Source of the DNA: Arenicellales bacterium
Lineage (GTDB): Bacteria > Pseudomonadota > Gammaproteobacteria > Arenicellales > JAJDZL01
NCBI GenBank assembly: GCA_958295885.1
Contig: OY282380.1
Span: 1,178,001 to 1,242,000, forward strand
Direction of reading: 5' to 3'
Length of the DNA: 64,000 bases
The notes below the pieces were generated by a model. That model was not told the DNA's origin. It searched no databases and saw only the letters and a program-made list of their open reading frames with translations. Positions within the stretch are counted from its first letter, which is position 1, and each line of letters opens with the position of its first letter. Positions 1-64,000 of this stretch are shown here, one piece after another. A program made the position numbers and the translations under genes.

Positions 1-334
1 CATTGAATATTTTCATCGCTTCAATAAAACAGATCGGCTGCCCTACAGAAACTTTGTCGCCAACCGCCACGAGCGGACTGTCCTGTGGAGCCGTCGCAGC
101 ATAAAAGGTACCGACCATTGGTGACTGGATTGGAAATGAATCTTTATCTTCAACGTCATCGATTGAAGAACTTGGCACGGCCTCCACCGTTGGCAGGGGA
201 ACGGTTGGCTCGGACGAAATGGCTGCGGCAGCACGAGTCAGCCGTATGCTTTCATCGCCATCGCGAATTTCCATTTCACCTAAGTGTGAGGCATTAAAAA
301 TTTCGATCAATTTTCGAATTTTTCTTAAATCCAT
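1..334 (-). CDS. accB: Biotin carboxyl carrier protein of acetyl-CoA carboxylase (partial, C-terminus outside window)
   Basis: This gene encodes the carrier subunit of acetyl-CoA carboxylase, which holds the covalently bound biotin in the first step of fatty acid synthesis. The reading frame starts at the ATG at 334 and runs off the left edge, so about 111 residues are visible. The N-terminus (MDLRKIRKLIEIF) is typical of AccB. An Ala/Pro/Ser-rich linker follows, then the start of the biotinyl domain (SPMVGTFY), and the biotin-attachment motif EAMK lies near the edge with its Lys intact. The start lies 3 bases downstream of the aroQ stop, so the two genes are almost certainly co-transcribed. 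aroQ-accB(-accC) is a classic gammaproteobacterial order. The frame is not in the supplied ORF list because it is open at the edge; the call is firm. Confidence 0.95.
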   Translation of the reverse strand, partial: MDLRKIRKLIEIFNASHLGEMEIRDGDESIRLTRAAAAISSEPTVPLPTVEAVPSSSIDDVEDKDSFPIQSPMVGTFYAATAPQDSPLVAVGDKVSVGQPICFIEAMKIFN

Positions 335-337
335 TGC

Positions 338-793
338 TCAGCTCGCAGAAGAAGTACTTTCTAAATGTTGAATTGCTGCTTGTAATGCCAATTCATAACC
401 GACGGCGCCGAGACCGCTGATCACACCTTGGGCAATATCTGAAAAAAATGAATGACGTCGAAATTCCTCGCGTCGATAGATGTTCGAAAGGTGAACTTCG
501 ATAAAAGGGATGCGACTCGCCGCCAAAGCATCCCTGACTGCCACGCTGGTATGAGTAAAAGCAGCTGGGTTAATGACAATATATTCAATGCTTTCATTGA
601 TGGCGTTCTGTACAAATTCAATTAATTCATGTTCGGCATTACTCTGTCGCGCGATCAATTCATAACCGAATTCACCGGCTTTCTGAATCAAGCGGTAATT
701 GATCTGTTCCAACGATTCATCACCGTAGTATTCAGGCTCTCGGATGCCCAACAGATTCAGATTTGGACCATGAATGACAAGAATTCGAGACAT
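338..793 (-). CDS. aroQ: Type II 3-dehydroquinate dehydratase
   Basis: This is the third enzyme of the shikimate pathway; it dehydrates 3-dehydroquinate to 3-dehydroshikimate in the cytoplasm. The 151-residue length matches the type II (dodecameric) family. Visible hallmarks are the N-terminal GPNLNLLG motif (residues 9-16), Arg18 and Tyr23 of the mobile active-site loop, Asn75 and the catalytic His81 in NPAAFTHTS, the EVHLSN motif (Glu99, His101) and Arg112. All catalytic residues are present, so it should be active. It ends 3 bases before accB. In related genomes dsbD and tlpA lie directly upstream. Here a transposase remnant of roughly 0.6 kb plus flanking non-coding sequence separates them, so aroQ probably needs its own promoter in 794-1330. 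Confidence 0.96.
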
Positions 794-1118
794 AGTTCCC
801 TAGCAGGCCAATTGTGTAAACTCAAAATTATAACTTTGTCAATTAACAGCGTCTGTCCAAGGCATGCACCTTGTGATTATTCGCATCTCTGCTCGGACTG
901 CCCAACTCATTGATCCACTGCAGATACGGGTTTGACCGACCTGCTGTGACGTAAAGTGCCGTCGACGGGGCATACTGATGTCGCTGCATCACTGCTGCCC
1001 TATTGGCATCTGTTCGGCAAAGAGAGCGTTAAAGTATTATTATTCTCGCAGAACTCATAAATTGAACAAATATTCTATTGCATATTATCAATCAATAAAA
1101 ATTTTACTGTCCACTTTA
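794..1118. other. Intergenic stretch upstream of aroQ
   Basis: I see no gene here. Reading frames on both strands are short and resemble nothing recognisable. The stretch probably carries the aroQ-accB promoter, because the nearest upstream sequence is IS debris. No clear operator or riboswitch was found. Confidence 0.5.
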
Positions 1119-1290
1119 TTTGAGGCGGTTGCGCTTTTAGGAGCGGTTTGATTTGATTGAGTAAATCAAGGGACAGAGATATATTTTATCCCAAAATAAC
1201 GCCATTTTCTGCGTTTTTCTGAACATTTTGCTGGTTTTCGAGCCAATTCTGCTCCAGTCGGCAAAAGGTGCCTCACGGGGCACCTGAAGT
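1119..1290 (+). repeat. Copy 1 of a diverged dispersed repeat, with terminator-like hairpin
   Basis: The segment from about GTTGCGCTT (1128) to GGCACCTGAA (1290) matches, in reverse complement, the segment at about 45,630-45,800. Shared landmarks are TTTGATTTGATTGAGTAAAT, TTCTGCGTTTTT, GAGCCAATTCT versus CAGCCAATTCT, and CCAGTCGGCAAAA. The match is interrupted but co-linear over about 165 bases. Inside it, AGGTGCC and GGCACCT (1265-1286) can pair around a 6-base loop, which resembles a terminator without a strong T run. It is probably the end of an old mobile element. Confidence 0.6.
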
Positions 1291-1413
1291 CAGCCTGTAA
1301 TTTGTTATAATACCATATATTATCAATATGTTATGGTTTACATTTACTAAGTATTTTAAGATCATTCAGGGCCATGAAATTCAACACATCAAGGCAACTG
1401 CAGGGATCTTCAT

Positions 1414-1980
1414 ATGCCTGAAAACAATCCACATCTTTTTGCTTGGGAGTCCGATGACATGCCGGAACTGCAGTGCTTAGTCTTGTTTCTCGAGCATTTG
1501 CCGTACCAAGAATTTGTCGCACAACTTGATTCTCGACGCGGCCGCGGCCGCAACGACTATCCGATCCAAGCCCTGTTCTGGACCATGATCGCAGGCGTCG
1601 CGTTCGGGCGTGACTCGGTGAATTCTCTGCTGCGGGAACTGGCTCGAAACTTGCAGCTGGCAAAGCTTTGCGGTTCAACCCACTGCCAATGCAGAGCCCG
1701 CCGAAACAAACGCTGCAATACGATTAGCAAGGTCAGGTGCAGGCGGTCGACGAACAAATCCAGCCGCTTCGTTCGTCATTGCCTGGCGCATGGAATTTTT
1801 CACGTTTTCTCAAACAGTTGTCCAAGCTGGAGGCCGACACCGGCCTGGTCTCCGAGATGATCGTCACACTGCGCCATCAGCTGCTATTTCAACCGACGTG
1901 GCAATTCTTTCAAAGTTTTTATGGCAGTTCGCCTCGATTTCACAACAGGCGAAACACCTGCGTGATATTGAAATATTAAA
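1414..1980 (+). pseudogene. Truncated, frameshifted DDE transposase (ISNCY/IS1182-like, DUF4277-type neighbour)
   Basis: The first part (from 1414) reads as a transposase N-terminus. It has a leucine-rich leader, then RRGRGRNDYPIQALFWTMIA, then a segment with SLLRELARN and LCG. This is characteristic of one transposase group in which the GRGR-DYP block is strongly conserved. After about 1690 the frame is lost. The continuation is in the frame starting near 1737, with the matching block PGAWNFSRFL followed by a segment rich in Leu and Glu up to about 1880. The catalytic DDE region is missing, so this is a dead N-terminal fragment. It sits exactly between aroQ and tlpA, which are normally adjacent. 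I am confident of the transposase origin but less so of the exact IS family. Confidence 0.75.
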
Positions 1981-2286
1981 TGAATTTTGACTCTGAACAT
2001 CCAAGATATGAATTCGCTGCCCAGCAGTCACGGGCAGAGACTGCAGGCAAACACTCCAATCCGGCCTGACAAATGGCAGGATATCCGTTCCCATGGAGGC
2101 AATTGAACCGCCAATGGAAGGCGGTGGAGAACTGAAAAGTTAATTCTGCCGTGAAGTCAGTTCAGGCATGCTTTCCTGTATTTCCGTACTGCAGGGAGGT
2201 TTGAATGGAGTTAACCGTAATAGTATTGCTTCCTGTTCGTGAATCTCCAATTCATCTTTTGGAATTTGAAACTTTGACAGTAGCGA
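1981..2286. other. Intergenic stretch downstream of tlpA-like gene
   Basis: No supported gene is visible. It contains the right border of the transposase remnant and the 3' flank of the tlpA-like gene. No convincing terminator was seen. Confidence 0.4.
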
Positions 2287-2829
2287 TTACCGAACAAGGC
2301 GCTGTAACTGTTTTCTTTTCAATTCACCAAGATAAGTTGTCTCAAGATTCCCATTTTCGTCAAATAGCACTGAATAAGGAAGGACTCCTTTCACATTTCC
2401 CTGCAGCCGACCAATTTCCGTAATCGTTGCAGCGTCAGCAATCAGCGAAGGAAATTCAATGGAATTGTCATCCAAGAATCGCTGAGCAGCCTGTTCCGTG
2501 TCAACAGCAAACCCAATCACCTGAAAATTTTGATCTGCATATTCTACATGAAACTCATTAAGCAAGGGCATCTCCGCGACACAAGGCGGACACCAGCTCC
2601 CCCAGAAATTCATCAGCGTTCGTTTTCCTAGAATTTCGTCAATTGAAATTGGCGGGCCGTTCAGGGTCTTCCAATTTGACTCGAAAGCGCGCAGTTCAAT
2701 GATGTTGCTGATGCTGGGTTTTGAGGTTTCCGTATGGATTCGCCAAGCCCAGCCTGCAGCGAACGACATCAACAAAACCGACAGTACCGAAGCCCAAAGC
2801 CAGAACCGTCTTTTCCTTCTGGTTTTCAT
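2287..2829 (-). CDS. Membrane-anchored TlpA/ResA-like thioredoxin
   Basis: This is a periplasmic thiol-disulfide oxidoreductase, about 180 residues from the ATG at 2829 (a TTG 18 bases upstream is also in frame). A basic N-terminus (KTRRKRR) is followed by one membrane segment (about residues 9-28) that anchors the thioredoxin fold outside the cytoplasm. The active site is WCPPC (79-83), in the context FWGSWCPPC, as in TlpA, ResA and CcmG reductases. Downstream FPSLIAD and the PYSVLFDENG block, with the position of the cis-proline region, are also visible. It follows dsbD by about 156 bases on the same strand. The electron flow expected from the context is DsbD to this protein. Because this DsbD lacks its own thioredoxin domain, this gene could supply the missing module; that is an inference. 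Confidence 0.9.
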   Translation of the reverse strand: MKTRRKRRFWLWASVLSVLLMSFAAGWAWRIHTETSKPSISNIIELRAFESNWKTLNGPPISIDEILGKRTLMNFWGSWCPPCVAEMPLLNEFHVEYADQNFQVIGFAVDTEQAAQRFLDDNSIEFPSLIADAATITEIGRLQGNVKGVLPYSVLFDENGNLETTYLGELKRKQLQRLVR

Positions 2830-2985
2830 TGCTATTTCGCCAATCAACTCCTGTCTCCCAGGCAGAAATGCAGACCGAGACGAATCAGGTCAACTCGGAT
2901 GAACCAAGAGAAGTTATGGAAATTCAATCTTACGGGAGGCGAATTGTTCGATTACTGCCTGAATTCTCGAAAACGGATGCATGAA

Positions 2986-4833
2986 TCATCCAATTCCCGA
3001 CAACGACGACAGGGGCTGTAATATGTCTCGGTTGCCCATCACACCACCAATCAAGGCCAATACTCCCCAGATCAGCATAACGAGGCCAGATCCTTTCCAA
3101 AAATATGCCCACCCGCTGGCATTCACTTTCAATTCCTGCGTTGCACCCAGAAATACGCCGGCGATAATCAGCAACAACGCCCACAAAATCAATACCGGAA
3201 CCTCTGGAATGGAGCCAAGAAGGTAAATTGCGACACCTAACAGAATCACCCCAAAGCCCTGCTTCAATCGATCCATCCATGCTCCGGCTTTGGGCAGGGC
3301 CATGGCGAGACCGAAGCCAATTGCAATCAAAATCACACCCATTCCCAAAGCCATGGCTGTCATCATTGCCGCACCCAGCACTGGGTCTGCTTTTGCTACG
3401 GCTATGCCTAATAACGAAATGAGCAAAGGAGATACGCAGGCACTGACAATCAAGGCGGATAAAAGTCCCAGCACAAACACTGCACCAACCTTACCGCCAC
3501 CGAGTCGCATCGTGCCGGACTGAAGCGTGGCTTCAAGTGATGATGGCATTCTAATTTCGTAAAAACCAAACAGTGACAATGCCATGAGCACAAAAATGAC
3601 CGTCATCGCACCAATGGCCCAAACATTTTGCAGATACGCCTGCAGCTGTTCTCCAGTTGATCCCGCTACGGCGCCCACAATGGCGTAAGCAGCCACAGTG
3701 CCCAGTACGTAAGTGATTGAAAGAGTTCCACTTCGAATTCTCGATTGGTTCTCACCTTCACCGACAATGATGGACGAAAGAATTGGAATCAGCGGTAACA
3801 CGCAAGGAGTGAATGTCAGAAGAAATCCCGTACCAAATGCAGTGATGACCAGCCACCAGAACGATTGACCTTTCGACTCTGTTCTCCCGAATCCGGACCC
3901 ACCAGAACTGGACCCACCCGTATCTGCAACTGCAGCGCTGACCAAGCTCACCAGTGGAATTCTGAATGTCTTCTGCACCGGCGGATAACAGATTAAATCC
4001 TTTGCACAGCCTTGATACTCCGCCGTGATTTCAAGTACGTCGGACTCCGGACTGGCTCGAATCAGTGGTATTTCGAACTCAAAACTTGCAGGGTAAATGG
4101 CAGTAACGCCGAAGTAAGGATCATCCATTACTTCGCCCTCGGGCAGTACGGCTGGCATCAGTCTGACTTGGTCCGAGGGTTCGAATTTCAGCTTGTCCTT
4201 GTATACGTAATACCCTGGTTCGACTTCAAACAGGGCTTTCAGACGTTCTCCGTCCACTGACCACATATCCAGAACAAATGCATCATCTACGTCAAGCAGG
4301 TTTTCAGCTGTAACGCTTGGCATATCGCTGAACAGGCTACTGAGTGCATTCGCCTCACTCATGGCTGACTCATCTGTCTGTGCAGCTTCCGCTGCCGAAA
4401 TCATTGCAAAGGGCAATGAAACGATATTGCTCTGGGGCGGGAAACAAATGCCGATCGGCTCATTGCAGCCTTGACCCCAAACTTCCAGTTCGACTCCGGT
4501 TACCTGTGGTTTATCCGCCGACAGAGGAATTCGAATTTGAGTTTTTTCCGTAAAAATAACAACCTTTCCGAAGAATGGATCGTCTTTTGCTTCACCAGGG
4601 GGTATTCCAAGGTCACCGACTGTAATATCTTCAGTCAGTGAGTTGACCCAGAATTTATCCTGATACATGTAGTAGCCATCTGCAATATCCCAGGTCGCAA
4701 CGAGTTCGTTCCCGACAAGTTTGCTGCTGAACGCGAAGGCTTCTTCAGGCGGCAGCAATTCCTCATCATCCTGCCCAAAAGATACCGAAGAAAGCAAAAT
4801 TGTAACTAGAAATAATACGAATTTATTGTTCAT
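2986..4833 (-). CDS. dsbD: DsbD-type thiol-disulfide interchange protein lacking the C-terminal gamma domain
   Basis: This inner-membrane protein transfers electrons from cytoplasmic thioredoxin to the periplasm. The 615 residues contain a signal peptide (ending near SFGQ), two tandem nDsbD (alpha) domains and a polytopic membrane domain from about residue 325. Each alpha domain carries the Cys pair block (GQGCNEPIGICFPP and YQGCAKDLICYPP). The beta-domain cysteines are in FTPCVLPLIP and SACVSPLL. The protein stops shortly after the last membrane helix (LALIGGVMGN). The usual thioredoxin-like gamma domain with its CxxC is absent, and no in-frame continuation follows. The alpha duplication and gamma loss together are unusual. 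The TlpA-like gene downstream may act as a separate gamma module. The membrane DsbD identity is firm. Confidence 0.92.
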   Translation of the reverse strand: MNNKFVLFLVTILLSSVSFGQDDEELLPPEEAFAFSSKLVGNELVATWDIADGYYMYQDKFWVNSLTEDITVGDLGIPPGEAKDDPFFGKVVIFTEKTQIRIPLSADKPQVTGVELEVWGQGCNEPIGICFPPQSNIVSLPFAMISAAEAAQTDESAMSEANALSSLFSDMPSVTAENLLDVDDAFVLDMWSVDGERLKALFEVEPGYYVYKDKLKFEPSDQVRLMPAVLPEGEVMDDPYFGVTAIYPASFEFEIPLIRASPESDVLEITAEYQGCAKDLICYPPVQKTFRIPLVSLVSAAVADTGGSSSGGSGFGRTESKGQSFWWLVITAFGTGFLLTFTPCVLPLIPILSSIIVGEGENQSRIRSGTLSITYVLGTVAAYAIVGAVAGSTGEQLQAYLQNVWAIGAMTVIFVLMALSLFGFYEIRMPSSLEATLQSGTMRLGGGKVGAVFVLGLLSALIVSACVSPLLISLLGIAVAKADPVLGAAMMTAMALGMGVILIAIGFGLAMALPKAGAWMDRLKQGFGVILLGVAIYLLGSIPEVPVLILWALLLIIAGVFLGATQELKVNASGWAYFWKGSGLVMLIWGVLALIGGVMGNRDILQPLSSLSGIG

Positions 4834-5640
4834 ACGATGTAGCGTAGTCGCCTGCGCGAGACAGAATCAACATGATCAGCATTTGTTAATTTTAGACCTA
4901 ATCAATAGCTGAAAATTTCACACTCACTCAAGGCATGATGTGAAAACTTCGGCAACTTTATTTTACTTCAAATCAAAAATCTTCGCATTCCAGCAGCAGA
5001 TGAGAGCATCGGATTGAATCACTGCTGATGCTATCCTGGCATGCGCGACGCTTCGGCGATTGCCAACGCATCGTTTTTATCGTTCTCTTGACCCGGTACA
5101 TAAAACCTGACTTCTTACGACAGCAACCATACCATGCTGCTCGTACTGCTGCAGCTGGCGTGCTCAACAAAGGAAGGTCGTATGAGCTTACATCATGGTC
5201 TGCCCCGCCGACAGCTGCAGCAGCCTGGATCTCAGATGCTTGCTCGTTGTCCTGAAGCAGGCGATAACTCTGCCATTTCGTCTTCAATTTCACATTGCGA
5301 AAATTTTTCTTAGATCAATCACAAATGACTTGTTGCAGCATCCACGGACCGCAAATCTACAGCCGAAGTTCGAACAGCGCATTTGAACATGGTTCCGTTT
5401 GCATGCATGACTTGGCGGGCACGACTATGCGTCATATTCGGCAGGTCAAATAGAAGTCTAGCGCAGTCTACAGCAAACGGCACAAAAGCGCTTGATTGAG
5501 CCTTTGGCAATTTCTGCCGGAACCTGCGCAATGTAAGCCGTATTTTTCTTCCATCGACATGGTTTTCCAATTCAGACTAGGCGCATGAAACGGCAGACCC
5601 TGTCAAGTAGCTCGGGGTTCTGAAGCGCGGCGAAGTTTTG
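4834..5640. other. Intergenic region upstream of dsbD
   Basis: No gene can be supported in this 0.8 kb stretch. Short open frames on both strands have no recognisable motif and overlap each other. The dsbD promoter should lie at its left end. Confidence 0.4.
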
Positions 5641-6056
5641 TATTTGTATTTGGTTCGAAAGTGCAGCTGATGACAGTTTTCGGCGCAAGCGTGCTGAATT
5701 ACGCATTCCATGCCCTCGGTGCCAATTTGCGTCACTCTCATATTTCCATTGGTTTTTGGAGACCAGTTGAACGTATTTTCATTTCTCCAGCTCAGCATCA
5801 GATTCACCATTCAGCAGCACCACAGCATCACGACAAAAATTTTGGAGTGGCTCTGGCGATCTGGGATTCCATGTTTGGAACATTGTGCTTTTCACAAAAC
5901 AGCCAAGTTCTTGAATTTGGGCTTGAAAATCAAGTCCAAATCGATCCGCACAGACTCAGCATACTGTATCTGCAGCTCTTTTTTGAAGCGTCGGGCATAG
6001 TTCATCGTTTCATTCGCGGGAGGGTCAAGAACCGCTCCTCGCCAGCAAAAGCCTAA
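5641..6056 (+). pseudogene. C-terminal fragment of a sterol desaturase / fatty acid hydroxylase family protein
   Basis: The translated frame carries the conserved C-terminal motifs of this membrane di-iron family. They are LGANLRHSHI, SPAQHQIHHS, HHDKNFGVALAIWDSMFGTL and a following LEFGL. The histidine-rich boxes RHSHI, HQIHHS and HHDKNF are iron ligands in intact members. The N-terminal half with the membrane helices and the first histidine cluster is missing, and no frame upstream of 5640 supplies it, so this is a truncated gene. It ends about 45 bases before the Fur box of the iron-transport operon. It could in principle be translated from an internal start, but without the membrane helices it would not be functional. 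Confidence 0.8.
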
Positions 6057-6100
6057 ATCTTCATCTCCAGTCTTTTTTCCTTTGTAAATCTTACTATAAT

Positions 6101-6119
6101 CATAATGATTATCATTATG
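6101..6119. promoter_or_regulatory. Fur box upstream of the ferric iron ABC operon
   Basis: The 19-mer CATAATGATTATCATTATG is a near-perfect palindrome. It differs from the canonical Fur box GATAATGATAATCATTATC only at the two ends and the centre. It lies about 50 bases before the start of the iron-binding protein gene, which is the expected place for iron-dependent repression. Confidence 0.9.
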
Positions 6120-6170
6120 ATTTTTGTTGGCGCACGAATTCCCAGACTGATCTAGGTGAGAAGAGAAAAC

Positions 6171-7217
6171 ATGAAAGAAATCGATCAAACACTTAAACTC
6201 GCATGCGCAACATCACTGACTTTCCTGTTCATTCTCATGCCAACTTTGACCTATTCGAGCGAAGTCGTCAATATCTATTCTGCAAGAAAAGAAGCTTTGA
6301 TCCTACCTTTGCTCGAAAATTTTCGAGATCAGACCGGCATTCAATTCAACCTCATTACGGGAAAGGCGGATGGCCTGCTCAAACGGATTGAACTCGAAGG
6401 AAAAGCGACGCCTGCAGACGTGTTTATCACAGTCGATGCAGGACGCTTGCAACGAGCGAAAAAGGCCGAGGTGCTGCAACCCATCAACAGTAAAAGCATT
6501 AACTCCTTAGTACCAGAACATCTGCGAGATATTGACGATTTCTGGATCGCTCTATCCAAGCGCGCTCGAACCATTTTTTATTCCCACGATCGAGTGAGCC
6601 CTGATGAGATGTCTACGTACGAACAATTGGCGGAACCAGCGTGGCGTGGACGACTGTGCTTACGCTCTTCTGGCAACATCTACAACCAGTCCCTTGTTGC
6701 CTCTATGATCGAATCGGTTGGAAGCGATGAGACTCTGGAGTGGGTGAAAAAGCTCGTGCTCAATTTTGCCCGACCTCCCAGCGGTGGAGACACCGACCAG
6801 ATCAAGGCGGTCGCAGCCGGGCAGTGCGACATTGCCCTAGCGAATACGTACTACTATGGCCGCCTCGCAGCCAGCACAAAGGAAGACGATCAGAAAATCA
6901 CGGAAAAAGTAGGCGTGTTCTGGCCCAATCAGGCTGAAGGCAACCGTGGAGTGCATGTCAATGTCAGCGGCGCTGGCATCACCGCGCATGCGAAAAATCG
7001 CAACAATGCCGTTCGGCTCCTTGAATTTCTTTTGACTCCCGAATCCCAATCCTGGTATGCAGAAGTGAACCAGGAATATCCTGTCATACCAGGGGTTCCC
7101 GCGTCTGAGACTTTGGAAAGATTGGGTTCATTTAAGGCTGATGAACTGAATCTGACCGTCCTCGGCGTAAATAACTTGGAAGCTGTCGAAATTATGGACA
7201 AGGCCGGCTGGAAGTAG
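6171..7217 (+). CDS. fbpA: Fe(III) ABC transporter periplasmic binding protein (FbpA/FutA type)
   Basis: This is the periplasmic receptor that delivers ferric iron to the FbpB/FbpC-type importer. The 348 residues start at the ATG at 6171, which is preceded by a purine-rich GAGAAGAG; an upstream GTG at 6156 is also in frame. The N-terminus is a signal peptide ending near TYSSE. The mature protein begins VVNIYSARKEALILPLL, as in iron-binding FutA/FbpA proteins. It contains the SGGDTDQIKAVAAGQCDIALANTYYYGRL block, where the Tyr cluster provides iron-binding tyrosines, and NRGVHVNVSGAGIT further on. It is followed by permease and ATPase genes in the same direction and preceded by a Fur box. Substrate specificity is inferred from family and regulation together. 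Confidence 0.93.
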   Translation: MKEIDQTLKLACATSLTFLFILMPTLTYSSEVVNIYSARKEALILPLLENFRDQTGIQFNLITGKADGLLKRIELEGKATPADVFITVDAGRLQRAKKAEVLQPINSKSINSLVPEHLRDIDDFWIALSKRARTIFYSHDRVSPDEMSTYEQLAEPAWRGRLCLRSSGNIYNQSLVASMIESVGSDETLEWVKKLVLNFARPPSGGDTDQIKAVAAGQCDIALANTYYYGRLAASTKEDDQKITEKVGVFWPNQAEGNRGVHVNVSGAGITAHAKNRNNAVRLLEFLLTPESQSWYAEVNQEYPVIPGVPASETLERLGSFKADELNLTVLGVNNLEAVEIMDKAGWK

Positions 7218-7278
7218 TCATTCTGCATTTGAGAGGATCAGACTGATCCAATAGTTCAACCCTTAAAGAAATCGACCA

Positions 7279-8928
7279 ATGTCAACCTCACGACTGTCGC
7301 AGATGGGCTGGTTGGAACTTTCCGCACCCATTCTATCCTTTCTCGTGATATCTCCGCTTGTCATCATCGCATTATCAATATTTGCGACGGACAGCATTCA
7401 GATTCTGGCGCACCTGTGGAACACGGTCTTAGATGCGTACGTCATCAATTCGCTGCTTCTGCTCGCGGGAGTTGGTCTGCTCATTCTGATCATAGGAGTG
7501 CCGACTGCCTGGCTGACGAGTGTCTGTGAATTTCCCGGTCGAAAAATTTTCCAGTGGGCTTTGCTTTTGCCTCTGGCGTTTCCAGCTTACATCATCGCCT
7601 ATACCTACACCGGAATTCTGGATTACGCCGGACCGGTATTCTCCCTGCTGCGTGAACTGATTGGTCGACCGCTGGCAGATCAACTCTACTTCCCGATACG
7701 GTCCGTACCGGGTGCGACGGTAATGCTGGCGCTCGTTCTGTATCCCTACGTTTACCTGCTGACTCGAGTGGCATTTCTTGAACAGTCAGTACGAGCGATT
7801 GAAGTCAGCCGAACTCTTGGCTACAGCATACGTCAAGGTTTTTTTCGGTTGGCCATTCCTTTGGCGCGTCCTGCAATCGTTACTGGAGTCTCGCTGGCTC
7901 TTATGGAGACTTTAGCCGACTACGGTACCGTTCAGTATTTTGGGATCAGTACGTTTACGACCGGAATATTTAGAGCATTTTATGGAATGGACAGTCTGAC
8001 GGCGGCATCACAGCTGGCAACGGTGCTCATGCTCTTCGTCGCCTTTCTGATATTTTGTGAGCGCTATTCTCGGCGACGTGCAAGGTATGACGCAAACAAA
8101 AAATACTCAACGCACGGACTAAGAATTCAGCTGGTTGGAAAACAGGTCGCCGCGGCTTGGCTGACATGTGCGATTCCGATTTTGCTGGGATTTGTAATCC
8201 CCGCACTCATTCTGTTAAAGTGGACGCTGTTTGATGCGACGTGGCAGTTTGCAACATTTGCAGATTTGGTTTGGAATTCATTTTTTCTGGCTTTTCTCGC
8301 AGCGGTCATCGCAGTCATCTTTTCTACGATTCTGTGTTACGCCAAACGCAGAAGCAAAGATCGATTCATCCATGGAGTCATTAACATTTCCGGTTTAGGC
8401 TACGCCATACCGGGAACGATCATCGCGATTGCGGTCATCAGCCCCCTTGTTTGGATTGACCACCAACTGATCAACATATTCGGCTTATTTTCCGACTATG
8501 AATTTGGACTGATTCTGTCCGGTTCGATATTTGCGCTCCTGTTTGCATATACCGCACGTTTCATTGCAATTTCATCCGGCTCAATTCAATCGGGTCTGGA
8601 AAAAATCACTCCAAATATGGATTATTCAGCCAGAACACTGGGCTATAAACCATCTGAAGTCCTGAGGCTGGTCCATGTGCCGCTGATCCGGTCATCACTG
8701 TTGACTGCTTTTTTGATCGTATTTGTTGATGTATTGAAGGAATTGCCTGCAACCTTGATATTGCGCCCCTTTAATTTCAACACTTTGGCCGTACGGGCTT
8801 TTGAATTGGCGTCCGATGAGAGACTGGTCGATGCCGCTCTTCCATCTTTAATGATCATACTTACTGGAATCATTCCGGTGATCATTCTGAGCAGATCCAT
8901 TTCACAGAGACGAAACGAAGTCACTTGA
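7279..8928 (+). CDS. fbpB: Fe(III) ABC transporter permease (FbpB type)
   Basis: This inner-membrane permease forms the channel of the ferric iron importer. Its 549 residues are the length expected for the FbpB/SfuB family, in which two ABC-permease halves are fused in one chain. Each half carries about six hydrophobic segments and a coupling-helix (EAA-like) region. In the first half this is around SRTLGYSIRQGFFRLAIPLARP. In the second half it is around ARTLGYKPSEVLRLVHVPLIR. The loop ELPATLILRPF is typical of iron permeases of this group. It lies 61 bases after the binding-protein gene and 4 bases before the ATPase gene, so the three form one Fur-controlled operon. Confidence 0.93.
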   Translation: MSTSRLSQMGWLELSAPILSFLVISPLVIIALSIFATDSIQILAHLWNTVLDAYVINSLLLLAGVGLLILIIGVPTAWLTSVCEFPGRKIFQWALLLPLAFPAYIIAYTYTGILDYAGPVFSLLRELIGRPLADQLYFPIRSVPGATVMLALVLYPYVYLLTRVAFLEQSVRAIEVSRTLGYSIRQGFFRLAIPLARPAIVTGVSLALMETLADYGTVQYFGISTFTTGIFRAFYGMDSLTAASQLATVLMLFVAFLIFCERYSRRRARYDANKKYSTHGLRIQLVGKQVAAAWLTCAIPILLGFVIPALILLKWTLFDATWQFATFADLVWNSFFLAFLAAVIAVIFSTILCYAKRRSKDRFIHGVINISGLGYAIPGTIIAIAVISPLVWIDHQLINIFGLFSDYEFGLILSGSIFALLFAYTARFIAISSGSIQSGLEKITPNMDYSARTLGYKPSEVLRLVHVPLIRSSLLTAFLIVFVDVLKELPATLILRPFNFNTLAVRAFELASDERLVDAALPSLMIILTGIIPVIILSRSISQRRNEVT

Positions 8929-8932
8929 ATTC

Positions 8933-10015
8933 GTGAAAATCAATCACAAAAATCCCTCTATGAATTCCAAACGCTACCTGTTGGAGATCTCCGGTCTTTC
9001 CGTCAATTACGGCCAAACAGAGGCCGTATCGAATGTGAGTTTGAAACTCAGACAAGGTGAAATTGGCTCGATTTTGGGGCCAAGCGGCTGTGGAAAATCA
9101 ACTCTGTTGCGGAGCATTGCCGGATTCGAGCGACCAATGAAGGGAACCGTCGAGCTGAATGGTGAAGTCGTGTCAAGTCCGAAGTATTCAGTGGCGCCGG
9201 AAAAACGTGGAGTCGGTATGGTTTTTCAGGATGTAACTCTATTCCCTCATCTAAGCGCCGCCAAAAATATTGCATTTGGACTGCGCAGTTGGAGCACAGA
9301 AGAGACGAACCAGAGAGTAAATGATCTTTTGGATTTGATTGGGTTGTCGGGTTATGGCAATCGTCACCCAAGTTCGCTCTCCGGCGGTGAGCAGCAAAGG
9401 GTGTCCTTGGCTCGAGCGATTGCGAGAAAACCGAACCTGCTGCTGCTGGACGAAGCCTTTTCAAATTTGGACCAAAAGCTGAAACAGTCACTCGTAGCCG
9501 AAGTGCGTGAAATTCTCATCGCTGAAAGAATAAGCGCAATCGCGGTTACCCACGACCACAATGTAGCATTTGCCATCGCAGACCGAGTTGGCGTGATGCA
9601 GAACGCAAAAATTCATCAGTGGGACTCACCCTACAACATCTACCACAATCCTCTCACTGAGTTCACAGCCCGCTTCATCGGTGAAGGGACTCTGATTCCT
9701 GCTACAGTAATCAACGAAAACAGCGTGGATTCGATTTTTGGCACTCTTAGACTAAAGAATTCCAGAAAATTACCCAACATCAAGCGAGGGCGCATGCTTG
9801 TTCGACCTGATGATTTGCTGCATGATGCCGATAGTCCATTACGAGCAAAGGTGGAGAAAAAATCATTTCGCGGAGCCCATTTTCTTTATCAGATGAGACT
9901 GAAAAATGGTCAAAGGTTTGACTATCTCGATAAATCCCATAGAAACCACGAAATCGGAGATTGGATTGGAATTCGAACGGACTTTGAACACATCGTCATT
10001 TTCAACGATGAATAA
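8933..10015 (+). CDS. fbpC: Fe(III) ABC transporter ATP-binding protein (FbpC type)
   Basis: This ATPase powers the ferric iron importer at the inner face of the membrane. It is 360 residues from the GTG at 8933; an ATG at 8960 is an alternative start and would keep the whole ABC domain. Visible motifs are Walker A GPSGCGKST, a Q-loop in VFQDVTLFPHL, the signature LSGGEQQRVSLARAIA, Walker B LLLLDEAFSNLD and the switch His in AVTHDHNVA. About 120 further residues form a TOBE-like regulatory domain (RMLVRPDDL region) usual in FbpC and PotA-type ATPases. The GTG start lies 4 bases after the permease stop, which indicates translational coupling. Confidence 0.93.
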   Translation: MKINHKNPSMNSKRYLLEISGLSVNYGQTEAVSNVSLKLRQGEIGSILGPSGCGKSTLLRSIAGFERPMKGTVELNGEVVSSPKYSVAPEKRGVGMVFQDVTLFPHLSAAKNIAFGLRSWSTEETNQRVNDLLDLIGLSGYGNRHPSSLSGGEQQRVSLARAIARKPNLLLLDEAFSNLDQKLKQSLVAEVREILIAERISAIAVTHDHNVAFAIADRVGVMQNAKIHQWDSPYNIYHNPLTEFTARFIGEGTLIPATVINENSVDSIFGTLRLKNSRKLPNIKRGRMLVRPDDLLHDADSPLRAKVEKKSFRGAHFLYQMRLKNGQRFDYLDKSHRNHEIGDWIGIRTDFEHIVIFNDE

Positions 10016-10168
10016 TGGCCCTTTGACCTGAGGTACTGGAACCTCTAGCAGCTTCTCATTCGAAAACCAGCCAGCCAAGACTGCACCTCATTCTCGAATT
10101 GTCAAACTGACTGCGATGCCTGAACCGTCGGATTGAAATGCATCATCTCTTATTGAAATTAGCACGAA

Positions 10169-10939
10169 ATGCGCTATATTGATTTCATGACGACAGAAAT
10201 TAAGGATTTTGCGATATCAGCTCCTGACGGGCAGCTGATTCGAGGCGTATGCCGCGATACGGGCAGTGGTCCAATCGGAGTGTTTCTACATGGATTGCTG
10301 TCGGAAGCAGACGGCACCAAGTCCATGCACTTATGGAACGAAGCGGTGCGAATGAATCGATCATGGATTCGATTTGACATGAGAGGTCATGGGAAATCAG
10401 ACGGTCGATTTGAGGAGTTTAAAATCTCGCGTGCGCTCGAAGACTCGAAGCTCGTCCTGTCTAAATTTTCGAATCGCCCCAAGATTCTCGTCGGTTCAAG
10501 CATGGGAGGCTGGACTGCGGCCCAGGTTGCCCTTGATGCAGAAATGAAAATCGCAGGAATTGTGATATTGGCACCTGCTTTCGGCTTCATTCACCAGATT
10601 TACGACAGTCTCAATCCAGAAGAACAGCAATCTTGGAAAGAAAGCCGAATAAAGCGTTTCGAGAGTCCAGAGATGGAAGAAGATTTTTCACTCAGTTATG
10701 ACGCCGTCATCGATTCTAGATTGAATAATCCTTTTACCGCATCAGTACAATACAGACATCCAGTTCATATAATTCACGGCAGCTTGGATGACGTGGTTCC
10801 AGTGAAACAGAGCATCGCATTCAAAAAACATGTATCTTCGAAGGTCGAACTCAATGTCATTCAAGATGGCGACCATCGGCTCACTGACCACATTGACGTA
10901 ATTACCAAAGCCGTGGACGATTTATGGCCTGCAGATTGA
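10169..10939 (+). CDS. Alpha/beta hydrolase
   Basis: This is a serine hydrolase of the alpha/beta fold; the substrate is unknown. The 256-residue frame has an oxyanion-hole motif (FLHGLLSE, about residues 39-46), MRGHGKSDG, and the nucleophile elbow GSSMGG with Ser at about residue 111. The acid residue lies in the region HGSLDDVVP, and the catalytic His is in GDHRL near the C-terminus. The triad is therefore complete. It looks like the short YqiA/YjfP-like esterases. An in-frame ATG at 10187 gives a slightly shorter protein and cannot be excluded. fxsA follows after 4 bases, so the two are probably co-transcribed. No Fur box is seen before it. Confidence 0.85.
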   Translation: MRYIDFMTTEIKDFAISAPDGQLIRGVCRDTGSGPIGVFLHGLLSEADGTKSMHLWNEAVRMNRSWIRFDMRGHGKSDGRFEEFKISRALEDSKLVLSKFSNRPKILVGSSMGGWTAAQVALDAEMKIAGIVILAPAFGFIHQIYDSLNPEEQQSWKESRIKRFESPEMEEDFSLSYDAVIDSRLNNPFTASVQYRHPVHIIHGSLDDVVPVKQSIAFKKHVSSKVELNVIQDGDHRLTDHIDVITKAVDDLWPAD

Positions 10940-10943
10940 TTCT

Positions 10944-11390
10944 ATGAAACCTGTCACCATCATTTTATTTTTCATTTTCATCATCGTACCTTTGGTCGAA
11001 ATTTATGTTTTGATCGAAGTCGGTGAAGTCATTGGCGCAGCGTGGACGGTAGTGGCTGTAGTTAGTACAGCAATCCTTGGAGCGTGGCTGGTCAAATTGC
11101 AGGGCATTCTGACTTTTCAACGCGCTATCAACAGTATGCGAAGCGGGGAAGCGCCTGCAACAGAACTGGCTGAGGGACTTTTCCTGCTGCTTGCGGGAGC
11201 CTTCCTGATTACGCCGGGATTTGTGACGGATACCATCGGATTTCTGTGTTTGACGCCTCCACTGCGCCGGTCTGCCGCTTCGTTTTTAATATCTCGAATC
11301 TTCGTTAAGCGCCGCGGAACAGGTTCCCAAAAACAGCATTCTTCAAATTCTGATACGTTTGAGACAGATTTTCGAGAATTGAAAGACTGA
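10944..11390 (+). CDS. fxsA: FxsA family membrane protein
   Basis: This small inner-membrane protein belongs to the FxsA/YtzA family. In E. coli overexpression of FxsA relieves phage T7 exclusion by the F plasmid; its normal role is not known. The 148 residues begin with a hydrophobic segment (about 5-25) ending PLVEIYVLIEVG, which is the family signature. A second hydrophobic segment and the ALGAWLVKLQG-like turn follow, then LLLLAGAFLITPGFVTDTIGF and PLRR. The C-terminal tail is hydrophilic and rich in Ser and Gln. It starts 4 bases after the hydrolase stop. In many gammaproteobacteria fxsA sits upstream of groES-groEL; here it does not. Confidence 0.93.
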   Translation: MKPVTIILFFIFIIVPLVEIYVLIEVGEVIGAAWTVVAVVSTAILGAWLVKLQGILTFQRAINSMRSGEAPATELAEGLFLLLAGAFLITPGFVTDTIGFLCLTPPLRRSAASFLISRIFVKRRGTGSQKQHSSNSDTFETDFRELKD

Positions 11391-11462
11391 TCTTTTAATT
11401 TTTGAAACAGTAATTTCTCACAAAATTAAATCAAAAGTTTTGACATTTCGATAATTTTATAT

Positions 11463-11481
11463 GATAATGATAATCATTATT
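11463..11481. promoter_or_regulatory. Fur box upstream of a small ORF
   Basis: The 19-mer GATAATGATAATCATTATT matches the canonical Fur box in 18 of 19 positions. It lies 19 bases before the ATG of a 70-codon ORF, so iron-dependent repression of that ORF is strongly suggested. Confidence 0.92.
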
Positions 11482-11500
11482 AATCTGATTAACTTATTTA

Positions 11501-11713
11501 ATGTCAAACTCGAAGACAAAAACGGCGTTTCAGGAATATTTAGCGACCTATTCCGCTGCCCATGCCGGCTATGAAAACTCTGGGTCCAACCAAACGAAAG
11601 AAAATTCAGACAGTACCAAAGAATCGGTTAATTCCAAATGCCAAAACTGTTCAAATTTCTTCGAATGCGCTGCTTTGAAACAATTGACATTCATGAAACT
11701 GAAACAAAGATAA
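11501..11713 (+). CDS. Small Fur-controlled protein of unknown function
   Basis: I do not recognise this 70-residue protein. It begins at an ATG 19 bases downstream of an almost perfect Fur box, which is the main reason to believe it is real. The first half is Ser/Thr/Asn-rich and probably unstructured. The second half has three cysteines in the pattern C-x2-C-x6-C (KCQNCSNFFECAALKQL). That could bind metal or form a disulfide, but this is speculation. There is no signal peptide or membrane segment. No clear Shine-Dalgarno sequence precedes the start. The next gene is more than 1 kb away, so it looks monocistronic, or its downstream partner has been lost. Confidence 0.55.
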   Translation: MSNSKTKTAFQEYLATYSAAHAGYENSGSNQTKENSDSTKESVNSKCQNCSNFFECAALKQLTFMKLKQR

Positions 11714-12894
11714 GAACGTTTACTAAGCTGAAACTCTCCTCTTGCAGCTTGTGGCAGAACCAACCAACGATTGAATTTCATTAAATACAAGTTGAGTTCA
11801 ACTGATTTTGGAGTTTAATTTTTGGTTTTGGTTCTGCCCATTTTTTGAAAATAAACACAACCTCAAACTCTGACCATATTAAAAAGATGAAGTCACCGGC
11901 CTTTTCCATCGTTCCCCAATCTGTCATAGGAACTGAAGTATGGATTCATCATCGGGCACTTCAATAGGTCAGCAGACATTGCAGGTCGCTTTGCCAACAT
12001 AACATTTCGAGCATTCTGTGTCTGTCTGAGTTGTTTATGGATTGTTACTGATGTTTACGCCAACTGACCTTCCAAGCCTATTGTTCGCTGCTCATAGAAA
12101 GAGGATAATCAGAGACTTCTTATTTCATTATCAGAGCGATTGCCGAAAGCAGCGTGCGACACTCATCAGTTCCTGCGGATACCTGACCCGTTACCTGCTT
12201 TACCTCAATCCCGCCTGTACTCCTGATTCCTTCTATGACACTTCTGCAGCTGTTTGAGTCCGCTTAGTCCGTACAATTTCGTCTTCCGCACGCTGCCCCT
12301 GCCCGAGACTGAACGACAAGCGCAATTTGCCAGTACGGCCTAAAACACCCATTGGTGCGATGTCTGACTGCAGCAAACTTTGATTCGGTCGGATTGCAGT
12401 TCTCAAACGCGTCTTGTGCAAATACGACGGATCGATCTAGGATTCGAAACGTGATCGACTGGCCATGGCTAGAGCGCGCCCCTGGAAATTTCATTCAGAA
12501 GAAGTTGATTTTCCCCGCTCCCCGGCTTGGAATGAAATTTCATCATACTGGTTTGATTTAAATGAGGAACATTTCGATCAACTCAAAAGAACAAAATAAA
12601 TTAAACTCAAATTTTTCATGAAATAGAAGCTCGATCAATACGCAGGCAGGCAGTAACAGACACAAGACCCACAAGCATCTTTTCGTTTGCTGCACAGATT
12701 CGAGTCATGCTGTTGTAAAATCAGCGAATTAATTGTGAAGCTTGCAATGAGCTCAACAGCACGACAACTCAGTGGTGCTCGCAGGGCTGTGAATCATGAA
12801 ATGGATGCGAATTTCATTATTGTCATTAAGTCAAGCATTTCAATCTTATAGTTGTGAACTCAACTGATGCCAGCAAGATTTGGAGGAAAAGAAT
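11714..12894. other. Long intergenic region with possible gene remnants
   Basis: I cannot identify a gene in this 1.2 kb. Frames on both strands are broken by stops. A 44-codon frame at 12465-12599 has a protein-like composition (RPWKFHSEEVDFPRSPAW and so on) and may be the tail of a lost gene, but I could not name a family. The promoter of the downstream hydrolase should lie at its right end. Confidence 0.35.
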
Positions 12895-13593
12895 ATGGCA
12901 GGTTCTATGATTAACATCAACGCTTCTGACGGTGGGGAATTCCAGGGTTATTTAACTTTGCCAGAACAAGGCTCAGGTTCGGGTTTGGTTTTGCTTCAGG
13001 AAATCTTTGGGATCAATAAATTTCTACGTGACATGTCCGAAACGTTTGCAAGCGAGGGCTATGTTGTATTGGTGCCCGACCTCTTTTGGCGCATGCAGCC
13101 CGGTGTAAACCTTAGCTATAGCGACGAAGACTTCGCACAAGCTTTTGATTACTACGGAAGATTTGACGTAGATCAAGGCATCAAAGATATCGCTGATGCC
13201 CTTGAAGCTATGCGTACGTTGCCTGAATGCACCGGTAAAGTCGCCTCTCTTGGATATTGTTTGGGCGGAAAGTTAGCGTATCTGACAGCAGCTCGCACCA
13301 ATGTCGATTGTTCTGTTTCCTATTACGGCGTAGCGATCGAACAGTCTTTAGATGAATCCGACAATATTGACTGTCCGATGGTCATGCATTTCGCAGATGA
13401 GGACGCGTTTGTACCTCCAAAAGCGGTTGAACAGATCCGTGACGCCTTTGCAGAAAATTCTGATGTTGAAATTTACGACTACGCAGGCGTAAATCATGCC
13501 TTTGCCACTCCGGGCCGAGACAGTTATCACCAGGCTTTCACTGAATTGGCGTACGACCGAAGCATGTCGCTGCTGCACAAAGTCCTTGGTTAA
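12895..13593 (+). CDS. Dienelactone hydrolase family protein
   Basis: This is a cysteine hydrolase of the alpha/beta fold related to carboxymethylenebutenolidase. The 232 residues start at the ATG at 12895, which has a good GGAGG Shine-Dalgarno 7-8 bases upstream; an in-frame TTG at 12880 overlaps that site and is unlikely. Catalytic features of the family are all visible. They are Glu in LLQEIFGIN (about residue 36), the nucleophile Cys122 in LGYCLGGK, the Asp in FADEDAFVPP and His201 in GVNHAF. The enzyme should be active, but the real substrate is unknown because no aromatic-degradation genes are nearby. It stands as a single gene before a desaturase gene 76 bases downstream. Confidence 0.92.
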   Translation: MAGSMININASDGGEFQGYLTLPEQGSGSGLVLLQEIFGINKFLRDMSETFASEGYVVLVPDLFWRMQPGVNLSYSDEDFAQAFDYYGRFDVDQGIKDIADALEAMRTLPECTGKVASLGYCLGGKLAYLTAARTNVDCSVSYYGVAIEQSLDESDNIDCPMVMHFADEDAFVPPKAVEQIRDAFAENSDVEIYDYAGVNHAFATPGRDSYHQAFTELAYDRSMSLLHKVLG

Positions 13594-13669
13594 GAGAACA
13601 TTAATATAGACCCATCCAACCAGACAGAAGTGGCAGCTTATTGGAACCATCATTGCAATCGGTGAGTTT

Positions 13670-14569
13670 ATGGAAAGTTTTGTCTACCGACGCGATCTGC
13701 TAAGTGCGTCGGTGCTGATCGAGCTGAGTCGACGGAGCGATTATTACGGATTCGTACATCTTTCGCTACATCTGCTGGCGATTGCTGTCACTGGATTTTT
13801 GGTATGGATTTCCTACGGTTCGTGGTGGCTGATTCCAGCTTGGATCTCCTATGGAGTGATACTCACATTTTTATTCGCACCCTTGCATGAGAGCACTCAT
13901 GGCACCGCGTTTCGAACCCCTTTGTTGAATAAATCATTCGCGGCAGCTGCAGGATTCTTGCTTTTTCTGCCAGCGAACTACTTTCGCCGATTTCACTTCG
14001 CGCACCATCGCTATACCAACAATCCTGATCGCGACCCTGAACTTCAATCCTCCAAACCCAGCACAATCAGCCAATATGTCTGGTCGATGACTGGGCTTGG
14101 ATCTTATTGGTGGCCCCAAATTCGCATGATTGCACTATATAGCTGCGGTAAAGTTAAAGACTCATTCATTCCAGAATCAGAAATCCCTAAAGTCATCAAA
14201 GAAGCCAGAATTCATGCATTTGCTTATATTGCGGCAATTGTTGGGTCGGTCCTGACTCAAAACCTGGCGATATTAATTTTTTGGTTTGTTCCAGTACTGC
14301 TTGGGATGGTAGCACTGCGAATGTTTCTGCTTGCCGAACACGCTGGATGCGAACAAACTTCAAACATGATTCGAAATACACGTACTACATTGACGCATTC
14401 AGCAATCAGACGACTAGCGTGGAATATGCCATTTCATTGCGAACATCACTTATTTCCGTCTGTACCCTTTCACCGACTTCCTCAGCTGCATGAACACGTT
14501 AAACATCACATCAAAGTCGTTTCGCCTGGATATAAAAAATTTCACTCAGACTATATTCAATCGCTCTAA
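13670..14569 (+). CDS. Membrane fatty acid desaturase / beta-carotene hydroxylase-like protein
   Basis: This is an integral-membrane di-iron oxygenase of the fatty acid desaturase superfamily. The 299 residues have hydrophobic segments near 35-50, 52-70, 90-105 and two around 185-225. Three histidine boxes bind the iron pair: HESTHG (73-78), HFAHH (109-113) and HCEHH (256-260), the last in the context MPFHCEHHLFPSVPFH. The short length and the box spacing fit bacterial desaturases and CrtR-like carotene hydroxylases. Sequence alone does not say which lipid or carotenoid is the substrate. It is preceded by a dienelactone hydrolase gene in the same direction, with no sign of a pathway link. Confidence 0.87.
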   Translation: MESFVYRRDLLSASVLIELSRRSDYYGFVHLSLHLLAIAVTGFLVWISYGSWWLIPAWISYGVILTFLFAPLHESTHGTAFRTPLLNKSFAAAAGFLLFLPANYFRRFHFAHHRYTNNPDRDPELQSSKPSTISQYVWSMTGLGSYWWPQIRMIALYSCGKVKDSFIPESEIPKVIKEARIHAFAYIAAIVGSVLTQNLAILIFWFVPVLLGMVALRMFLLAEHAGCEQTSNMIRNTRTTLTHSAIRRLAWNMPFHCEHHLFPSVPFHRLPQLHEHVKHHIKVVSPGYKKFHSDYIQSL

Positions 14570-14824
14570 TCGACATCGTGTATCGCAATCGTCCATACAT
14601 ATCTTCCCTCTTTTACATCCGAAAATTTAAGCGTAAGTGCAGCAGGAATGCTGATTGATGCTGCAGCTGAGTCAGATGGATTTTTTTCACAATAGATTTT
14701 CGATGAATCAATTTATAAGTCCTCTGCGGACTGTGGGTCATGCAGTCAAATTGTTTCACGGAAATTCAGCATAATAAATGCAAACCACACTAGGGTCGAA
14801 ACTTATTCTGAATCGATAGAACGG
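14570..14824. other. Intergenic stretch
   Basis: No gene or RNA element is recognised. I looked for a cobalamin riboswitch here and through to 15299 because of the B12-type transporter downstream and did not find its conserved core. Confidence 0.4.
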
Positions 14825-15260
14825 TTGACGGGCAAGTTGAAGGAATTTGAATGTCCAGGCTGTTTAAAAAATACGAAATTCCTACAGTACTCTGTTTTTT
14901 TTGCATTTGGAAACGAATTTGGACTGCTCGATGAAGAATCCCCATTGGCAACAGTCAAACACAAGATAAGCTTCAATGTCAGTGGACTCAAAAACATCAG
15001 GGATTATTCGGGATAATTGAATGTTGATGTCACACATTCCGAAAAATTCCAAGATACCAATTTTGATGTGTTTCGTGCTGAACCGGTTACCCTTTTCAAG
15101 CCGAACGCTTTGCAGCATTGCAGGATCTCTCATCACCAGCGAACACGCACCGGCAATTCTCAAAATTGAGAATTTGTTTGACAAAGATAATCATCAAGAG
15201 GTCTTCGGTTTCAAGATGCCAGGACGCTCAGTATTCTTTGGCACGAAACTCACATTTTGA
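14825..15260 (+). pseudogene. Remnant of a TonB-dependent receptor (C-terminal beta-barrel)
   Basis: Two frames together read as the end of an outer-membrane TonB-dependent receptor. The frame that ends at 15260 finishes with IENLFDKDNHQEV, then MPGRSVFFGTKLTF and a stop. This is the typical C-terminus of BtuB-like and siderophore receptors: ENLFDKxY, then PGR, then a terminal aromatic residue. An upstream frame (14825-15015) carries the segment TVKHKISFNVSGL, which resembles a barrel strand. The plug domain and most of the barrel are absent and the frames are shifted, so the gene is dead. It directly precedes an intact BtuF/C/D-type operon, which is where the cognate receptor would be expected. 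Confidence 0.7.
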
Positions 15261-15299
15261 CGCGCCGCTCAAAATTGTAATGTCAGTGAAATTAGAGTC

Positions 15300-16157
15300 A
15301 TGAATTTGATTCGAAAAGTATTATTCAGCGTCTTTGTCCCAACGCTGGCACTGTTTGAGTTGGCAATTGGTCAGGAACCGCCCAAACGAATTGTGTCCAC
15401 GCACTTGTGTACGGACCAGTATCTCCTGCTGCTTGCAAACCACGACCGCATCGTTTCATTGAGCGCATATTCGACAAGACCAAATCTCTCAGTTCTGTCT
15501 GAAGAAGCAAAGCAGTTCCCTCTCAATCAAGGAAACGCTGAAGAAATCGTCCTGTTACAGCCGGATTTGATATTGACCGTTCAATTCGGAAATCCACATG
15601 TGGCACTCCTTCGCAAACTGGGCTATCGGGTTGTAGAAATTCCGCTTGCGTCATCTGTTGAGGACATTCGATCCACTATCTTGGTGATCTCGGAAATTGT
15701 CGGTGAAAAAAAACGCGGGAAGGAAATCCTGCGGGATTTTGACAGCAGAATCAATCGTCACAGGCAACAAGGATCGGATATTCAGCCTGTCGTTGCCATC
15801 TATCGAGCCAATGGTTACACCAGTGGCAGTCAAACCTTAATATCGGAAATTGTCGAAACTGCAAGCTTGCGCAATCTTGCCAGTGAACTGGGCATGGAAC
15901 AAATCCGACATCTGCCACTGGAAATCCTAGTCAAACAAAGACTGGACGGCCTCATTATCGACACGGTGGAAAAGCGTCGGTCACTCGCCTACGAAGTGCC
16001 AAATCATCCTGCAATCCGCAGAATGTTCAAAGAACTGCCTCGAATTAGCATTTCAGCAAAATACTGGACCTGCGGAACACCATTTGTCAGTGATGCACTC
16101 GACCGGCTGGTGGAATTTCGAAAACAAATTGTGGAAGGAATCAGAAAAAGAAGTTGA
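15300..16157 (+). CDS. Periplasmic binding protein of a BtuF/heme-type ABC importer
   Basis: This helical-backbone (class III) substrate-binding protein serves a metal-chelate importer. Its 285 residues start with a signal peptide ending near AIGQE. The mature protein begins KRIVSTHLCTDQYLLLLANHDRIVSLSAYS, and the LCTDQ-LLLLA block is characteristic of proteins annotated as cobalamin or heme binding. The following segment (EEIVLLQPDLILTVQFG) is the usual second motif. The stop overlaps the start of the permease gene, so the operon is tightly coupled. The ruined TonB-dependent receptor upstream supports vitamin B12, heme or siderophore uptake. I cannot choose among these substrates from sequence. 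Confidence 0.88.
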   Translation: MNLIRKVLFSVFVPTLALFELAIGQEPPKRIVSTHLCTDQYLLLLANHDRIVSLSAYSTRPNLSVLSEEAKQFPLNQGNAEEIVLLQPDLILTVQFGNPHVALLRKLGYRVVEIPLASSVEDIRSTILVISEIVGEKKRGKEILRDFDSRINRHRQQGSDIQPVVAIYRANGYTSGSQTLISEIVETASLRNLASELGMEQIRHLPLEILVKQRLDGLIIDTVEKRRSLAYEVPNHPAIRRMFKELPRISISAKYWTCGTPFVSDALDRLVEFRKQIVEGIRKRS

Positions 16158-17164
16158 CTCGACCGAAATACCAAATTCGTTACCGATTTCTCATGATGAC
16201 GCTGACTTTGCTGGCGAGTGCCGCGTTAATTTGTTCGCTGTCAGTCGGACCAGCTGGAATTGACGTTCTCACTGTCTTTAAGTCACTTTTTTCGAGTGAA
16301 TCGAATGCAACTCAGATTATCGTGCAGGAAATCCGCCTTCCGCGCGCAATTCTGGGCTTTGCAATCGGTGCAACTCTCGGACTTTGTGGAGCGGCTCTTC
16401 AAGGGTATGTTCGTAATCCATTGGCGGAACCGGGTCTGATCGGCGTGTCTTCATCCGCCGCACTCGGCGCAGTCTTGACGATCTATTTCGGGGCATCGGC
16501 AGTCTATGCGTGGGCATTGCCGATTGGCGGCATGCTCGGAGCAAGCATCGGTGTGGCGGTCATGCTGTTGATTGCCGGTCGAGAAAGCTCGACTTTAAGC
16601 TTGATTCTCGCAGGTGTGGCAATTTCCACTCTGGCAGGCGCTCTTACAGCACTTGCATTAAATTTAGCACCGGACCCATTCGCTTCTCTCGAAATCGTTT
16701 TCTGGCTGCTCGGTTCACTTGCGAACCGAAGTTTTGATCATGTTTGGTTGGCCGGACCGTTTGTTTTGGTCGGAATACTGCTGGTCTTGACCTTGGGTCG
16801 AGCGCTGGATGCATTGACTCTGGGTGAAGACACAGCCTCAACACTCGGTGTTGATTTACGTTCGGTTCGCCTGCGGCTTATTTTTGGCGTGACAGCATCA
16901 GTTGGCGCAGCTACAGCAGTCGCTGGAACAATTGGTTTTGTCGGTTTGGTGGTGCCTCATTTACTTCGTCCCTTTGTTGAACATCGACCCAGCCTCTTAT
17001 TGCCCGCAAGTGCACTTGGCGGTGCAGCTTTGCTCACGCTGTCGGATGTTGCCGTAAGATTGCTTTCGTTCAATATCGAGTTGAAACTGGGCGTATTTAC
17101 CGCGCTTATCGGCACGCCAATTTTTTTGTGGGTCGTGCTGCGAATGCGAAGCCAGTATCTATGA
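16154..17164 (+). CDS. BtuC/FecCD-family ABC permease
   Basis: This is the inner-membrane channel of a B12, heme or siderophore importer. The 336 residues carry about ten hydrophobic segments, the number in BtuC. Family motifs are RLPRAILGFAIGATLGLCGAALQG near residue 60-85, NPLAEPGLIGVSSSAALGA, and the cytoplasmic loop with GFVGLVVPHLLRPFVEHRP in the second half. The TTG start overlaps the preceding stop (TTGA), which gives translational coupling. ATG codons at 16193 and 16196 are in frame but would shorten the N-terminal membrane segment. The ATPase gene overlaps the end. Confidence 0.92.
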   Translation: MTRPKYQIRYRFLMMTLTLLASAALICSLSVGPAGIDVLTVFKSLFSSESNATQIIVQEIRLPRAILGFAIGATLGLCGAALQGYVRNPLAEPGLIGVSSSAALGAVLTIYFGASAVYAWALPIGGMLGASIGVAVMLLIAGRESSTLSLILAGVAISTLAGALTALALNLAPDPFASLEIVFWLLGSLANRSFDHVWLAGPFVLVGILLVLTLGRALDALTLGEDTASTLGVDLRSVRLRLIFGVTASVGAATAVAGTIGFVGLVVPHLLRPFVEHRPSLLLPASALGGAALLTLSDVAVRLLSFNIELKLGVFTALIGTPIFLWVVLRMRSQYL

Positions 17165-17943
17165 GCATTCTATCGGCTACAAATATTGAAGTTGTTCGAG
17201 GCAGTCAAACTGTTCTTTCGAGCACATCATTTTCAGTTGAAAACGGTGAACTGGTTGGATTGATTGGACCCAACGGCGCAGGTAAAACTACATTGCTTCG
17301 TTCGCTCGTCGGTCTGCTTCCCGTAACGCGAGGTACTGTTCAGTACGATGGAGAAGTCTTGACTTCAAGAAATCGATTTCAATTCGCCAAAAAAATTGCT
17401 TACCTGGAACAGAACAGTCGCACTTATTGGCCACTGGCAGTTGAACATCTCGTCATGCTTGGCAGAATGCCACATTTAGAGCAGTGGCAGAGACCTTCAA
17501 AACACGATTGGGAAATTGTTGGTCAAGCGATGAAAGCCTGCGATATTGAGCAATTTTATTCGCGTTCTGTAACAACTTTGTCAGGCGGTGAGCAGGCGAG
17601 AGTGATGCTGGCGAGAACTTTTGCAACTCAACCGGAGATTCTATTGGCTGACGAGCCAGTTGCCGGCATTGACCCAGCACATCAGCTCGACGTCATGGAA
17701 AAACTTCGCGACATGGTGGCTCGACAGGCAGGTGTGGTCGTCGTAATGCATGATCTGACTTTGGCTGCGCGATACTGCGACCGACTCTTTCTTTTGCATG
17801 AAGGAAAAATCGCAGCAGAAGGATCTGCTTCGACTGTATTGTGTGAGGAAACGCTTCGACGCTGTTATGGAATTGAGGCTCATTTTGGAAAGGTAAATGA
17901 TGTTCTGTTCGTCATTCCGACAAAAAGAACTTCCAGAAAGTGA
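17161..17943 (+). CDS. BtuD/FecE-type ABC transporter ATP-binding protein
   Basis: This is the ATPase subunit of the metal-chelate importer. The 260 residues start at the ATG at 17161, which overlaps the permease stop as ATGA; a GTG at 17128 is in frame but lies inside the permease gene and is less likely. Motifs are Walker A GPNGAGKTT (36-44), a Q-loop region in LEQNSRTYWPL, the signature LSGGEQARVMLARTFA, Walker B ILLADEPVAGID and the switch His in VVMHDLTLAARYCD. Length and motif context match BtuD/HmuV-like ATPases. With the two preceding genes it forms a complete importer, so the system is probably functional even though the outer-membrane receptor next to it is destroyed. Confidence 0.93.
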   Translation: MSILSATNIEVVRGSQTVLSSTSFSVENGELVGLIGPNGAGKTTLLRSLVGLLPVTRGTVQYDGEVLTSRNRFQFAKKIAYLEQNSRTYWPLAVEHLVMLGRMPHLEQWQRPSKHDWEIVGQAMKACDIEQFYSRSVTTLSGGEQARVMLARTFATQPEILLADEPVAGIDPAHQLDVMEKLRDMVARQAGVVVVMHDLTLAARYCDRLFLLHEGKIAAEGSASTVLCEETLRRCYGIEAHFGKVNDVLFVIPTKRTSRK

Positions 17944-18487
17944 AAAATGTTCGACAGCAAAACTCAGCTCCTCAACTTTCTGCTTTGGATTCATACTGGC
18001 GATAAATTCGAATTGCATCACCGCAAGCCAAACAGTTCTCGTTCAATCCGCTCAGATCTCATCGCTTGCCCGTGGATGCGCAGGAGACTGTGAAAGTATT
18101 GCCAAATTAGTTTAAATTAGTGGATTATGAATATCTTTCTTATTGTTTTTATTGATATAAATATTTGTTCTGATTCAGAAATCTACGAAAATGAGAATAC
18201 TTTCACAGCCTCGCAGGCGATGCCACACAAGCTGCAGACAGCAAAACTCCATGCAACAAAGTCACGATTCTTCTGCCGCTGCAACAGCACTCGCAGTTTA
18301 GTCCCGAATAAATCCCCCACCAAGTATGATGAAATTTGGCAATTAGCATGGCACCAACTACTGGAATTTTCAAAACGGTACAGTATGGTGCCTTATCGGC
18401 TCTGCTGCTCACCAGCTTTGACGCGGAAGGCACGATCTAATACAGCCTGCCATCAATGCCGCCAACCAGTTCTTTGTACTTCAGACG
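17944..18487. other. Intergenic region between importer operon and IS1595 remnant
   Basis: Apart from the possible MITE this region holds no supported gene. Open frames are short and overlap on opposite strands. Confidence 0.4.
18074..18224. mobile_element. Possible MITE with imperfect ~27-bp terminal inverted repeats
   Basis: The left end GGATGCGCAGGAGACTGTGA (continuing AAGTATT) and the reverse complement of the right end (18196-18224) match with few mismatches: GGCATCGCCTGCGAGGCTGT, continuing GAAAGTATT. The core between them is about 95 bases, A+T rich and non-coding. The core terminal motif GAGRCTGTGAAAG recurs at 23,300-23,320 in reverse orientation. This is the shape of a miniature inverted-repeat element. 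No target-site duplication was established. Confidence 0.5.
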
Positions 18488-19390
18488 CTATCCGATCATT
18501 CCTGCGGCTATGTCCTGCCTCTGTTGATTCGTATCCTGTTCGCGGATGTTACGCCGGTCAGCGAACTCATCGACATAACGATTCAGATGCTTTTTACTCA
18601 TTTTGTGGTAAGTGCCTTCGTGGGCTCTTTTGAGCATTGAACAAAACGATTCCATGCCGTTGATGTGAATCTTGGCGTCCACATACTCACCAACGCTGTA
18701 CCGAACCGTGTGATGATCGTAACCCTCAAGCATCTCGCAGCCTTGAAGTCATCTGCGTTGACTAACCTTCTTCTGCCGGTTCCTCGAAGAAGCCGTGTTA
18801 AGTGTCTCTTTTGGTGTTCTCAATCACCTGCGTTTGACCTGCTTTGATTCTCTTTCTTTCGCTCCGACAACCGAAGTTTTGCCTACTGCACCTATGCCGG
18901 CATTCAACTTCCTGTCTGCATGCTTGTTCTTTACCGATTCGTCCATATAGGTTTCGTCGACTTCGAAATCCCATTCATAAGGTCACTGTCATTTGCCAAA
19001 TCTTTGCTGATTCTATACAGCATAAACCAAGCGTACTTTTGCGTGATGCCTAAATCTCGATGCAGTTTCATGCTCGATACGCCTTTAAAAATTGTTGCGA
19101 TCAAATATATTGCAATCGCCCATTTTCGCAGAAAAATTTTAGAATCTCCGAGGATCGTTCCATGTCTGACCGAAAAATATTGGCGACAGTCTCGGCATCG
19201 GTGAGGCAGTGGTTTTCTGCTTTTTACTTCGTACGTATTCGTACCGCCACAACGATGACAGACTGCAATGCCATTTTTCCAAGGAATTGATTCAAACCAT
19301 TTACCAGCAGAATCTTTATCAGGATACATATCAAATAGTTCCACGAGGGATATCCGTTCTCTAAATGATTTTCCTGATGATTTCGTTTTC
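18488..19390 (-). pseudogene. IS1595-family transposase, frameshifted
   Basis: Read on the minus strand, the frame from about 19390 gives SLVELFDMYPDKDSAGKWFE, then a zinc ribbon (CHRCGG and HRCRDCRQYFSVRHGTIL). This is the standard N-terminus of IS1595 transposases. The DDE core continues in other frames around 18930-18740, with DETYMDE, KHADRKLNAG and AVGKTSVVGAKERE. The C-terminus (18488-18733) has YSVGEYVDAKIHINGMESF and the block GTYHKMSKKHLNRYVDEFADR. At least two frameshifts and stops separate these blocks, so the gene is dead. The motif order is complete, so this is a decayed full copy and not a fragment. I did not find its terminal repeats. Confidence 0.85.
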
Positions 19391-19645
19391 GATTCACTGG
19401 TTTGCCTATAGAATTAATTTCCAACGATCATGCATATTTGATACGAATTTTCAATGGTATAGTCAGGCATATAATTCCCAATTTTCTCAATCGGTCCGAA
19501 ATGCTTGCTGCTTGATTTCGTCCCATAGATCATCATTTCGGTCGAAACAGTCGTCGATAGCGTTCAAATCACCGAACCAAAATTCGCCTTGCCGATTGCA
19601 TACAGGCCAAGTATTTGTTTTGCAGTTCAGATTACATGTAATCAT

Positions 19646-20731
19646 TGGAAGAGATTCTTGAGCAATCTTGAAGCTTGGTTTTGGCCGCAGCCGAACGCGG
19701 GCCGCTCTTTTGGATTCAATTTGCGATGTCTTCTTCTTTCGAAGGTTTAATATGAACAACCCCAACCCTTTATCATCGAGGATATTCCATGTCAGAGTCC
19801 GATCATTCAGCCGCTTCCGGCAAAAAGCCTGCCAATATTCATGACGATTTCTTCAAGGATGTCTTTAAGGAGCGCAAATATGTCACCAGCCTGATTCGGG
19901 TGGGCGCACCAAAAGCGCTGTTTGAGATTATTGACTGGGATTCTTTGAGGCTCGAGTCGCAGTGGATTAAAGCAGACCGGCAGAAGGAGAAGTTGGCCGA
20001 TCTGGTGTTTTCCGCGACACTGAAAGACAGTGAGCGTACGGCCAGAATCGTCCTGTTGTTTGAGCACAAAAGCTATCGTGACAACTATCTGGACAAGCAG
20101 ATGGCCCACAATCAGTTTCTGATGTATCTGCAAAATGATTTTCAGTCGCTGATTGTGCCGATTGTGGTGTTTCAGGGTCCGTGGTTCAAGCATAGGTCGG
20201 TAACGTTCAGCAACCTGTTTTCCGACTATTCAGAACAGCATCTGCGAATTCTGACCGAGTATTCGGTCAACTTCCGATGTCTGCTGATTGATGTGAATGA
20301 AATTGATCGCCGGGGGGGGGCTGGCGGAAAAAACCAACATTGACGCGGTGATCCGTGCGATGTCCACGGTGCGAGACTTCGATGTGAGCGACCTGCCGGA
20401 TCTAATGGACCGAACCAGGCATGTTCCAGCCGAGAAGCGGGCAAGGATGTTCAAGTTGGGGCTTGGTTATGTTTGCGATTACAATTACGACATTAAACAG
20501 GATGACATACTGAAATTGGAAACCAAAACATCGGAGGAACAGCAGATGGTTCTTTCAGCTGTGGAAGCATTCAGGGAAGAAGGCCGGGCTGAAGGTCTCC
20601 AAGAAGTTCGTCAAGAATTTGCAGCGTATTTGCTGCAAAAAGGCATGGGGCCGGAGGAAATTGTCGAGGTGACGAAGCTCAGCCGGGAACAGGTCGAATC
20701 GCTTCAACAAAAGATTAACAGCACTTCGTAA
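19646..20731 (+). repeat. ~1.08-kb dispersed repeat, copy A (Rpn gene plus ~140 bp upstream)
   Basis: The sequence from GAGATTCTTGAGCAATCTT (19,650) through the Rpn-family gene to about 20,725 is closely similar to the reverse complement of 32,010-33,108. The match includes the untranslated leader (GGCCGCAGCCG, GGGCCGCTCTTTTGG, TGCGATGTCTTCTTCTTTCG, GAGGATATTCCATG). The two copies are inverted relative to each other about 11 kb apart. Confidence 0.85.
19789..20731 (+). pseudogene. Rpn-family recombination-promoting nuclease, frameshifted at a 9-G run
   Basis: Rpn proteins are PD-(D/E)XK nucleases related to transposases (PF04754 type). The first frame (19789-20343) contains DDFFKDVFKERKYVTSLI, the LADLVF Asp and the FEHKSYRD Glu-x-Lys of the nuclease site. 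It then enters a run of nine G (20312-20320) and ends shortly after. The rest of the protein (IDAVIRAMSTVRDFDVSDLP onward, to 20731) is in the frame 1 base off. The intact paralogue at 32010-32966 reads straight through at this point without a G run. With eight G (or five) the frame would be restored. This is therefore either a simple inactivating slip, a phase-variable tract, or a sequencing error. Confidence 0.85.
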
Positions 20732-21098
20732 CAAGACACTGGCAAAATTTGACGATGGCTTTTGTCAAAGTCAAATACAGACTGCAGCCCCTCCCCGAAA
20801 CAATAGCAATTTGTGAGCCCTGGCGAACCGTCAGTAAAGTTTGAAGCACTCACTCTTGATGTTCCGTCAAGTAAGACGCCGGACACTTTGAGTAATAAGT
20901 GTATTACCTCGGTCAGTGTAACGTCGCCTTAATCCGGCATGACATCCAATGGAAGATCGGATGGAAAATCAAACCATGCCTGCTGATGTGACAGAACTGT
21001 TTGTCCTGACTTTGAAGGATTTTTGTAAATGATTGATTTCATTGCATACTAAATTAAAACTATGTACAACATTTTTGCGCTTTGCTGAATTTGAACAT
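20732..21098. other. Intergenic stretch
   Basis: Nothing recognisable lies between the Rpn gene and the IS1634-like remnant. Both strands are broken by stops. Confidence 0.4.
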
Positions 21099-22877
21099 TT
21101 AATCTTTCTGCGATACCAAAGGCATCATCGACCTCCGTATTCTCATCGCCGCATATAGTTTCTTCGCCACTTTTCCCAACCGCATTGGAATCGCAGATCG
21201 CTGACTGGTTTTACGATGCTCAAAGACGCAATACAGTGCCATGAGCAAGGCATCCCGAATCACCTTCGGCGAATACCGTGCTGTTGCAGACCCATCCGAT
21301 ATTGCAGATGTTTCACATACATCAGAGTCATGAACGAAAGAGCGATATGCGCCTGAACTCGGTGCGGCGGGCGTCGAGTGAAAGATCGGCCGCATCTTCA
21401 TGATCGTGTTTGGTGATGCGAAAGCTCTGTTCGACCTGCCATAGCCCGCGACAATTCGACAGCGCATGGTCGTCGGGCATCGTCGGCACATTGGCAACCA
21501 CTCCATGCAAACCGTCCCATTGCTGCGCCTGTTCGATTTTGTTCGGGCTAACCAGCACGCGGCTGCTGTCCTGCATCCGCGCGAAGAGCTTGTAACCGCA
21601 GTAGCTCATCAGCACCTTGGGTCTTTGACTCCCGTTGAGTTTCTCCGGCAACTTGTTCACGGCTTTTTCCCGAACAGGACGGACCTTGCGCGCATGTTTC
21701 TTACAATGACTGACAATCACTCTTCGTTCACCGGCGAAAAAATACGAACCCCAATTTGTGGCGAGGACTGACATTAGTCTAAATCCAAGACCTGAGTTTT
21801 CAGCTTCTGCGGCAGGTTTTTTAAGCGAACGCCGACAATGTAATACCGGCCCACTTTCTGCAACTATTTGAGATTGTTGTCGTTCAACGCGCCTCGGTCG
21901 GTTACGCAATCACATTTTGCACCTTGAAATTCGCCCTTAGGCGTTCCGCCACCGACAGCAGATTTCGATGCTAATTCAATAGCGTCAAAAGTGCTAACGA
22001 AAAGTCGTCAGTTACCGCACTCGAAATTTCGCTCATTTGAAACAAACAAAAGTCCTTTTTCAGTTCGGTCAAGGATCAAGCGCATGTCTGTGCTTCGTTC
22101 ACGGTTTTTGTTTTTGGTGGTCGTCCGCGCCGTTTCGGTACTGGCGGCGGCACGACGTCAGTATGGGGTTTTCAGATTCTGCGGCATCAGGTCGCAGTGC
22201 CGTCAAAGACGATGACTGTTTCCTTCAATCTGAATGTCCACTGTTGGGCGTGTCGTTTCGTCGTGCCGGGCCTGCAGCTTGGTCAGCATCTGCTGCAAGG
22301 GCTAGGATTCGGCAACATTGCCCGGCAAAATTTCACAATAACACGGAAAACCGGCGCGGTTGATCGCCAGCACCATGCTGACTAGGGGACAGTCGCTGCG
22401 CTTCTGTTTGGAACGCCCGAAGCATTCCAGGCTGCTATTTTGACGACCATGGCAGTGAACATTGGTCAGATCGTAAAACACAACGGCAGCCGGAAGATCA
22501 AGCAGTTGGCGTTCGCGCTGCCACAGTCCCTGCTGCAGGTCGCTGCGATGTTTCCACAGCAGATCATTGAGACGATACAGTTTGCTCAGCGAAGGAGGGA
22601 GTGCCTGGTCCAGTTCCAAGATTTCCAAAATGGCGCTGTCTGACTTTATCTTAGACGCGGTAATTTTCGACCAGTCGGCAGGAGTTCTGGGGCTGTCCGT
22701 TTTTGCGGATGTAGGTTTTGACGGCTTTGATAAACATAGTCGGTAGTATTGATGAATAATCGGTGATTCACAAATAAACATGTACCAACATAAGACTAAA
22801 AACGAAATATTAGCAAATAACTTTCTTTTATAGGTAGAAAAGTAGAATGAATTTCTGACAAATGTCAGAAATACCAA
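21099..22877 (-). pseudogene. IS1634-like (IS4 superfamily) transposase, multiply frameshifted
   Basis: Minus-strand frames line up as one decayed transposase. The 5' part (22877 to about 22302) holds the block around VVFYDLTNVHCHGRQ and CFGRSKQKRSDCPLVSMVLA, with GFPCYCEILPGNVAE, which is the first catalytic Asp region of this family. The middle (about 22300-21800) is heavily shifted. The part at 21328-21909 has FFAGERRVIVSHCKKHARK, then LWQVEQSFRITKHD, the catalytic Glu region. The end at about 21120-21300 carries LLMALYCVFEHRKTSQRSAIP in another frame. Overall length (about 1.8 kb) is that of a full element, so it decayed in place. No passenger gene is present. Confidence 0.8.
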
Positions 22878-23619
22878 TTGAACATTCTACTGGATTGGGC
22901 AAAAATCATGAAAATGCCCAAATTCAGTGAACAAAGTGACGAACAAAGGTTGAATTCATGCAAACCGTTCAGCCCAGACCAGATCACCTGCCCGGCAATA
23001 CTCGATCCAAGCAAAATTTGGCATCAACCATGTCGGTTCGTTGCAAGCTGACGATTACCCGCCATTTCAATTTGAAATGGCACCACCCTGAAGATTGAAT
23101 GGCAATCAACACTGGTCTCAGAAACACGTCAATCACGGCTCAAGTGAATGCTTACAAATGTTTTAAAGATAGCTGATTCCAGCTGTCAGTAGAATCAGTC
23201 GTACGCACAACGGGCATTGACTGTCATTCTTCCTTACATGACTGAGCCCAATTGTTTTTGTTCTCCTACAACAGAATTACTCCAAAATATTTAAATTGTA
23301 ATGCTTTCACAGTCTCATTGGCGTAGTGCGAGCCAAAGCGTAGATTGGGCTGCGCTATTTTTGCTACAGCATGAAGCGATTGAGTTCTTTGGCTCCGTCG
23401 GCAGCGACGGTCTAGGGATGATTGACCCGAATGAGTGAAATCGAGGGTAGCAAAGCTCAAAATTGGCTTATTCAGGCTGATTTTTGGTGAAAATGGATGA
23501 AAAATTCCGATCTTTTCAGTTTAACGACAACTGAGTGCAAGATTTCTCAAACATTTTTTGCGCAGTACTCGATAGTCGTAAGAAGGCAGAGTTACATAGA
23601 TGTGCGTATAACTCCGAAT
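22878..23619. other. Intergenic region with hairpin and IR-like motif
   Basis: No gene is supported in this 0.74 kb. It contains a short palindrome (23061-23081, GCCATTTCA-ATT-TGAAATGGC) and, at about 23,298-23,325, a reverse-oriented copy of the GAGACTGTGAAAG motif found at the ends of the possible MITE. It forms the 3' flank of the PIN-domain gene. Confidence 0.45.
23061..23081. repeat. Perfect 9-bp-stem inverted repeat
   Basis: GCCATTTCA and TGAAATGGC pair around a 3-base loop. There is no T run after it on either strand, so a terminator role is uncertain. Confidence 0.5.
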
Positions 23620-24153
23620 TTAACATAACATATTATGATTTGCGGTTAATACCGATATTCCACAATTCTTGAAATCTCCATCGTCTGTGACCAACTTTAG
23701 GTTTTTGCACTTACACAGATTCCCAATAACTTGATCATTAAAATCAGTACCACCTTTTGCGTATTCATCAAGCAAGCTTTCTATATCCAAACTTGAAAAC
23801 TGATTTTCGATACGCGAACAATGACTCAGTACGCGCGTCATTTTGCCCGCTACTTCCTTAGCGATAGGTTTAAATTGGGAACTATTACGAAAAGCTTTGA
23901 AATGAAGTTGAGACCTTGTTTGCCGCCACAAAATTCTAGTGTGGGTGTTAATGAATTCTGAAACAATAAGAACATCAATATGAATAGAGCTTTGCGCCTC
24001 CAGAATTCGACGGAATGCCGAAGAGTAGACCATTTCCCTTGACCTATTATAATTTTGGGGGCCATAAATCAACAGCCATATGTTTGCATCTAGAAATAAT
24101 TCATCTTCCGGCTGAAATTCATAGTTTGCTATTGACAATGGTTTATTCACCAT
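23620..24153 (-). CDS. PIN-domain protein (predicted ribonuclease), third gene of GHKL-STAS-PIN operon
   Basis: The 177-residue protein has the features of a PIN-fold nuclease. They are an early acidic motif ELFLDANIWLLIYG (Asp22 with Asn24), Glu66 in VSEFIN, and the C-terminal acidic cluster GTDFNDQVIGNL (Asp137, Asp140) followed by LVTDDGDF (Asp157-Asp160). These acidic residues would bind Mg/Mn and cut RNA. The spacing and context differ from ordinary VapC toxins; no VapB-like antitoxin is next to it. Instead it starts 6 bases after the STAS-like gene, so all three genes are one transcription unit. I infer that the nuclease is the effector of a module controlled by the two upstream proteins. 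No experimental data for this combination are known to me. Confidence 0.8.
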   Translation of the reverse strand: MVNKPLSIANYEFQPEDELFLDANIWLLIYGPQNYNRSREMVYSSAFRRILEAQSSIHIDVLIVSEFINTHTRILWRQTRSQLHFKAFRNSSQFKPIAKEVAGKMTRVLSHCSRIENQFSSLDIESLLDEYAKGGTDFNDQVIGNLCKCKNLKLVTDDGDFKNCGISVLTANHNMLC

Positions 24154-24159
24154 AAAAAT

Positions 24160-24507
24160 CTATCCCAATTCTTCTTTCATTGCCTGCTCATAACTTTGAC
24201 GGTGCTTAAAGTATCGCTTCGCTGAATCGACAACGCGTCTAAGCAGCTCCTTATCATCGGGTTCTATGTCGACTGCCGTCAAAAGTTTACGAATTTGAAC
24301 TTCATCAAAATTACCGTATAACTGTCCGACCGCTACGTTTAGAAACGCAGAGGTTAAAGTGGACACATGAAGAAATGACAGAGCGACTGGCTGTTCTCGT
24401 CCTAGTGCGGCGGATAGACGATCGTACACTTTTTGACCATCACTCGATGCGACGCAAAAGGGACTTCCGACAACTTCGAATAATTTAATTTGTAGTCTTT
24501 TTTCCAT
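24160..24507 (-). CDS. STAS-like domain protein (DUF4325 family)
   Basis: This 115-residue cytoplasmic protein matches the STAS-like DUF4325 family in its key segments. It has a start region with GSPFCVASSDGQKVYDRLSAAL, then VALSFLHVSTLTSAFLNVAVGQLYG, the block in which the STAS anti-sigma-antagonist Ser/Thr segment would lie (STLTSAFLN). The family is often found next to GHKL-type ATP-binding proteins, which recalls SpoIIAA/SpoIIAB partner switching. Here it lies 10 bases after such an ATPase gene and 6 bases before a PIN nuclease gene. A regulatory role by phosphorylation or by protein-protein switching is inferred from the fold and the neighbours, not shown. Confidence 0.82.
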   Translation of the reverse strand: MEKRLQIKLFEVVGSPFCVASSDGQKVYDRLSAALGREQPVALSFLHVSTLTSAFLNVAVGQLYGNFDEVQIRKLLTAVDIEPDDKELLRRVVDSAKRYFKHRQSYEQAMKEELG

Positions 24508-24517
24508 TTTTGAGACC

Positions 24518-25393
24518 TCAGAAAATACTGCCAGATGTAATTTCAGAAGTTAGAGCATATGATTTCTGGTCTGCGGTGTTGATCTGTATATTCACAACCG
24601 TACCTGGGAATGGATGATCTAATCGCGTTACAGTAGTTTCCCTGTTTTTTCGACTCCAATAACCAGCATCAGAAACAATTTGAAAGCATCCATCATTTTG
24701 ATCAATGAATTCGCGAAGCAATTTTAACCCTAACCCACCTGGAATGTTTGTAGATTTAGTCGTGTGGAAGTCCCTTGTTGCCCAATCAATCGCTTCCTCT
24801 GGTTGAATATCTGAATTGAGATAACGGCGGACTCTTTCCGGTATACCAATTCCCAAATCTGCTACACTGAAAGCAAGTTGGCTTCTATTTGGAAAAAACT
24901 GTCCGCAGCTAAAGACTCCCCATTTCGTTTCAGAATGCAGTCCTGCATTGCTGAAAATTTCAAGAACACTCTTGCGAAACTCTTTTTTCAACCCGACTGA
25001 CATTGACGGCATTTCGTCACGGTCCATAAATTCACGCTCAATGTAGATGGAAAAATATTGATCATCCTTAATATCGAATCGACGGTAGGAAACTGTCGTG
25101 TCCCAAAGATCAGACATTGGTTCCCCACCATAGTGAATGAGAAATCCATTCTTCGATAGGACTTTCTCCACATTTGGAGAAACATTAATCAAACGAACTG
25201 AATTCAATTCGACACCCAACAAATATAATATTGCTCCGAGTGCCGCGCACATGTCCGCATCGAACCAAGTCGTTAATTGCATGTCAATTTCAATGACATC
25301 AAAGAAGCAGTCCTTAGTAGCTGCGTAAAGTTGTGTCAGCAATGCAATTCCATTCTGGTCGTGATGAACCTGATTTTGCAATAAGAATTTCAC
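24518..25393 (-). CDS. GHKL ATPase with N-terminal STAS-like region
   Basis: The 291 residues start at a GTG at 25393. The first ~95 residues (VIEIDMQLTTWFDADMCAALGAILYLL) look like a STAS-type fold. The rest is a histidine-kinase-like ATPase: N-box EIFSNAGLH (145-153, with Glu145 and Asn149), G1 box DLGIGIP (179-185) and G2 box GGLGLKLL (219-226). There is no DHp domain, phospho-acceptor His or membrane segment, so it is not a normal sensor kinase; it resembles anti-sigma-factor kinases such as SpoIIAB/RsbW. It heads a three-gene operon with a DUF4325 STAS-like protein and a PIN nuclease. The promoter should be in 25394-25560. Confidence 0.85.
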   Translation of the reverse strand: MKFLLQNQVHHDQNGIALLTQLYAATKDCFFDVIEIDMQLTTWFDADMCAALGAILYLLGVELNSVRLINVSPNVEKVLSKNGFLIHYGGEPMSDLWDTTVSYRRFDIKDDQYFSIYIEREFMDRDEMPSMSVGLKKEFRKSVLEIFSNAGLHSETKWGVFSCGQFFPNRSQLAFSVADLGIGIPERVRRYLNSDIQPEEAIDWATRDFHTTKSTNIPGGLGLKLLREFIDQNDGCFQIVSDAGYWSRKNRETTVTRLDHPFPGTVVNIQINTADQKSYALTSEITSGSIF

Positions 25394-25914
25394 ATCGTAA
25401 CCGCTTTGATTATCATATCGTATTTACTAGGAAATTCCTAGACTATGGCAACAGTTGCAGAGTCACTATGCAATTGAATCACTCCAAGTGCGACACGCAG
25501 ATATCTTCAAAGTTATTGACTGTGCAAACGGAAACCGATACATAAAGAGATATATCAATCTCATCTAGTATCTAAACATTGTTATCTGAAAACGATTCTA
25601 TCAGAGATACACCCAAATCCGAAATTTGAAATTCTGTTATGGATTAATCACCTACTATTGCATAGTATCAAAAATTTTATCTTGGTTACATGTCTGCCAT
25701 GGGTCTCCGCAGCAATTCTTGAGTTGATTAATTGCCAAAAGTACTGTGTGATGGGAAAAATTTCATGCAACTGCCAGTTCGCAGCCGTTAACTTCAATTC
25801 CGTCTTTGAATTGTACTCCTTCAATTGGACTTCTTCCTGTTGGACGCGCATTTTAGAAAATTCGAAAAGTGAATATTCTTCAATCTGAAAGATTCAGCTG
25901 CAGCTGGCTACCTA

Positions 25915-25953
25915 TTACACATAAATTAAGTCGGAACTTAACTTATGGTGTAA
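25915..25953. repeat. Near-perfect 17-bp-arm inverted repeat
   Basis: TTACACATAAATTAAGT and ACTTAACTTATGGTGTAA pair around CGGA with one bulge and one mismatch. It could be an operator, a transposon end or a transcript hairpin. It is close to, but not directly at, any gene start. Confidence 0.6.
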
Positions 25954-25964
25954 CCAGCCTTCTT

Positions 25965-25990
25965 TTTGGGTCTGCATGCGCAGACCCAAA
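25965..25990. terminator. Perfect 11-bp hairpin, bidirectional terminator candidate
   Basis: TTTGGGTCTGC pairs perfectly with GCAGACCCAAA around the loop ATGC. A run of T precedes the stem on the plus strand (which would read as A before the stem and T after it only on the other strand). The shape suits a terminator for minus-strand transcription leaving the IS4 remnant. Confidence 0.45.
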
Positions 25991-26040
25991 TCATGTGTTC
26001 GCGACAGCCACACCAATTGGATATAGCCTTCCCAAATTTT

Positions 26041-26930
26041 CTTGTATCCAGGTGGTGGATCATTTTTTCAATTCAAATAACCAGCGATCATGGCCATCGC
26101 CACCATACCGGTTCCGAGATTTTCCGGCACGGATAAGCGATATCTGCGTGTGAAATCCTCCAGCACCCCGATTTCGATCTCTCTGAACAGAACTTCCATC
26201 GGCAATTCCGGGGTTTCCTGACCCAGCAGCGTCATGGCTGCCAGCAGCGCCAGGCGATGACTGCGTTGATGGTGACCGCAGGCTCAATGCGCTCGCCTGT
26301 GCGATGCTGCAGAAACTCCACCCCGCAGCCGGATTTCAAATTCCGATGCCAGTCCTCTCAATGCGCCAGCGCAGAAGATAACACTGCACCACAGCGGTGG
26401 TCTGCTCCGCGCTGCTCACGGGCAAGCTGGTCAGCAATAACCACTCCAGCGCCTTGACCCCAAGCAGATTCAAGGGCCACTTGAAATTGTAACTCAGCGT
26501 CATCAGACTGAACTCGCCTCGCCGCGGGATGCTGCTTCATCCTTTGACGATGTTGGTCCACCACGTCCTCATGTTCCCAACAATCGATCCTACGCACAGC
26601 TGCTGTAATCCCAATTAATCCGTAGAAATAGTTCATAATTCGAAATAAACCGAACCCGCTCATCGCTGGTAGCTTTTCTGAAGAGCGGCCTTCGCCACTC
26701 CAATGACATTGACCGAATACAATCAGCAAAGGTACGGCGGTCCCCCAGCGCACACTGGCTACGGCTCAGTGTCATCTCCAACATCCGCAGAACCTGTCCG
26801 GCCGCCTGCGTGCCGCGTCCCTTCGCACCTCCCGGCAGGCCAATGGCATTTACTTAGTGATAAATACGTGTTGACTTAATAGTACGCACCTCGCGGACGA
26901 CTGTTTTCATTGAAATATGTTACTTTATGC
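26041..26930 (-). pseudogene. IS4-family (Tn5-like) transposase, internally deleted and frameshifted
   Basis: Minus-strand frames give an apparent N-terminal segment (CALGDRRTF near 26,740). After a large gap comes the C-terminal core of a Tn5-type transposase: VKALEWLLLTSLPVSSAEQT, then LLRWRIER (the Y/R-E region), and in the next frame ETPELPMEVLFREIEIGVLE. The DDE core before these is missing and the frame changes at least twice. It lies immediately downstream of the intact DruA-IS4 fusion gene on the same strand. It is a dead copy. Confidence 0.75.
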
Positions 26931-29173
26931 TACTGGTTCGTCGATGCCTGAGGTTGATTTCGTTTACGAATCCATTTGTTTCGCGGCTGTTTCGATTGGC
27001 GCGCATAGGAACGATCAGGACGTTGTTTCTGACGTTGCCTGCTGATGCTGCTGACGATGGCATTGACCGTAGAAGCAATCAGTTCTGCCTGTCGCAGCAC
27101 CAGCTGTTCCAGACTGCGGGCCATCACCTTCAGCGCATGCTTGAAATTCACCTGTTTTCTGTCTTCTTCGGGCGCGCCCTGGATTCGATCTTCACTGTAG
27201 TTGGTGAAGATTCGCGTGAGCGTGATCAGCACAAAGTGCGCATACAGTTCCTGTTTGACGCCACGTTCTGATTTGGCATGAAACTGCTCGATGCTCAGCC
27301 AGGATTTGGAAATCTTGTACATCTCCTCGATGCCCCATCTTTGATGGTACAGATCAGACAGGTCCGAGATGGGATAGCGCACTGGATCCTGCAAAGTGAC
27401 CGCGAGCGTGTAGGTGGTGTCGGCATGGGTGTATTTCACCAGTCGCAGTTTCAGCGGCGGACATTTCACCTGCGCATGGCGGCGACGGATGCGAGTCCGG
27501 ATTTGCGCGGTTGGCTCAACCTCGATGATCTCATCGGTGCGCTCTGAGTCCATGAACCGGTCCATCGCCACGGTCAGGTTTTTCTGCAGTCGGAAGACTG
27601 CCTCCACACCTTGCAGCCAGTGCGCATGCAGCATCTCGTAGCTGTAATAACCGCGGTCATAGACCACGACGTCGTTTTCGTCCAGCTGCTTCAGATGCGT
27701 CAGCGCAAGCTTTCGTTCATTGCCATGCGATGCCAGCTCAAAGTCAATTGGAACGCGCGCCTTGAGCTGATACAGGCAGCTCACAAGTCCCTGTGGATAA
27801 TGCGCCTTGTCATTGGGCGTGCGATAACCGTTTTTAAGCAGTTTCCGCGGCAGGTTGAGCCGGCTGCCGTCAACCGCATGCAGACGATGTCCCTGCCACA
27901 GAAAGTCCTTTCGCTGCGCTTCGGAGCGCTGCAGAATGCGCTGCTGCAGAACCTTGAAGACCTGCTCATCCAGCTTGGCGCGCGCCCGGCTCATGGCGGC
28001 CGCAGTGACCGGCTGTGGCTGTGGCAGGCGGATCTCCAAGTCGCGGCACTGCGCCCATAATTCGTACAAACAGGTGGCATAACCCTGTCGATTGTCAGAA
28101 AACACCAGCCGAAAGATGAACAGCATCAACAACATCGTGTCGATCACTCGCCGCCGAACCCGCCACTTTTCATCAAATTCCGCCGCTACTTCCGAGATTT
28201 CGCCGATCAGATGCTGCCACAGCTGCACGAATGAATCCGAACTCGCCAGCGGCTTCGGCATTGCTGCCTGCGCGCGTTTTTTGCGCTTCGCACGAGCCTT
28301 TTCACCGTGCGCTAAAATCTCTCGAAAACCTTCTTCCAAAGGATACACATAGACACCTTTAGGGGTTTTTCCGGAACGCTTCTCGGTGGTGCCCAGATAC
28401 TGCCAGTTGGCCGCCCGATAACTGCTTGCCTCAAAGCGCGTCTCATCCACAAACGTCTCAATCAGCACCGGCCGACAGCCATGTTGGCACTGCCAGTCCT
28501 GCGGCAGCTGCCGACACACCAGCGACAAGGCCTTGGAAGCGAGATTTTTCACCCGCACCCACGGAAAGATCAGAAACCGACTGTTGTTGACCGCCAAGTG
28601 CAGATGTTTCTTGTGTTTCTGATCCTGCCAGCCAACCCACACATCCCGACACGGCAGCGCCTTGACTGCATACTGAAACAACAAACAGCCCAGTTTGCGA
28701 CCCTGACCGTCAACGATGAAATAACGCAGGTTCGCCCCGATCGGATGCCGGTATCCCAGATAATGATAACGCTCCACCCATTCGTTGAATTCCCCTGCCT
28801 GATCCGCAGAAGTCACCAGCTGCACAGAAAGCGGCATCAGCTCCGACAGCTCCGCCTGCAGCTCCGCCTGTTCTTCGGTGCGCGCCGTCAGCGCCAGCGG
28901 CCTGCTCTTGCCGCGCTTAAGATGCGACTGCTTCGGCGGCAGCTGCACAACGCCCAATTGTTCCAGTTCCTCCAGCAGCAGCAGCGCTGACTGGTAGCGA
29001 TTGACACCCTTTGATGTGTGCCAGCCTAAATGCTCACTGATCGTCTGCGCCAGCTCAGTCCGACTCAAATTCTCAAACAGCGAAACTGTCTGTTGAATCT
29101 CACCCAACTGTCTGCGGGTCAAACGATGACCGAAAAATGTCGTTGACTTCAACTTCTTAATGCGCTCATCCAC
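26930..29173 (-). CDS. IS4-type transposase with an N-terminal DruA-like (DUF4338) domain
   Basis: The 747-residue frame starts at the GTG at 29173, which has an AGGAG site 7 bases upstream; the longer frame from 29224 lacks one. Residues ~20-285 match the DruA/DUF4338 family: RLTRRQLGEIQ, ERYHYLGYRHPIGANLRYFI, DVWVGWQ, VNNSRFLIFPWVRVKNLASK and VLIETFVDETRF. Residues ~330-690 form an IS4 DDE domain: Asp435 in HAVDGSRLNL, Asp506 in VVVYDRGYYS and Glu616 in YHQRWGIEEMYKISK. That last block fits the Y-(2)-R-(3)-E-(6)-K signature exactly. A basic tail closes the protein. The gene is intact and the only full-length transposase in the window, so the element may still be active. Its terminal repeats were not identified. 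Confidence 0.9.
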   Translation of the reverse strand: MDERIKKLKSTTFFGHRLTRRQLGEIQQTVSLFENLSRTELAQTISEHLGWHTSKGVNRYQSALLLLEELEQLGVVQLPPKQSHLKRGKSRPLALTARTEEQAELQAELSELMPLSVQLVTSADQAGEFNEWVERYHYLGYRHPIGANLRYFIVDGQGRKLGCLLFQYAVKALPCRDVWVGWQDQKHKKHLHLAVNNSRFLIFPWVRVKNLASKALSLVCRQLPQDWQCQHGCRPVLIETFVDETRFEASSYRAANWQYLGTTEKRSGKTPKGVYVYPLEEGFREILAHGEKARAKRKKRAQAAMPKPLASSDSFVQLWQHLIGEISEVAAEFDEKWRVRRRVIDTMLLMLFIFRLVFSDNRQGYATCLYELWAQCRDLEIRLPQPQPVTAAAMSRARAKLDEQVFKVLQQRILQRSEAQRKDFLWQGHRLHAVDGSRLNLPRKLLKNGYRTPNDKAHYPQGLVSCLYQLKARVPIDFELASHGNERKLALTHLKQLDENDVVVYDRGYYSYEMLHAHWLQGVEAVFRLQKNLTVAMDRFMDSERTDEIIEVEPTAQIRTRIRRRHAQVKCPPLKLRLVKYTHADTTYTLAVTLQDPVRYPISDLSDLYHQRWGIEEMYKISKSWLSIEQFHAKSERGVKQELYAHFVLITLTRIFTNYSEDRIQGAPEEDRKQVNFKHALKVMARSLEQLVLRQAELIASTVNAIVSSISRQRQKQRPDRSYARQSKQPRNKWIRKRNQPQASTNQ

Positions 29174-29334
29174 CGCTGATCTCCTGACAAAATGATCCTT
29201 ACCTCTATTTTGACAGTACTGCACAAGAAAGTCAAATGCGGATGTGCAATTTTTTTACATCCCTCGATTTGCCCGCCATATCAATCTGTTGCCATCTCTA
29301 CAAAAAACTGCAAATACACTTATCCTATGTTAAT

Positions 29335-29884
29335 GCCATTGCCCGGCAGGCGCCGCCCGCCGCTGATATTGGTGCCCGGCGTCAGACCGAGCCAGCAGCG
29401 CCGTCTCCACTCCCACCCCGAGAATCGCCGTCAGGTCCACTTCAAACAGATCCCACAGGCTCATCTGCAGTCGCCGATGCTTTTTCGCCGGGGCCTCTTC
29501 ACTGGTTTTCTGTCCGCACTGCCACCAGCTCGACCAGCGACACACTGCGCGCCTCCATCCGCTGCAAGGCGAACTGATGCTCTTCCCGCAGTTGCCCAGC
29601 AGCGCGGACGCAACTCAGATTCGCTCCTTTCCACCCGACGGTCACACAGTATTCGCCAGCGCCCGAGCATTGCGCTCTGCAAACAGAAATATGACCGCCT
29701 GAAAGCTTGCGGCAAAACTCACGGACAGGCTTTACGTTGCGTCGGCGACCGCTTGCTCAAGGTGCTTTGCAAGATGCTACAAAACAACACTCTGAACGAG
29801 CCGAAACCACCTGAAACTGTCACCACTGCCCGAAACACTTTGATGTCGCCGGCAAACTCTATGGAGAAGCTCTTTTTTACTTGA
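29335..29884. pseudogene. Rearranged IS110-family transposase fragments
   Basis: On the minus strand, 29335-29460 reads FEVDLTAILGVGVETALLA and, after a shift, PGTNISGGRRLPGNGI. This is the IPGVG and GL-PG-N-SGG part of IS110/IS116 C-terminal domains. It closely matches 48,245-48,310 at the DNA level. On the plus strand, 29690-29884 reads YDRLKACGKTHGQALRCVGD and continues LLKVLCKMLQNNTL, the extreme C-terminus of the same family. Its reverse complement matches 49,190-49,350. The opposite orientation of the two pieces shows that the element has been broken and rearranged. No N-terminal DEDD domain is present here. Confidence 0.7.
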
Positions 29885-30017
29885 CAAACGATACGAAGTC
29901 CACCGTCGATGTCAAAATTCCTTTTTCTTTTGTCCTGACAGAGTAGGACTTGAAGCAGCTGTCCACTTTAATCTGTAACCTGGCAGTCGAATTTCAAGAC
30001 AAATTCGGAGTTGGCTT

Positions 30018-30485
30018 TTAACTGTTGATTTCTAGGATTCCAAACGTATTCTCAGATTCCATCGAACATTTCCCGTGATCTTGCATCCCTTCACACACCC
30101 CATACAGCTGCAATGAGTGATCCTGCAGTACAAAACCAGCTAGAGCAGCAATATCTTTTTGTTTTTGTTCGATTTCCTCATCTACAAATTCGTAAACTCT
30201 TCCACATTCAACACACACCATGTGGTCATGGTGAGTTTCATCGTTCAATTCGTAAATTGCTTTGTCGGAAACAAAGCGGTGTCGTAACACTAGGCCAGAC
30301 TGTTCGAACTGCGTTAAAACTCGATACACTGTGGCAATACCGATTTCTTCACCCGAATCCTGCAATGCTCGATATATGTCTTCTGCGCCTAAATGCCGTT
30401 GCGGAGATTTTTCTAGAATTTCGAGAATAAGCCTTCGTGGTAATGTAGTACGCAATCCTGCCCGCATTAAAGTGGATTGATTCAC
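30018..30485 (-). CDS. fur: Ferric uptake regulator Fur
   Basis: This is the iron-responsive repressor that binds the GATAATGATAATCATTATC operator. About 155 residues run from the GTG at 30485, preceded by GAGGG; the longer frame from 30587 has a Fur-unlike N-terminus. The DNA-binding domain shows RAGLRTTLPRRLILEILE, HLGAEDIYRALQ and the recognition helix region GIATVYRVLTQFEQSGLV. The metal-binding region has ETHHDHMVCVECG, with the His cluster and the first CxxC. The C-terminal end has a shorter His/Cys arrangement (YGVCEGMQDHGKC). Two matching operators are in this window, before the ferric importer and before a small ORF. The flanks are IS debris on both sides, so the usual neighbours (recN, bamE) are absent. 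Confidence 0.95.
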   Translation of the reverse strand: MNQSTLMRAGLRTTLPRRLILEILEKSPQRHLGAEDIYRALQDSGEEIGIATVYRVLTQFEQSGLVLRHRFVSDKAIYELNDETHHDHMVCVECGRVYEFVDEEIEQKQKDIAALAGFVLQDHSLQLYGVCEGMQDHGKCSMESENTFGILEINS

Positions 30486-30864
30486 GACTTCCCTCTCTTT
30501 TTGATGAATAGTACTGGTATTGTATTCGATTGAGGGTTGATAACAAAACCCACTAGAACTAGACGCACATGCAGCGCTGCCAAGCATCGTCGGTGGAGCA
30601 CGCTGACGTCACCGCATCATTGCCTTTCCTACTGAAGTCTGCCAGGCAAGGTAACTGCGAAAGGATCATCACATTCGTTCAAATAGTGGGGATATTGAAC
30701 AAATGACTTCCTTCGTTCAATTGAAATTTATGGTAGGTTCTGATTTAGAGTTCTGCGAAATTATGGGCGCTTTCACGCTCTCCCTTGAGCGAAGCTGCTA
30801 TTGAAGGACAATTGATGTCTCTAATCAATCAAAAACAACTTTGAAATTCTATCAATTCAATCCG
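30486..30864. other. Intergenic region upstream of fur
   Basis: This holds the fur promoter but I see no canonical Fur box, so autoregulation is not evident. No gene is supported. Confidence 0.4.
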
Positions 30865-31370
30865 TTTTGCAGCTGCTCAAACTAATCGAAAGACAGACTC
30901 GTTCATTTGCAAATCGTACCGAAATCCACTCCTTCATCCAACATCTTCTTGGCAATCTGCTGGGCTCCTCGCTGAATTCCTTCCTGACGACATCGCCCTT
31001 CTCTTTATTCCCAACTGAATATCACCTCTTGCATGAATCTCTTACCCTCGTTTTTTGACCGCGGCCGATTCAATTCTCTAGGTATCTCTATCAGTTTACT
31101 CGGAATGACCGAGATGATAATCCACCGTGCCCGTGGTCAGCTCACTGTGTTCGATCAGCGACCTCGGCTCGCTGATGCGAAACAGACTCTCCAGCATCCT
31201 GCTGGAAAAAGTCCAGATCGAATTGAGCATGTAGAGAGCGATTCGCTCACAAATCCCCGGATCTTGCTCGCCTATCGAGAGATCCCGCAGATTCGCGATC
31301 CGAGGCTCGAAATCTAGGATGATGGCTCCAAACATCTGTTTCAGACCTGGCGGCATCCTCTAACCAGCGA
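30865..31370 (-). pseudogene. Rpn-family nuclease remnant (C-terminal part)
   Basis: Minus-strand frames resemble the C-terminal half of Rpn-family proteins. The frame 31096-31356 gives GAIILDFEPRIANLRDLSIG with YMLNSIWTFSSRMLESLFRI. A following frame at about 30880-31020 gives KEGDVVRKEFSEE and then LPRRCWMKEWISV in one frame, and QEGIQRGAQQIAKKMLDEGV in another, the familiar Gly/Gln/Glu tail. It belongs to a different subgroup from the two longer copies at 19.8 and 32.0 kb. Several frameshifts make it non-functional. Confidence 0.6.
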
Positions 31371-32009
31371 GTCGTACTATCGCAGCGGTTTCTGACAATT
31401 GAGGCTGTGAGAGATTCAATTTGAGAATTTTAAAAATCGCAGTTGATAAGGGTACAGGGTTTGTTTTCGATTGAGGCACTTCTGTGAAATATACGGATGC
31501 CAATGGCGATACAACTCTACGCCCGAGCAGTTCGAAATGTTTGTCGAACATTGCCATTTGCCGAATCAGCTGTGGGACCTGTCTTTGATTGACAGAACAG
31601 CGACTTGCTGGAATAACATCGTGCACCTCTGACAATTGACGATAGTATTGAGCTGCTCAAATGCGATTGTAAAACTACAATTCGCCGATGGATGTTTGCT
31701 GAAGGCAATAAAAACTTGTAGAGACATAGTAACCTGACTTAACCTGACTGTATTGGTTTTCGGCAGATCATATTACTTGCGTCTTGACATTACAGGGTCG
31801 GCAGCCTACGGTGTGGGCATTGTAAAAAAACACACCGATTTTAGATGAGCAGCGCAAATTTCAGATTCAAAGCCACGGAACATCGACAGCTTCGTGCGAC
31901 CCCATTCCTGTTTGCAGCAGATTCGCTGCAATATCTGTACGACCTTATTCCCGAAATGCTTCTGAGGCTGATGTAATCAACTGATTTATCTCGCGTATGA
32001 TTTGCCAGT
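31371..32009. other. Decayed mobile-element DNA
   Basis: No intact gene is present. Positions ~31,400-31,475 match ~34,520-34,610 (see repeat entry). Positions ~31,888-31,955 match the 3' part of the Rpn gene at 32,085-32,190 with an internal deletion (shared CCCCATKCCTGYTTGCAGCA and TTCGCTGCAATATC). This is therefore a stack of small element fragments next to the intact Rpn copy. Confidence 0.55.
31405..31475 (-). repeat. Short dispersed repeat, copy 1
   Basis: The block GAGGCTGTGAGAGATTCAAT followed by a T/A-rich spacer and TTGATAAGGGTACAGGGTTT, ending TTTTCGATTGA, matches copy 2 at about 34,529-34,608. The leading GAGGCTGT resembles transposon terminal repeats, so both may be ends of the same dead element. 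Confidence 0.6.
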
Positions 32010-32966
32010 TTAGAGTTCTGAGGTTCCGTTAATCTCCTGCCAAAGCGATTCGACCTGTTCGCGGCTGAGCTTCGTCACTTCGACAACTTCCTGCGGCCCC
32101 ATGCCTGCTTGCAGCAAATTCGCTGCAATATCCTTACGAACTTCTTGACGTCCTTCTTGACGTCCTTCTTGGCGTCCTTCTTGACGGAATGCTTCCACAG
32201 CTGAAAGAACCATCTGTTTTTCCTCCTGTGTTTTGGTTTCAAATTTCAGTATGTCATCCGGGTTAATTTCGTTATTGTAATCGCAAACATAACCAAGCAC
32301 CAACTTGAACAGCCAGTCCCGGTCCTTGGCTGGAACATGCTTGATTCGATCCATTAGATCCGGCAGACCGCTTTCATCAAAGTTTCGCACCGTAGACATC
32401 ACGCGGATCACCGCGTCAAGGATGGTTTCTTTCGCCAGCCCCTTGCGATCAATTTCATTGACGCTGATCAGCAGACATTCGAAGTTGACTGAATACTTCG
32501 TCAGAATTTGCAGATGCTGTTCCGAATAGCCGGAAAACAGATTGCTGAACGTCACTGACCTATGCTTGAACCACGGCCCCTGAAACACCACGATCGGCAC
32601 AATCAGCGACTGAAAATCATTTTGCAGATACATCAGAAACTGATTGCGGGCCATCTGCCTGTCCAGAGCGTTGTCTCGATAGCTTTTGTGCTCAAACAAC
32701 AGGACGATTCTGGCCGTGCGCTCACTGTCTTTGAGCGTCGTGGAAAACACCAGATCAGCCAATTTCCCACCCTGCCGGTCGGCTTTGATCAACTGCGGCT
32801 CGAGCCTCAAAGCATCCCAGTCAATAATCTCAAACAGTTCTTTTGGCGCGCCTGCCTGAATCAGGCTGGTGACGTATTTGCGCGCCTTAAAGACGTCCTT
32901 GAAGAAATTGTCGTGAATATTGGAAGGCTTTTTGCCGGAAGCGGCTGATTGTTCGGACTCTGGCAT
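32010..32966 (-). CDS. Rpn-family recombination-promoting nuclease / putative transposase, intact copy
   Basis: The 318-residue protein is the uninterrupted relative of the frameshifted copy at 19.8 kb. N-terminal DNFFKDVFKARKYVTSLI leads to the PD-(D/E)XK nuclease site: Asp in GKLADLVFST and Glu-x-Lys in LLFEHKSYRD. The QFLMYLQNDFQSLIVPIVVF block and LPDLMDRIKHVP follow. Close to the C-terminus lies a run of four GRQE-type units encoded by 12-bp DNA repeats (about 32,137-32,185), then a KLSREQVESLWQEI helix. E. coli Rpn proteins are Ca-stimulated DNases that raise RecA-independent recombination. A similar role is inferred. The leader is also conserved between the copies, so the unit moves or is duplicated as a whole. 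Confidence 0.88.
   Translation of the reverse strand: MPESEQSAASGKKPSNIHDNFFKDVFKARKYVTSLIQAGAPKELFEIIDWDALRLEPQLIKADRQGGKLADLVFSTTLKDSERTARIVLLFEHKSYRDNALDRQMARNQFLMYLQNDFQSLIVPIVVFQGPWFKHRSVTFSNLFSGYSEQHLQILTKYSVNFECLLISVNEIDRKGLAKETILDAVIRVMSTVRNFDESGLPDLMDRIKHVPAKDRDWLFKLVLGYVCDYNNEINPDDILKFETKTQEEKQMVLSAVEAFRQEGRQEGRQEGRQEVRKDIAANLLQAGMGPQEVVEVTKLSREQVESLWQEINGTSEL
32137..32185. repeat. 12-bp tandem repeat within the Rpn gene
   Basis: The unit CGTCCTTCTTGA (or TTCTTGGCGTCC) is repeated about four times and encodes GRQE repeats. Copy number could change by slippage without breaking the frame. The paralogue at 20.58 kb has fewer units. Confidence 0.8.
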
Positions 32967-33369
32967 GGAATATCCTCAATGATGAAGTGTTGGGGCTGTA
33001 CACATTCAACCTGCGAAAGAAGAAGACATCGCAGATTGAAACCAAAAGAGCGGCCCGTTTGCGGCTGCGGCCGAAACCGGGCCCCAAGATTGTTCAAGAA
33101 TCTCGTTTAACAATTATATGCAATTCAAGTTGCGGAGTCCAAATGCGCAGAATGCCGTAATCTAAAGATATTCATCTAAAATATTGATTTAAATTCATAA
33201 AATAGCTAAAAATGGTTATTAATGTTGATTATTTACAAACGACAGCATGCCAAAAGAGGCCATGTAATGAAAAATTGCAGCAAAATTCCATAACTGCCCT
33301 CAACTATAGATGAAACGCGGACTGCTGCAAGCGTCCTCATTGACAGTCTGTATGTCGAGCGCTGTCGCT

Positions 33370-33771
33370 GGCTGAATTTGAGAATGCTGGTGAATCGAGC
33401 TCAGCGGCATGGATGCCGCACAAGCGGTGTTTCTGCGGCTGCGGATGTTTCTGCGAGATTCGTCAATCGCCATGTTCTGTCGAAAGTCGATGCGGGAATT
33501 CGTTCAAGCCAGCAAATGTCCGCTCTGCGACCTGTTGAAGAACCAAAAAGTCCATTGGCGTTCGTTTCATCAGTCGATGCCGCTGAAAGCATATCGCTGC
33601 TTGGATTTGAAACTAAACGAACTGAGTGCGTTGGTGGTGGATGACACGGTGAAAATTCGCTGCGGCAAAAACATGGAGGGCGTCAGCCGGCATTGCAATC
33701 ACACCTCGGGTATGTGTGATGGGACAGCTGGTCCTGCTCCGATAAACGAAAGACACTCTATGATGGAGTAA
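33370..33771 (+). pseudogene. N-terminal/central fragment of an IS4/IS701-type DDE transposase
   Basis: The frame from 33409 contains KLNELSALVVDDTVKIRCGK with MEGVSRHCNHTSGMC. This is the first catalytic Asp block of a transposase group in which LVIDDT, then K-GKKMEGVS-H-DH, is strongly conserved. A frame change then gives MGQLVLLR-like sequence from about 33,715. The catalytic remainder is not recognisable. Plus-strand frames up to 34,260 may be decayed parts of the same gene, but I cannot show it. Confidence 0.7.
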
Positions 33772-34799
33772 ACCTTTAAACTGGATGAAATTGCAGGAAG
33801 TGTAAAGCTGTCTGCTCGGCAGAGTTGTAACGCCGCGGACTGCGCCCGCTGCTTGGCTGTCATTTCGTTGAGCGATTGCCCGCTGACTTTGGCCATCGGC
33901 TATTCGGTTTCCACCGGATGCCCGCTGCGAAACTGATGAATGGCACATGTGTCAATTTCAATGCCGATGCTGCTATCGCCGCCGGCTTTCGCTTCATGAT
34001 GGCGTTGCCGCCCAGATGCGACTCGATGCAAACGCTGTGAGGCAGCATCCGCGCGAAGATGGCCTGACACAGCCCGGCCCTGACTTTGGATCTGAAATTT
34101 GCGTTGCCCATCTAGAATTTGGTGTGTGTATTCAACTATGTCAACACCATGGGCTATTGACGCTGTCATGTCAAGGGGCGAGTAAAATGTTCTGCTGTAA
34201 ACCAATGCAGTCAGGTCACGAATCCTCTGCCCGATGGCATCGTCAACGGCAATGATCAGCCGCTCAAAATTCAATCAGAGGAGGTGAATAGTTACCAAAA
34301 CTAGAGAAATATTTCACATTTTATTCATCACTCTAATCAACACTACATTGATTGCAATTGTTCTGATCCTCTCTTTGATTCATCAACAATCCCACTCTCT
34401 TTACAAAGCCCAAGGTCGCAAATACATACAGAATAAGCACTAGGGGCTATTTGATTGTTCTGCCCGCGATTCGGACAATCTTAGAACATTCGCTGAAACC
34501 TTGAATTACACTGGATGTCTCTTCTCAGAGGAGGCTGTAAGAAAATCAAGCTGAGCATTTCAAAAATTGAACTTGATAAGGGTGCGGGGTTTATTTTCGA
34601 TTGAAAATATCGGTACTGACCTCGGTTTCGCAGGCTTTGGGGCAGGGAATTGGCAATCTGAAGTCGAACCTTCAACGATCCGACTAATTTGGACGAAAAC
34701 TAACTCTCAATTGTTAGCGTCTCTACCAAATCGGGGTAGGTTTACTCTAAAACATGCATAGGTTGATACGCACCACTTAGAATTTGCGCCAGGAACAGG
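33772..34799. other. Decayed DNA between transposase and recombinase remnants
   Basis: No intact gene is visible. Overlapping frames on both strands at 33.9-34.3 kb are shadows of each other. The short repeat copy 2 lies at 34,529-34,608. Confidence 0.4.
34529..34608 (-). repeat. Short dispersed repeat, copy 2
   Basis: This matches copy 1 at 31,405-31,475: GAGGCTGTAAGAAAATCAAG, then TTGATAAGGGTGCGGGGTTT and TTTTCGATTGA. Confidence 0.6.
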
Positions 34800-34970
34800 T
34801 CAAAACATACGGTCTTTCATGATCTGTTCGCCGTTGCGGAGGTGCAGTCCGGTGCTCCGCTGAATCTGATTGCACGCTGGTTAGAACACAGTTCGAACAA
34901 TTCGACGGTGATTTACACGCAGGCCATCGACTAAGAAGAACGTATGATCGCCAGTCGAAAGTTTACGTGA
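34800..34970 (+). pseudogene. C-terminal tail of a tyrosine recombinase / integrase
   Basis: The frame starting near 34,806 reads FHDLFAVAEVQSGAPLNLIA and continues RWLEHSSNNSTVIYTQAID, a stop, and then EERMIASRKF. This is the C-terminal end of a tyrosine site-specific recombinase. It shows the H-x-x-R-x-x-L-GH type box (here WLEHSS) and the nucleophile Tyr in TVIYTQA. The N-terminal SAM-like and most catalytic parts are missing and there is an in-frame stop after the tyrosine box. It marks a former integrative element between fur and the ubiquinone block. Family placement is by motif only. Confidence 0.75.
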
Positions 34971-35042
34971 GTGATTTTTCTGCACTTTGACAGCAGATGA
35001 ATTGAGGGAGAAGAAAGTTCCTGAGTGCTTAAGGAAGAATTA

Positions 35043-35255
35043 CTACGAAACTCCGGCTTTCTTTGCTTGATCAAAAACTGTATGTACATGACCGAGACGG
35101 TGCATCAGCGGTATAGTAAAGCTGTCCTCACTGTATACGCCTGCCTTCACTAATTTTTCCTTGAATTCCTCGAATTCCTGCAATTGCTGGCGGAATTGGT
35201 CTGATTTATCACTGTATTTTTCAAGCTCTTGTTTTAGACGCTTCGTTTCATTCAT
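35043..35255 (-). CDS. Small coiled-coil protein of unknown function
   Basis: The 70-residue protein starts at an ATG 15 bases after the stop of the proteinase fragment, with GAGGTAAAA-like sequence upstream. The first half (KRLKQELEKYSDKSDQFRQQ and following) is strongly helical and charged with a heptad-like pattern. The second half contains YSEDSFTIPLMHRLG. I do not recognise a family. The close spacing suggests that it was the downstream partner of the SDH/Clp-fold proteinase gene before that gene lost its 5' half. Confidence 0.5.
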   Translation of the reverse strand: MNETKRLKQELEKYSDKSDQFRQQLQEFEEFKEKLVKAGVYSEDSFTIPLMHRLGHVHTVFDQAKKAGVS

Positions 35256-35270
35256 TCGTTTTACCTCAAT

Positions 35271-35747
35271 TCAGATGTCGGTTATATATATATTAAAAAT
35301 CAAACCTTTACGCAAAATACAATCCGTCAAGCTATCGCTATAGCGCCTGATGTTTTGCCGTAAACTACCATACTCTCCAAAATCATCTAATTTCAAACGA
35401 ACAGTTTCCCGCAGAGTTAGCATTCCGATCACGCGTTGGTGAGAATGGCAGATATTATTGTTAGAAAGCATACCTGCTATTTCTTCTGCACGTTTTTCTT
35501 TCTCTTCAATAGTAACTTCCGCTCCTGGATTAGTTGTATGGCGTTTCGTCCACTTTGCAAATTTATACTTTTCCAGCCACTTTTTCAACAATTCTTTTGA
35601 AAGACCGCGTGCTTGCTCATAGTATCGTAGCATCGCCAAATCTCGTTTCTGTACCTTTACAAATTCAGCTGGTGTAATCGTGTTATTTGCTGATTTGTCT
35701 ACGAGTTCTTTGACTTTATCAAAATAACCGAGCGCCGGTGCCAACAC
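35271..35747 (-). pseudogene. C-terminal fragment of an SDH-family Clp-fold serine proteinase
   Basis: The 158-residue frame resembles the C-terminal region of SDH-type (serine dehydrogenase proteinase-like, ClpP-fold) proteins. It has AEFVKVQKRDLAMLRYYEQA, LLKKWLEKYKFAKWT, RAEEIAGMLSNN with the following HSH, and MLTLRETVRLKLDDF. The N-terminal ClpP-like half, with the catalytic Ser region, is missing. The sequence upstream of 35,747 is unrelated, so the gene was cut by an insertion or deletion. A TTG start makes it look open but it should not be catalytic. The assignment rests on recollection of family motifs and should be checked by profile search. Confidence 0.55.
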
Positions 35748-36246
35748 TTTGTTTTACTTTGCGGGAACCTGTGGATCAATTGGACCTAAGGAAGAAGAAT
35801 AGTCCAAATAACGATGCGTTGCGGCTGTCGATGGTCGACAATACATCGCTCAATACGTTCAAACAGACGCATTTGCCGGGCCATCTGAGAAGTGATCAGA
35901 AGGCCGCCATCGAATGTGATTTCACCGCCGGAAGTCCGCTTCGATACGACTGAGTTTGATGGAATTAGGCCTCCAACTTAATACAGACCTCGGCAGTGAA
36001 TGCCCTTGCAGTCACAGGAACAATCGACGGATGCTGTCGCACACTGAAACCGGACGAACGAATAGTCCTGCAGAAACCGCTGATGTTCGAGTAAGAAAAA
36101 AGAAATGAAGATGAAACTTCAAAATCTGGAAAATACGACTGAAATGCCTCAAATTTCAGGATTTCGCGGAGGCAGCTGGATTGTCGTCTTCATCACTCAA
36201 TCCGATTTAAAGACATTGGGTTTCTGAATCTAAGTCCGACATTAAG
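35748..36246. other. Intergenic stretch left of the ubiquinone block
   Basis: No gene is supported. A broken plus-strand frame (35,738-36,080) has protein-like pieces but no recognisable family. It holds the 3' end of the visC/ubiI transcript. Confidence 0.35.
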
Positions 36247-37485
36247 TTAGTTTGGCGTATCTTTTTGAGTGTCTGAATTCATCGTTGAAATCTTCGCAAT
36301 TTCAGGTAAGTCACCCGAAATCCCGCAAGCCAAACGAATCAATGTCCGTTTTGCAATGTGCACTTGATTCGTCAAAGTAAGCCCGGTTCCCAAAATTCCT
36401 CGAATTGCATCCGAAGAGCTGCCAAATCCAGAGTTTAAAGCATCCATCAGCATCATGACGGGATGATTCGCTGATTTTCTCCACCTTTCATACCGGCGAA
36501 ACATTCGATGATCGGTGAGAGCCCCATTGCCATGTCCGGTCAGAGTCTCATAAAGCGCTGCAGCGTCCATCAAGCCAAGATTCGCTCCCATGCCTGCGAG
36601 CGGGTGTATGACGTGTGCTGAATCTCCTACTAATACAACACGTCCCATAAAGTAGGCATGTGCCCGCAGTTTCCGCAGATCAAACGACACTTTTCGACCA
36701 ATCAAACTGATATCGCCCAACCGATAATCGAAAGCCTCCGACAGCTCTGCCCCAAACACATCATCATCTAAATCTCTCAGCTCCCTGGCTCGCCTCTCTG
36801 TACAGCTCCAAACGATAGAGTAAGTTCCGTCGGTCAATGGAAGAAATGCCAAGGGACCTGAGGTTAAGAATTTCTGGAAAGCGGTCTCTCGCTTGGGTTC
36901 TGAAGCTTCCACCTGCGCAACAATCGCTTTTTGGTGATAGCTGTCCTCAGTGATCGGAATCTTTGAAAGTCGGCGAACGACTGAATTTCCACCGTCAGCA
37001 CCTACGATCAAGCGACAGCTGATTTCCAGCCCATTCTCCAGATGCAGCCGAATCTGATCGGTCTGTTCGTTGATTGACGCCAATGCCGCACTGAACTTCA
37101 GTTCTACGTTTGAAATTTCCTCAATCTGCGCAACCAGAGAAGAGGTCAAAGCATTCTGTTCGACAACATGTCCCAAATGTGTCTGATTGATCTCTTTCGC
37201 TGAAAATTCAATGAATCCTCCAGTTGAATTCCAAACTTGAATGATGCGAAACGGGCATGCTCTTTTTGTGACTGCAATCGGCCACACTCCCAAAGTTTCC
37301 AAAAATGCCTGAGATGCCAAGTGAATCGAATTGACTCGGATGTCAATATCCTGCTCGTCAAAAATCGGAGGTTCGCCGGCATCGATCACTAAAACGCGAT
37401 AACTGGAGTTTTTCATGGCACAGGCAAATGCCAGACCAACCAGACCCGCGCCGACAACTACGATGTCAAAATCCAGCTGGTGCAT
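36247..37485 (-). CDS. ubiI: FAD-dependent ubiquinone-biosynthesis hydroxylase, VisC/UbiI type
   Basis: This flavoprotein monooxygenase hydroxylates the ring of a ubiquinone precursor at the membrane. The 412 residues run from the ATG at 37485; a TTG 12 bases upstream is also in frame. The N-terminal Rossmann motif is DIVVVGAGLVGLAFACAM. The middle DG motif is in CRLIVGADGGNSVVRR. The FAD/ribityl motif is VVLVGDSAHVIHPLAGMGANLGLMD. It follows ubiH by about 20 bases and is the last gene of a ygfB-pepP-ubiH-visC run. E. coli has the same order with ubiI (visC) last, so the position supports the C5-hydroxylase assignment. UbiF/UbiM-like specificity cannot be fully excluded. Confidence 0.88.
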   Translation of the reverse strand: MHQLDFDIVVVGAGLVGLAFACAMKNSSYRVLVIDAGEPPIFDEQDIDIRVNSIHLASQAFLETLGVWPIAVTKRACPFRIIQVWNSTGGFIEFSAKEINQTHLGHVVEQNALTSSLVAQIEEISNVELKFSAALASINEQTDQIRLHLENGLEISCRLIVGADGGNSVVRRLSKIPITEDSYHQKAIVAQVEASEPKRETAFQKFLTSGPLAFLPLTDGTYSIVWSCTERRARELRDLDDDVFGAELSEAFDYRLGDISLIGRKVSFDLRKLRAHAYFMGRVVLVGDSAHVIHPLAGMGANLGLMDAAALYETLTGHGNGALTDHRMFRRYERWRKSANHPVMMLMDALNSGFGSSSDAIRGILGTGLTLTNQVHIAKRTLIRLACGISGDLPEIAKISTMNSDTQKDTPN

Positions 37486-37504
37486 ATTCACTGTCAAATT
37501 TGAT

Positions 37505-38725
37505 TTATTTAACCGACAGCAAACGCGACTGTTTTCCGAACATACCCATCGTCCTCATCAGCACAGACCGCCGTAAAAGCGGAGATGACCCAACGATATT
37601 CAGACAAACATTTCTTGCGGTTGAAAAAACTCCAGATTGGCTTGCGAACGTTTCGAGCAGACTGTCGGTAAACCACGAAACGGCCCTGCTTTCTCGGGCG
37701 CGCCATCTCTCATAGTGCAAAAGCACGTCGCAGCTGCCAATATCCCATCCCCAGCGATTGTGATTGTCCAGCACATCTGCAAGAGCTGCGATATCTCGCA
37801 GCGCCAAATTAAATCCTTGACCAGCTACCGGATGCACAGTATGTGAAGCATTGCCTACGACCGCAACGCGTGGACCCACGAATATTGGAAGTCGGCTGAG
37901 CGCCAGTGGATAACTCACCCGAGGTGACAGAATCTTCTTGAAGATCCCCGCTCTCGTACCAAACCTGTGCTGCAGCTCTGTCAAGAATGCCCGTTCATCG
38001 ATATCCGTCAAGCGCTGAACTTCGCTTTGCCCGACTGTCCAGACGATGGAAAAACTGGACCTTCCGACTGGAAGCAACGCCAAGGGCCCGGAATTCAAGA
38101 AATGTTCATAAGCCATTCCTCTGTGGACTTGGTCTGATTCAACCCGACAGACCAGAGCTTTTTGAGGATACCGCTTGCGTTGAATCTTGAAACCGAATTT
38201 TTCGCGAAGTCCAGACCCGCCACCGTCCGCAATCACCAATAATTTTGTCTTTATCGTACGCGAAAGAGAGTTCTCACTTACATGAATGTCCAGTTTGAGA
38301 CACTCGCTTTCCTCGCGGCAAGCGCCAATTACAGAGGAACTGAAAACCGTAACATTTGCAAGACTCTGAATGCGCTCAACCAAAACTCTGCCGAGAGCAT
38401 CCGCGGCGACATTCCAACCGAGCGCTTGAACCCCTGCGTCATCAGACTTCAAGCTGGCAAGTCCGCGGCGATCATCATTCGCAACCTCAATCTGCTTGAT
38501 TTCAGTGACAGCATCATCTTCCAACTCCTGCCATAAACCCAGGCTCCGAAATACCATCCCCGTACCATACGTCAATGCGAGGTAACGAGTATCGAAACTC
38601 GTTTGTTCGACCTGATTAAAATCATTCCTCTCAATGACTGCGATCTTGAGACCTGCAGGTTCGAGTGCGCTGGCTAAACTTGCACCCGCCAAACCACCAC
38701 CGCTGATAACAACGTCAAAATCCAT
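37505..38725 (-). CDS. ubiH: 2-octaprenyl-6-methoxyphenol hydroxylase UbiH
   Basis: UbiH is the FAD monooxygenase of ubiquinone synthesis that acts on the C1 position. The 406 residues start at the ATG at 38725 (a TTG is in frame 12 bases before it). Motifs are DFDVVISGGGLAGASLA, the DG block LLVIADGGGSGLREK and the C-terminal VVGNASHTVHPVAGQGFNLALRD. In this last motif Asn replaces the usual Asp (GNA instead of GDA), which is a known feature of UbiH and helps to separate it from UbiF and UbiI. pepP lies 42 bases upstream and visC/ubiI follows at once, as in E. coli. Confidence 0.93.
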   Translation of the reverse strand: MDFDVVISGGGLAGASLASALEPAGLKIAVIERNDFNQVEQTSFDTRYLALTYGTGMVFRSLGLWQELEDDAVTEIKQIEVANDDRRGLASLKSDDAGVQALGWNVAADALGRVLVERIQSLANVTVFSSSVIGACREESECLKLDIHVSENSLSRTIKTKLLVIADGGGSGLREKFGFKIQRKRYPQKALVCRVESDQVHRGMAYEHFLNSGPLALLPVGRSSFSIVWTVGQSEVQRLTDIDERAFLTELQHRFGTRAGIFKKILSPRVSYPLALSRLPIFVGPRVAVVGNASHTVHPVAGQGFNLALRDIAALADVLDNHNRWGWDIGSCDVLLHYERWRARESRAVSWFTDSLLETFASQSGVFSTARNVCLNIVGSSPLLRRSVLMRTMGMFGKQSRLLSVK

Positions 38726-38767
38726 GTGAGCTTGCAAATTTCACGGGTCGAAATGTGTTAAAGGGCT

Positions 38768-40054
38768 TCAAATCGACATGATCTCTTCAATTTCTGGAAT
38801 CGACTTCGGCACATCTGCGGTCATCACAACATTCCCGTTTTCAGTCATCAAGACGTCGTCTTCAATTCGAACTCCAATCCCATGCCATCTTTCGTCTAAA
38901 TCGGCAGAGGGTGAAAGATAAAGCCCGGGTTCGATCGTCATATACATGCCTTGCTGCAACTGGCGAGACCCGCCTGAATCGTAATAATCACCCACGTCAT
39001 GTACGTCAAGGCCCAGCCAATGACCGATTTTATGCATATAGTATGGCCGATATGCAGAGGTTTCCAGAGCTTCTTCCGCACTCATATTCAAAATGTTCAG
39101 ATCAATCAATCCATCGACCAGCGTCAATGTAGCCGCTTCATTGACATCACTGTAACAATTGCCCGGCTTTGCAACATCAATTGCATTTTTTTGTGCTTCC
39201 AAAACAACTTCATAAACCAGTTTCTGTTCAGCCGTAAACCTTCCGTTCACTGGAAAAGTCCGAGTGATGTCGGCTGCATAACAGTCATATTCTGCGCCAG
39301 CGTCGATCAGCAGCAAATCACCATCCTGCATCAGTCTGGAGTTTTCGATGTAATGCAGGACACAGGCATTCGCACCTGACGCTACGATGCTCGGATAGGC
39401 CGTACGGCAGCCGTTCTCGCGAAAACAGCATTCAAGTTTTGCTTGAATTTCAAACTCCATCATGCCCGGTTGACAGACTGCCATCGCCTGCATGTGAGCC
39501 CGAGCTGAAACTCTCGCCGCATGCTGCATGTTGGAGAACTCTGATTCTTGCTTAAACATGCGAAGTTCATGGATGGTCCGACTGATGTCTACCAAGGAAG
39601 TTGGAACGGCGATGCCCGAGCGAATTTTGCGTCTCGCTGAATTCATCCATTTGATTACGTTCTTATCGAAATCTGGATATCGCCCAATGCAGTAATGAAT
39701 CTTTTCGCGATTTTCGAGCAATTTCGGCATAATGCTGTCCATTTCCGAAATCGAATAAGAAAGGTCGGCATCGTATGTTGCGACTGCGCCTTGCAATCCC
39801 GCTCGATAACCCTCCCAACGTTCTTGGTCCGGGTTGTTTTCACGACAAAATAGAATGTATTCGCCATCTTCATGGCCTGGTGCGAATACAGCGACTGAAA
39901 ATGGTTCCGGAAAGTGCGTCAGATAATAAAAATCACTATCTGGACGATAAGGGTAATGGACGTCCGAATTTCGCTGACGTACTGGAGCATTGGGAACAAT
40001 CGCAATCCCATTGCCTATCTGCTGCATTACTTTTTTTCGACGAACTTCAAACAT
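38768..40054 (-). CDS. pepP: Xaa-Pro aminopeptidase P
   Basis: This metallo-aminopeptidase releases N-terminal residues next to proline. The 428 residues run from the ATG at 40054 (a GTG sits just before). The N-terminal creatinase-like domain includes YPYRPDSDFYYLTHF. The catalytic pita-bread domain has the metal ligands Asp in LLIDAGAEYDCYAADITRTF (two Asp), His in HKIGHWLGLDVHDVG, Glu in MTIEPGLY and Glu in GVRIEDDVLMTE. All five ligands are present, so activity is expected. It lies 7 bases after ygfB and before ubiH, the normal gammaproteobacterial context. Confidence 0.95.
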   Translation of the reverse strand: MFEVRRKKVMQQIGNGIAIVPNAPVRQRNSDVHYPYRPDSDFYYLTHFPEPFSVAVFAPGHEDGEYILFCRENNPDQERWEGYRAGLQGAVATYDADLSYSISEMDSIMPKLLENREKIHYCIGRYPDFDKNVIKWMNSARRKIRSGIAVPTSLVDISRTIHELRMFKQESEFSNMQHAARVSARAHMQAMAVCQPGMMEFEIQAKLECCFRENGCRTAYPSIVASGANACVLHYIENSRLMQDGDLLLIDAGAEYDCYAADITRTFPVNGRFTAEQKLVYEVVLEAQKNAIDVAKPGNCYSDVNEAATLTLVDGLIDLNILNMSAEEALETSAYRPYYMHKIGHWLGLDVHDVGDYYDSGGSRQLQQGMYMTIEPGLYLSPSADLDERWHGIGVRIEDDVLMTENGNVVMTADVPKSIPEIEEIMSI

Positions 40055-40061
40055 CACGCAA

Positions 40062-40625
40062 CTACCTCTGTCCGTTATAAATATCAGCGCTACTGGGGAA
40101 GTTCAGCGTTTCATAGACCAGCTGCACTCCGACCCGCAAGTGCTGCTCAACCGTAAAATATGCTGCCTCGTCTTCTTCCGTCGATTCTTCGTCACTCAAC
40201 TCAATTTCTGCGATATTTTGGACATCGTCGATGAATTCATAACAAACATCCGTCATTTCGCGATGTGAGTAATCACTGAACAAAGCCATTGCTTCCGAAA
40301 ATCCCTGGCACCAAGAAGCAAGAGCATCTACGCGAATCTTCATTGGATAAGATTCATTCGGCAATAAAGTCCGATACTCGAATCCCTGACTATTCAATTC
40401 AGTGCGCACATCCTGAAACAATTCCAAGGTATCCGACCTCAGCAACCGGTATTGAGTTTCGGACAGAAATCGACCTGGCATCAATATCGGCAGCCAATCA
40501 TCACTCTCGTCTTCCTCCAATCCAAGGCAAATCAGCGCCGACAGCTTGCCGTGGAAATTCGCCGCACTCAATCCGATTGAATGATTGCGAAGAACTTCGT
40601 CGACTTTTCCATATTCCAATTTCAT
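40062..40625 (-). CDS. ygfB: UPF0149 family protein YgfB
   Basis: This is a 187-residue cytoplasmic protein of the UPF0149/YgfB family. The N-terminal helix with SAANFHGKLSALICLGLEED and the segment ASWCQGFSEAMAL are typical. The acidic C-terminal half (AEIELSDEESTEEDEAAYFT) leads to HLRVGVQLVYETLN. In Pseudomonas aeruginosa YgfB represses AlpA-dependent ampDh3 expression and so affects beta-lactam response; whether that applies here is unknown. It is the first gene of the ygfB-pepP-ubiH-visC run. Confidence 0.93.
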   Translation of the reverse strand: MKLEYGKVDEVLRNHSIGLSAANFHGKLSALICLGLEEDESDDWLPILMPGRFLSETQYRLLRSDTLELFQDVRTELNSQGFEYRTLLPNESYPMKIRVDALASWCQGFSEAMALFSDYSHREMTDVCYEFIDDVQNIAEIELSDEESTEEDEAAYFTVEQHLRVGVQLVYETLNFPSSADIYNGQR

Positions 40626-40667
40626 GTCAATTCAACCATTGCAGAAATTCTATGCGATTGCGCTCAT

Positions 40668-41102
40668 TCATCTGCTGTTTTTCTGGAATTGTTCCACGGT
40701 CAAGGCAAAGATCAAGCCAGCCGATATTCCGTCGACTACAAACCAAAATGGCGAAGACAAACTGCCAGCGCTCAAATGAACGGTTATTGAAAAATCACTG
40801 ATCGCGTCAGGTGCAAACAGCACGAGCATCAGGTGCATCCAAGCGCCACAAAAAAATCCTCGAAACCACCAGCTGAGCCGCCAACCAAAAATTGGTTCTT
40901 TATCGAACGCTGCCATAGCTCCTGTTATGCCAGCTACAGTAGGATACCAAAACAAAATTCCCCAGCGATTGAATTCAGAATAGTTTTCAACGAAATGGGG
41001 TATTGCCAAAAACAGGATGATTCCAAGCACAAAACCAACAGCTTTTGAGATGGATATCCCCCGAATAATCGGGGACATATGTCGAATTGAATACGAAGGC
41101 AC
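40668..41102 (-). CDS. Four-helix membrane protein of unknown function
   Basis: I do not recognise this 144-residue protein. It has four hydrophobic segments: about residues 18-36, 47-65, 80-100 and 120-137. Short loops separate them, and the composition is that of an inner-membrane protein. An in-frame ATG at 41078 (MSPIIRGISIS) is an alternative start. It lies 42 bases before ygfB on the same strand and may share its promoter. The conserved FDKEPIFGWRLSWWFRGFFCG stretch would help a profile search. The long, uninterrupted, strongly hydrophobic frame makes it likely to be real. Confidence 0.6.
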   Translation of the reverse strand: MPSYSIRHMSPIIRGISISKAVGFVLGIILFLAIPHFVENYSEFNRWGILFWYPTVAGITGAMAAFDKEPIFGWRLSWWFRGFFCGAWMHLMLVLFAPDAISDFSITVHLSAGSLSSPFWFVVDGISAGLIFALTVEQFQKNSR

Positions 41103-41399
41103 TACGTTTAAGCCAGACTTTTGTCCCGTAAAGGATCAGTGCAATATGGAAACCTTCTCAAATGTGTAAGAAGGAACCGATTTTGCTGCAACTCCTTCCA
41201 GTAAAACTTAGGTTCATTATAATTCTGCTCTCTATTTCCGATTCTTTATAGTCGTGAACCATTCAGAACCATTTCAAGAGACTGGATTTGCGAGTGAAAC
41301 TTTGCCAAAAGTGATGCGCAAACGAGTGAATTGCCGACAAAAAAGTTATGTTTTCAGTTCAGGATTCCAGTAGCTTCATTGTCATCTCGGAATTTGTAT

Positions 41400-42910
41400 G
41401 CTATTGTATGTTTCATCAAAAAACATGACAGAATGAATTCAATTTGGTTGTCAGTTAATGGTACAGGCATGCATGACAAAGTTAAAGCCAAGCTCTCGAA
41501 TTCGACCGATGGCAGTCGCAGAAAGCGTCGGCGTGGCCGCAAAAAATACAGCGACAATATCCAGCGGAAAACGATTGAGGTTAAAGCGATAAACGTAGCC
41601 GAAGGTTCGACTCGCATCGGCTTCAAGAGCTACCGCGTTCAGGAGCTTGTGCTGTCTCCGCTGCTGACCGAATACCGTCGAGAAGTCTGGCGGACGCCTT
41701 GCGGCAGTCGCTTTACCGCGGCTTTGCCCGAGCATGTGAAAGGCTCTCATTTCGGCGCCGACCTACGGCGCTTGGCAGTGTCCTTGTATTACCAAGGACA
41801 ATCGACGGTTGTGCGCATCGTGGACCTGCTCAACGACTGGGATGTGACCTTCTCGAAACGTACTGTGATGCGCATCCTCAATGACGGCATGAATATTCTG
41901 GTCGATGAAGCCCAGCAGGTGCTCGCAGCCGGCATCGCCGGTGCCCAATGGCTGCATGTCAATGACATTGGCTCCCGCCATCTGCACCGCAACTGCTACT
42001 GTAGTGTCATCGGCAATGATCAGTTTACTTATTTGGCCACACGCGACCGCAAATCTCGCCTTAACTTCCTGCAGGTGCTGAGCGGCGAAAACACCCAATA
42101 TAAGATCAACTCGGCGGCGATAGACTACATGCGCAAACGCAAATTGCCCAAAATAACCATCAAACTGCTACAAAATCATCCAACACCGCGTTTCGACTGT
42201 GATCAAAGCTTGCATTCGGTGTTGGATGAGTCAGGCATCGTGCAGCGCAAAGTGAAGCCGCTGCCGCTGCCGATCATCACCGAAGGCGCGCTGTGGGGCG
42301 CACTGCTTGAAGATGGATAATTCACCGAAACCGTCATCTTAAGCGACGATGCCAATCAGTTCCGGCTCGGCAACCATGCGCGGTGCTGGGTGCATGCCAA
42401 CGACACTTGAAAAAACTGCCGAGCCGCGGCGACAACAACCGCCAAGCCACCGACGCCAAGCAATGCGAAATTTGGGATTTGTATCGCCAGCTTGGTGAGT
42501 ATCGCCTCAACCCCGATGCCAAGCTGCGTGAATTCCTGATCGAACAATTCGATCAGATCTTCAATGACAAAACCTGTTATCACTTACTCAATCTGCTGCT
42601 TGAACGTCTGCGCGCCAAAAAGCCGGATCTGCTGCGGGTGCTGGATCACCCGTACACGCCGCTGCACAACAACATAGCGGAAAATGATATTCGAACACAA
42701 GTCACGCGCCGTAAAATATCGTCTGGCACCCGCAGCGACACCGGACGCGATTCGCGCGACACCGGGCTTGGAATTTTGAAAACCTGCCAAAAACAGCAAC
42801 TGAGTTTCTGGCATCTTTTAGGAAATCGGTTCAAAGTGCCAAGCGCACCCTATGTGCCATACTTGCCCACACTCGTCAGCCAACTCGAAAAATCGACCGC
42901 TCCAACCTGA
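41400..42910 (+). pseudogene. IS66-like transposase with internal stop and frameshift
   Basis: Two frames make up one large DDE transposase. The first (to the stop at 42320) has a basic RRKRRRGRKKY segment and FKSYRVQELVLSPLLTEYRR with EVWRTPCGSRF. A helix-turn-helix-like NDWDVTFSKRTVMRILND and the first catalytic Asp in QWLHVNDIGSRHLHRNCYCS follow. After the stop the frame continues with ILSDDANQFRLGNHARCWVH, changes by one base near 42,408, and ends (to 42910) with PLHNNIAENDIRTQVTRRKI, RDTGLGILKTCQKQQLSFWH and the rest. That is the IS66-type C-terminal Glu block. No OrfA/OrfB accessory genes are seen, which fits single-ORF IS66 relatives. The element is inactive. Confidence 0.8.
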
Positions 42911-43025
42911 CGCCCGACAACTGCGCCGCTTCAAGCAAAATCTCTGCTAGTTCAAACACCAAAATAGATGTCGTCGTTGTCCAAAGGAAAGTAGGCCAAA
43001 CCCCAGTTTTGCCCCACTTACCAAT

Positions 43026-43562
43026 TCAACTGCTTTCGGGAAGACTGCCTAGTGACTTAAGCAATTTTCTCCTTGGACGAAATTCGAAAAGTTGCAACAG
43101 CTTAATCCTATATTTTCTAACTGAACTTTTACGTGCGTTTTCCCGATCTTCAAGCCGAATCAATGCATGAGCTGGATTGGTTGGTGTAGCATCATCAATT
43201 ACGCAAAACACGCGTCGTCCTTGCTGAGTCCGTAAACCTCTGATTCTTGACGCGTTTGCTATAGCAATGCCATAGATAGGATGATCGCGCTTTGACTCAA
43301 TTAAATTTATTTGGCTGCAGACGTCCTCGTTACGCATATGGTGCAATCGTGATACAGAAACTCCATTTCGACTTGGCTCCATAAAATCCCTAATCTGCAT
43401 CGTACTTGCGGCCAATTTTCCATTACTGTCGAGGTAGTTGTCCAAGTAAATGTAGCGAATCAACATCTCATCGTTAGAAACGATGCCAAATTGAGAGTTG
43501 GACTGAGGTGAGTTTTCTTCAATACACTCGCCGCTTCTGCCATCGGTTTGTTCTGCACGCAT
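43026..43562 (-). CDS. Third gene of a TIGR04255-associated operon, function unknown
   Basis: I do not recognise this 178-residue soluble protein. It has no signal peptide or membrane segment. Visible blocks are IVSNDEMLIRYIYLDNYLDS, VSVSRLHHMRNEDVCSQINL, and FCVIDDATPTNPAHALIRLE near residues 115-140, followed by a strongly basic C-terminus (KSSVRKYRIKLLQLFEFRPR). Its ATG is contiguous with the stop of the preceding gene, so the two are translated from one mRNA. The basic tail would suit nucleic-acid binding, but that is only a suggestion. The three-gene operon lies between an IS66-like pseudogene and IS debris, which points to horizontal acquisition. Confidence 0.65.
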   Translation of the reverse strand: MRAEQTDGRSGECIEENSPQSNSQFGIVSNDEMLIRYIYLDNYLDSNGKLAASTMQIRDFMEPSRNGVSVSRLHHMRNEDVCSQINLIESKRDHPIYGIAIANASRIRGLRTQQGRRVFCVIDDATPTNPAHALIRLEDRENARKSSVRKYRIKLLQLFEFRPRRKLLKSLGSLPESS

Positions 43563-44369
43563 TCAAACCTGTTCAATAGCGTTGATGAGTTCCTTTGGTA
43601 AAGACTGTGCAGAGAATAGTTCGCTGCCATCTACGTCAATACCAGCATTCTCCACGTGAGCATAGTAGTAGATTTCATCATCACCCCATAGACCCACGTC
43701 AACGTACGCCGAATCGGAACGCCAAAAGAAGATGACTTCGCCATCTTCAGCAACTGAAATCTGCGGTAAATCTGCTCCAGCAGGCAGAAGGTCAATGAAT
43801 TTTCTCGCTTGTGAAATTGCGTTGGTATTTGGCGGTATGCTATCTGTTTCTCCCCATCCAGGTTTTAAATGTGAAAATTCTTCTACTTTATTCAAGAGAT
43901 TCGTTTTAGAATTTTCATTAAATCTGTCTTTACTTATTAAGAATTGGAGTGGTGTCGTGTCATTTGGTGAAAAATTGATAATGCGTGCTCTATCCAGAAT
44001 TTGATCCAGTATTCGACGGAATTCGTCTGTATCAATCGAGTTCAAAAAGCTGAGTTTGAAATTTTCCAATGATTCATCTTTTGGCAGTAGAGTTGATTCG
44101 GGATTATCAACTTCACCTGCGTCAAAATTTCCAGAATCTGCTCCTGAAGCCCAATGATCCTCTACTGATGTTGTCCAATCCTCAATATGCCAAACAAAAA
44201 CACTCCTTTTTTGTTCGACTTTCTCCCGAGCGTGGAATTCAGCGGGAGGCAGCACAACGTAAGATTCAGTGGGAATCACCCGAGCGTAAGATTCAGTAGG
44301 AATCACCCGAGCGAAAAATTCAGAGAGAATTTCCCGAGCGTAAGATTCAGTGGACGTATAGCTATTCAA
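43563..44369 (-). CDS. Second gene of a TIGR04255-associated operon, with N-terminal 9-residue repeats
   Basis: This 268-residue cytoplasmic protein has no assigned function that I know. It starts 8 bases inside the TIGR04255-like gene, so translation is coupled. The first ~45 residues are built from a repeated ESYARVIPT-like unit encoded by five 27-bp DNA repeats. Its C-terminal ~100 residues carry HLKPGWGETDSIPPNTNAIS, then ISVAEDGEVIFFWRS and VDVGLWGDDEIYYYAHVENA. This type of domain (LPGWDG-like start, beta-strands with D-GEV--W) recurs in small uncharacterised mobile operons. The real start could lie downstream of the repeats if those are not translated. Confidence 0.65.
   Translation of the reverse strand: MNSYTSTESYAREILSEFFARVIPTESYARVIPTESYVVLPPAEFHAREKVEQKRSVFVWHIEDWTTSVEDHWASGADSGNFDAGEVDNPESTLLPKDESLENFKLSFLNSIDTDEFRRILDQILDRARIINFSPNDTTPLQFLISKDRFNENSKTNLLNKVEEFSHLKPGWGETDSIPPNTNAISQARKFIDLLPAGADLPQISVAEDGEVIFFWRSDSAYVDVGLWGDDEIYYYAHVENAGIDVDGSELFSAQSLPKELINAIEQV
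44225..44358. repeat. 27-bp tandem repeat (five units)
   Basis: Units of the form CCCGAGCGTAAGATTCAGTA-GGAATCA recur five times with few differences. They lie in frame in the N-terminus of the second gene of the TIGR04255 operon (9 residues per unit). The length could vary between strains. Confidence 0.85.
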
Positions 44370-45165
44370 TGTTCAACTCTATCCGTTTTGAGATTTGATC
44401 ATTAAGGAATTTACCCAATAATTTTTTGTTCGCGTCGTGCAAGAAATCAAAAATTTTTTCAATTTGGAGGTTTTCTTCAGATAACGCCGTTCGCAACAAT
44501 ATTTCGGAATCAAGCACATCATACCTGTTCAGATTTTCAAACTGAACTATCCAAGAGTCGTTTCGTTCACTCGAAGACACATTCATGCGTTCCAATGTTT
44601 TACCAGGGATAGGGTGTTCTCTCTTATTGAACCAACCTTGATGCAGATGCCAAGCACACCCATAATCTCCAATTGCGGGCGGAATGTATTTACATTCGAG
44701 ATTGAGTAAATTGCCAACTTCGTAATTTTCTTCGCCCAGCCAAACAAATTCATCGGTATATTGGAGGCTGAACGAATTAATCTTGCGATTATCATCCCGC
44801 GATAAATCGGCTATTTTTGAGATTAGATTTTGAGTATTTTTCCAAACCAATCCCCAACTCGAATACGATCCACATTCAATTATGATGTTATTGTTGTCAA
44901 CAATAAGCCGCAGATCAAGATTCCCATCAGGTTTGTAGCGCGTAAATGAGGCTGGAAAAAATGGCGGTGTGGATGGCTGCTGGCCATCTGTTCCGATTTC
45001 AAATCCGATGATTTGAATTTTGTCCATAGCTGGCAATAATTCTTTCCAAGAATTATGTGCATTTTTAATTGCATCCAATTCTTCGTTATCAAACCCAGGT
45101 GTTACCTGCAAAACGAAAAGAACTTTTACAATCGCGTGTCGATTACTGGCTGGTTCGAATGACAA
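44362..45165 (-). CDS. TIGR04255 family protein
   Basis: The 267-residue protein matches the sporadic TIGR04255 family in overall length and pattern. It has an N-terminal segment with the conserved hydrophobic VLFVLQV strand, a mid-protein FSLQYTDEFVWL block, and YIPPAIGDYGCAWHLHQGWF in the second half. Another conserved-looking region is RYDVLDSEILLRTAL near the C-terminus, followed by a helix-rich end (LHDANKKLLGKFLNDQIS). Family members occur patchily and mostly in small mobile gene sets. Their biochemical role is unknown. It heads a three-gene operon; the next gene overlaps by 8 bases. Confidence 0.65.
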   Translation of the reverse strand: MSFEPASNRHAIVKVLFVLQVTPGFDNEELDAIKNAHNSWKELLPAMDKIQIIGFEIGTDGQQPSTPPFFPASFTRYKPDGNLDLRLIVDNNNIIIECGSYSSWGLVWKNTQNLISKIADLSRDDNRKINSFSLQYTDEFVWLGEENYEVGNLLNLECKYIPPAIGDYGCAWHLHQGWFNKREHPIPGKTLERMNVSSSERNDSWIVQFENLNRYDVLDSEILLRTALSEENLQIEKIFDFLHDANKKLLGKFLNDQISKRIELNIE

Positions 45166-46222
45166 TGGTTACCTCAGCAGTTTCAATTACGCCGATATCA
45201 TGAGAATGTGTGAGGTTTTACTCTATTCTGGTGATATTTTACCTTGGTGTAAAGTTAGCTTGGAGAACAGAAAATCATGTTTATAGCAGTAAATTAACGC
45301 ATTACATATATATTACCTTAGTTTCAGAATTCAAAATCGACTGAATTAGCGAGGCAGTGGCGCTGTAAAGGTTTTCACAATAATTTGGAGTTGACTGAAA
45401 TTTAAAAAACACGTTCTGAATCTCTCACAACCGTTCATTTGACGGCTTATTTTAGGAAATTCCAAACATTTGCCCGGTCAATTGCTATCGAACCGACGCG
45501 AATGCTTTTGAGCAGCTGGTAAAAACAGGCGGCAGCAGCTATTTTTCGGATTTTAGGCGCGCCATAGCCTCGCCAGCGTCATGGGCGGCGATCTTTTTGC
45601 GACCCAGCGGCGGCTAGGCTGCTTTGGGCGGGTGCCCGGTGAGGTGCTTTTTGCCGACTGGCGTAGAATTGGCTGGAAAACTGGCAAAATACTTGAAAAA
45701 ACGCAGAAAACAGCGTTAGTTTGGAGTAATAAATATTTCCGCCCTTTAATTTACTCAATCAAATCAAACTGTTTCTACCAGCGCAACTGCCTCGAAGACG
45801 ACTTGGTTGATGGGAATTGACTAGGGGCGGCAGTGTCACCGGGCATGCGTGATGGATGCCGATGGCAAGGTGGCCGACAATCAAAGTTTCGTTCACAGCG
45901 GTGACGGTCTGCCGCAGTTGATGCAACTAACATTTCACATCTTGGGCAATCAGTTCACGCATGCCATTTCAAAGCAGTTCGCTAAACCTGTCCAGATCAA
46001 ACAGGACTGGATTTTCATAGTGGCGCATTTATTTGTTGAATTTAAAGCGAACCGGGCCCTCGCTTTTTTTAGGCCTCCTCACGCACTGCTTTCGGCAATG
46101 ACCCCACAACCCTTCAGAATAATAAATGGTTTCGCCCATTTAAAGTTACCCTAAAAGGACATTTATATAAAATATATGTGATCAAATATCAGATTTATCA
46201 CTTTATAGTTCACGAGAAAGCA
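45166..46222. other. Non-coding region with mobile-element debris
   Basis: No intact gene is present. It contains copy 2 of the dispersed repeat (about 45,590-45,800) and, on the minus strand at 45,830-46,080, a broken protein-like frame (RHYENPVLFDLDRFSELL, stop, NGMRELIAQDVKC) of unknown origin. The rloA promoter should be at the right end. Confidence 0.45.
45590..45800 (-). repeat. Copy 2 of the diverged dispersed repeat
   Basis: The reverse complement of this segment aligns with 1119-1290. Landmarks are GAGGCAGTTGCGCT, TTTGATTTGATTGAGTAAAT, TTTTCTGCGTTTTT, CAGCCAATTCTACGCCAGTC and GGCAAAAAGCACCTCACCGG. Confidence 0.6.
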
Positions 46223-47515
46223 ATGTTAGTATCATTTAGCGTACAGAATTTTAGATCATTTGCGGATCAGCAAACTCTTTTATTGGTTGCCGGCGTTGAA
46301 GCAAGTAGAGACCCGAGCATTTCTTTTGGTTCCAGTAATTCTTATGCTCCCTACATCCTGAAATCTACTTGCCTGTTTGGACCGAACGGTTCTGGAAAAT
46401 CCAATTTTGTCGAGGCTTTGGCATTTTTTCAATATTTCGTAATTGCTTCAGCAAATAGCATTCAGGAAGGTGAAGAAATTCGAGTAACTCCATTTAAATT
46501 CAACAACGAATGGACAGGCAAACCAACTGAATTCGAAATAGTATTTATTCATGGTGAGAATTTGTTTCAATATGGATTTTCAGTAGATTCTGATCGCGTT
46601 TGGGGTGAGTGGTTATTTGCAAAACCAAATTTACCAAACACGCGAATTCGAAAGTTATTCGAGAGAGAATTTGACGCTGAGTCATGTGAATATTATTGGT
46701 ACATAAGTAAAAGATATGTAAAAGGCGAGAAAAAAGTCTGGAAAAACTCAACTCGAGACAATGCTCTGTTCCTTTCGACGGCAATTCAACTGAAGTCAAA
46801 ACCATTTAAAGACATTTTTGATTGGATTCAACAAAATCTGAAAATCATTGCACATGCTGACCGAATGTCTGGGAGCTTTACCGCCCATCAAATTTTGACA
46901 GAAGGTTGGACGAATAAAATTGGAAATTTATTGCAGTCAGTTGACACTGGGATCAAATCCATTCAAGTTGCTGAAAAAGTAGTAGAAATAAACAAATTTT
47001 TACAGAGTGATAGTAATTTACAGAAATTGTCCGACGAAATCAAGAAAAAGGGCGGTAATTTAATAATTTATGAAGTTAAAGCTTTTCACCAAGGAAAGGA
47101 TGGCAGTCTTGTGGAACTCGACTTGAAAGAAGAATCTGATGGAATTCAATTGATTTTCAATCTAGCAGGACCTTGGTTGGATGTTCTGACAAATGGTTAT
47201 ACGCTGGTTGTAGACGAACTTAACAACGGTTTACATCCAATTGCTTTGAAGTTTTTAGTGAATCTATTTCACGACCCTGACATCAACATGCAAAATGCCC
47301 AATTGATTTTCACGAGTCATGAAACATCAATTATGGCGAAAGGTTTTGTGCATCAGGATCAGGTGTGGTTTTTTGAAAAAGGAGAAAATGAGAATTCCAA
47401 GCTGTTTCCGCTTTCAGACTTTAAAGTCAAGGAATTAAGGACATTTCAGAAAGCATATAACGACGGTCGCTTTGGTGCTGTTCCCCGAATCAGCGAATTT
47501 GTGGATGCCGACTAA
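46223..47515 (+). CDS. rloA: RloA-like AAA/ABC-type ATPase (AbiLi component)
   Basis: The 430-residue ATPase starts at the ATG at 46223; a GTG 45 bases upstream is in frame but has a less typical N-terminus. The N-terminal strand MLVSFSVQNFRSF is the common start of the AAA_15/21-type (OLD/RecF-like) ATPases. Walker A is FGPNGSGKS (52-60). The SDGIQLIFNLAGP signature-like stretch and the Walker B VVDELNNGLHP follow in the C-terminal third. The sensor region is IFTSHETSIM. In known AbiL and related RloA/RloB pairs the ATPase acts with a TOPRIM-like partner to abort phage infection. The rloB gene overlaps the last 11 bases, so the pair is coupled. Confidence 0.88.
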   Translation: MLVSFSVQNFRSFADQQTLLLVAGVEASRDPSISFGSSNSYAPYILKSTCLFGPNGSGKSNFVEALAFFQYFVIASANSIQEGEEIRVTPFKFNNEWTGKPTEFEIVFIHGENLFQYGFSVDSDRVWGEWLFAKPNLPNTRIRKLFEREFDAESCEYYWYISKRYVKGEKKVWKNSTRDNALFLSTAIQLKSKPFKDIFDWIQQNLKIIAHADRMSGSFTAHQILTEGWTNKIGNLLQSVDTGIKSIQVAEKVVEINKFLQSDSNLQKLSDEIKKKGGNLIIYEVKAFHQGKDGSLVELDLKEESDGIQLIFNLAGPWLDVLTNGYTLVVDELNNGLHPIALKFLVNLFHDPDINMQNAQLIFTSHETSIMAKGFVHQDQVWFFEKGENENSKLFPLSDFKVKELRTFQKAYNDGRFGAVPRISEFVDAD

Positions 47516-48191
47516 AACAAACAAGTTAATTCGAAAACGGGCACGAAAGGAAAAATTTTTTCGATCTCCAGCATTTCGTCCTCTTCGTAAACGAGTGTTA
47601 GTCGTTTGCGAGGGAGGAAAAACTGAGCCCAATTATTTCCGTTTCTTAATTGCGAATCTGGGTTTAACTACAGCTGAGGTAAAAATTTGTGGGAAATCTG
47701 GTTCTGCCCCACAGAGTGTCGTTAAACATGGAAAAGAAATTTTAAAACTCGACCCCGATTACGAATTCATTTTTTTTGTTTTTGATAGAGACTCACACAC
47801 AGGTTATAAAGCTGCCATTCAATCGATGAAGAACATGAACTCGTCAAATAAGTCTTTTACTGCGATTACATCCAACCCCTGTTTTGAGATTTGGTTTTTG
47901 ATGCATTTTCGTGCGTCTACAGCACCATTTTCCAGTAGCGGGAATAGGTCGTCTTGTGACAATGTTATTTCAAAATTGAAGCAATGCTCTGGCTTCGGCA
48001 ATTACAAGAAAGAGGGTAAAGAATTCGCAAATTTATTGGAAAATCGGCGACAAGATGCAAAGAAACACTCTCGTCAAGTTTACAATAATTTGATGTCTAG
48101 TCGGTCTGTTAATCAGACTAAGCATGACCTGAATCCAGTGACATTAGTGCACGAATTAGTTGAAACTTTAGAACAGTTGGCTAAGAATTAA
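47505..48191 (+). CDS. rloB: RloB-like TOPRIM-type protein (AbiLii component)
   Basis: The 228-residue protein starts at the ATG at 47505, inside the end of rloA; the longer frame from 47472 would overlap further and is unlikely. After a very basic N-terminus it has VLVVCEGGKTEPNYFRFL with Glu36, the first TOPRIM acidic residue. FFVFDRDSHTGYKAA, with the Asp-x-Asp pair, lies in the middle. The block SNPCFEIWFLMHF is typical of RloB (PF13707). The C-terminal half is helical. It is the expected partner of RloA; the Glu and Asp residues predict a metal-dependent nuclease centre. Both genes together resemble the AbiL abortive-infection system. A function against phages here is inferred from family. 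Confidence 0.88.
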   Translation: MPTKTNKLIRKRARKEKFFRSPAFRPLRKRVLVVCEGGKTEPNYFRFLIANLGLTTAEVKICGKSGSAPQSVVKHGKEILKLDPDYEFIFFVFDRDSHTGYKAAIQSMKNMNSSNKSFTAITSNPCFEIWFLMHFRASTAPFSSSGNRSSCDNVISKLKQCSGFGNYKKEGKEFANLLENRRQDAKKHSRQVYNNLMSSRSVNQTKHDLNPVTLVHELVETLEQLAKN

Positions 48192-48235
48192 TAGAAATTG
48201 ACGAAAGTTTTGAATTAAGTAATCGCAAATTAATT

Positions 48236-49075
48236 GGCAGCGCCAGCACCGTCTCCACTCCCACCCCGGGAATCGCCGTCAGGTCCACTCCAAGCAGATT
48301 CCACGGGATCATCTGCAGGTGCTGCTGCCATCATCGTCCTCGAGGCCTCTTAACTGGTTTCCTGTCCGCACCGCTGCCACCATAGCTGAATCATCATCAG
48401 TAATCTGCACCACCAGCAATTCGACCCGCGACAAAATGCGCACCTCCAACTGCTGCAGCTGACCACTGTAGTACTGATAACTCTCCAGTGCCTGCTGCAA
48501 GGCAAACAGACACTATTCTCGCCAGTTGCCCAGCAGCGTTGCCGCAATCTCAGACTCGCTCCTTTTCACCCGACGACCACACAGTTTCGCCAGCACCCGG
48601 GCATCCCGCTCACCTGCCACAACCGCCTCAATGATCGTCATCCCACTTTTGCCTGAAATGTCGCTCAGCACCGAATCCAGCTTCACATTCATCTGCTGCA
48701 GAGCTTTCTGCATATGCTGCACGCAAAGCGCCTGATCCCAGATCAGCCGCTGGCGGCTACACACATAACTGTGCAGCTCGCAGATCGCATCAGTCGGCCG
48801 GTGCGACTTCGAAAGCAGTCCCAGACTCATCAGCTGCTGCAGCCTCTGACAGTCCAACACATCCGATTTTCGACCGTCCGGACGCACCAGTCCGGCCGGA
48901 TTCACCAGCCACATGTCAAAACCTTGGGCATCAAGCACTTCATAAACCGGGATCCAGTAAACGCCGGTCGACTCCAGCGCCACCTGTATCACACCGTGCT
49001 TCTTAAGCCATTCAGCCATCGCCTGCAAATTCTCGGTGAAACCCAGGGCTTATTTATTGTCAAGCCAGCTGCTTG
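48236..49075 (-). pseudogene. IS110-family transposase, truncated
   Basis: The frame 48513-49028 carries most of the N-terminal DEDD domain: VALESTGVYWIPVYEVLDAQ with the catalytic Glu, WLVNPAGLVRPDGRKSDVLD with the Asp pair, and RQRLIWDQALCVQHMQKALQ. The start with the first catalytic Asp is missing. Further frames (48309-48500) give QQALESYQYYSGQLQQLE, and 48,240-48,300 the VDLTAIPGVGVETV block of the C-terminal domain. The remaining C-terminus, with the catalytic Ser region, is cut off at about 48,236. The same family is represented at 29.3-29.9 kb. The element is dead. It sits directly behind rloB. Confidence 0.85.
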
Positions 49076-49927
49076 ATATGAATTAATTTGCGTTGGAAGC
49101 TGCACCTTTGTCATCGATTCACATATAGTTCAACTATCAAGACTTGGACTGAATCGGTGAGAGATGGATTTGTCGGAGATGGATTTCGTATCCTTTATCA
49201 AGTCAAAAAGATCTTCTCCATTGAGTTTGCCGGCGACATCAAATTGTTTCAGGCAACGGTGGCGGTTTCAGGCAGTTCAGGCTCATACAAAGTGTTGTTC
49301 TGCAGCATCGTGCAAATTACTTTGAGCAAGCGGTCGCCGACGCTGCCCATCGATTGCTCGATTCCATGCGCTTGACACAGTTTTTGAAACGCCTTGGCAC
49401 ACTGTTGAGAGACAAAGAGCGCACAATATCTGTCACGCCGCCAACGCTTGTGCGGCGCGTAGCGTATCTCGTACTTGATTGATGATTGAAAATCCGGCTT
49501 CCGGAGGTTCGGTCGCAGGCGAAATCTACGAATTTCAACGTTTTTTTGCTGATTTCCAGTCTATTTCATCGCACTGCTTGAATTGCTGCCGTCGCGCCCT
49601 CGGATTTTCGCCGGCTTGTGGCCAAATTGGGCGTAAAATTGGGGTTTTCTGCCAGACACTATCTATCAGACAGATTCCACAGTACTGCAGCTGGAATTAC
49701 AGTATCAGGGTTCGTTCGTGAGAAATTCTGAATGCGCTATGACGTTTAGAAATGCTACATCAAAAAGAGTATTTGGAAAGAAACTCAATAAAGTAGAAAT
49801 TGGAGCAAAGTTGGAGACTTGTATAAATGATGTGTTGACAGTCGATTGAATCAGTCGCGCGGTTCGTTTTGCTAAATGAATGCACTAAGGAGATGTCATA
49901 CGACAAATCGAGCGAATTTATTTCGTA
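49076..49927. other. IS110 tail repeat and uncharacterised DNA
   Basis: Positions 49,190-49,400 on the minus strand encode QSMGSVGDRLLKVICTMLQN and match 29,690-29,884 inverted: an IS110-type C-terminus, separate from the pseudogene to its left. From 49,460 to 49,730 there are short broken frames only. The conserved 3' flank shared with the Sel1 copy at 60.4 kb begins near 49,840. Confidence 0.5.
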
Positions 49928-51061
49928 CTATGGGCCGGGCCCAAACGCTTTCCATAAATCATCTGACAGTTTCTGTGCTCTTGTGATCTCATCACGTGTC
50001 ATAGATTCAGTGACAGTTTCTTTTGCATTCTTCATCAATTCACTGTTTCCTTGCGCAACAGCTATGCTAATCCACGCGTAGGCTTGTACATTATCCTTAG
50101 GTACGCCTTCTCCGTTGTAAAACATTACACCAAGATTAAACTGCGCCAGAGCGTATCCCTGTTCGGCGGCTTTCAGATACCATTGGACTGCGGTGCGGTC
50201 ATTTTCCGGTACGCCCCAGCCGTTTTCATACATTACTCCGAGGTTATACTGCGCAGTAGCGTGTCCCTGTTCGGCGGCTTTCAGATACCATTGGACTGCG
50301 GTGCGGTCATTTTCCGGAACCCCCTCGCCGTTGTCATACATAACCCCGAGGTTTTGCTGCGCCAGAGCGTATCCCTGTTCGGCGGCTTTCAGATACCATT
50401 GGACTGCGGTACGGTCATTTTCCGGTACGCCCCAGCCGTTTCCATACATTACTCCGAGGTTATACTGCGCAGTAGCGTGTCCCTGTTCGGCGGCTTTCAG
50501 ATACCATTGGACTGCGGTGCGGTCATTTTCCGGAACCCCCTCGCCGTTGTCATACATAACCCCGAGGTTTTGCTGCGCCAGAGCGTATCCCTGTTCGGCG
50601 GCTTTCAGATACCATTGGACTGCGGTACGGTCATTTTCCGGTACGCCCCAGCCGTTTCCATACATTACTCCGAGGTTATACTGCGCAGTAGCGTGTCCCT
50701 GTTCGGCGGCTTTCAGATACCATTGGACTGCGGTGCGGTCATTTTCCGGAACCCCCTCGCCGTTGTCATACATAACCCCGAGGGCAAACTGCGCAGCAGC
50801 GTAGCCCTGTTCAGCGGCTTTTTGAAACCAGTCAGCTGCAACAACGTAATTCTGCGGTACCACCTCGCCGTTGTAATACTTTAGACCGAGATTAAACTGC
50901 GCATAAGCGTAGCCCTGTTCAGCAGACTTCTTAACATCTTCCAACGAATCTGCAGCATGAACGTCAGATGACAACAATAAACAAAGCAATAAAGAACTGA
51001 ATGTTGATAAACATAAATACTTTCTTCGAAAAATGAAATTGGCGTTGCATTTGATTAGCAT
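49928..51061 (-). CDS. Secreted Sel1-repeat protein with 216-bp internal duplications
   Basis: From the ATG at 51061 the protein has 377 residues; the frame from 51130 includes an unlikely extension. A basic N-terminus and a hydrophobic segment (STFSSLLLCLLLSSDVHAAD) form a signal peptide. The mature part is about nine 36-residue Sel1 (TPR-like) units with the pattern A-Q-NLGVMY-NG-GVPEN and DRTAVQWYLKAAEQG. The region about 50,160-50,790 consists of three almost identical 72-residue (216-bp) blocks, which points to recent duplications. The C-terminal YAWISIAVAQGN and DEITRAQKLSDDLWKAF match the other two Sel1 genes of the window. Sel1 proteins act as scaffolds in signalling or host interaction. 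The role here is unknown. Confidence 0.88.
   Translation of the reverse strand: MLIKCNANFIFRRKYLCLSTFSSLLLCLLLSSDVHAADSLEDVKKSAEQGYAYAQFNLGLKYYNGEVVPQNYVVAADWFQKAAEQGYAAAQFALGVMYDNGEGVPENDRTAVQWYLKAAEQGHATAQYNLGVMYGNGWGVPENDRTAVQWYLKAAEQGYALAQQNLGVMYDNGEGVPENDRTAVQWYLKAAEQGHATAQYNLGVMYGNGWGVPENDRTAVQWYLKAAEQGYALAQQNLGVMYDNGEGVPENDRTAVQWYLKAAEQGHATAQYNLGVMYENGWGVPENDRTAVQWYLKAAEQGYALAQFNLGVMFYNGEGVPKDNVQAYAWISIAVAQGNSELMKNAKETVTESMTRDEITRAQKLSDDLWKAFGPGP
50160..50790. repeat. 216-bp higher-order tandem repeat in the Sel1 gene
   Basis: The junction GTAGCGTGTCCCTGTTCGGC occurs at about 50,255, 50,471 and 50,687, that is, at exact 216-base spacing. The blocks differ at only a few bases. Each contains two alternating 108-bp Sel1 units (GYALAQQ type and GHATAQY type). 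Copy number is likely to vary. Confidence 0.92.
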
Positions 51062-52047
51062 ATCGTCAACATTCAATGGATTTTTCTCTTGCCTGATCGT
51101 TCCTTGTTCCCAGCACAGGTAAATGTACAAACAGTGTCATTCACTTATGAGCACGCACTCGTCTTTATGGAAAGTTCCACTTTTTTGAATTCCGCCAACG
51201 TTACCAACACAAATTATGCATCCAAATTGCTAACTTAACACTTGAGTTCGGTTTGGTAATTTTACTACTCTAAAGTCAGCAGTTGTTTGCTGATTTTTTA
51301 CATCTCTTTGATTCCTCCGCAGAAATCGTGTGAGATTGGGGATCACAATACGCATATTGAGCAACCATTTGCCAGTCTGATACAGTGTCGTGATTTGGCT
51401 TGGTATTGACCATATTGTGTTAGGATGTTCAGAAATAAATGTTTTTCATCAATTCCAGTGTGTTTGCCATTGATGAATGCATAATCAACTTCAGCCAAAC
51501 CCCGTAGCTGACTTGACCGTCTCAATTGAATGCTCAAGGACGAACCTCTCGTCAATCAGGACGAAGTTTTCCTGATCGAATCCTACGAACGGTACGGACA
51601 CATTGAAATCTTCCTCAAGATGAGCCATCAAATCAGACTCTTGGCACTGATTGATCGAAAAACGCTCGCGGTGCAGCTTACACGGAAAAGGCAACAATGT
51701 CGATGTCTTCAAAGCTGTAAGGTGCATTAATGTGACCTGGCGGTTGTTGGAAGAACTGGCGCCGCTGCTGAAGGAGAATGTTGACCGTGGATTGAACAGT
51801 CGATTGTTGTATCAGAAACAGTTCAAAAGTAATGATTCAGTAATACCAAACAATTATGATTTAATGCTGGAACCAACGCAAAATCGAAATTCAGAAATTG
51901 GAATTGTTGAACAAAGACTATGAAGACGAAGTGAATGCAAGCCGTGTCTATAATCTTAGATTGGAGATCTTTACTTCCCTTCAGCTGATTGCAGCCGAAT
52001 GCTATTCGATTGAAATAGAGCGGATCTATAGATTAGGAAAATACAAC
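51062..52047. other. Intergenic region between Sel1 gene and vWA cassette
   Basis: No gene could be identified in this ~1 kb. It probably contains divergent promoters for the Sel1 gene (minus) and the vWA-ABC-FGE cassette (plus). Short frames at 51.5-51.9 kb on both strands resemble pieces of a decayed gene but match no family that I know. Confidence 0.4.
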
Positions 52048-54105
52048 ATGAAATATTTGATATTTGAAAGCAAAAAGAAATCAACAATAGCATTGCTGCT
52101 AGGTTTTGCTTCAGCACTGCTTCTTGTTTCTGCTCAAGCAAATCTGCCGGATGTTGACTGTTTTGATGATCCACAGAGCTTGTGCATCGTTGAAACGACA
52201 AAACTCCCGCTGCGAGTTATCGTGAAACCACAGTCAAACGTATATTTCGACAAAGACGAGACAGGACCTCAAATCAGATCCAACGTCCCGTCGTTCGAGG
52301 TGTTTCACGTATTTCAGATGGACGATGTTTCGTATGACGACAGCTTCAACGCGACTGGGTGGTTTCATGTCGGTGCCTCGCATGAATATCCAGAAGGCTG
52401 GATGCGAGCTGAAGACGTAGTTCCATGGCGGCAGGCACTCGCGTTGGCGTTCACCAATCCCGGCCCGTCGGAACGTCAACCTGTCGTAATGTTCGACAGT
52501 TACCAGTCCTTGGATGACACGATTGAGGAATTCGATTCCGGCGCAGCAAGTCCTGTCGACTTTTATGATCAGGTTCTTTCCGCGGATGTGCCTGATGGTG
52601 TTGTATCGCGTGAAGTCAACAGTTGGATCGACATTGATCAGACTTTTTATCTGATGCCTATTCTTGATCACGCAGATTTTTCCAGTCTGCGTGGAGACGG
52701 CGACATGCGGGCTGTTCAGCTTGCTGCGCTGACGAACCAAGCCCGGTCCGAACAAACCACAGCCTGTGACTTGCGGGATGAATATTCAGGGGAGTGCATT
52801 AGCGAACAAAGCGGCGGTTTTTCGTCACAACTCGGAATGGATGCAATTTTCGTAATTGATTTGACAGCTTCGATGGGACCGTATATTGATGCCGTTCGAA
52901 CTGCAATTCAGGAGAGTGCTCAGCTTCTCAGCGAGGATTTCGCTTCAGAGCAAACTCGTCTTCGTTTCGGACTTATCGGCTATAGAGATGTTGTCGAATT
53001 GTCCCCGGGAATCGAATTTGTTTCTCGCAATTTCACTCCTGATTTACTGGACCCTTTGGAGTTTGCCGAGCTGCTGAACGATGGGAGTGATGCCGGCGGC
53101 AGGCCCACAGTTATAGAAAGCCAAATCAGCAGCGGAGATTTTGCCGAAGAGGTGTTTGCAGGCTTATACGATGCGATTCACTCAAATTGGTCGCAGGATG
53201 CCGCAAGACTCATTATCTTGATCGGAGACGCTTCAGGCCATCCGATTGGACATGAAAAAAATACAACGGGCCTAGACGAGAAATCAATCCGCGAAATGGC
53301 CGATCACAATAATGTGCACATTGCATCGGTGTATGTCGGATTTGAAGGTTCCCCTGATTACGATATCGCGAGAACACAGTTTGAGACCGTCTCCGCGGGT
53401 GATGCGGAATCGAGCATCGCTTTCGCAGTTGCTACCGGATCGCAGACATCGCTTGAAAAAAGTCTGCGCGACGTCATTGAGAGCGTTACGGGATTCATTT
53501 CAAAAGGTAATTTTCAGGCCATTTTGTCTGACAGCACTGATCCGTCGGACGCAACAGGACAAGCGATTCTCAGCGCAGTACGCGCAGCGTTTGTAGATTA
53601 CCTCGGTAGTGACGCCAAGCCGCCATCAAACATCGTAGCCTGGGCGCTTGATCGAGATCCAACGGATTACTCGAAGAAAGCGTTCGACATCAAAGTTATG
53701 TTAGGACGCAAAGACATGGAAGAGCTGAAAGATCTGCTGCAGGGGTTGACGGAACTGCTGGATACGGGTACTGCGAGTTCTACCTTTGTTTTCGGCCAGG
53801 TACAAAGTGGTGCGACCGCGTCGTCTTATGATCTTGGAATTGAGAATACGGACGTGATCGCCAAAAGTGAACTGGTTCCAAAATGGATCTCAAATTTGCC
53901 TTACAAAAGCGAAGTATTGACCTTCACGCTGGAAGAATTTACAAACTCCTCAGCCGACGACCGCAGCCGCTTTGAAACTCGATTGAACTCGCTGATTGAT
54001 TTTTACGACGAGGCTTTGAATCGCCCAGATGGCTGGATTCTGCTGAACGAACAGGCTAATATAGATGATCGAATTTACATGCTTGATATTGCAAATCTTC
54101 CTTAG
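52048..54105 (+). CDS. Secreted von Willebrand factor A (vWA) domain protein with SH3-like N-terminus
   Basis: The 685 residues start at the ATG at 52048 (AGGA upstream), giving a clear signal peptide (KKKSTIALLLGFASALLLVS, ending at AQA). Next is an SH3-like region (about 38-115; LPLRVIVKPQSNVYFD and GWMRAEDVVPW). The vWA domain spans about 265-485: MIDAS motif DLTASMG at Asp271, the FGLIGYRDV strand, and LIILIGDASGHP. The last ~200 residues are unrecognised. It heads a cassette; an ABC ATPase starts 22 bases downstream, then an FtsX-like permease and an FGE-fold protein. A periplasmic adhesion/sensor role with the ABC complex is inferred. The longer frame from 51898 lacks a signal peptide and is unlikely. 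Confidence 0.85.
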   Translation: MKYLIFESKKKSTIALLLGFASALLLVSAQANLPDVDCFDDPQSLCIVETTKLPLRVIVKPQSNVYFDKDETGPQIRSNVPSFEVFHVFQMDDVSYDDSFNATGWFHVGASHEYPEGWMRAEDVVPWRQALALAFTNPGPSERQPVVMFDSYQSLDDTIEEFDSGAASPVDFYDQVLSADVPDGVVSREVNSWIDIDQTFYLMPILDHADFSSLRGDGDMRAVQLAALTNQARSEQTTACDLRDEYSGECISEQSGGFSSQLGMDAIFVIDLTASMGPYIDAVRTAIQESAQLLSEDFASEQTRLRFGLIGYRDVVELSPGIEFVSRNFTPDLLDPLEFAELLNDGSDAGGRPTVIESQISSGDFAEEVFAGLYDAIHSNWSQDAARLIILIGDASGHPIGHEKNTTGLDEKSIREMADHNNVHIASVYVGFEGSPDYDIARTQFETVSAGDAESSIAFAVATGSQTSLEKSLRDVIESVTGFISKGNFQAILSDSTDPSDATGQAILSAVRAAFVDYLGSDAKPPSNIVAWALDRDPTDYSKKAFDIKVMLGRKDMEELKDLLQGLTELLDTGTASSTFVFGQVQSGATASSYDLGIENTDVIAKSELVPKWISNLPYKSEVLTFTLEEFTNSSADDRSRFETRLNSLIDFYDEALNRPDGWILLNEQANIDDRIYMLDIANLP

Positions 54106-54127
54106 AATCGACCGATAGCAGACCGTT

Positions 54128-54856
54128 GTGACCATTTTACAGGTGCGCAATATGTCAAAGGCATTTGTTTCCAATGCCTACCGATTCGACTTATGGATTC
54201 CTTCATTTTCGCTTGAAGCCGGATGTTTTTACGGTCTAGTGGGTAAAAGCGGTAGCGGAAAGAGCACTTTGCTTGACATGCTGGCTATGGTTTCCGCTCC
54301 CACTTCCGTAGAAAAATTCGAGTTTTCATCGTCCAGCGGGCGCGTTGACATCGCCGCATTGATTGCATCTTCGGATGATCATGCGATTTCACAGTTGAGG
54401 CTGAAGAGTTTTGGTTACATTCTGCAGTCAGGCGGACTTTTTTCATTTCTAACTGTTCGAAGAAATTTAGAACTGCCTCTGCGATTGTCTGGACGTGCTG
54501 CCAGAGTAGGGGAATTGGAGGAAATGACTCGCCGATTTGAAATTGAAGAACACCTTGACAAGTATCCGTCCACTCTATCGGGCGGGCAAAGACAAAGGGT
54601 CAGCATTCTCAGAGCACTGTGTTTGTCACCGGCCATCGTACTGGCGGATGAGCCCACTGCATCGGTCGACGAAAACATGGCGGACTCTATCGTTGAAGAA
54701 CTGAAATCACTCGCTGCAGATCATGGATCGACCGTACTGATGGTTTCTCACGATACCGATCTGATCGAAAAGTTCGCTGACAGAGTATTCACACTTCGTC
54801 CGGAACTCGTAGCAGAGAATAAAATTAGGTCAGAAATTCAGGTGGAAAACATCTAA
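54128..54856 (+). CDS. LolD/MacB-type ABC ATPase of the vWA cassette
   Basis: This 242-residue ATPase belongs to the group that works with FtsX-like permeases (LolD, MacB, FtsE). The GTG start at 54128 is kept because the first strand TILQVRNMSKAF belongs to the ABC fold; the ATG at 54152 would cut it. Walker A is GKSGSGKSTLLDML, the Q-loop lies in SFGYILQSGGLFSFL, the signature is LSGGQRQRVSILRAL, Walker B is IVLADEPTASVD and the switch His is in MVSHDTDLIEKF. It is followed 18 bases later by the permease gene. Such complexes are mechanotransmitters that pull or release proteins at the outer face of the membrane. This fits the secreted vWA and FGE-fold partners. Confidence 0.92.
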   Translation: MTILQVRNMSKAFVSNAYRFDLWIPSFSLEAGCFYGLVGKSGSGKSTLLDMLAMVSAPTSVEKFEFSSSSGRVDIAALIASSDDHAISQLRLKSFGYILQSGGLFSFLTVRRNLELPLRLSGRAARVGELEEMTRRFEIEEHLDKYPSTLSGGQRQRVSILRALCLSPAIVLADEPTASVDENMADSIVEELKSLAADHGSTVLMVSHDTDLIEKFADRVFTLRPELVAENKIRSEIQVENI

Positions 54857-54874
54857 GCGCACTGTAGATGACTG

Positions 54875-56770
54875 TTGGACAGGTCTATCCAAAATAAAGC
54901 CGCTGGCAATAAGAATAGCGTCGTTCTGCATGTCGCTGCAAACGATTTGATTCACGAGTTTCTTTTGTCGTTATGTTTGGTGCTTTCCGTTATCGCTGTC
55001 CTGACGCCGATATTGCTTTTGGCGTCAGTCAAAGTTGGATTTATTGATCGGCTGCGGCAGAATTTCATAAACGATCCAACGTTTCGAGAAATTCGCCCGG
55101 GCTCCGCCGACTTGCGAAGTGAAGAACTTTTTGAACAAATCAGAACGTGGCAAGGCATCGCCTATGCGATTCCAACCGTAATGATGAACCCTCGGGAGGT
55201 GGCAGTGCAAGTGACCAATTCGGATGGTCGCTATCGGGACGAAGTACGGTTGCTGCCCAGCACCGCGGATGACCCGCTGCTGCACCGCCTGAAAGGGGAG
55301 CCACCCAAAGGTGACGGTGTTGTCGTTACTGAGAATTTCGCTCAGTCAGCTGGCATTGCGATAGGCGACAGTTTCACCATTACAGTAACTCGAATTGAAA
55401 ATGATCAGCGAAAACGAGTAAAGCTGGATGTTGCAATCAGCGGTCTCATTCCTTCAGACGCGTTGCCAGTGCCAACGATTCTCGGAGTTCCGGAATTGGA
55501 AAAACACGTGGAAAATTTTCGAGCCGGAGTTGCGGTTCCCGATCGAGGTTGGGAAGGTATGGAATCGGATCCACGGCTGGCTTATTCGTTCATCGCTGCG
55601 GCGGCGCCTGAACCATTGGGCGAACTGATCAAGTCAACATTGGCGATTCGCGTTGGCACTTCAAAATCCGAGCAAATCAGCGATGTCGATTTAGCTGTGC
55701 TGATTGGCTCGGCTGGGCCTGTTGAAACAAATGTTCCGGCAAGCGAATACTGGATGCTGACACCTGGAAACTCGGCCTACTCCAGACGCGATCTGACTGA
55801 AGCGAATGATGTGCTCAGAAACTCAGACGCTTTCGCTCTAGGCATCCATCCTCCGCGGGAAATGCAAATTCTTGGTCAAACCATATCGGCATTTGGATTG
55901 CCGGAAGCACTGCATCTGGATGAAGAGCTAGGAGAAGTTGAAGGTGCTAGAAGCCTTGGGAATTCGTTTCGACTGAATGATCGAATTGTTTTACCGGAGT
56001 CGCTTAGAAGTGCGTATCTGGAAGCGGGCAGTCCCGACCGTATCAATGTAATCGTTGAATTTGCACGCCAGGAGTCAACGGAACGGCTTGATCTGATCAT
56101 GCGTCCTTCTGGATTTATCCGCGGGGACTCGGCATTGGTCAGTGGTGTATTTATGGCGATGCTTGAACGCGGCCGTCAAGTCAAGCTGAGTTTTGATGCT
56201 TCAAATAGAAAAATTGTTGAACAGTCCTCAGGATTCCGTGGTTTTCGCGTGATCGGCGCCAATATTGACATCATCCCTGAGATCGTTAGGAAATTTGAAT
56301 CAGAAGGCATTAAAGTTCGGGCGAAATCCAGTCAGATTCTCAAACTGCAGCGGCTGGAACGCAGTTTGAACATCCTTGTACTGGTGGTTAGTGCAGTGGC
56401 GCTGATCGGTGGCTATTCCATTTTAACCTCAAGCTTTTTTGCCAACGTGCAACGCAAAAAAGTGAACTTTGCTACGATGCGTCTGATTGGCATGTCCAAA
56501 GGTTTGATATTTCGGATCCCCATTGCACAGGCAATCATCATTTCCAGTCTTGGTTTTCTTCTTTCGATTTGCTGCTATCTGCTTATTTCCTACATCCTGA
56601 ATCAGTTCATCGCAGTTGAATTGAACTTCGACGGCCAGCTGTCAAAACTGTACCTTTCTCACTACGTATTTGCAGGAATTTTTGTAATCGCGGGTGCATG
56701 CATTGCGTCTTTAGCCGCGTCACGCGCGGCAACGCAAATTGATCCCGCGGAAGCATTGCGTTCGGACTGA
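54875..56770 (+). CDS. FtsX-like ABC permease of the vWA cassette
   Basis: The 631-residue membrane protein has one transmembrane helix near the N-terminus (about residues 33-55) and a large extracytoplasmic MacB-like region of about 440 residues. Three helices are near the C-terminus (about 495-520, 545-575 and 600-620). The cytoplasmic loop FANVQRKKVNFATMRLIGMS and the end AASRAATQIDPAEALRSD match the FtsX/LolC domain. The frame starts at a TTG (54875); no better ATG keeps the first helix, so the start is uncertain. It overlaps the long frame of the following gene but ends 10 bases before that gene's ATG at 56781. It should form a homodimer with the ATPase. Confidence 0.88.
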   Translation: MDRSIQNKAAGNKNSVVLHVAANDLIHEFLLSLCLVLSVIAVLTPILLLASVKVGFIDRLRQNFINDPTFREIRPGSADLRSEELFEQIRTWQGIAYAIPTVMMNPREVAVQVTNSDGRYRDEVRLLPSTADDPLLHRLKGEPPKGDGVVVTENFAQSAGIAIGDSFTITVTRIENDQRKRVKLDVAISGLIPSDALPVPTILGVPELEKHVENFRAGVAVPDRGWEGMESDPRLAYSFIAAAAPEPLGELIKSTLAIRVGTSKSEQISDVDLAVLIGSAGPVETNVPASEYWMLTPGNSAYSRRDLTEANDVLRNSDAFALGIHPPREMQILGQTISAFGLPEALHLDEELGEVEGARSLGNSFRLNDRIVLPESLRSAYLEAGSPDRINVIVEFARQESTERLDLIMRPSGFIRGDSALVSGVFMAMLERGRQVKLSFDASNRKIVEQSSGFRGFRVIGANIDIIPEIVRKFESEGIKVRAKSSQILKLQRLERSLNILVLVVSAVALIGGYSILTSSFFANVQRKKVNFATMRLIGMSKGLIFRIPIAQAIIISSLGFLLSICCYLLISYILNQFIAVELNFDGQLSKLYLSHYVFAGIFVIAGACIASLAASRAATQIDPAEALRSD

Positions 56771-56780
56771 GGCTGTTCCG

Positions 56781-59700
56781 ATGTTTGGGTTCAGCTTCAA
56801 TCAGTTGAAATTAATTCAGTTGACCGCGCTGGCACTGTTTGCACTGTGGTCCATAAGTGCGGCTGCCGCTGAATCCTGTCAGTCAATCAAGCTGTCCGGC
56901 AAGTCAATTGAGCGTTGGTACAATCCGCACCCGTCTCCCAATGATTTCAAGCTGCCTATGTCGCTGGGGATGGCGCTTGTGTTTTCCCCTATTCCACTTG
57001 GCACTAAGGGTTTGTACGGTGATGAAAAGTCTACGTACGTGATGGGCAGCGCTACGCCGAGACTATTTGAAACCAACCTTGAAGTTCGCGTCGGATCATC
57101 AATCAGTCAAGGCGGTGAGGCTCGATTTCTGTTCGGCAAGTACGAGATAACCAAGGCTCAGTATGTGGCGGTAATGGGTAGCGGCGCACTGGATGCAGGG
57201 ATAAAAATTCTAGTGGAGCGGTCACGCGATCCAAGAGCGCGCAAAGTTCTCTCAAAATTCATATCCGGACCGTGCAAAGGGTTATTAACACAGGCAATTT
57301 ATGATTTTCTGTCAGAACCCCTGACGTTTCTCAGCTACCGAGATTACATCGAATTTCTTGACACATACAACCTTTACTGCATTTCGCGAAATGACTGCAG
57401 GCGCAAACTTTCTGAACTGGGTCCAAACAAGGACGTACCTGGTTTCGTGCGTTTGCCCGCGGAGCATGAATGGGAGTTCGTCGCCCGGGGCGGGCAGGAG
57501 TTTGCGGCCGGCGGAATGAGCAAAACCGAATTTCAAACTGACCTGCCTAGAACAAGACCTGGGAAAACCATCAAGCATCACGCTCATGTCGGTTCGGATC
57601 CATCGCGTCCTTTGCCGATTGGCTCGCGCGAACCTCTATTCGGCATCTATGACATGCTCGGCAATGCGCAGGAGCTGATGTTGAACCCGTTTACAGCCGA
57701 AAATGGATTTGGTGCCGTAGGGGCGTATGTCGCTCGAGGCGGACACTTTCGTTTAGCTCCGAAGGAGCTTCGCGTTTCAAGGCGAGTTGAGCTTCAGGCA
57801 TTCCGCTTGGACGAATCGACAAATTCATTTGTCATTCAGTATTTTCCCCTGACCGGCATTCGAACAGTCATCGGATATCCAGTGATCGGAGCAGCCCAGC
57901 GATTGGGTGACGCCAGTCTGGTTCAAGATTTTGTGGAGAATTATGAACCTCCTGGTGAAGCGGGGGACATTGCAGGCGCTACGCCCGCAGATGCGCGCGA
58001 TTTAGGCGTGCTTGGAGATAAAGGCATTTCAACAAACGAGGAACTTTCCAGTGATGATGAAATAGATTATTTCAAGGTGTCTTTGAGGAGTTATTCGACA
58101 ATTGCCGTAACGGTGTCATCGGACGCATCTATTCTGTATGAAGTTACAAATGAGTCCCAAGAAACCGTCTCGAAGGGCAAGTCTGGTGGCAGCATTCGAA
58201 AATCTGCTGCCGTGCTGCCAGGAGACTACTGGATCAAACTGACCCCGGCAAACCGGCTGAAAACTGAAAAGCGATACCGCGTGAACATCAGTCGCAGTCT
58301 GGAACCTGACACAGGAGTTGGAAAACTTGATCCGGCGGAACTGAAAAACGCTCGGTCGCTGAGCCAGTCACTAAGGTATTCAGGGTATGTCGGAAGCGGA
58401 GATACAGTAGACACTTATCCTATCCGTGACGATTCGCGCGTTGGCGGCATTGAACTGAAAGTCGACAGCACTGCCGCACCAGTTGAACTGACCTATGTGG
58501 ACGAGAAACTCAATGTCGTGCGACGGGCAAAAGCTAATCCAGCCAGCGGGGAGCTGGTTATGAATCTGAACTCAGATTACGGACGTCGGGGTTTTGTTCA
58601 GATTTCAGCCGCGGCCAACTCTGCGACCACCTACAACCTCAACATTTCAGTTAAAGAACCGTACAGCAGGATTTTCAAAAAGAGCATCGTTCCCTCCGTG
58701 AGTTCGTACGGTGCCGAAAACGTACATTTCGAAGGCAATCTTGATCGAGCTCTGCCGGCGCTATATTTGCCGATTCAAATCAATGTACCAAAGATTCTCA
58801 AGCTTGAATTGACTGATCTCTCAGCGGATGTAGACCTTAAAGTTCTGAAATCCGACAAAACTGCGATTGCATCTTCGCACGTGCGCTCAGGTACATCGCC
58901 CGAATTCTTTTCAAAACCGGTGGATGCCGGAGTTTATTTTGCCGAGGTACGGCTGAAGTCCACGCGTGACATTTCGCAGTTCAAGCTGCTCTATACAACG
59001 GAAAAATTACCTAACAATAACTTCACTTCATATTCTGGTACTGCGAACCGCTCATCCGCTAAGGATTGGGGAATATTGGGTCTTAGTGGAATTTCTGATG
59101 CCTTACTGCTTGATGAAATTTCGAGTTACTTTAGATTTGAAATCCGAGGTGCAGACAAACATGTACGAATTGAATTAAAAGTTTCGTTTTCATTTGATCC
59201 CGCGAGTCCTGATCTGTATCTTGAAGATCACCAAGGAAACTTAATAGCAAGGTCAATTAACAATCCCGAAGGAGCAATACTGGATCTAACATTATCGTCA
59301 GGAACCTACTATCTCAGACTTGAGCGAGTCAGCCGCGCTTCATTGGTGAGTCTTTACCTGATTTCAGTAGTCGCCAGTTCTTCAACGACTGACCCTGATT
59401 TTTCAAGATTCGGAAATCTGGTGGAATTTCATAGAGATTTTCAGATTTATCGTGATGGAAACAACTGCACTCTGGTTACCGTCGCGAAGCGATTTAGTCC
59501 TAGTACAGGATGGCGTTCAACAACACCTTATTTTGGAATAGGCGTTGAGCGGAACAAGGATACAGTCAGCATTTGGATGGAGAACACATCCCCCGAGACC
59601 AGATATGATTTGTATCGCAGCGGGTCCGTTAGAGCGGACATTCTTGGTTACGGCAATATTCCAGTTGATTGGTCAGCCAACTCCTATCTACTACAGCCGT

Positions 59701-59891
59701 TAGATTCAACAGGAAGAGTAAGCATCCTTGCAATTGAAGGTTTTATTAAAGGAAGAGCGTTGGTCATTTCCGGAAGAACGCCTTCCAATCAAATGACGCG
59801 AATTGAGTACTCACTATTGGGATACAAGATAGCTGCTCAAAGAATCAATCAATTGTGTGGTGCCCTTGCTGATTGGATTTGGCAACAGTAG
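56781..59891 (+). CDS. Secreted SUMF1/FGE-fold protein with multiple PPC-like beta domains
   Basis: From the ATG at 56781 the protein has 1036 residues; the upstream extension to 56739 overlaps the permease and is unlikely. The signal peptide ends near AAAAES. Residues ~40-350 show the formylglycine-generating-enzyme (FGE-sulfatase) fold: GKYEITKAQYVAVMG, FVRLPAEHEWEFVARGG, GIYDMLGNAQEL and AYVARGGHFRLAPKELRVSR. The active-site cysteine pair of true FGE is not present there, so this is likely a binding or structural version. The rest is a string of bacterial pre-peptidase-like beta domains (for example DEIDYFKVSLRSYSTIAVTV, PGDYWIKLTP). It closes the four-gene vWA-ABC-FtsX-FGE cassette. The partner or ligand is unknown. 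Confidence 0.85.
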   Translation: MFGFSFNQLKLIQLTALALFALWSISAAAAESCQSIKLSGKSIERWYNPHPSPNDFKLPMSLGMALVFSPIPLGTKGLYGDEKSTYVMGSATPRLFETNLEVRVGSSISQGGEARFLFGKYEITKAQYVAVMGSGALDAGIKILVERSRDPRARKVLSKFISGPCKGLLTQAIYDFLSEPLTFLSYRDYIEFLDTYNLYCISRNDCRRKLSELGPNKDVPGFVRLPAEHEWEFVARGGQEFAAGGMSKTEFQTDLPRTRPGKTIKHHAHVGSDPSRPLPIGSREPLFGIYDMLGNAQELMLNPFTAENGFGAVGAYVARGGHFRLAPKELRVSRRVELQAFRLDESTNSFVIQYFPLTGIRTVIGYPVIGAAQRLGDASLVQDFVENYEPPGEAGDIAGATPADARDLGVLGDKGISTNEELSSDDEIDYFKVSLRSYSTIAVTVSSDASILYEVTNESQETVSKGKSGGSIRKSAAVLPGDYWIKLTPANRLKTEKRYRVNISRSLEPDTGVGKLDPAELKNARSLSQSLRYSGYVGSGDTVDTYPIRDDSRVGGIELKVDSTAAPVELTYVDEKLNVVRRAKANPASGELVMNLNSDYGRRGFVQISAAANSATTYNLNISVKEPYSRIFKKSIVPSVSSYGAENVHFEGNLDRALPALYLPIQINVPKILKLELTDLSADVDLKVLKSDKTAIASSHVRSGTSPEFFSKPVDAGVYFAEVRLKSTRDISQFKLLYTTEKLPNNNFTSYSGTANRSSAKDWGILGLSGISDALLLDEISSYFRFEIRGADKHVRIELKVSFSFDPASPDLYLEDHQGNLIARSINNPEGAILDLTLSSGTYYLRLERVSRASLVSLYLISVVASSSTTDPDFSRFGNLVEFHRDFQIYRDGNNCTLVTVAKRFSPSTGWRSTTPYFGIGVERNKDTVSIWMENTSPETRYDLYRSGSVRADILGYGNIPVDWSANSYLLQPLDSTGRVSILAIEGFIKGRALVISGRTPSNQMTRIEYSLLGYKIAAQRINQLCGALADWIWQQ

Positions 59892-60462
59892 TCAATGCAG
59901 GAATTTAGGACGAACATTGTCTCGAGATTCTATATCCATGATGGATACGTTATGGAGTATAAGCCAACTAGTTCAGGTAGAGCTAGATGCTACACTGATC
60001 AAACTCTAAGACCGGAAAGGACGTGGGAGAAATCCGAGTGATGACTACTTGGAGCAATTCCTTTAGTTTCGGTCGAGAACTACAAACATGAAACTCAGCA
60101 ACAAAATTAAACCAGCGCCAAAAGTCGAAGTTCGACCACATTCCCATCAGCCAAAACACTCTGAATTGCGGGAAGAAATCAACATTAACACGCCTTACCC
60201 GAAAAACTCGCCACATCCGTCTTAGGCCAAGTTCGGGTCGTCGAATCCGAAAACTCTTGAAAATAAATTTGCCTGGCCCAGACCTGATTTTAGGTTCAGA
60301 GGCATATTGTGACTATTGTCTAAAATTCTTAATATTTTGGAAATAACGCCTCAATAGTCAGTTCAATTGAATCAATCACCGCAGTTCGAATTGCTGAATG
60401 AATGCACTAAAGTCGCAGAATCAATGCTAGTAATCATACATCAGGCGACAATTTGAGAAAAT
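59892..60462. other. Intergenic region downstream of the cassette
   Basis: No gene is supported. The right part (from about 60,365) is similar to the 3' flank of the first Sel1 gene (TGAATGAATGCACTAA, TTTATTTCGTA), so the flank was duplicated with the gene. Confidence 0.5.
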
Positions 60463-60957
60463 TTATTTCGTATTACGTGTGGGGCCAAACGCTTTCCATA
60501 AATCTACTGAAAGATACTGTGCTCTTGCAATCTCATCACGTGTCATAGAATCGGAGACAGTTTCTTTAACATACTTCCAAAATTTACTGTTTCCTTGCGC
60601 AACAGCTACGCTAATCCACGCATAGGCTTGTACATTATCCTTCGGCACACCTTCTCCATTATTAAACATGACACCGAGATTAAACTGCGCCTCAGCGTGT
60701 CCCTGTTTGGCGGCTTTCAGATACCATTGGACGGCGGTGTGGTCATTTTCTGGAACGCCCCGGCCGTAGTCGTACATCAAACCGAGGATATACTGTGCCT
60801 GAGCGTCTCCCTGTTTAGCAGACTTCTTTACATCTTCCACCCAATCATCGGCAAGGACGTCAGATGACAACAATAAAAAAAGTAAATAAAGACTGAATAT
60901 TGCTAGGAAAAAATTTTTCCTTCGTAAAATTAAAAATGTTTTAGAGTCAATTAGCAT
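60463..60957 (-). CDS. Short Sel1-repeat secreted protein
   Basis: This 164-residue paralogue starts at the ATG at 60957. It has a signal peptide (RRKNFFLAIFSLYLLFLLLS, ending near LADD) and a conserved SVEDVKKSAKQGDAQAQYIL-like junction. Only about three Sel1 units follow (GLMYDYGRGVPENDHTAVQW; GVMFNNGEGVPKDNVQAYAW). The tail AWISVAVAQGNSKFW with MTRDEIARAQYLSVDLWKAF matches the other copies. It could be a collapsed version of the longer gene, as repeat deletion would give this form in frame. It lies on the minus strand directly after the cassette, so Sel1 genes face the cassette from both sides. Confidence 0.85.
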   Translation of the reverse strand: MLIDSKTFLILRRKNFFLAIFSLYLLFLLLSSDVLADDWVEDVKKSAKQGDAQAQYILGLMYDYGRGVPENDHTAVQWYLKAAKQGHAEAQFNLGVMFNNGEGVPKDNVQAYAWISVAVAQGNSKFWKYVKETVSDSMTRDEIARAQYLSVDLWKAFGPTRNTK

Positions 60958-61450
60958 ATCGTCAACATTCAATGAATTTATTCGCTTGTCTGATCGTTCC
61001 TTTATGCCACTAAACGGAGTCTCATTAATATCCGCAACAACAGTGGTTTAGTATTCTAGCAAATAGAAGGCAAATTTAATCTGTTCTCAAGTCGAGTTGT
61101 TGCCGAAAGTAGTACCAGAAGAGGAGATCATGCGACTGCCTAGTCGATATCGCTGACTTCAATTTGTCCGAATAATTCCCTTTTTTATGCGATCAATATT
61201 CCTTTAATTTTTCGTATTGCTAAATAAAGCGTCTCTACATTTTTTGGAGCAACACCCCTACACCAACTATCAACCGTTCTATGCATGGACACACTTAACG
61301 TTGTGTTTAAACCTCGACAGATGATATCAAGTCTGCGTAATTTGCTATTTCAAATCTAAATATTTTGATCGAATATTCTAATAGAATAGACACTATGCGT
61401 TGTTTCTAAAAATCGAAGCAACAAGCTATTCATACAACAGTGAGTTGATC
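60958..61450. other. Intergenic region between Sel1 gene and lipoprotein remnant
   Basis: No gene or RNA element recognised. It holds the upstream region of the minus-strand Sel1 gene and of the plus-strand lipoprotein pseudogene. Confidence 0.4.
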
Positions 61451-61858
61451 ATGCAAATATTCCGAACGGTAGAGTTTCTCTTAATTTTATAGGCTTGTGC
61501 CTTGGTGCTTTCTTCTTGTGGGTCCGCAGCAAATAGAGCCCAATTCGAAGAAGCTTTAGCCTCTTGGATTAACAAGGACGAAAGGGAACTTTTGCATGTC
61601 TGGGGAATACCAGATGATGTCTATCAAATATCGGAAGACGAGAAGGCTTTGAATTACGTAAATCAATCTAGTTTTACTATTCCGGGAACGGCTCCGAGCT
61701 ACACTACAAACTATATTGGCAATACTGTGTATATGACAACCAATCCCGGCTCGCTTCTCAGACGATTAATTTTCACTGCAAGGTCGATTTCTTTGTTAAG
61801 CAAAACGAATTTTACAGTTTTCGATGGGAAGGTAACGGGTGCAGGTAGCGCGAATTAG
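61451..61858 (+). pseudogene. Small lipoprotein gene with an in-frame stop inside the signal peptide
   Basis: From the ATG at 61451 the frame reads MQIFRTVEFLLIL, a TAG at 61490, then ACALVLSSCGSAANRAQFEE and 100 further residues to 61858. Without the TAG this would be a normal lipoprotein precursor: basic/hydrophobic leader and lipobox LSSC. The rest has a WINKDERELLHVWGIPDDVY segment typical of small bacterial lipoproteins that contain an SmpA/OmlA-like N-terminal turn. The later TTG/GTG starts at 61502 would give too short a leader. Suppression, a sequencing error or a real nonsense mutation are all possible. Confidence 0.6.
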
Positions 61859-62430
61859 TCTCAATTCTTGAAGTATCGAATTGGATATATCCAGATTGTC
61901 TGACTCATTCGTCCGATTACTTATATTTGGGTTCCGCGAATTGGCGAAAATCTGAAAATAATTTGAATAACTAAGGAATTTCCGGTCACGCAACGTTACT
62001 CTACAGAAATTTGGAATTCGATGATGTGTTTATTGCCGTTTTCCGCGCCGGAATTCTAGCATCGGGCAAAGCGTACTCAAGATCTTAAACTACATGCATG
62101 TTCTAAAAATATTCTAGGACCTTATAACCAAGAACAGTGCATTATGTTGCGATTGCTCAATGCTAATTCAAACATCCTACCGTATTGTTTTATCTGAAAT
62201 GCCTGTAAAAGCAAAAATGAATATTCAATCACGAGAGTTTCGGAGCTTGTTTTCTAACTGGTTAATTGTGACGTTGCTTGTGAGGCATGCTCTAAGCACG
62301 GCCGGAGGCAAATTGATAAATACTAACGGATCTACCAAACCAAGAGAATACTACTGCGTTCAAGCGCATAGTGCTCAATTAATTGACCTCCATACCCGAC
62401 ATAACGCTCCGCTAATCTAGAGCTAACGAT
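61859..62430. other. Intergenic region upstream of the third Sel1 gene
   Basis: A plus-strand frame at 62160-62420 (86 codons) is open but has no recognisable motif and no ribosome-binding site, so I do not call it a gene. I looked for attC-like or CRISPR-like structure here and found none that is convincing. Confidence 0.4.
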
Positions 62431-63456
62431 ATGCATATCATCCGAAGTACTTGTTTTAGTTTAAGAATGAAAATTTTGTTCCTACCAATATTCAGTTTTT
62501 TATTGCTTAATTTGTTGTTGTCACCTAACATTCATGCCGAAGATTCGTTGGAAGATGTAAAGAAGTCTGCTGAACAGGGAGACGCTGAGGCGCAGTTTAG
62601 ACTCGGAGTAATGTATGAAAACGGCGAGGGAGTTCCCGAAAATGACCGCACCGCAGTCCAATGGTATCTGAAAGCCGCCGAACAGGGAATCGCTGAAGCG
62701 CAGTATAACCTCGGTCTAATGTATGACAACGGCGAGGGGGTTCCCGAAAATGACCGCACCGCAGTCCAATGGTATCTGAAAGCCGCCGAACAGGGAATCG
62801 CTCCGGCGCAGTATAACCTCGGAGTAATGTATGCCAACGGCGAGGGAGTTCCCGAAAATGACCGCACCGCAGTCCAATGGTATTTGAAAGCCGCCGAACA
62901 GGGAATCGCTCCGGCGCAGTATAACCTCGGAGTAATGTATGCCAACGGCGAGGGAGTTCCCGAAAATGACCGCACCGCAGTCCAATGGTATCTGAAAGCC
63001 GCCGAACAGGGAGCCGCTTCGGCGCAGTTTAACCTCGGTAATATGTATTCCAACGGCGAGGGAGTTGCGGAAAATGATCGCACCGCAATCCAATGGTATC
63101 TGAAAGCCGCCGAACAGGGAAACGCTGAGGCGCAGTATAACCTCGGAGTAATGTATGCCAACGGCGAGGGGGTTCCCGAAAATGACCGCACCGCAGTCCA
63201 ATGGTATCTGAAAGCCGCCGAACAGGGAGCCGCTTCAGCGCAGTATAACCTCGGTGTAATGTTTTACTACGGAGAAGGCGTACCTAAGGATAATGTACAA
63301 GCCTACGCGTGGATTAGCATAGCTGTTGCGCAAGGAAACAATGATTCTTGGAAGAATGCGAAAGAAACTGTCGCCGATTCTATGACGCGTGATGAGATTG
63401 CAAAAGCACAGAAACTGTCAGATGATTTATGGAAAGCGTTTGTGTCTACGCGTTAA
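62431..63456 (+). CDS. Secreted Sel1-repeat protein
   Basis: The protein has 341 residues from 62431, or 329 from the ATG at 62467, which starts directly at the signal peptide (MKILFLPIFSFLLLNLLLSP, ending at IHAED). The mature part contains about eight Sel1 units of 36 residues (A-QYNLGVMYANGEGVPEN, DRTAVQWYLKAAEQG), two of them almost identical in DNA. The end, GVPKDNVQAYAWISIAVAQG and MTRDEIAKAQKLSDDLWKAF, is shared with the two minus-strand copies. The N-terminal junction DSLEDVKKSAEQG is also shared. It should be secreted to the periplasm and act as a scaffold. Its long antisense open frames come from the repeat composition and are not genes. Confidence 0.9.
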   Translation: MHIIRSTCFSLRMKILFLPIFSFLLLNLLLSPNIHAEDSLEDVKKSAEQGDAEAQFRLGVMYENGEGVPENDRTAVQWYLKAAEQGIAEAQYNLGLMYDNGEGVPENDRTAVQWYLKAAEQGIAPAQYNLGVMYANGEGVPENDRTAVQWYLKAAEQGIAPAQYNLGVMYANGEGVPENDRTAVQWYLKAAEQGAASAQFNLGNMYSNGEGVAENDRTAIQWYLKAAEQGNAEAQYNLGVMYANGEGVPENDRTAVQWYLKAAEQGAASAQYNLGVMFYYGEGVPKDNVQAYAWISIAVAQGNNDSWKNAKETVADSMTRDEIAKAQKLSDDLWKAFVSTR

Positions 63457-63567
63457 ACAAAATAAACTAGCGAAGTCCTTACTTGCAATTTACGTCATAA
63501 GACATTTTTGCTGAAATTCACCAAGTGCAGGTCACTCACACAATATTGATGTGAACTGTCTGCAGAT
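63457..63567. other. Short intergenic gap
   Basis: This lies between convergent genes. No strong terminator hairpin seen. Confidence 0.4.
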
Positions 63568-64000
63568 TTATTCAATGGGAAGTCCTAGAAATGCACCGCG
63601 ATTCCTCTCTGTCACCGCCCTCATAAGCGTTGCATAGCGCTCACTTCCATACTCTGATATAAATCCGATGCTGTGAACTCGAACAATTGCTGACTTGGTC
63701 TTTGAACTGAAATTCATGCTGTCCAGAGTATCAATGACTGAATCGTAAGAAGAACCCGTAAAATCGTCTCCTAAAATGTAAATTGAGATCTTGTCAGATT
63801 TGCGAGCGTAAAGACTCAGCGCGGTCTGGAGACCTTCTACTGGACTGCTGTTGGAAAATTCGCGCCAGTTTCGCAATGTTCTTTTTACATTTCTACGACT
63901 GACTGATGTGTCTGGGAGCCATCTTCGCTTAGTGCCGCTAAACAAATGAATCCCATTGTCATTCATGACCTGAAATCCTCTTACAGTGGGATGAATCTCA
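63568..64000 (-). CDS. vWA-domain-like protein (partial, N-terminus outside window)
   Basis: The frame remains open beyond the right edge: before the ATG at 63966 the codons continue EIHPTVRGFQV, so the real start lies outside. The visible ~144 residues fit the second half of a von Willebrand A fold. They show VEGLQTALSLYARKSDKISI with YILGDDFTG, then SIGFISEYGSERYATLMRAV and a final GAFLGLP. The DDFTGSSYDSVIDTLD segment replaces the usual GD strand end of vWA domains. The MIDAS Asp would be upstream, outside the window. As a second vWA gene so near the vWA-ABC-FtsX-FGE cassette it may belong to the same locus, but the opposite strand and the 3.7 kb gap leave this open. Confidence 0.7.
   Translation of the reverse strand, partial: EIHPTVRGFQVMNDNGIHLFSGTKRRWLPDTSVSRRNVKRTLRNWREFSNSSPVEGLQTALSLYARKSDKISIYILGDDFTGSSYDSVIDTLDSMNFSSKTKSAIVRVHSIGFISEYGSERYATLMRAVTERNRGAFLGLPIE

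Follow-up and report, generated by a model that had tools for sequence, protein, structure and literature searches.

A very probable, diverged vapKSC operon in an Arenicellales genome

Operon layout and genomic surroundings

The window, that is, the whole stretch of 64,000 nucleotides that was analysed, belongs to a host genome of 4.42 Mb and carries three genes arranged as a single minus-strand operon, the kinase gene first, followed by those for the STAS protein and the PIN nuclease, with intergenic gaps of 10 and 6 bp. All three reading frames are intact. The genes are designated here as in the vapKSC operon named by Chambers et al. (EMBO J, 9 June 2026; PMC13373217). The genes, together with three codons referred to below, were positioned as follows:

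24518-25393, minus strand: vapK, 291 aa, GTG start, with an N-terminal STAS domain (residues ~1-90) and a GHKL kinase domain (~110-275)
24160-24507, minus strand: vapS, 115 aa, DUF4325/STAS-like protein, candidate antitoxin and presumed kinase substrate (matches PF14213 and 9z7o chain A)
23620-24153, minus strand: vapC, 177 aa, PIN-domain RNase, presumed toxin (matches PF01850 and 9z7o chain C)
24349-24351, minus strand: codon of VapS S53, the candidate phospho-acceptor, whose counterpart in the alignment is the serine given as S48 for Escherichia VapS in PMC13373217
24088-24090, minus strand: codon of VapC D22, the predicted catalytic aspartate, whose counterpart in the alignment is D28 of Escherichia VapC, within the residues LVDTN of 9z7o
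25265-25267, minus strand: codon of VapK W43, candidate ssDNA-stacking aromatic, proposed from conservation in the kinase alignment

An Rfam scan of positions 22500-26500 gave no match, PADLOC and NCBIfam scans of the trio returned nothing useful, and a promoter and terminator scan produced counts near the shuffled expectation. A 15-bp palindrome, CTAGGAAATTCCTAG, was located at 25427-25441, 33 bp upstream of vapK. It is single in the window (0.02 occurrences expected at up to two mismatches) and was found in none of the other loci searched except for own-genome copies of this locus. A second, guessed palindrome gave one match versus 0.05 expected but, as this lay outside the operon, it was discarded.

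Around the operon lie transposases and unremarkable genes of transport, regulation and metabolism. They include a gene at 26930-29224 (minus strand) for a 764-aa protein that joins a DruA domain (PF14236) to a DDE transposase domain (PF01609), and two flanking YhgA-like genes (PF04754) at 19789-20343 (plus strand) and 32010-32966 (minus strand). PADLOC applied to ten window ORFs between 15.3 and 35.7 kb detected no defence gene beyond cross-matches of an ABC-transporter ATPase, and the trio is not represented in PADLOC-DB 2023. The surroundings therefore provide no local defence-island support.

Domains, folds and conserved residues

The VapK sequence begins directly in the STAS domain, with no N-terminal HTH. 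Its score against HATPase_c (PF02518) was 18.7 bits, below the Pfam cut-off of 26.4, so that the GHKL assignment rests on the fold. An AlphaFold2 model, calculated from the window sequence together with those of related loci, had a pLDDT of 84.5, and its three best PDB matches were to Bacillus SpoIIAB (1tid/1th8), followed at lower rank by STAS proteins, among them SpoIIAA and RsbS. The N-terminal STAS domain had no Pfam match. A predicted domain of this type is supported by the STAS chains among the fold matches and by a weak profile match of residues 21-84 to the anti-sigma antagonist TM1442 (E 0.061). The kinase motifs, namely the N-box (E145/N149/H153), D179/G181 and G220/G222, are invariant in all 19 alignment rows. 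Position 43 is tryptophan in 17 of these rows, phenylalanine in one and arginine in one. W43 is a candidate ssDNA-stacking aromatic and may correspond to the published F54 of Escherichia VapK, which stacks on ssDNA (PMC13373217), or to CapK W68. The kinases also match phrog_3364, a phage family listed without function, which thereby acquires a probable one.

VapS scored 49.9 bits against DUF4325 (PF14213; Pfam cut-off 23). Searched by itself, it matched chain A, "Escherichia VapS", of PDB entry 9z7o with an E value of 2.8e-12, and the corresponding family profile did so with 1.2e-22. This entry is the crystal structure of the Escherichia STAS-PIN (VapS-VapC) complex (PMC13373217). The two VapS proteins are 31% identical over the 109 residues compared, and their C-terminal tails are of similar length in the alignment. 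The position of S53 is occupied by serine or threonine in 19 of 19 alignment rows, including the 9z7o sequence, and in the single-sequence comparison S53 was aligned directly, serine to serine, with its Escherichia counterpart. The latter is S48 when numbered as chain position 66 minus 18, by our own count, and is described as an absolutely conserved Ser/Thr position (PMC13373217).

VapC scored 26.0 bits against PIN (PF01850; Pfam cut-off 23.6), and its family profile matched 9z7o chain C, "Escherichia VapC", with an E value of 5e-16. The model (pLDDT 90.6) found its best folds among VapC/PIN toxins. The four PIN acids, D22, E66, D158 and D160, are identical in all 15 aligned sequences, with relatives in the alignment set at identities as low as 22-25%. 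A single-sequence search with Escherichia VapC gave no match in the window's own genome at E ≤ 1e-3, because the window protein is too diverged for such a search; the two are linked through the family profile only. With the same query, tblastn found D. gobiensis alone among plasmids and nothing among phages. Separately, the edge of a viral contig (L087:1-525) encodes a VapC that is 92% identical to the Escherichia protein, and this contig seems by eye to carry P2-like tail genes.

A preliminary description of this DNA, made from the letters and open reading frames, had proposed a three-gene operon of a GHKL ATPase, a STAS-like protein and a PIN nuclease with a complete acidic site, the first two resembling the SpoIIAB/SpoIIAA partner switch. 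The gene positions, strand and spacing are as it gave them; the ATPase call is confirmed by the SpoIIAB-like model, the partner-switch likeness by this fold and the STAS partner, and the acidic site by its identity across the alignment.

Distribution of the trio and of related kinase/STAS pairs

Conservation of the neighbourhood was assessed by searching a collection of species genomes with the kinase alone, so that the adjacent genes constitute an independent test. Ten loci were found, in Latescibacterota, two Nitrosomonas, two Nitrospirota, a gammaproteobacterium, three Planctomycetota and an uncultured bacterium. A DUF4325 gene lies next to the kinase in all ten and a PIN gene follows in nine, the contig of the tenth (L010) ending just past the DUF4325 gene. 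Two of these nine PIN genes, those of L007 and L016, are disrupted, perhaps through decay or misassembly. Plasmid P5 of Deinococcus gobiensis and the unannotated record MT837343 share this gene order, as does Streptococcus phage Javan172, where the trio lies between a repressor, an ImmA-like gene (assigned by eye from its HELGH motif) and the integrase. The arrangement is more than chance. The neighbourhood check put forward in the preliminary description thus found the PIN gene kept beside the pair within its own clade.

A scan of viral contigs with VapS gave 16 loci, 13 of which comprise kinase, STAS and PIN genes, the PIN gene of one (L096) being split over two frames. There is some redundancy in this set, as L097 and L098 look like near-copies, L100 is apparently Javan172 again, and L103 is the same contig as L017. 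Of the three other loci, L103 ends in the STAS gene. In L102 (1087-3632), an unrelated 408-aa gene (phrog_7835, unknown function) stands between the kinase and a VapS-like gene and is possibly another output of the switch. L094 carries the VapS-like gene (4004-4312) with neither kinase nor PIN gene on a phage-like contig, which might, speculatively, be a phage-borne antitoxin decoy. Three loci (L074, L086 and L099) have the trio or the membrane variant described below in a prophage lysogeny module, beside a repressor, ImmA-like gene or integrase (partly identified by eye). A further vapKSC locus (L080:1486-3264) is directly followed downstream by a helicase-type, restriction-like gene, likewise identified by eye.

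When VapK was searched against the 60 nearest-relative genomes, the only match was in the genome of the window itself. Absence of the kinase from the other 59 favours horizontal spread over vertical descent, and the trio was likely acquired in this way.

A survey of the phylum, in which the loci were sorted by reading, found DUF4325 in 26 of 299 genomes, at 30 places. The PIN trio accounts for four of these (own genome, G127, G130 and G269). At six (G088, G212, G338, G189, G133 and G341), the pair is followed by a gene for a hydrophobic protein of 147-219 aa, whose strong hydrophobic segment is near the N-terminus, and at four there is a kinase/STAS pair without a recognisable third gene. DUF4325 and GHKL are joined in one chain at 11 places, with an N-terminal HTH in at least five, a count that covers the chains other than that of G305. 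The remaining five are others, incomplete or remnant. Two of the DUF4325 genes are additional ones in the window's own genome (L051:5005-6051 and L052; G000:C1 near 1775856 and 1805454), the first encoding HTH, GHKL and DUF4325 in one chain of 348 aa and the second lying beside a kinase remnant. Because the PIN gene is present at only four of the 30 places, DUF4325 plus GHKL is as such no evidence for a PIN switch. The coupling suggested in the preliminary description accordingly holds for one clade of the pair, but DUF4325+GHKL pairs are not generally PIN-linked.

A plasmid search with the membrane type gave 12 records, and eight of the nine opened have a hydrophobic third protein; the three unopened ones are from Vibrio and score the same as L085. 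No such protein is visible in the ninth opened locus (L081). L085 has no annotated kinase upstream, the kinase of L076 is a fragment behind a transposase, and the third gene of L077, which is unannotated, was read from the DNA. The membrane-type loci are thus L055, L056, L057, L061, L064 and L066 from the phylum survey, and L076, L077, L078 and L082-L086 from plasmids.

In a tree of 35 kinase+STAS pairs, from which L010, L017, L076, L081, L085 and the other viral contigs were left out, the 17 PIN rows form one clade (support 100/97), and none of 500 label shuffles gave a value as low for PIN clustering. Apart from this PIN clade, the 12 membrane-type rows group together with a single pair lacking a third gene. 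The phospho-acceptor Ser/Thr is kept in 17 of 17 PIN rows, 11 of 12 membrane-type rows and four of the six rows without a third gene.

The membrane-type third proteins are short, fast-evolving and predicted to be membrane-anchored; no Pfam family was matched above cut-off, and most of these proteins could not be aligned to one another by BLAST. They may be toxic effectors. That the pair of kinase and STAS protein is a switch of general use whose output can be exchanged, the PIN nuclease being just one such output, is a serious possibility that falls somewhat short of probable. If true, the STAS protein would restrain a membrane-acting effector as VapS restrains VapC, in a VapKSC-like but membrane-acting system. 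The wider survey suggests such reuse of the phospho-switch with a membrane output, in which case the pair would serve bacteria quite generally as a trigger module for self-harm. No description of the membrane variant was found in the consulted text of PMC13373217, from which the word "transmembrane" is absent, or in a literature search covering mostly open papers.

Interpretation and comparison with known systems

The Escherichia system provides the framework for interpretation. The main text of PMC13373217 reports 289 instances of vapKSC, toxicity of Escherichia VapC, and an antitoxin role of VapS that depends on its C-terminus. The VapS-VapC complex is 2:2, binding is lost with the S48E mimic, and E. 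coli carrying the operon is protected ~100-fold against one phage. According to the same text, direct demonstration of VapK activation by ssDNA and of VapS phosphorylation was not achieved. A literature search for partner switching, PIN domain and toxin had given no match before the structural match to 9z7o was obtained, and PMC7824862, considered as a prior account of a STAS+GHKL+PIN combination, was judged not relevant from the part of its text consulted.

The following defining sequence and fold features of VapKSC are present in the window: operon order, kinase motifs, VapS homology with its Ser/Thr, PIN acids and folds. We consider the locus very probably a vapKSC operon, that is, a kinase-controlled toxin-antitoxin module of anti-phage or DNA-damage type. 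The enzymatic activities, ssDNA sensing and RNA target would follow those of the Escherichia homologue, which for VapS is ~31% identical.

In the resting cell, the STAS domain of VapS would bind VapC and place its C-terminal helix near the active site, which would keep the nuclease silent. Single-stranded DNA arising from DNA damage or phage replication would switch on VapK, an anti-sigma-type Ser/Thr kinase of SpoIIAB fold, which would phosphorylate VapS at S53. Phospho-VapS would then release VapC, and the freed nuclease would cut RNA, for which rRNA or tRNA is the published guess (PMC13373217), and growth would stop.

Among the alternatives, a decaying remnant among transposases, with function possibly lost, is unlikely. 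Transposase and YhgA-like genes do flank the operon, and vapC is broken in the relatives L007 and L016, but none of the three frames in the window is interrupted, and the catalytic and phospho-acceptor residues examined are all retained.

It is very unlikely that the locus is a transcriptional switch of CapKS type, in which the STAS protein would be a DNA-binding repressor and the PIN gene its regulated target. In its favour, the kinase/STAS family is the same, published CapKS represses immune operons (PMC13373217), and a palindrome precedes vapK. However, among the loci searched this palindrome recurs only in own-genome copies of the window locus, no HTH or wHTH was detected in the Pfam scan, and lengths of 291 and 115 aa leave no room for one.

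An ordinary type II VapBC module, with a VapB-like true antitoxin and the GHKL/STAS pair as unrelated neighbours, would explain why the PIN protein folds like VapC. It is highly improbable, as the gene 6 bp upstream of vapC encodes a DUF4325/STAS protein rather than VapB, the order of the trio is kept across phyla, and in the solved complex 9z7o the homologous VapC is bound by the corresponding STAS protein. Almost no credence is given to a classical partner switch that frees a sigma factor, with the PIN gene as a bystander: the SpoIIAB-like fold of VapK and the conserved S53 would fit it, but the operon has no sigma-factor gene and the PIN gene is conserved at the third place within the clade. 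The phospho-acceptor position of SpoIIAA is presumably that of VapS S53.

As a vapKSC operon, the locus adds a diverged member to a system already known since June 2026 (PMC13373217). It widens the known range of this recently described, defence-type system and is useful for testing which residues carry the signal from kinase to toxin. The preliminary description had read the operon as a toxin-like or defence module with an unusual control principle. The first part is supported, since among characterised systems the nearest one is, according to the main text of PMC13373217, a defence module of toxin-antitoxin type; as to the second, a switch governing a PIN toxin is already published there, and the principle is not new.

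The closest likeness is thus to VapKSC of Escherichia sp. E4736, with which the window locus shares the gene order, domain make-up, VapS Ser/Thr and C-terminal tail, PIN active site, and kinase and toxin folds. It differs in that VapS is only 31% identical and a tryptophan, W43, is found where the stacking aromatic may be expected. CapK/CapS likewise comprises a STAS-GHKL kinase that phosphorylates a STAS partner at a conserved serine (PMC13373217), but CapK has an N-terminal HTH and the repressor CapS a C-terminal wHTH, and neither domain is seen in the window proteins. SpoIIAB/SpoIIAA and RsbW/RsbV share the kinase fold and the phospho-acceptor position (aligned for CapS in PMC13373217), whereas in the window the output is a nuclease instead of a sigma factor and a further STAS domain is attached N-terminally to the kinase. 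Finally, type II VapBC modules likewise pair a PIN RNase of VapC fold with an adjacent antitoxin gene, but their antitoxin is the DNA-binding VapB, in contrast to the presumably kinase-controlled STAS protein of the window.

Follow-up and report, generated by a model that had tools for sequence, protein, structure and literature searches.

Profile comparisons firmly indicate that all four proteins encoded at 52048-59891 of the window (the whole 64,000-nucleotide stretch of Arenicellales bacterium DNA that was analyzed) are homologs, in the same order, of the PpkA periplasmic region, TagT, TagS and TagR of the T6SS. What stays new is that this cassette occurs without the kinase, the T6SS and TagQ.

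Four intact plus-strand open reading frames, listed here with their stop codons, make up the cassette: a secreted vWA protein of 685 aa (52048-54105), a TagT-like ABC ATPase of 242 aa (54128-54856), a TagS-like FtsX/LolC-type permease of 631 aa (54875-56770) and a TagR-like secreted FGE/PPC protein of 1036 aa (56781-59891). They are separated by 22, 18 and 10 bases; the positions, strand and spacing given in the initial annotation were all confirmed, and its view of one operon-like cassette is supported by the tight packing and by the order kept among relatives. The cassette was compared with that of the nearest relative, a MAG labelled Albidovulum (L054; proteins 56-70% identical, the vWA protein ~70%), and identity was 71-86% at codon position 2 and 34-40% at position 3. 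Because position 2 is far better conserved than position 3, the frames are not chance ORFs, and they appear to be genuine genes under strong purifying selection.

The host genome is a single contig of 4.42 Mb and is 97.6% complete. Permease relatives were absent from all five other searched genomes of the host genus and present in 2 of the 109 genomes of the order; this patchy presence indicates that the cassette is accessory. About 4 kb upstream lies an abortive-infection system, a pair of AAA ATPase and RloB-like genes (46178-48191, +) matching AbiLi at 6e-89 and AbiLii at 7e-27, and an IS110-type transposase fragment is also found upstream (48513-49028, -). Sel1-repeat genes of one family, with near-identical repeat units, stand on both sides of the cassette (49928-51130, -; 60463-60972, -; 62431-63456, +). 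From position 63568 to past the window end, a separate and unrelated minus-strand locus (L050 5568-14237, equal to G000:C1:1241568-1250237) encodes two vWA proteins, a MotA/TolQ/ExbB protein, a PEGA+FGE protein (677 aa) and proteins of 763 and 435 aa.

Homology to PpkA-TagT-TagS-TagR and domains of the four proteins

The reference profiles were built solely from Pseudomonadaceae T6SS loci with the order DotU-IcmF-TagF-PppA-PpkA-TagT-TagS-TagR-TagQ; these loci were identified by gene content and came from genomes in the same family as Pseudomonas sp. TTU2014-080ASC rather than from PAO1. A vWA-profile search of 198 genomes of that family returned two groups of frames, the first mostly vWA frames of ~650-700 aa and the second mostly of 1000-1190 aa with E-values of ~1e-183 to 1e-193. 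The long frames that were fetched had a protein-kinase motif on the N-terminal side of their vWA region; the order kinase+vWA, ATPase, permease, FGE was found in 12 of 13 fetched Pseudomonadaceae PpkA loci. Locus L178 reads DotU, IcmF, TagF, PP2C, kinase+vWA, ATPase, permease, FGE and a Gly-zipper lipoprotein of TagQ type, and thus matches the H1-T6SS order tagF-pppA-ppkA-tagT-tagS-tagR-tagQ (tag gene numbers: PMC6657622).

The T6SS-PpkA-only profile matched the window vWA protein at 1.6e-56 over profile positions 12-618 of 618, and the TagS-only profile matched the permease at 1.1e-51 on both sides of an insert. In the scanned genome stretches, the TagT-only profile matched the cassette ATPase at 2.6e-58 and the next-best ABC ATPase at 9.5e-24, and the TagR-only profile matched the cassette FGE protein at 1.2e-12 and the next-best FGE protein at 0.0025. 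The TagR match was the weakest of the four and was confined to the FGE core; TagR has no counterpart of the PPC-like part. The initial annotation had claimed that no characterized system with this composition is known, with the proviso that a match to a described system ends the claim; the claim fails because H1-T6SS PpkA-TagT-TagS-TagR has the same composition and order. The cassette resembles the P. aeruginosa H1-T6SS PpkA-TagT-TagS-TagR(-TagQ) module in that the vWA region, the ATPase, the permease and the inactive FGE protein are homologous and arranged alike. However, its vWA protein lacks a kinase domain, its genome has no detected sheath gene, PF00069 kinase or TagQ, its permease has a ~215-aa insert and its FGE protein carries PPC-like domains.

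The vWA protein comprises a signal peptide, a beta-rich N-terminal domain (~45-135), a vWA domain with DxTxS (258-522) and a conserved C-terminal domain. Its best Pfam match was below threshold (VWA_4, E 0.044), and a PDB sequence search gave no match; the vWA domain is too divergent for Pfam detection. Nevertheless, the structure model showed a clear integrin-I/vWA fold in the vWA region (Z ~16, residues 258-522), and D271, T273 and S275 of DxTxS were invariant or nearly so across 60 homologs, bearing out the signal peptide-bearing vWA protein with a MIDAS motif that had been annotated. One row from the plasmid collection was left out of the alignment used for structure modeling. It starts with the signal peptide where PpkA has its Ser/Thr kinase domain, and on sequence grounds it can firmly be regarded as a homolog of the periplasmic half of PpkA, minus the kinase domain. 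In PpkA a vWA domain serves as sensor, and the C-terminal domain of PpkA is an interaction partner of TagR (PMC3224232). An Avibacterium screen has linked a biofilm phenotype to a vWA gene, which may or may not belong to the cassette family.

The ATPase matched Pfam ABC_tran at 4.5e-25 and contains Walker A GKSGSGKST, signature LSGGQ, Walker B IVLADEP and SHD motifs. The permease matched Pfam FtsX at 2.3e-08 and has four TM helices; the ~215-aa insert (about 236-452) enlarges its periplasmic part. Its structure model (pLDDT 90.5) was LolC/LolE/MacB-like (Z 20-24), and FtsX and BceABS structures were also matched. Because the model matches LolC/LolE, MacB and FtsX, we placed the pair in the type VII ABC class, as annotated initially; the FtsX domain, four TM helices, large periplasmic domain and LolD-like ATPase of this class were all found. 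In FtsEX, MacB and LolCDE, ATP binding and hydrolysis shift the periplasmic part. The pair shares permease fold and topology and a LolD-like ATPase with these systems, whereas identity is ~15%, both proteins score far under the LolD and LolC/E cut-offs (NCBIfam lolCE on the permease, 3.1e-09) and the periplasmic partners are different. The secondary structure of the insert looks repetitive; however, profile-profile comparison did not support an origin by duplication (probability 1.6%).

In the fourth protein, Pfam detected FGE-sulfatase (1.9e-15) and PPC (9e-09, two stretches); the FGE/SUMF1 fold spans residues 114-338 and is followed by the PPC-like domains, in agreement with the initial description of this secreted protein. 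A PDB sequence search gave weak FGE-fold matches only. The protein carries RGGHFRLAPKELRVSRR where the RGGS..C....C motif is expected and has no cysteines there; the catalytic cysteine pair of formylglycine-generating enzyme is also absent from the relatives in which the motif was located. We therefore consider it a binding fold, predicted to be a catalytically dead FGE/SUMF1 fold, and the suggestion that both periplasmic partners are of binding type gains support. Enzyme activity should not be assumed.

Conserved neighborhood, clades and missing components

A class-wide search with the permease was positive in 26 of 369 genomes, and every locus fetched in this way contained vWA, ATPase and permease genes in the same order. 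When named genomes were scanned with the vWA alignment, 568 relatives were confirmed, and the 80 best were retained. The neighborhood set comprised 99 non-redundant loci, 90 of them assessable, and the vWA-ATPase-permease order was kept in 88 of the 90, with 62 of these continuing with FGE; as the loci were chosen by vWA or permease similarity, these frequencies describe relatives of the window and not genomes at large. The conserved co-occurrence that the initial annotation had put forward as a check was thus observed, and chance adjacency is ruled out by the order. SrfB and SrfC lie upstream of the cassette in 38 relatives among the 99 loci. Some loci contain one or two further vWA genes from the same family next to the first (L055 7676-9031, L056 11019-12398, L065 6568-8622, L110 11121-16271). 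The SrfBC-linked version was also seen on the Klebsiella plasmid pKPN-065 (L024), and PLSDB lists 113-114 Klebsiella plasmid records with relatives of its vWA protein and permease. A scan of viral contigs with the permease gave no relative, and viral carriage was rejected as an explanation.

We placed the window in a vWA tree of 61 rows (quick search, unrooted, SH-aLRT support only). The T6SS PpkA proteins formed one branch and the type lacking FGE another, each with 100% support. A further branch, also supported at 100%, contained the 20 rows of the long-permease type, including the window; permeases of this clade are ~600 aa long with a mid-domain insert, which the window permease shares. 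SrfBC loci were scattered across several branches. The window and L054 share a long branch (1.83 changes per column); therefore, their place inside the clade is unsure and their function may have shifted. The kinase was absent from all 20 clade members, and the clade stands apart from T6SS PpkA, indicating that its absence is a trait of the lineage rather than a sign of recent decay. Like other members (Sedimenticola, Azospirillum, Desulfacinum, Desulforhopalus, Thiotrichaceae, Succinimonas), the window has a kinase-less vWA protein, a long permease and FGE. Downstream of these, most others encode a Gly-zipper lipoprotein resembling TagQ, a further, coiled-coil lipoprotein and/or an S41 peptidase, whereas the window and L054 loci do not. 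A PDZ-S41 peptidase gene recurs downstream in this clade (L068 16460-17569, L070 17101-18219 and others) and is a candidate output enzyme.

In a 2013 study of host-associated Deltaproteobacteria, srfB and srfC adjoined tagQ, ppkA and, mostly, tagR, tagS and tagT, and all but one of these bacteria lacked T6SS machinery (PMC3608642). The SrfB-SrfC-linked loci, from pKPN-065 and from these Deltaproteobacteria, share with the window a kinase-less vWA protein, ATPase, permease and SUMF1/FGE protein in the same order. In contrast, the window locus lacks SrfB, SrfC and the H339 gene and belongs to another clade. Our search of mainly open-access literature retrieved no publication describing the long-permease type or a kinase-less PpkA module, and no experiment on any kinase-less member.

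No PF00069 kinase was matched in the whole genome at 1e-5 (control positive in 10 of 14 genomes), and no kinase motif was present in any of the 102 relative loci examined. The T6SS sheath VipB/TssC was absent from the genome at 1e-20, the control being positive in E. coli. TagQ gave no match in the window or L050 and at best E 0.086 in the genome; the profile recovers TagQs left out of it at 1e-41 or better. The second clade lipoprotein reached at best E 0.014 by profile in the genome, and neither lipoprotein nor the S41 peptidase was found downstream of the cassette at 59891-62430. In addition, the cassette contains no Fha or PppA gene, and SrfB and SrfC profiles did not match within the window. 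VipB was not enriched among permease carriers (6 of 26 versus 64 of 343; Fisher p 0.60), in a carrier list that was drawn with the window permease and so under-samples the family.

Proposed function and alternatives

We propose, on an evenly balanced judgment, that the cassette is a kinase-less PpkA-TagT-TagS-TagR homolog acting as an ABC mechanotransmitter with envelope-confined output. The TagT-like ATPase and TagS-like permease would together constitute an inner-membrane mechanotransmitter of type VII (LolCDE/MacB/FtsEX class), in which the large periplasmic portion of the permease would shift upon ATP binding and hydrolysis. The natural partners of this portion would be the vWA and FGE/PPC proteins, and its shift may change the mutual hold of these secreted proteins and an outer-membrane or peptidoglycan ligand. 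The output may serve to maintain or repair the envelope locally, or to regulate a lipoprotein or periplasmic enzyme, for example the lipoproteins and S41 peptidase encoded after the cassette in relatives. A transmembrane connection links the Pseudomonas vWA domain to the kinase, and the state of this domain leads to phosphorylation and then T6SS assembly; TagQ is needed in P. aeruginosa. Lacking a kinase, the core would be restricted to acting outwards, within the periplasm, or to signaling via an unlinked receiver. The output is most likely within the envelope, because the vWA protein is here a free periplasmic protein and the PF00069 search detected no kinase; this is an argument from absence, and the receiver could be a histidine kinase or a kinase of another family than PF00069. 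More tentatively, kinase-less vWA-TagT-TagS-TagR may be a widespread free-standing envelope machine with mechanical or proteolytic output, onto which a kinase was added in the T6SS sensor; the window, with four genes and no TagQ, would then be its most stripped form.

Signaling to a kinase in trans deserves consideration, since type VII ABC pairs drive sensor kinases, as BceAB drives BceS, and BceABS is among the fold matches. The sensory side would survive loss of the fused kinase, and vWA-TagRST could signal to an unlinked cytoplasmic histidine or atypical kinase. We consider this unlikely, given that the genome lacks a PF00069 kinase and that none of the 102 loci has a kinase motif nearby. 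A LolCDE-like machine, extracting or exporting a lipoprotein or other substrate from the inner membrane via the secreted vWA and FGE/PPC proteins to the outer membrane, is doubtful, though somewhat less so. The closest solved folds of the permease are LolC and LolE, with the sub-threshold lolCE match, and most clade relatives have two lipoprotein genes after the cassette; however, the fold also fits FtsX and MacB, and both lipoprotein genes are missing at the window locus and, by profile, in the genome. In P. aeruginosa, TagST modulates T6SS activation (PMC6657622), and a transported substrate was not found in the literature examined.

The missing kinase, TagQ and VipB, together with the patchy distribution in the genus and order, might suggest a relic, that is, a TPP module decaying after loss of these parts and of the T6SS. 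This is very unlikely: four open frames under apparent strong purifying selection against L054 largely refute decay, and the whole clade is kinase-less and apart from T6SS PpkA. The machine for surface adhesion or inter-bacterial conflict suggested initially has little to commend it in our estimate, at a lower probability still. The vWA/MIDAS fold has integrin-like and pilus-adhesin matches, PPC and FGE-type folds are binding folds, and SrfB/SrfC stand beside 38 relatives, SrfABC being described as cytotoxic in Xenorhabdus (PMC6950479). Against this, the locus encodes no surface-anchoring signal or secretion partner, and the closest characterized homologs are periplasmic regulators. The phage-defense check attached to that suggestion also came out negative: beyond generic ATPase models, PADLOC had no match for the vWA and FGE proteins and one weak, sub-threshold match for the permease (0.037), none of them meaningful, and a phage-defense system was rejected.

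The kinase-less relatives bear on how TagQRST reports outer-membrane damage to PpkA. TagQRST-PpkA senses such damage in P. aeruginosa, and its local activation mechanism has been stated as unresolved (PMC11881912). Hundreds of relatives keep the sensory side, with no kinase at the examined loci and no T6SS in most of the checked carrier genomes. The homology corrects the annotation of genes labelled merely 'vWA domain', 'ABC transporter' or 'SUMF1/EgtB'. In addition, kinase-less hosts open the ABC-vWA-FGE core to study apart from the secretion machine, and thereby the question of what this core senses and does.
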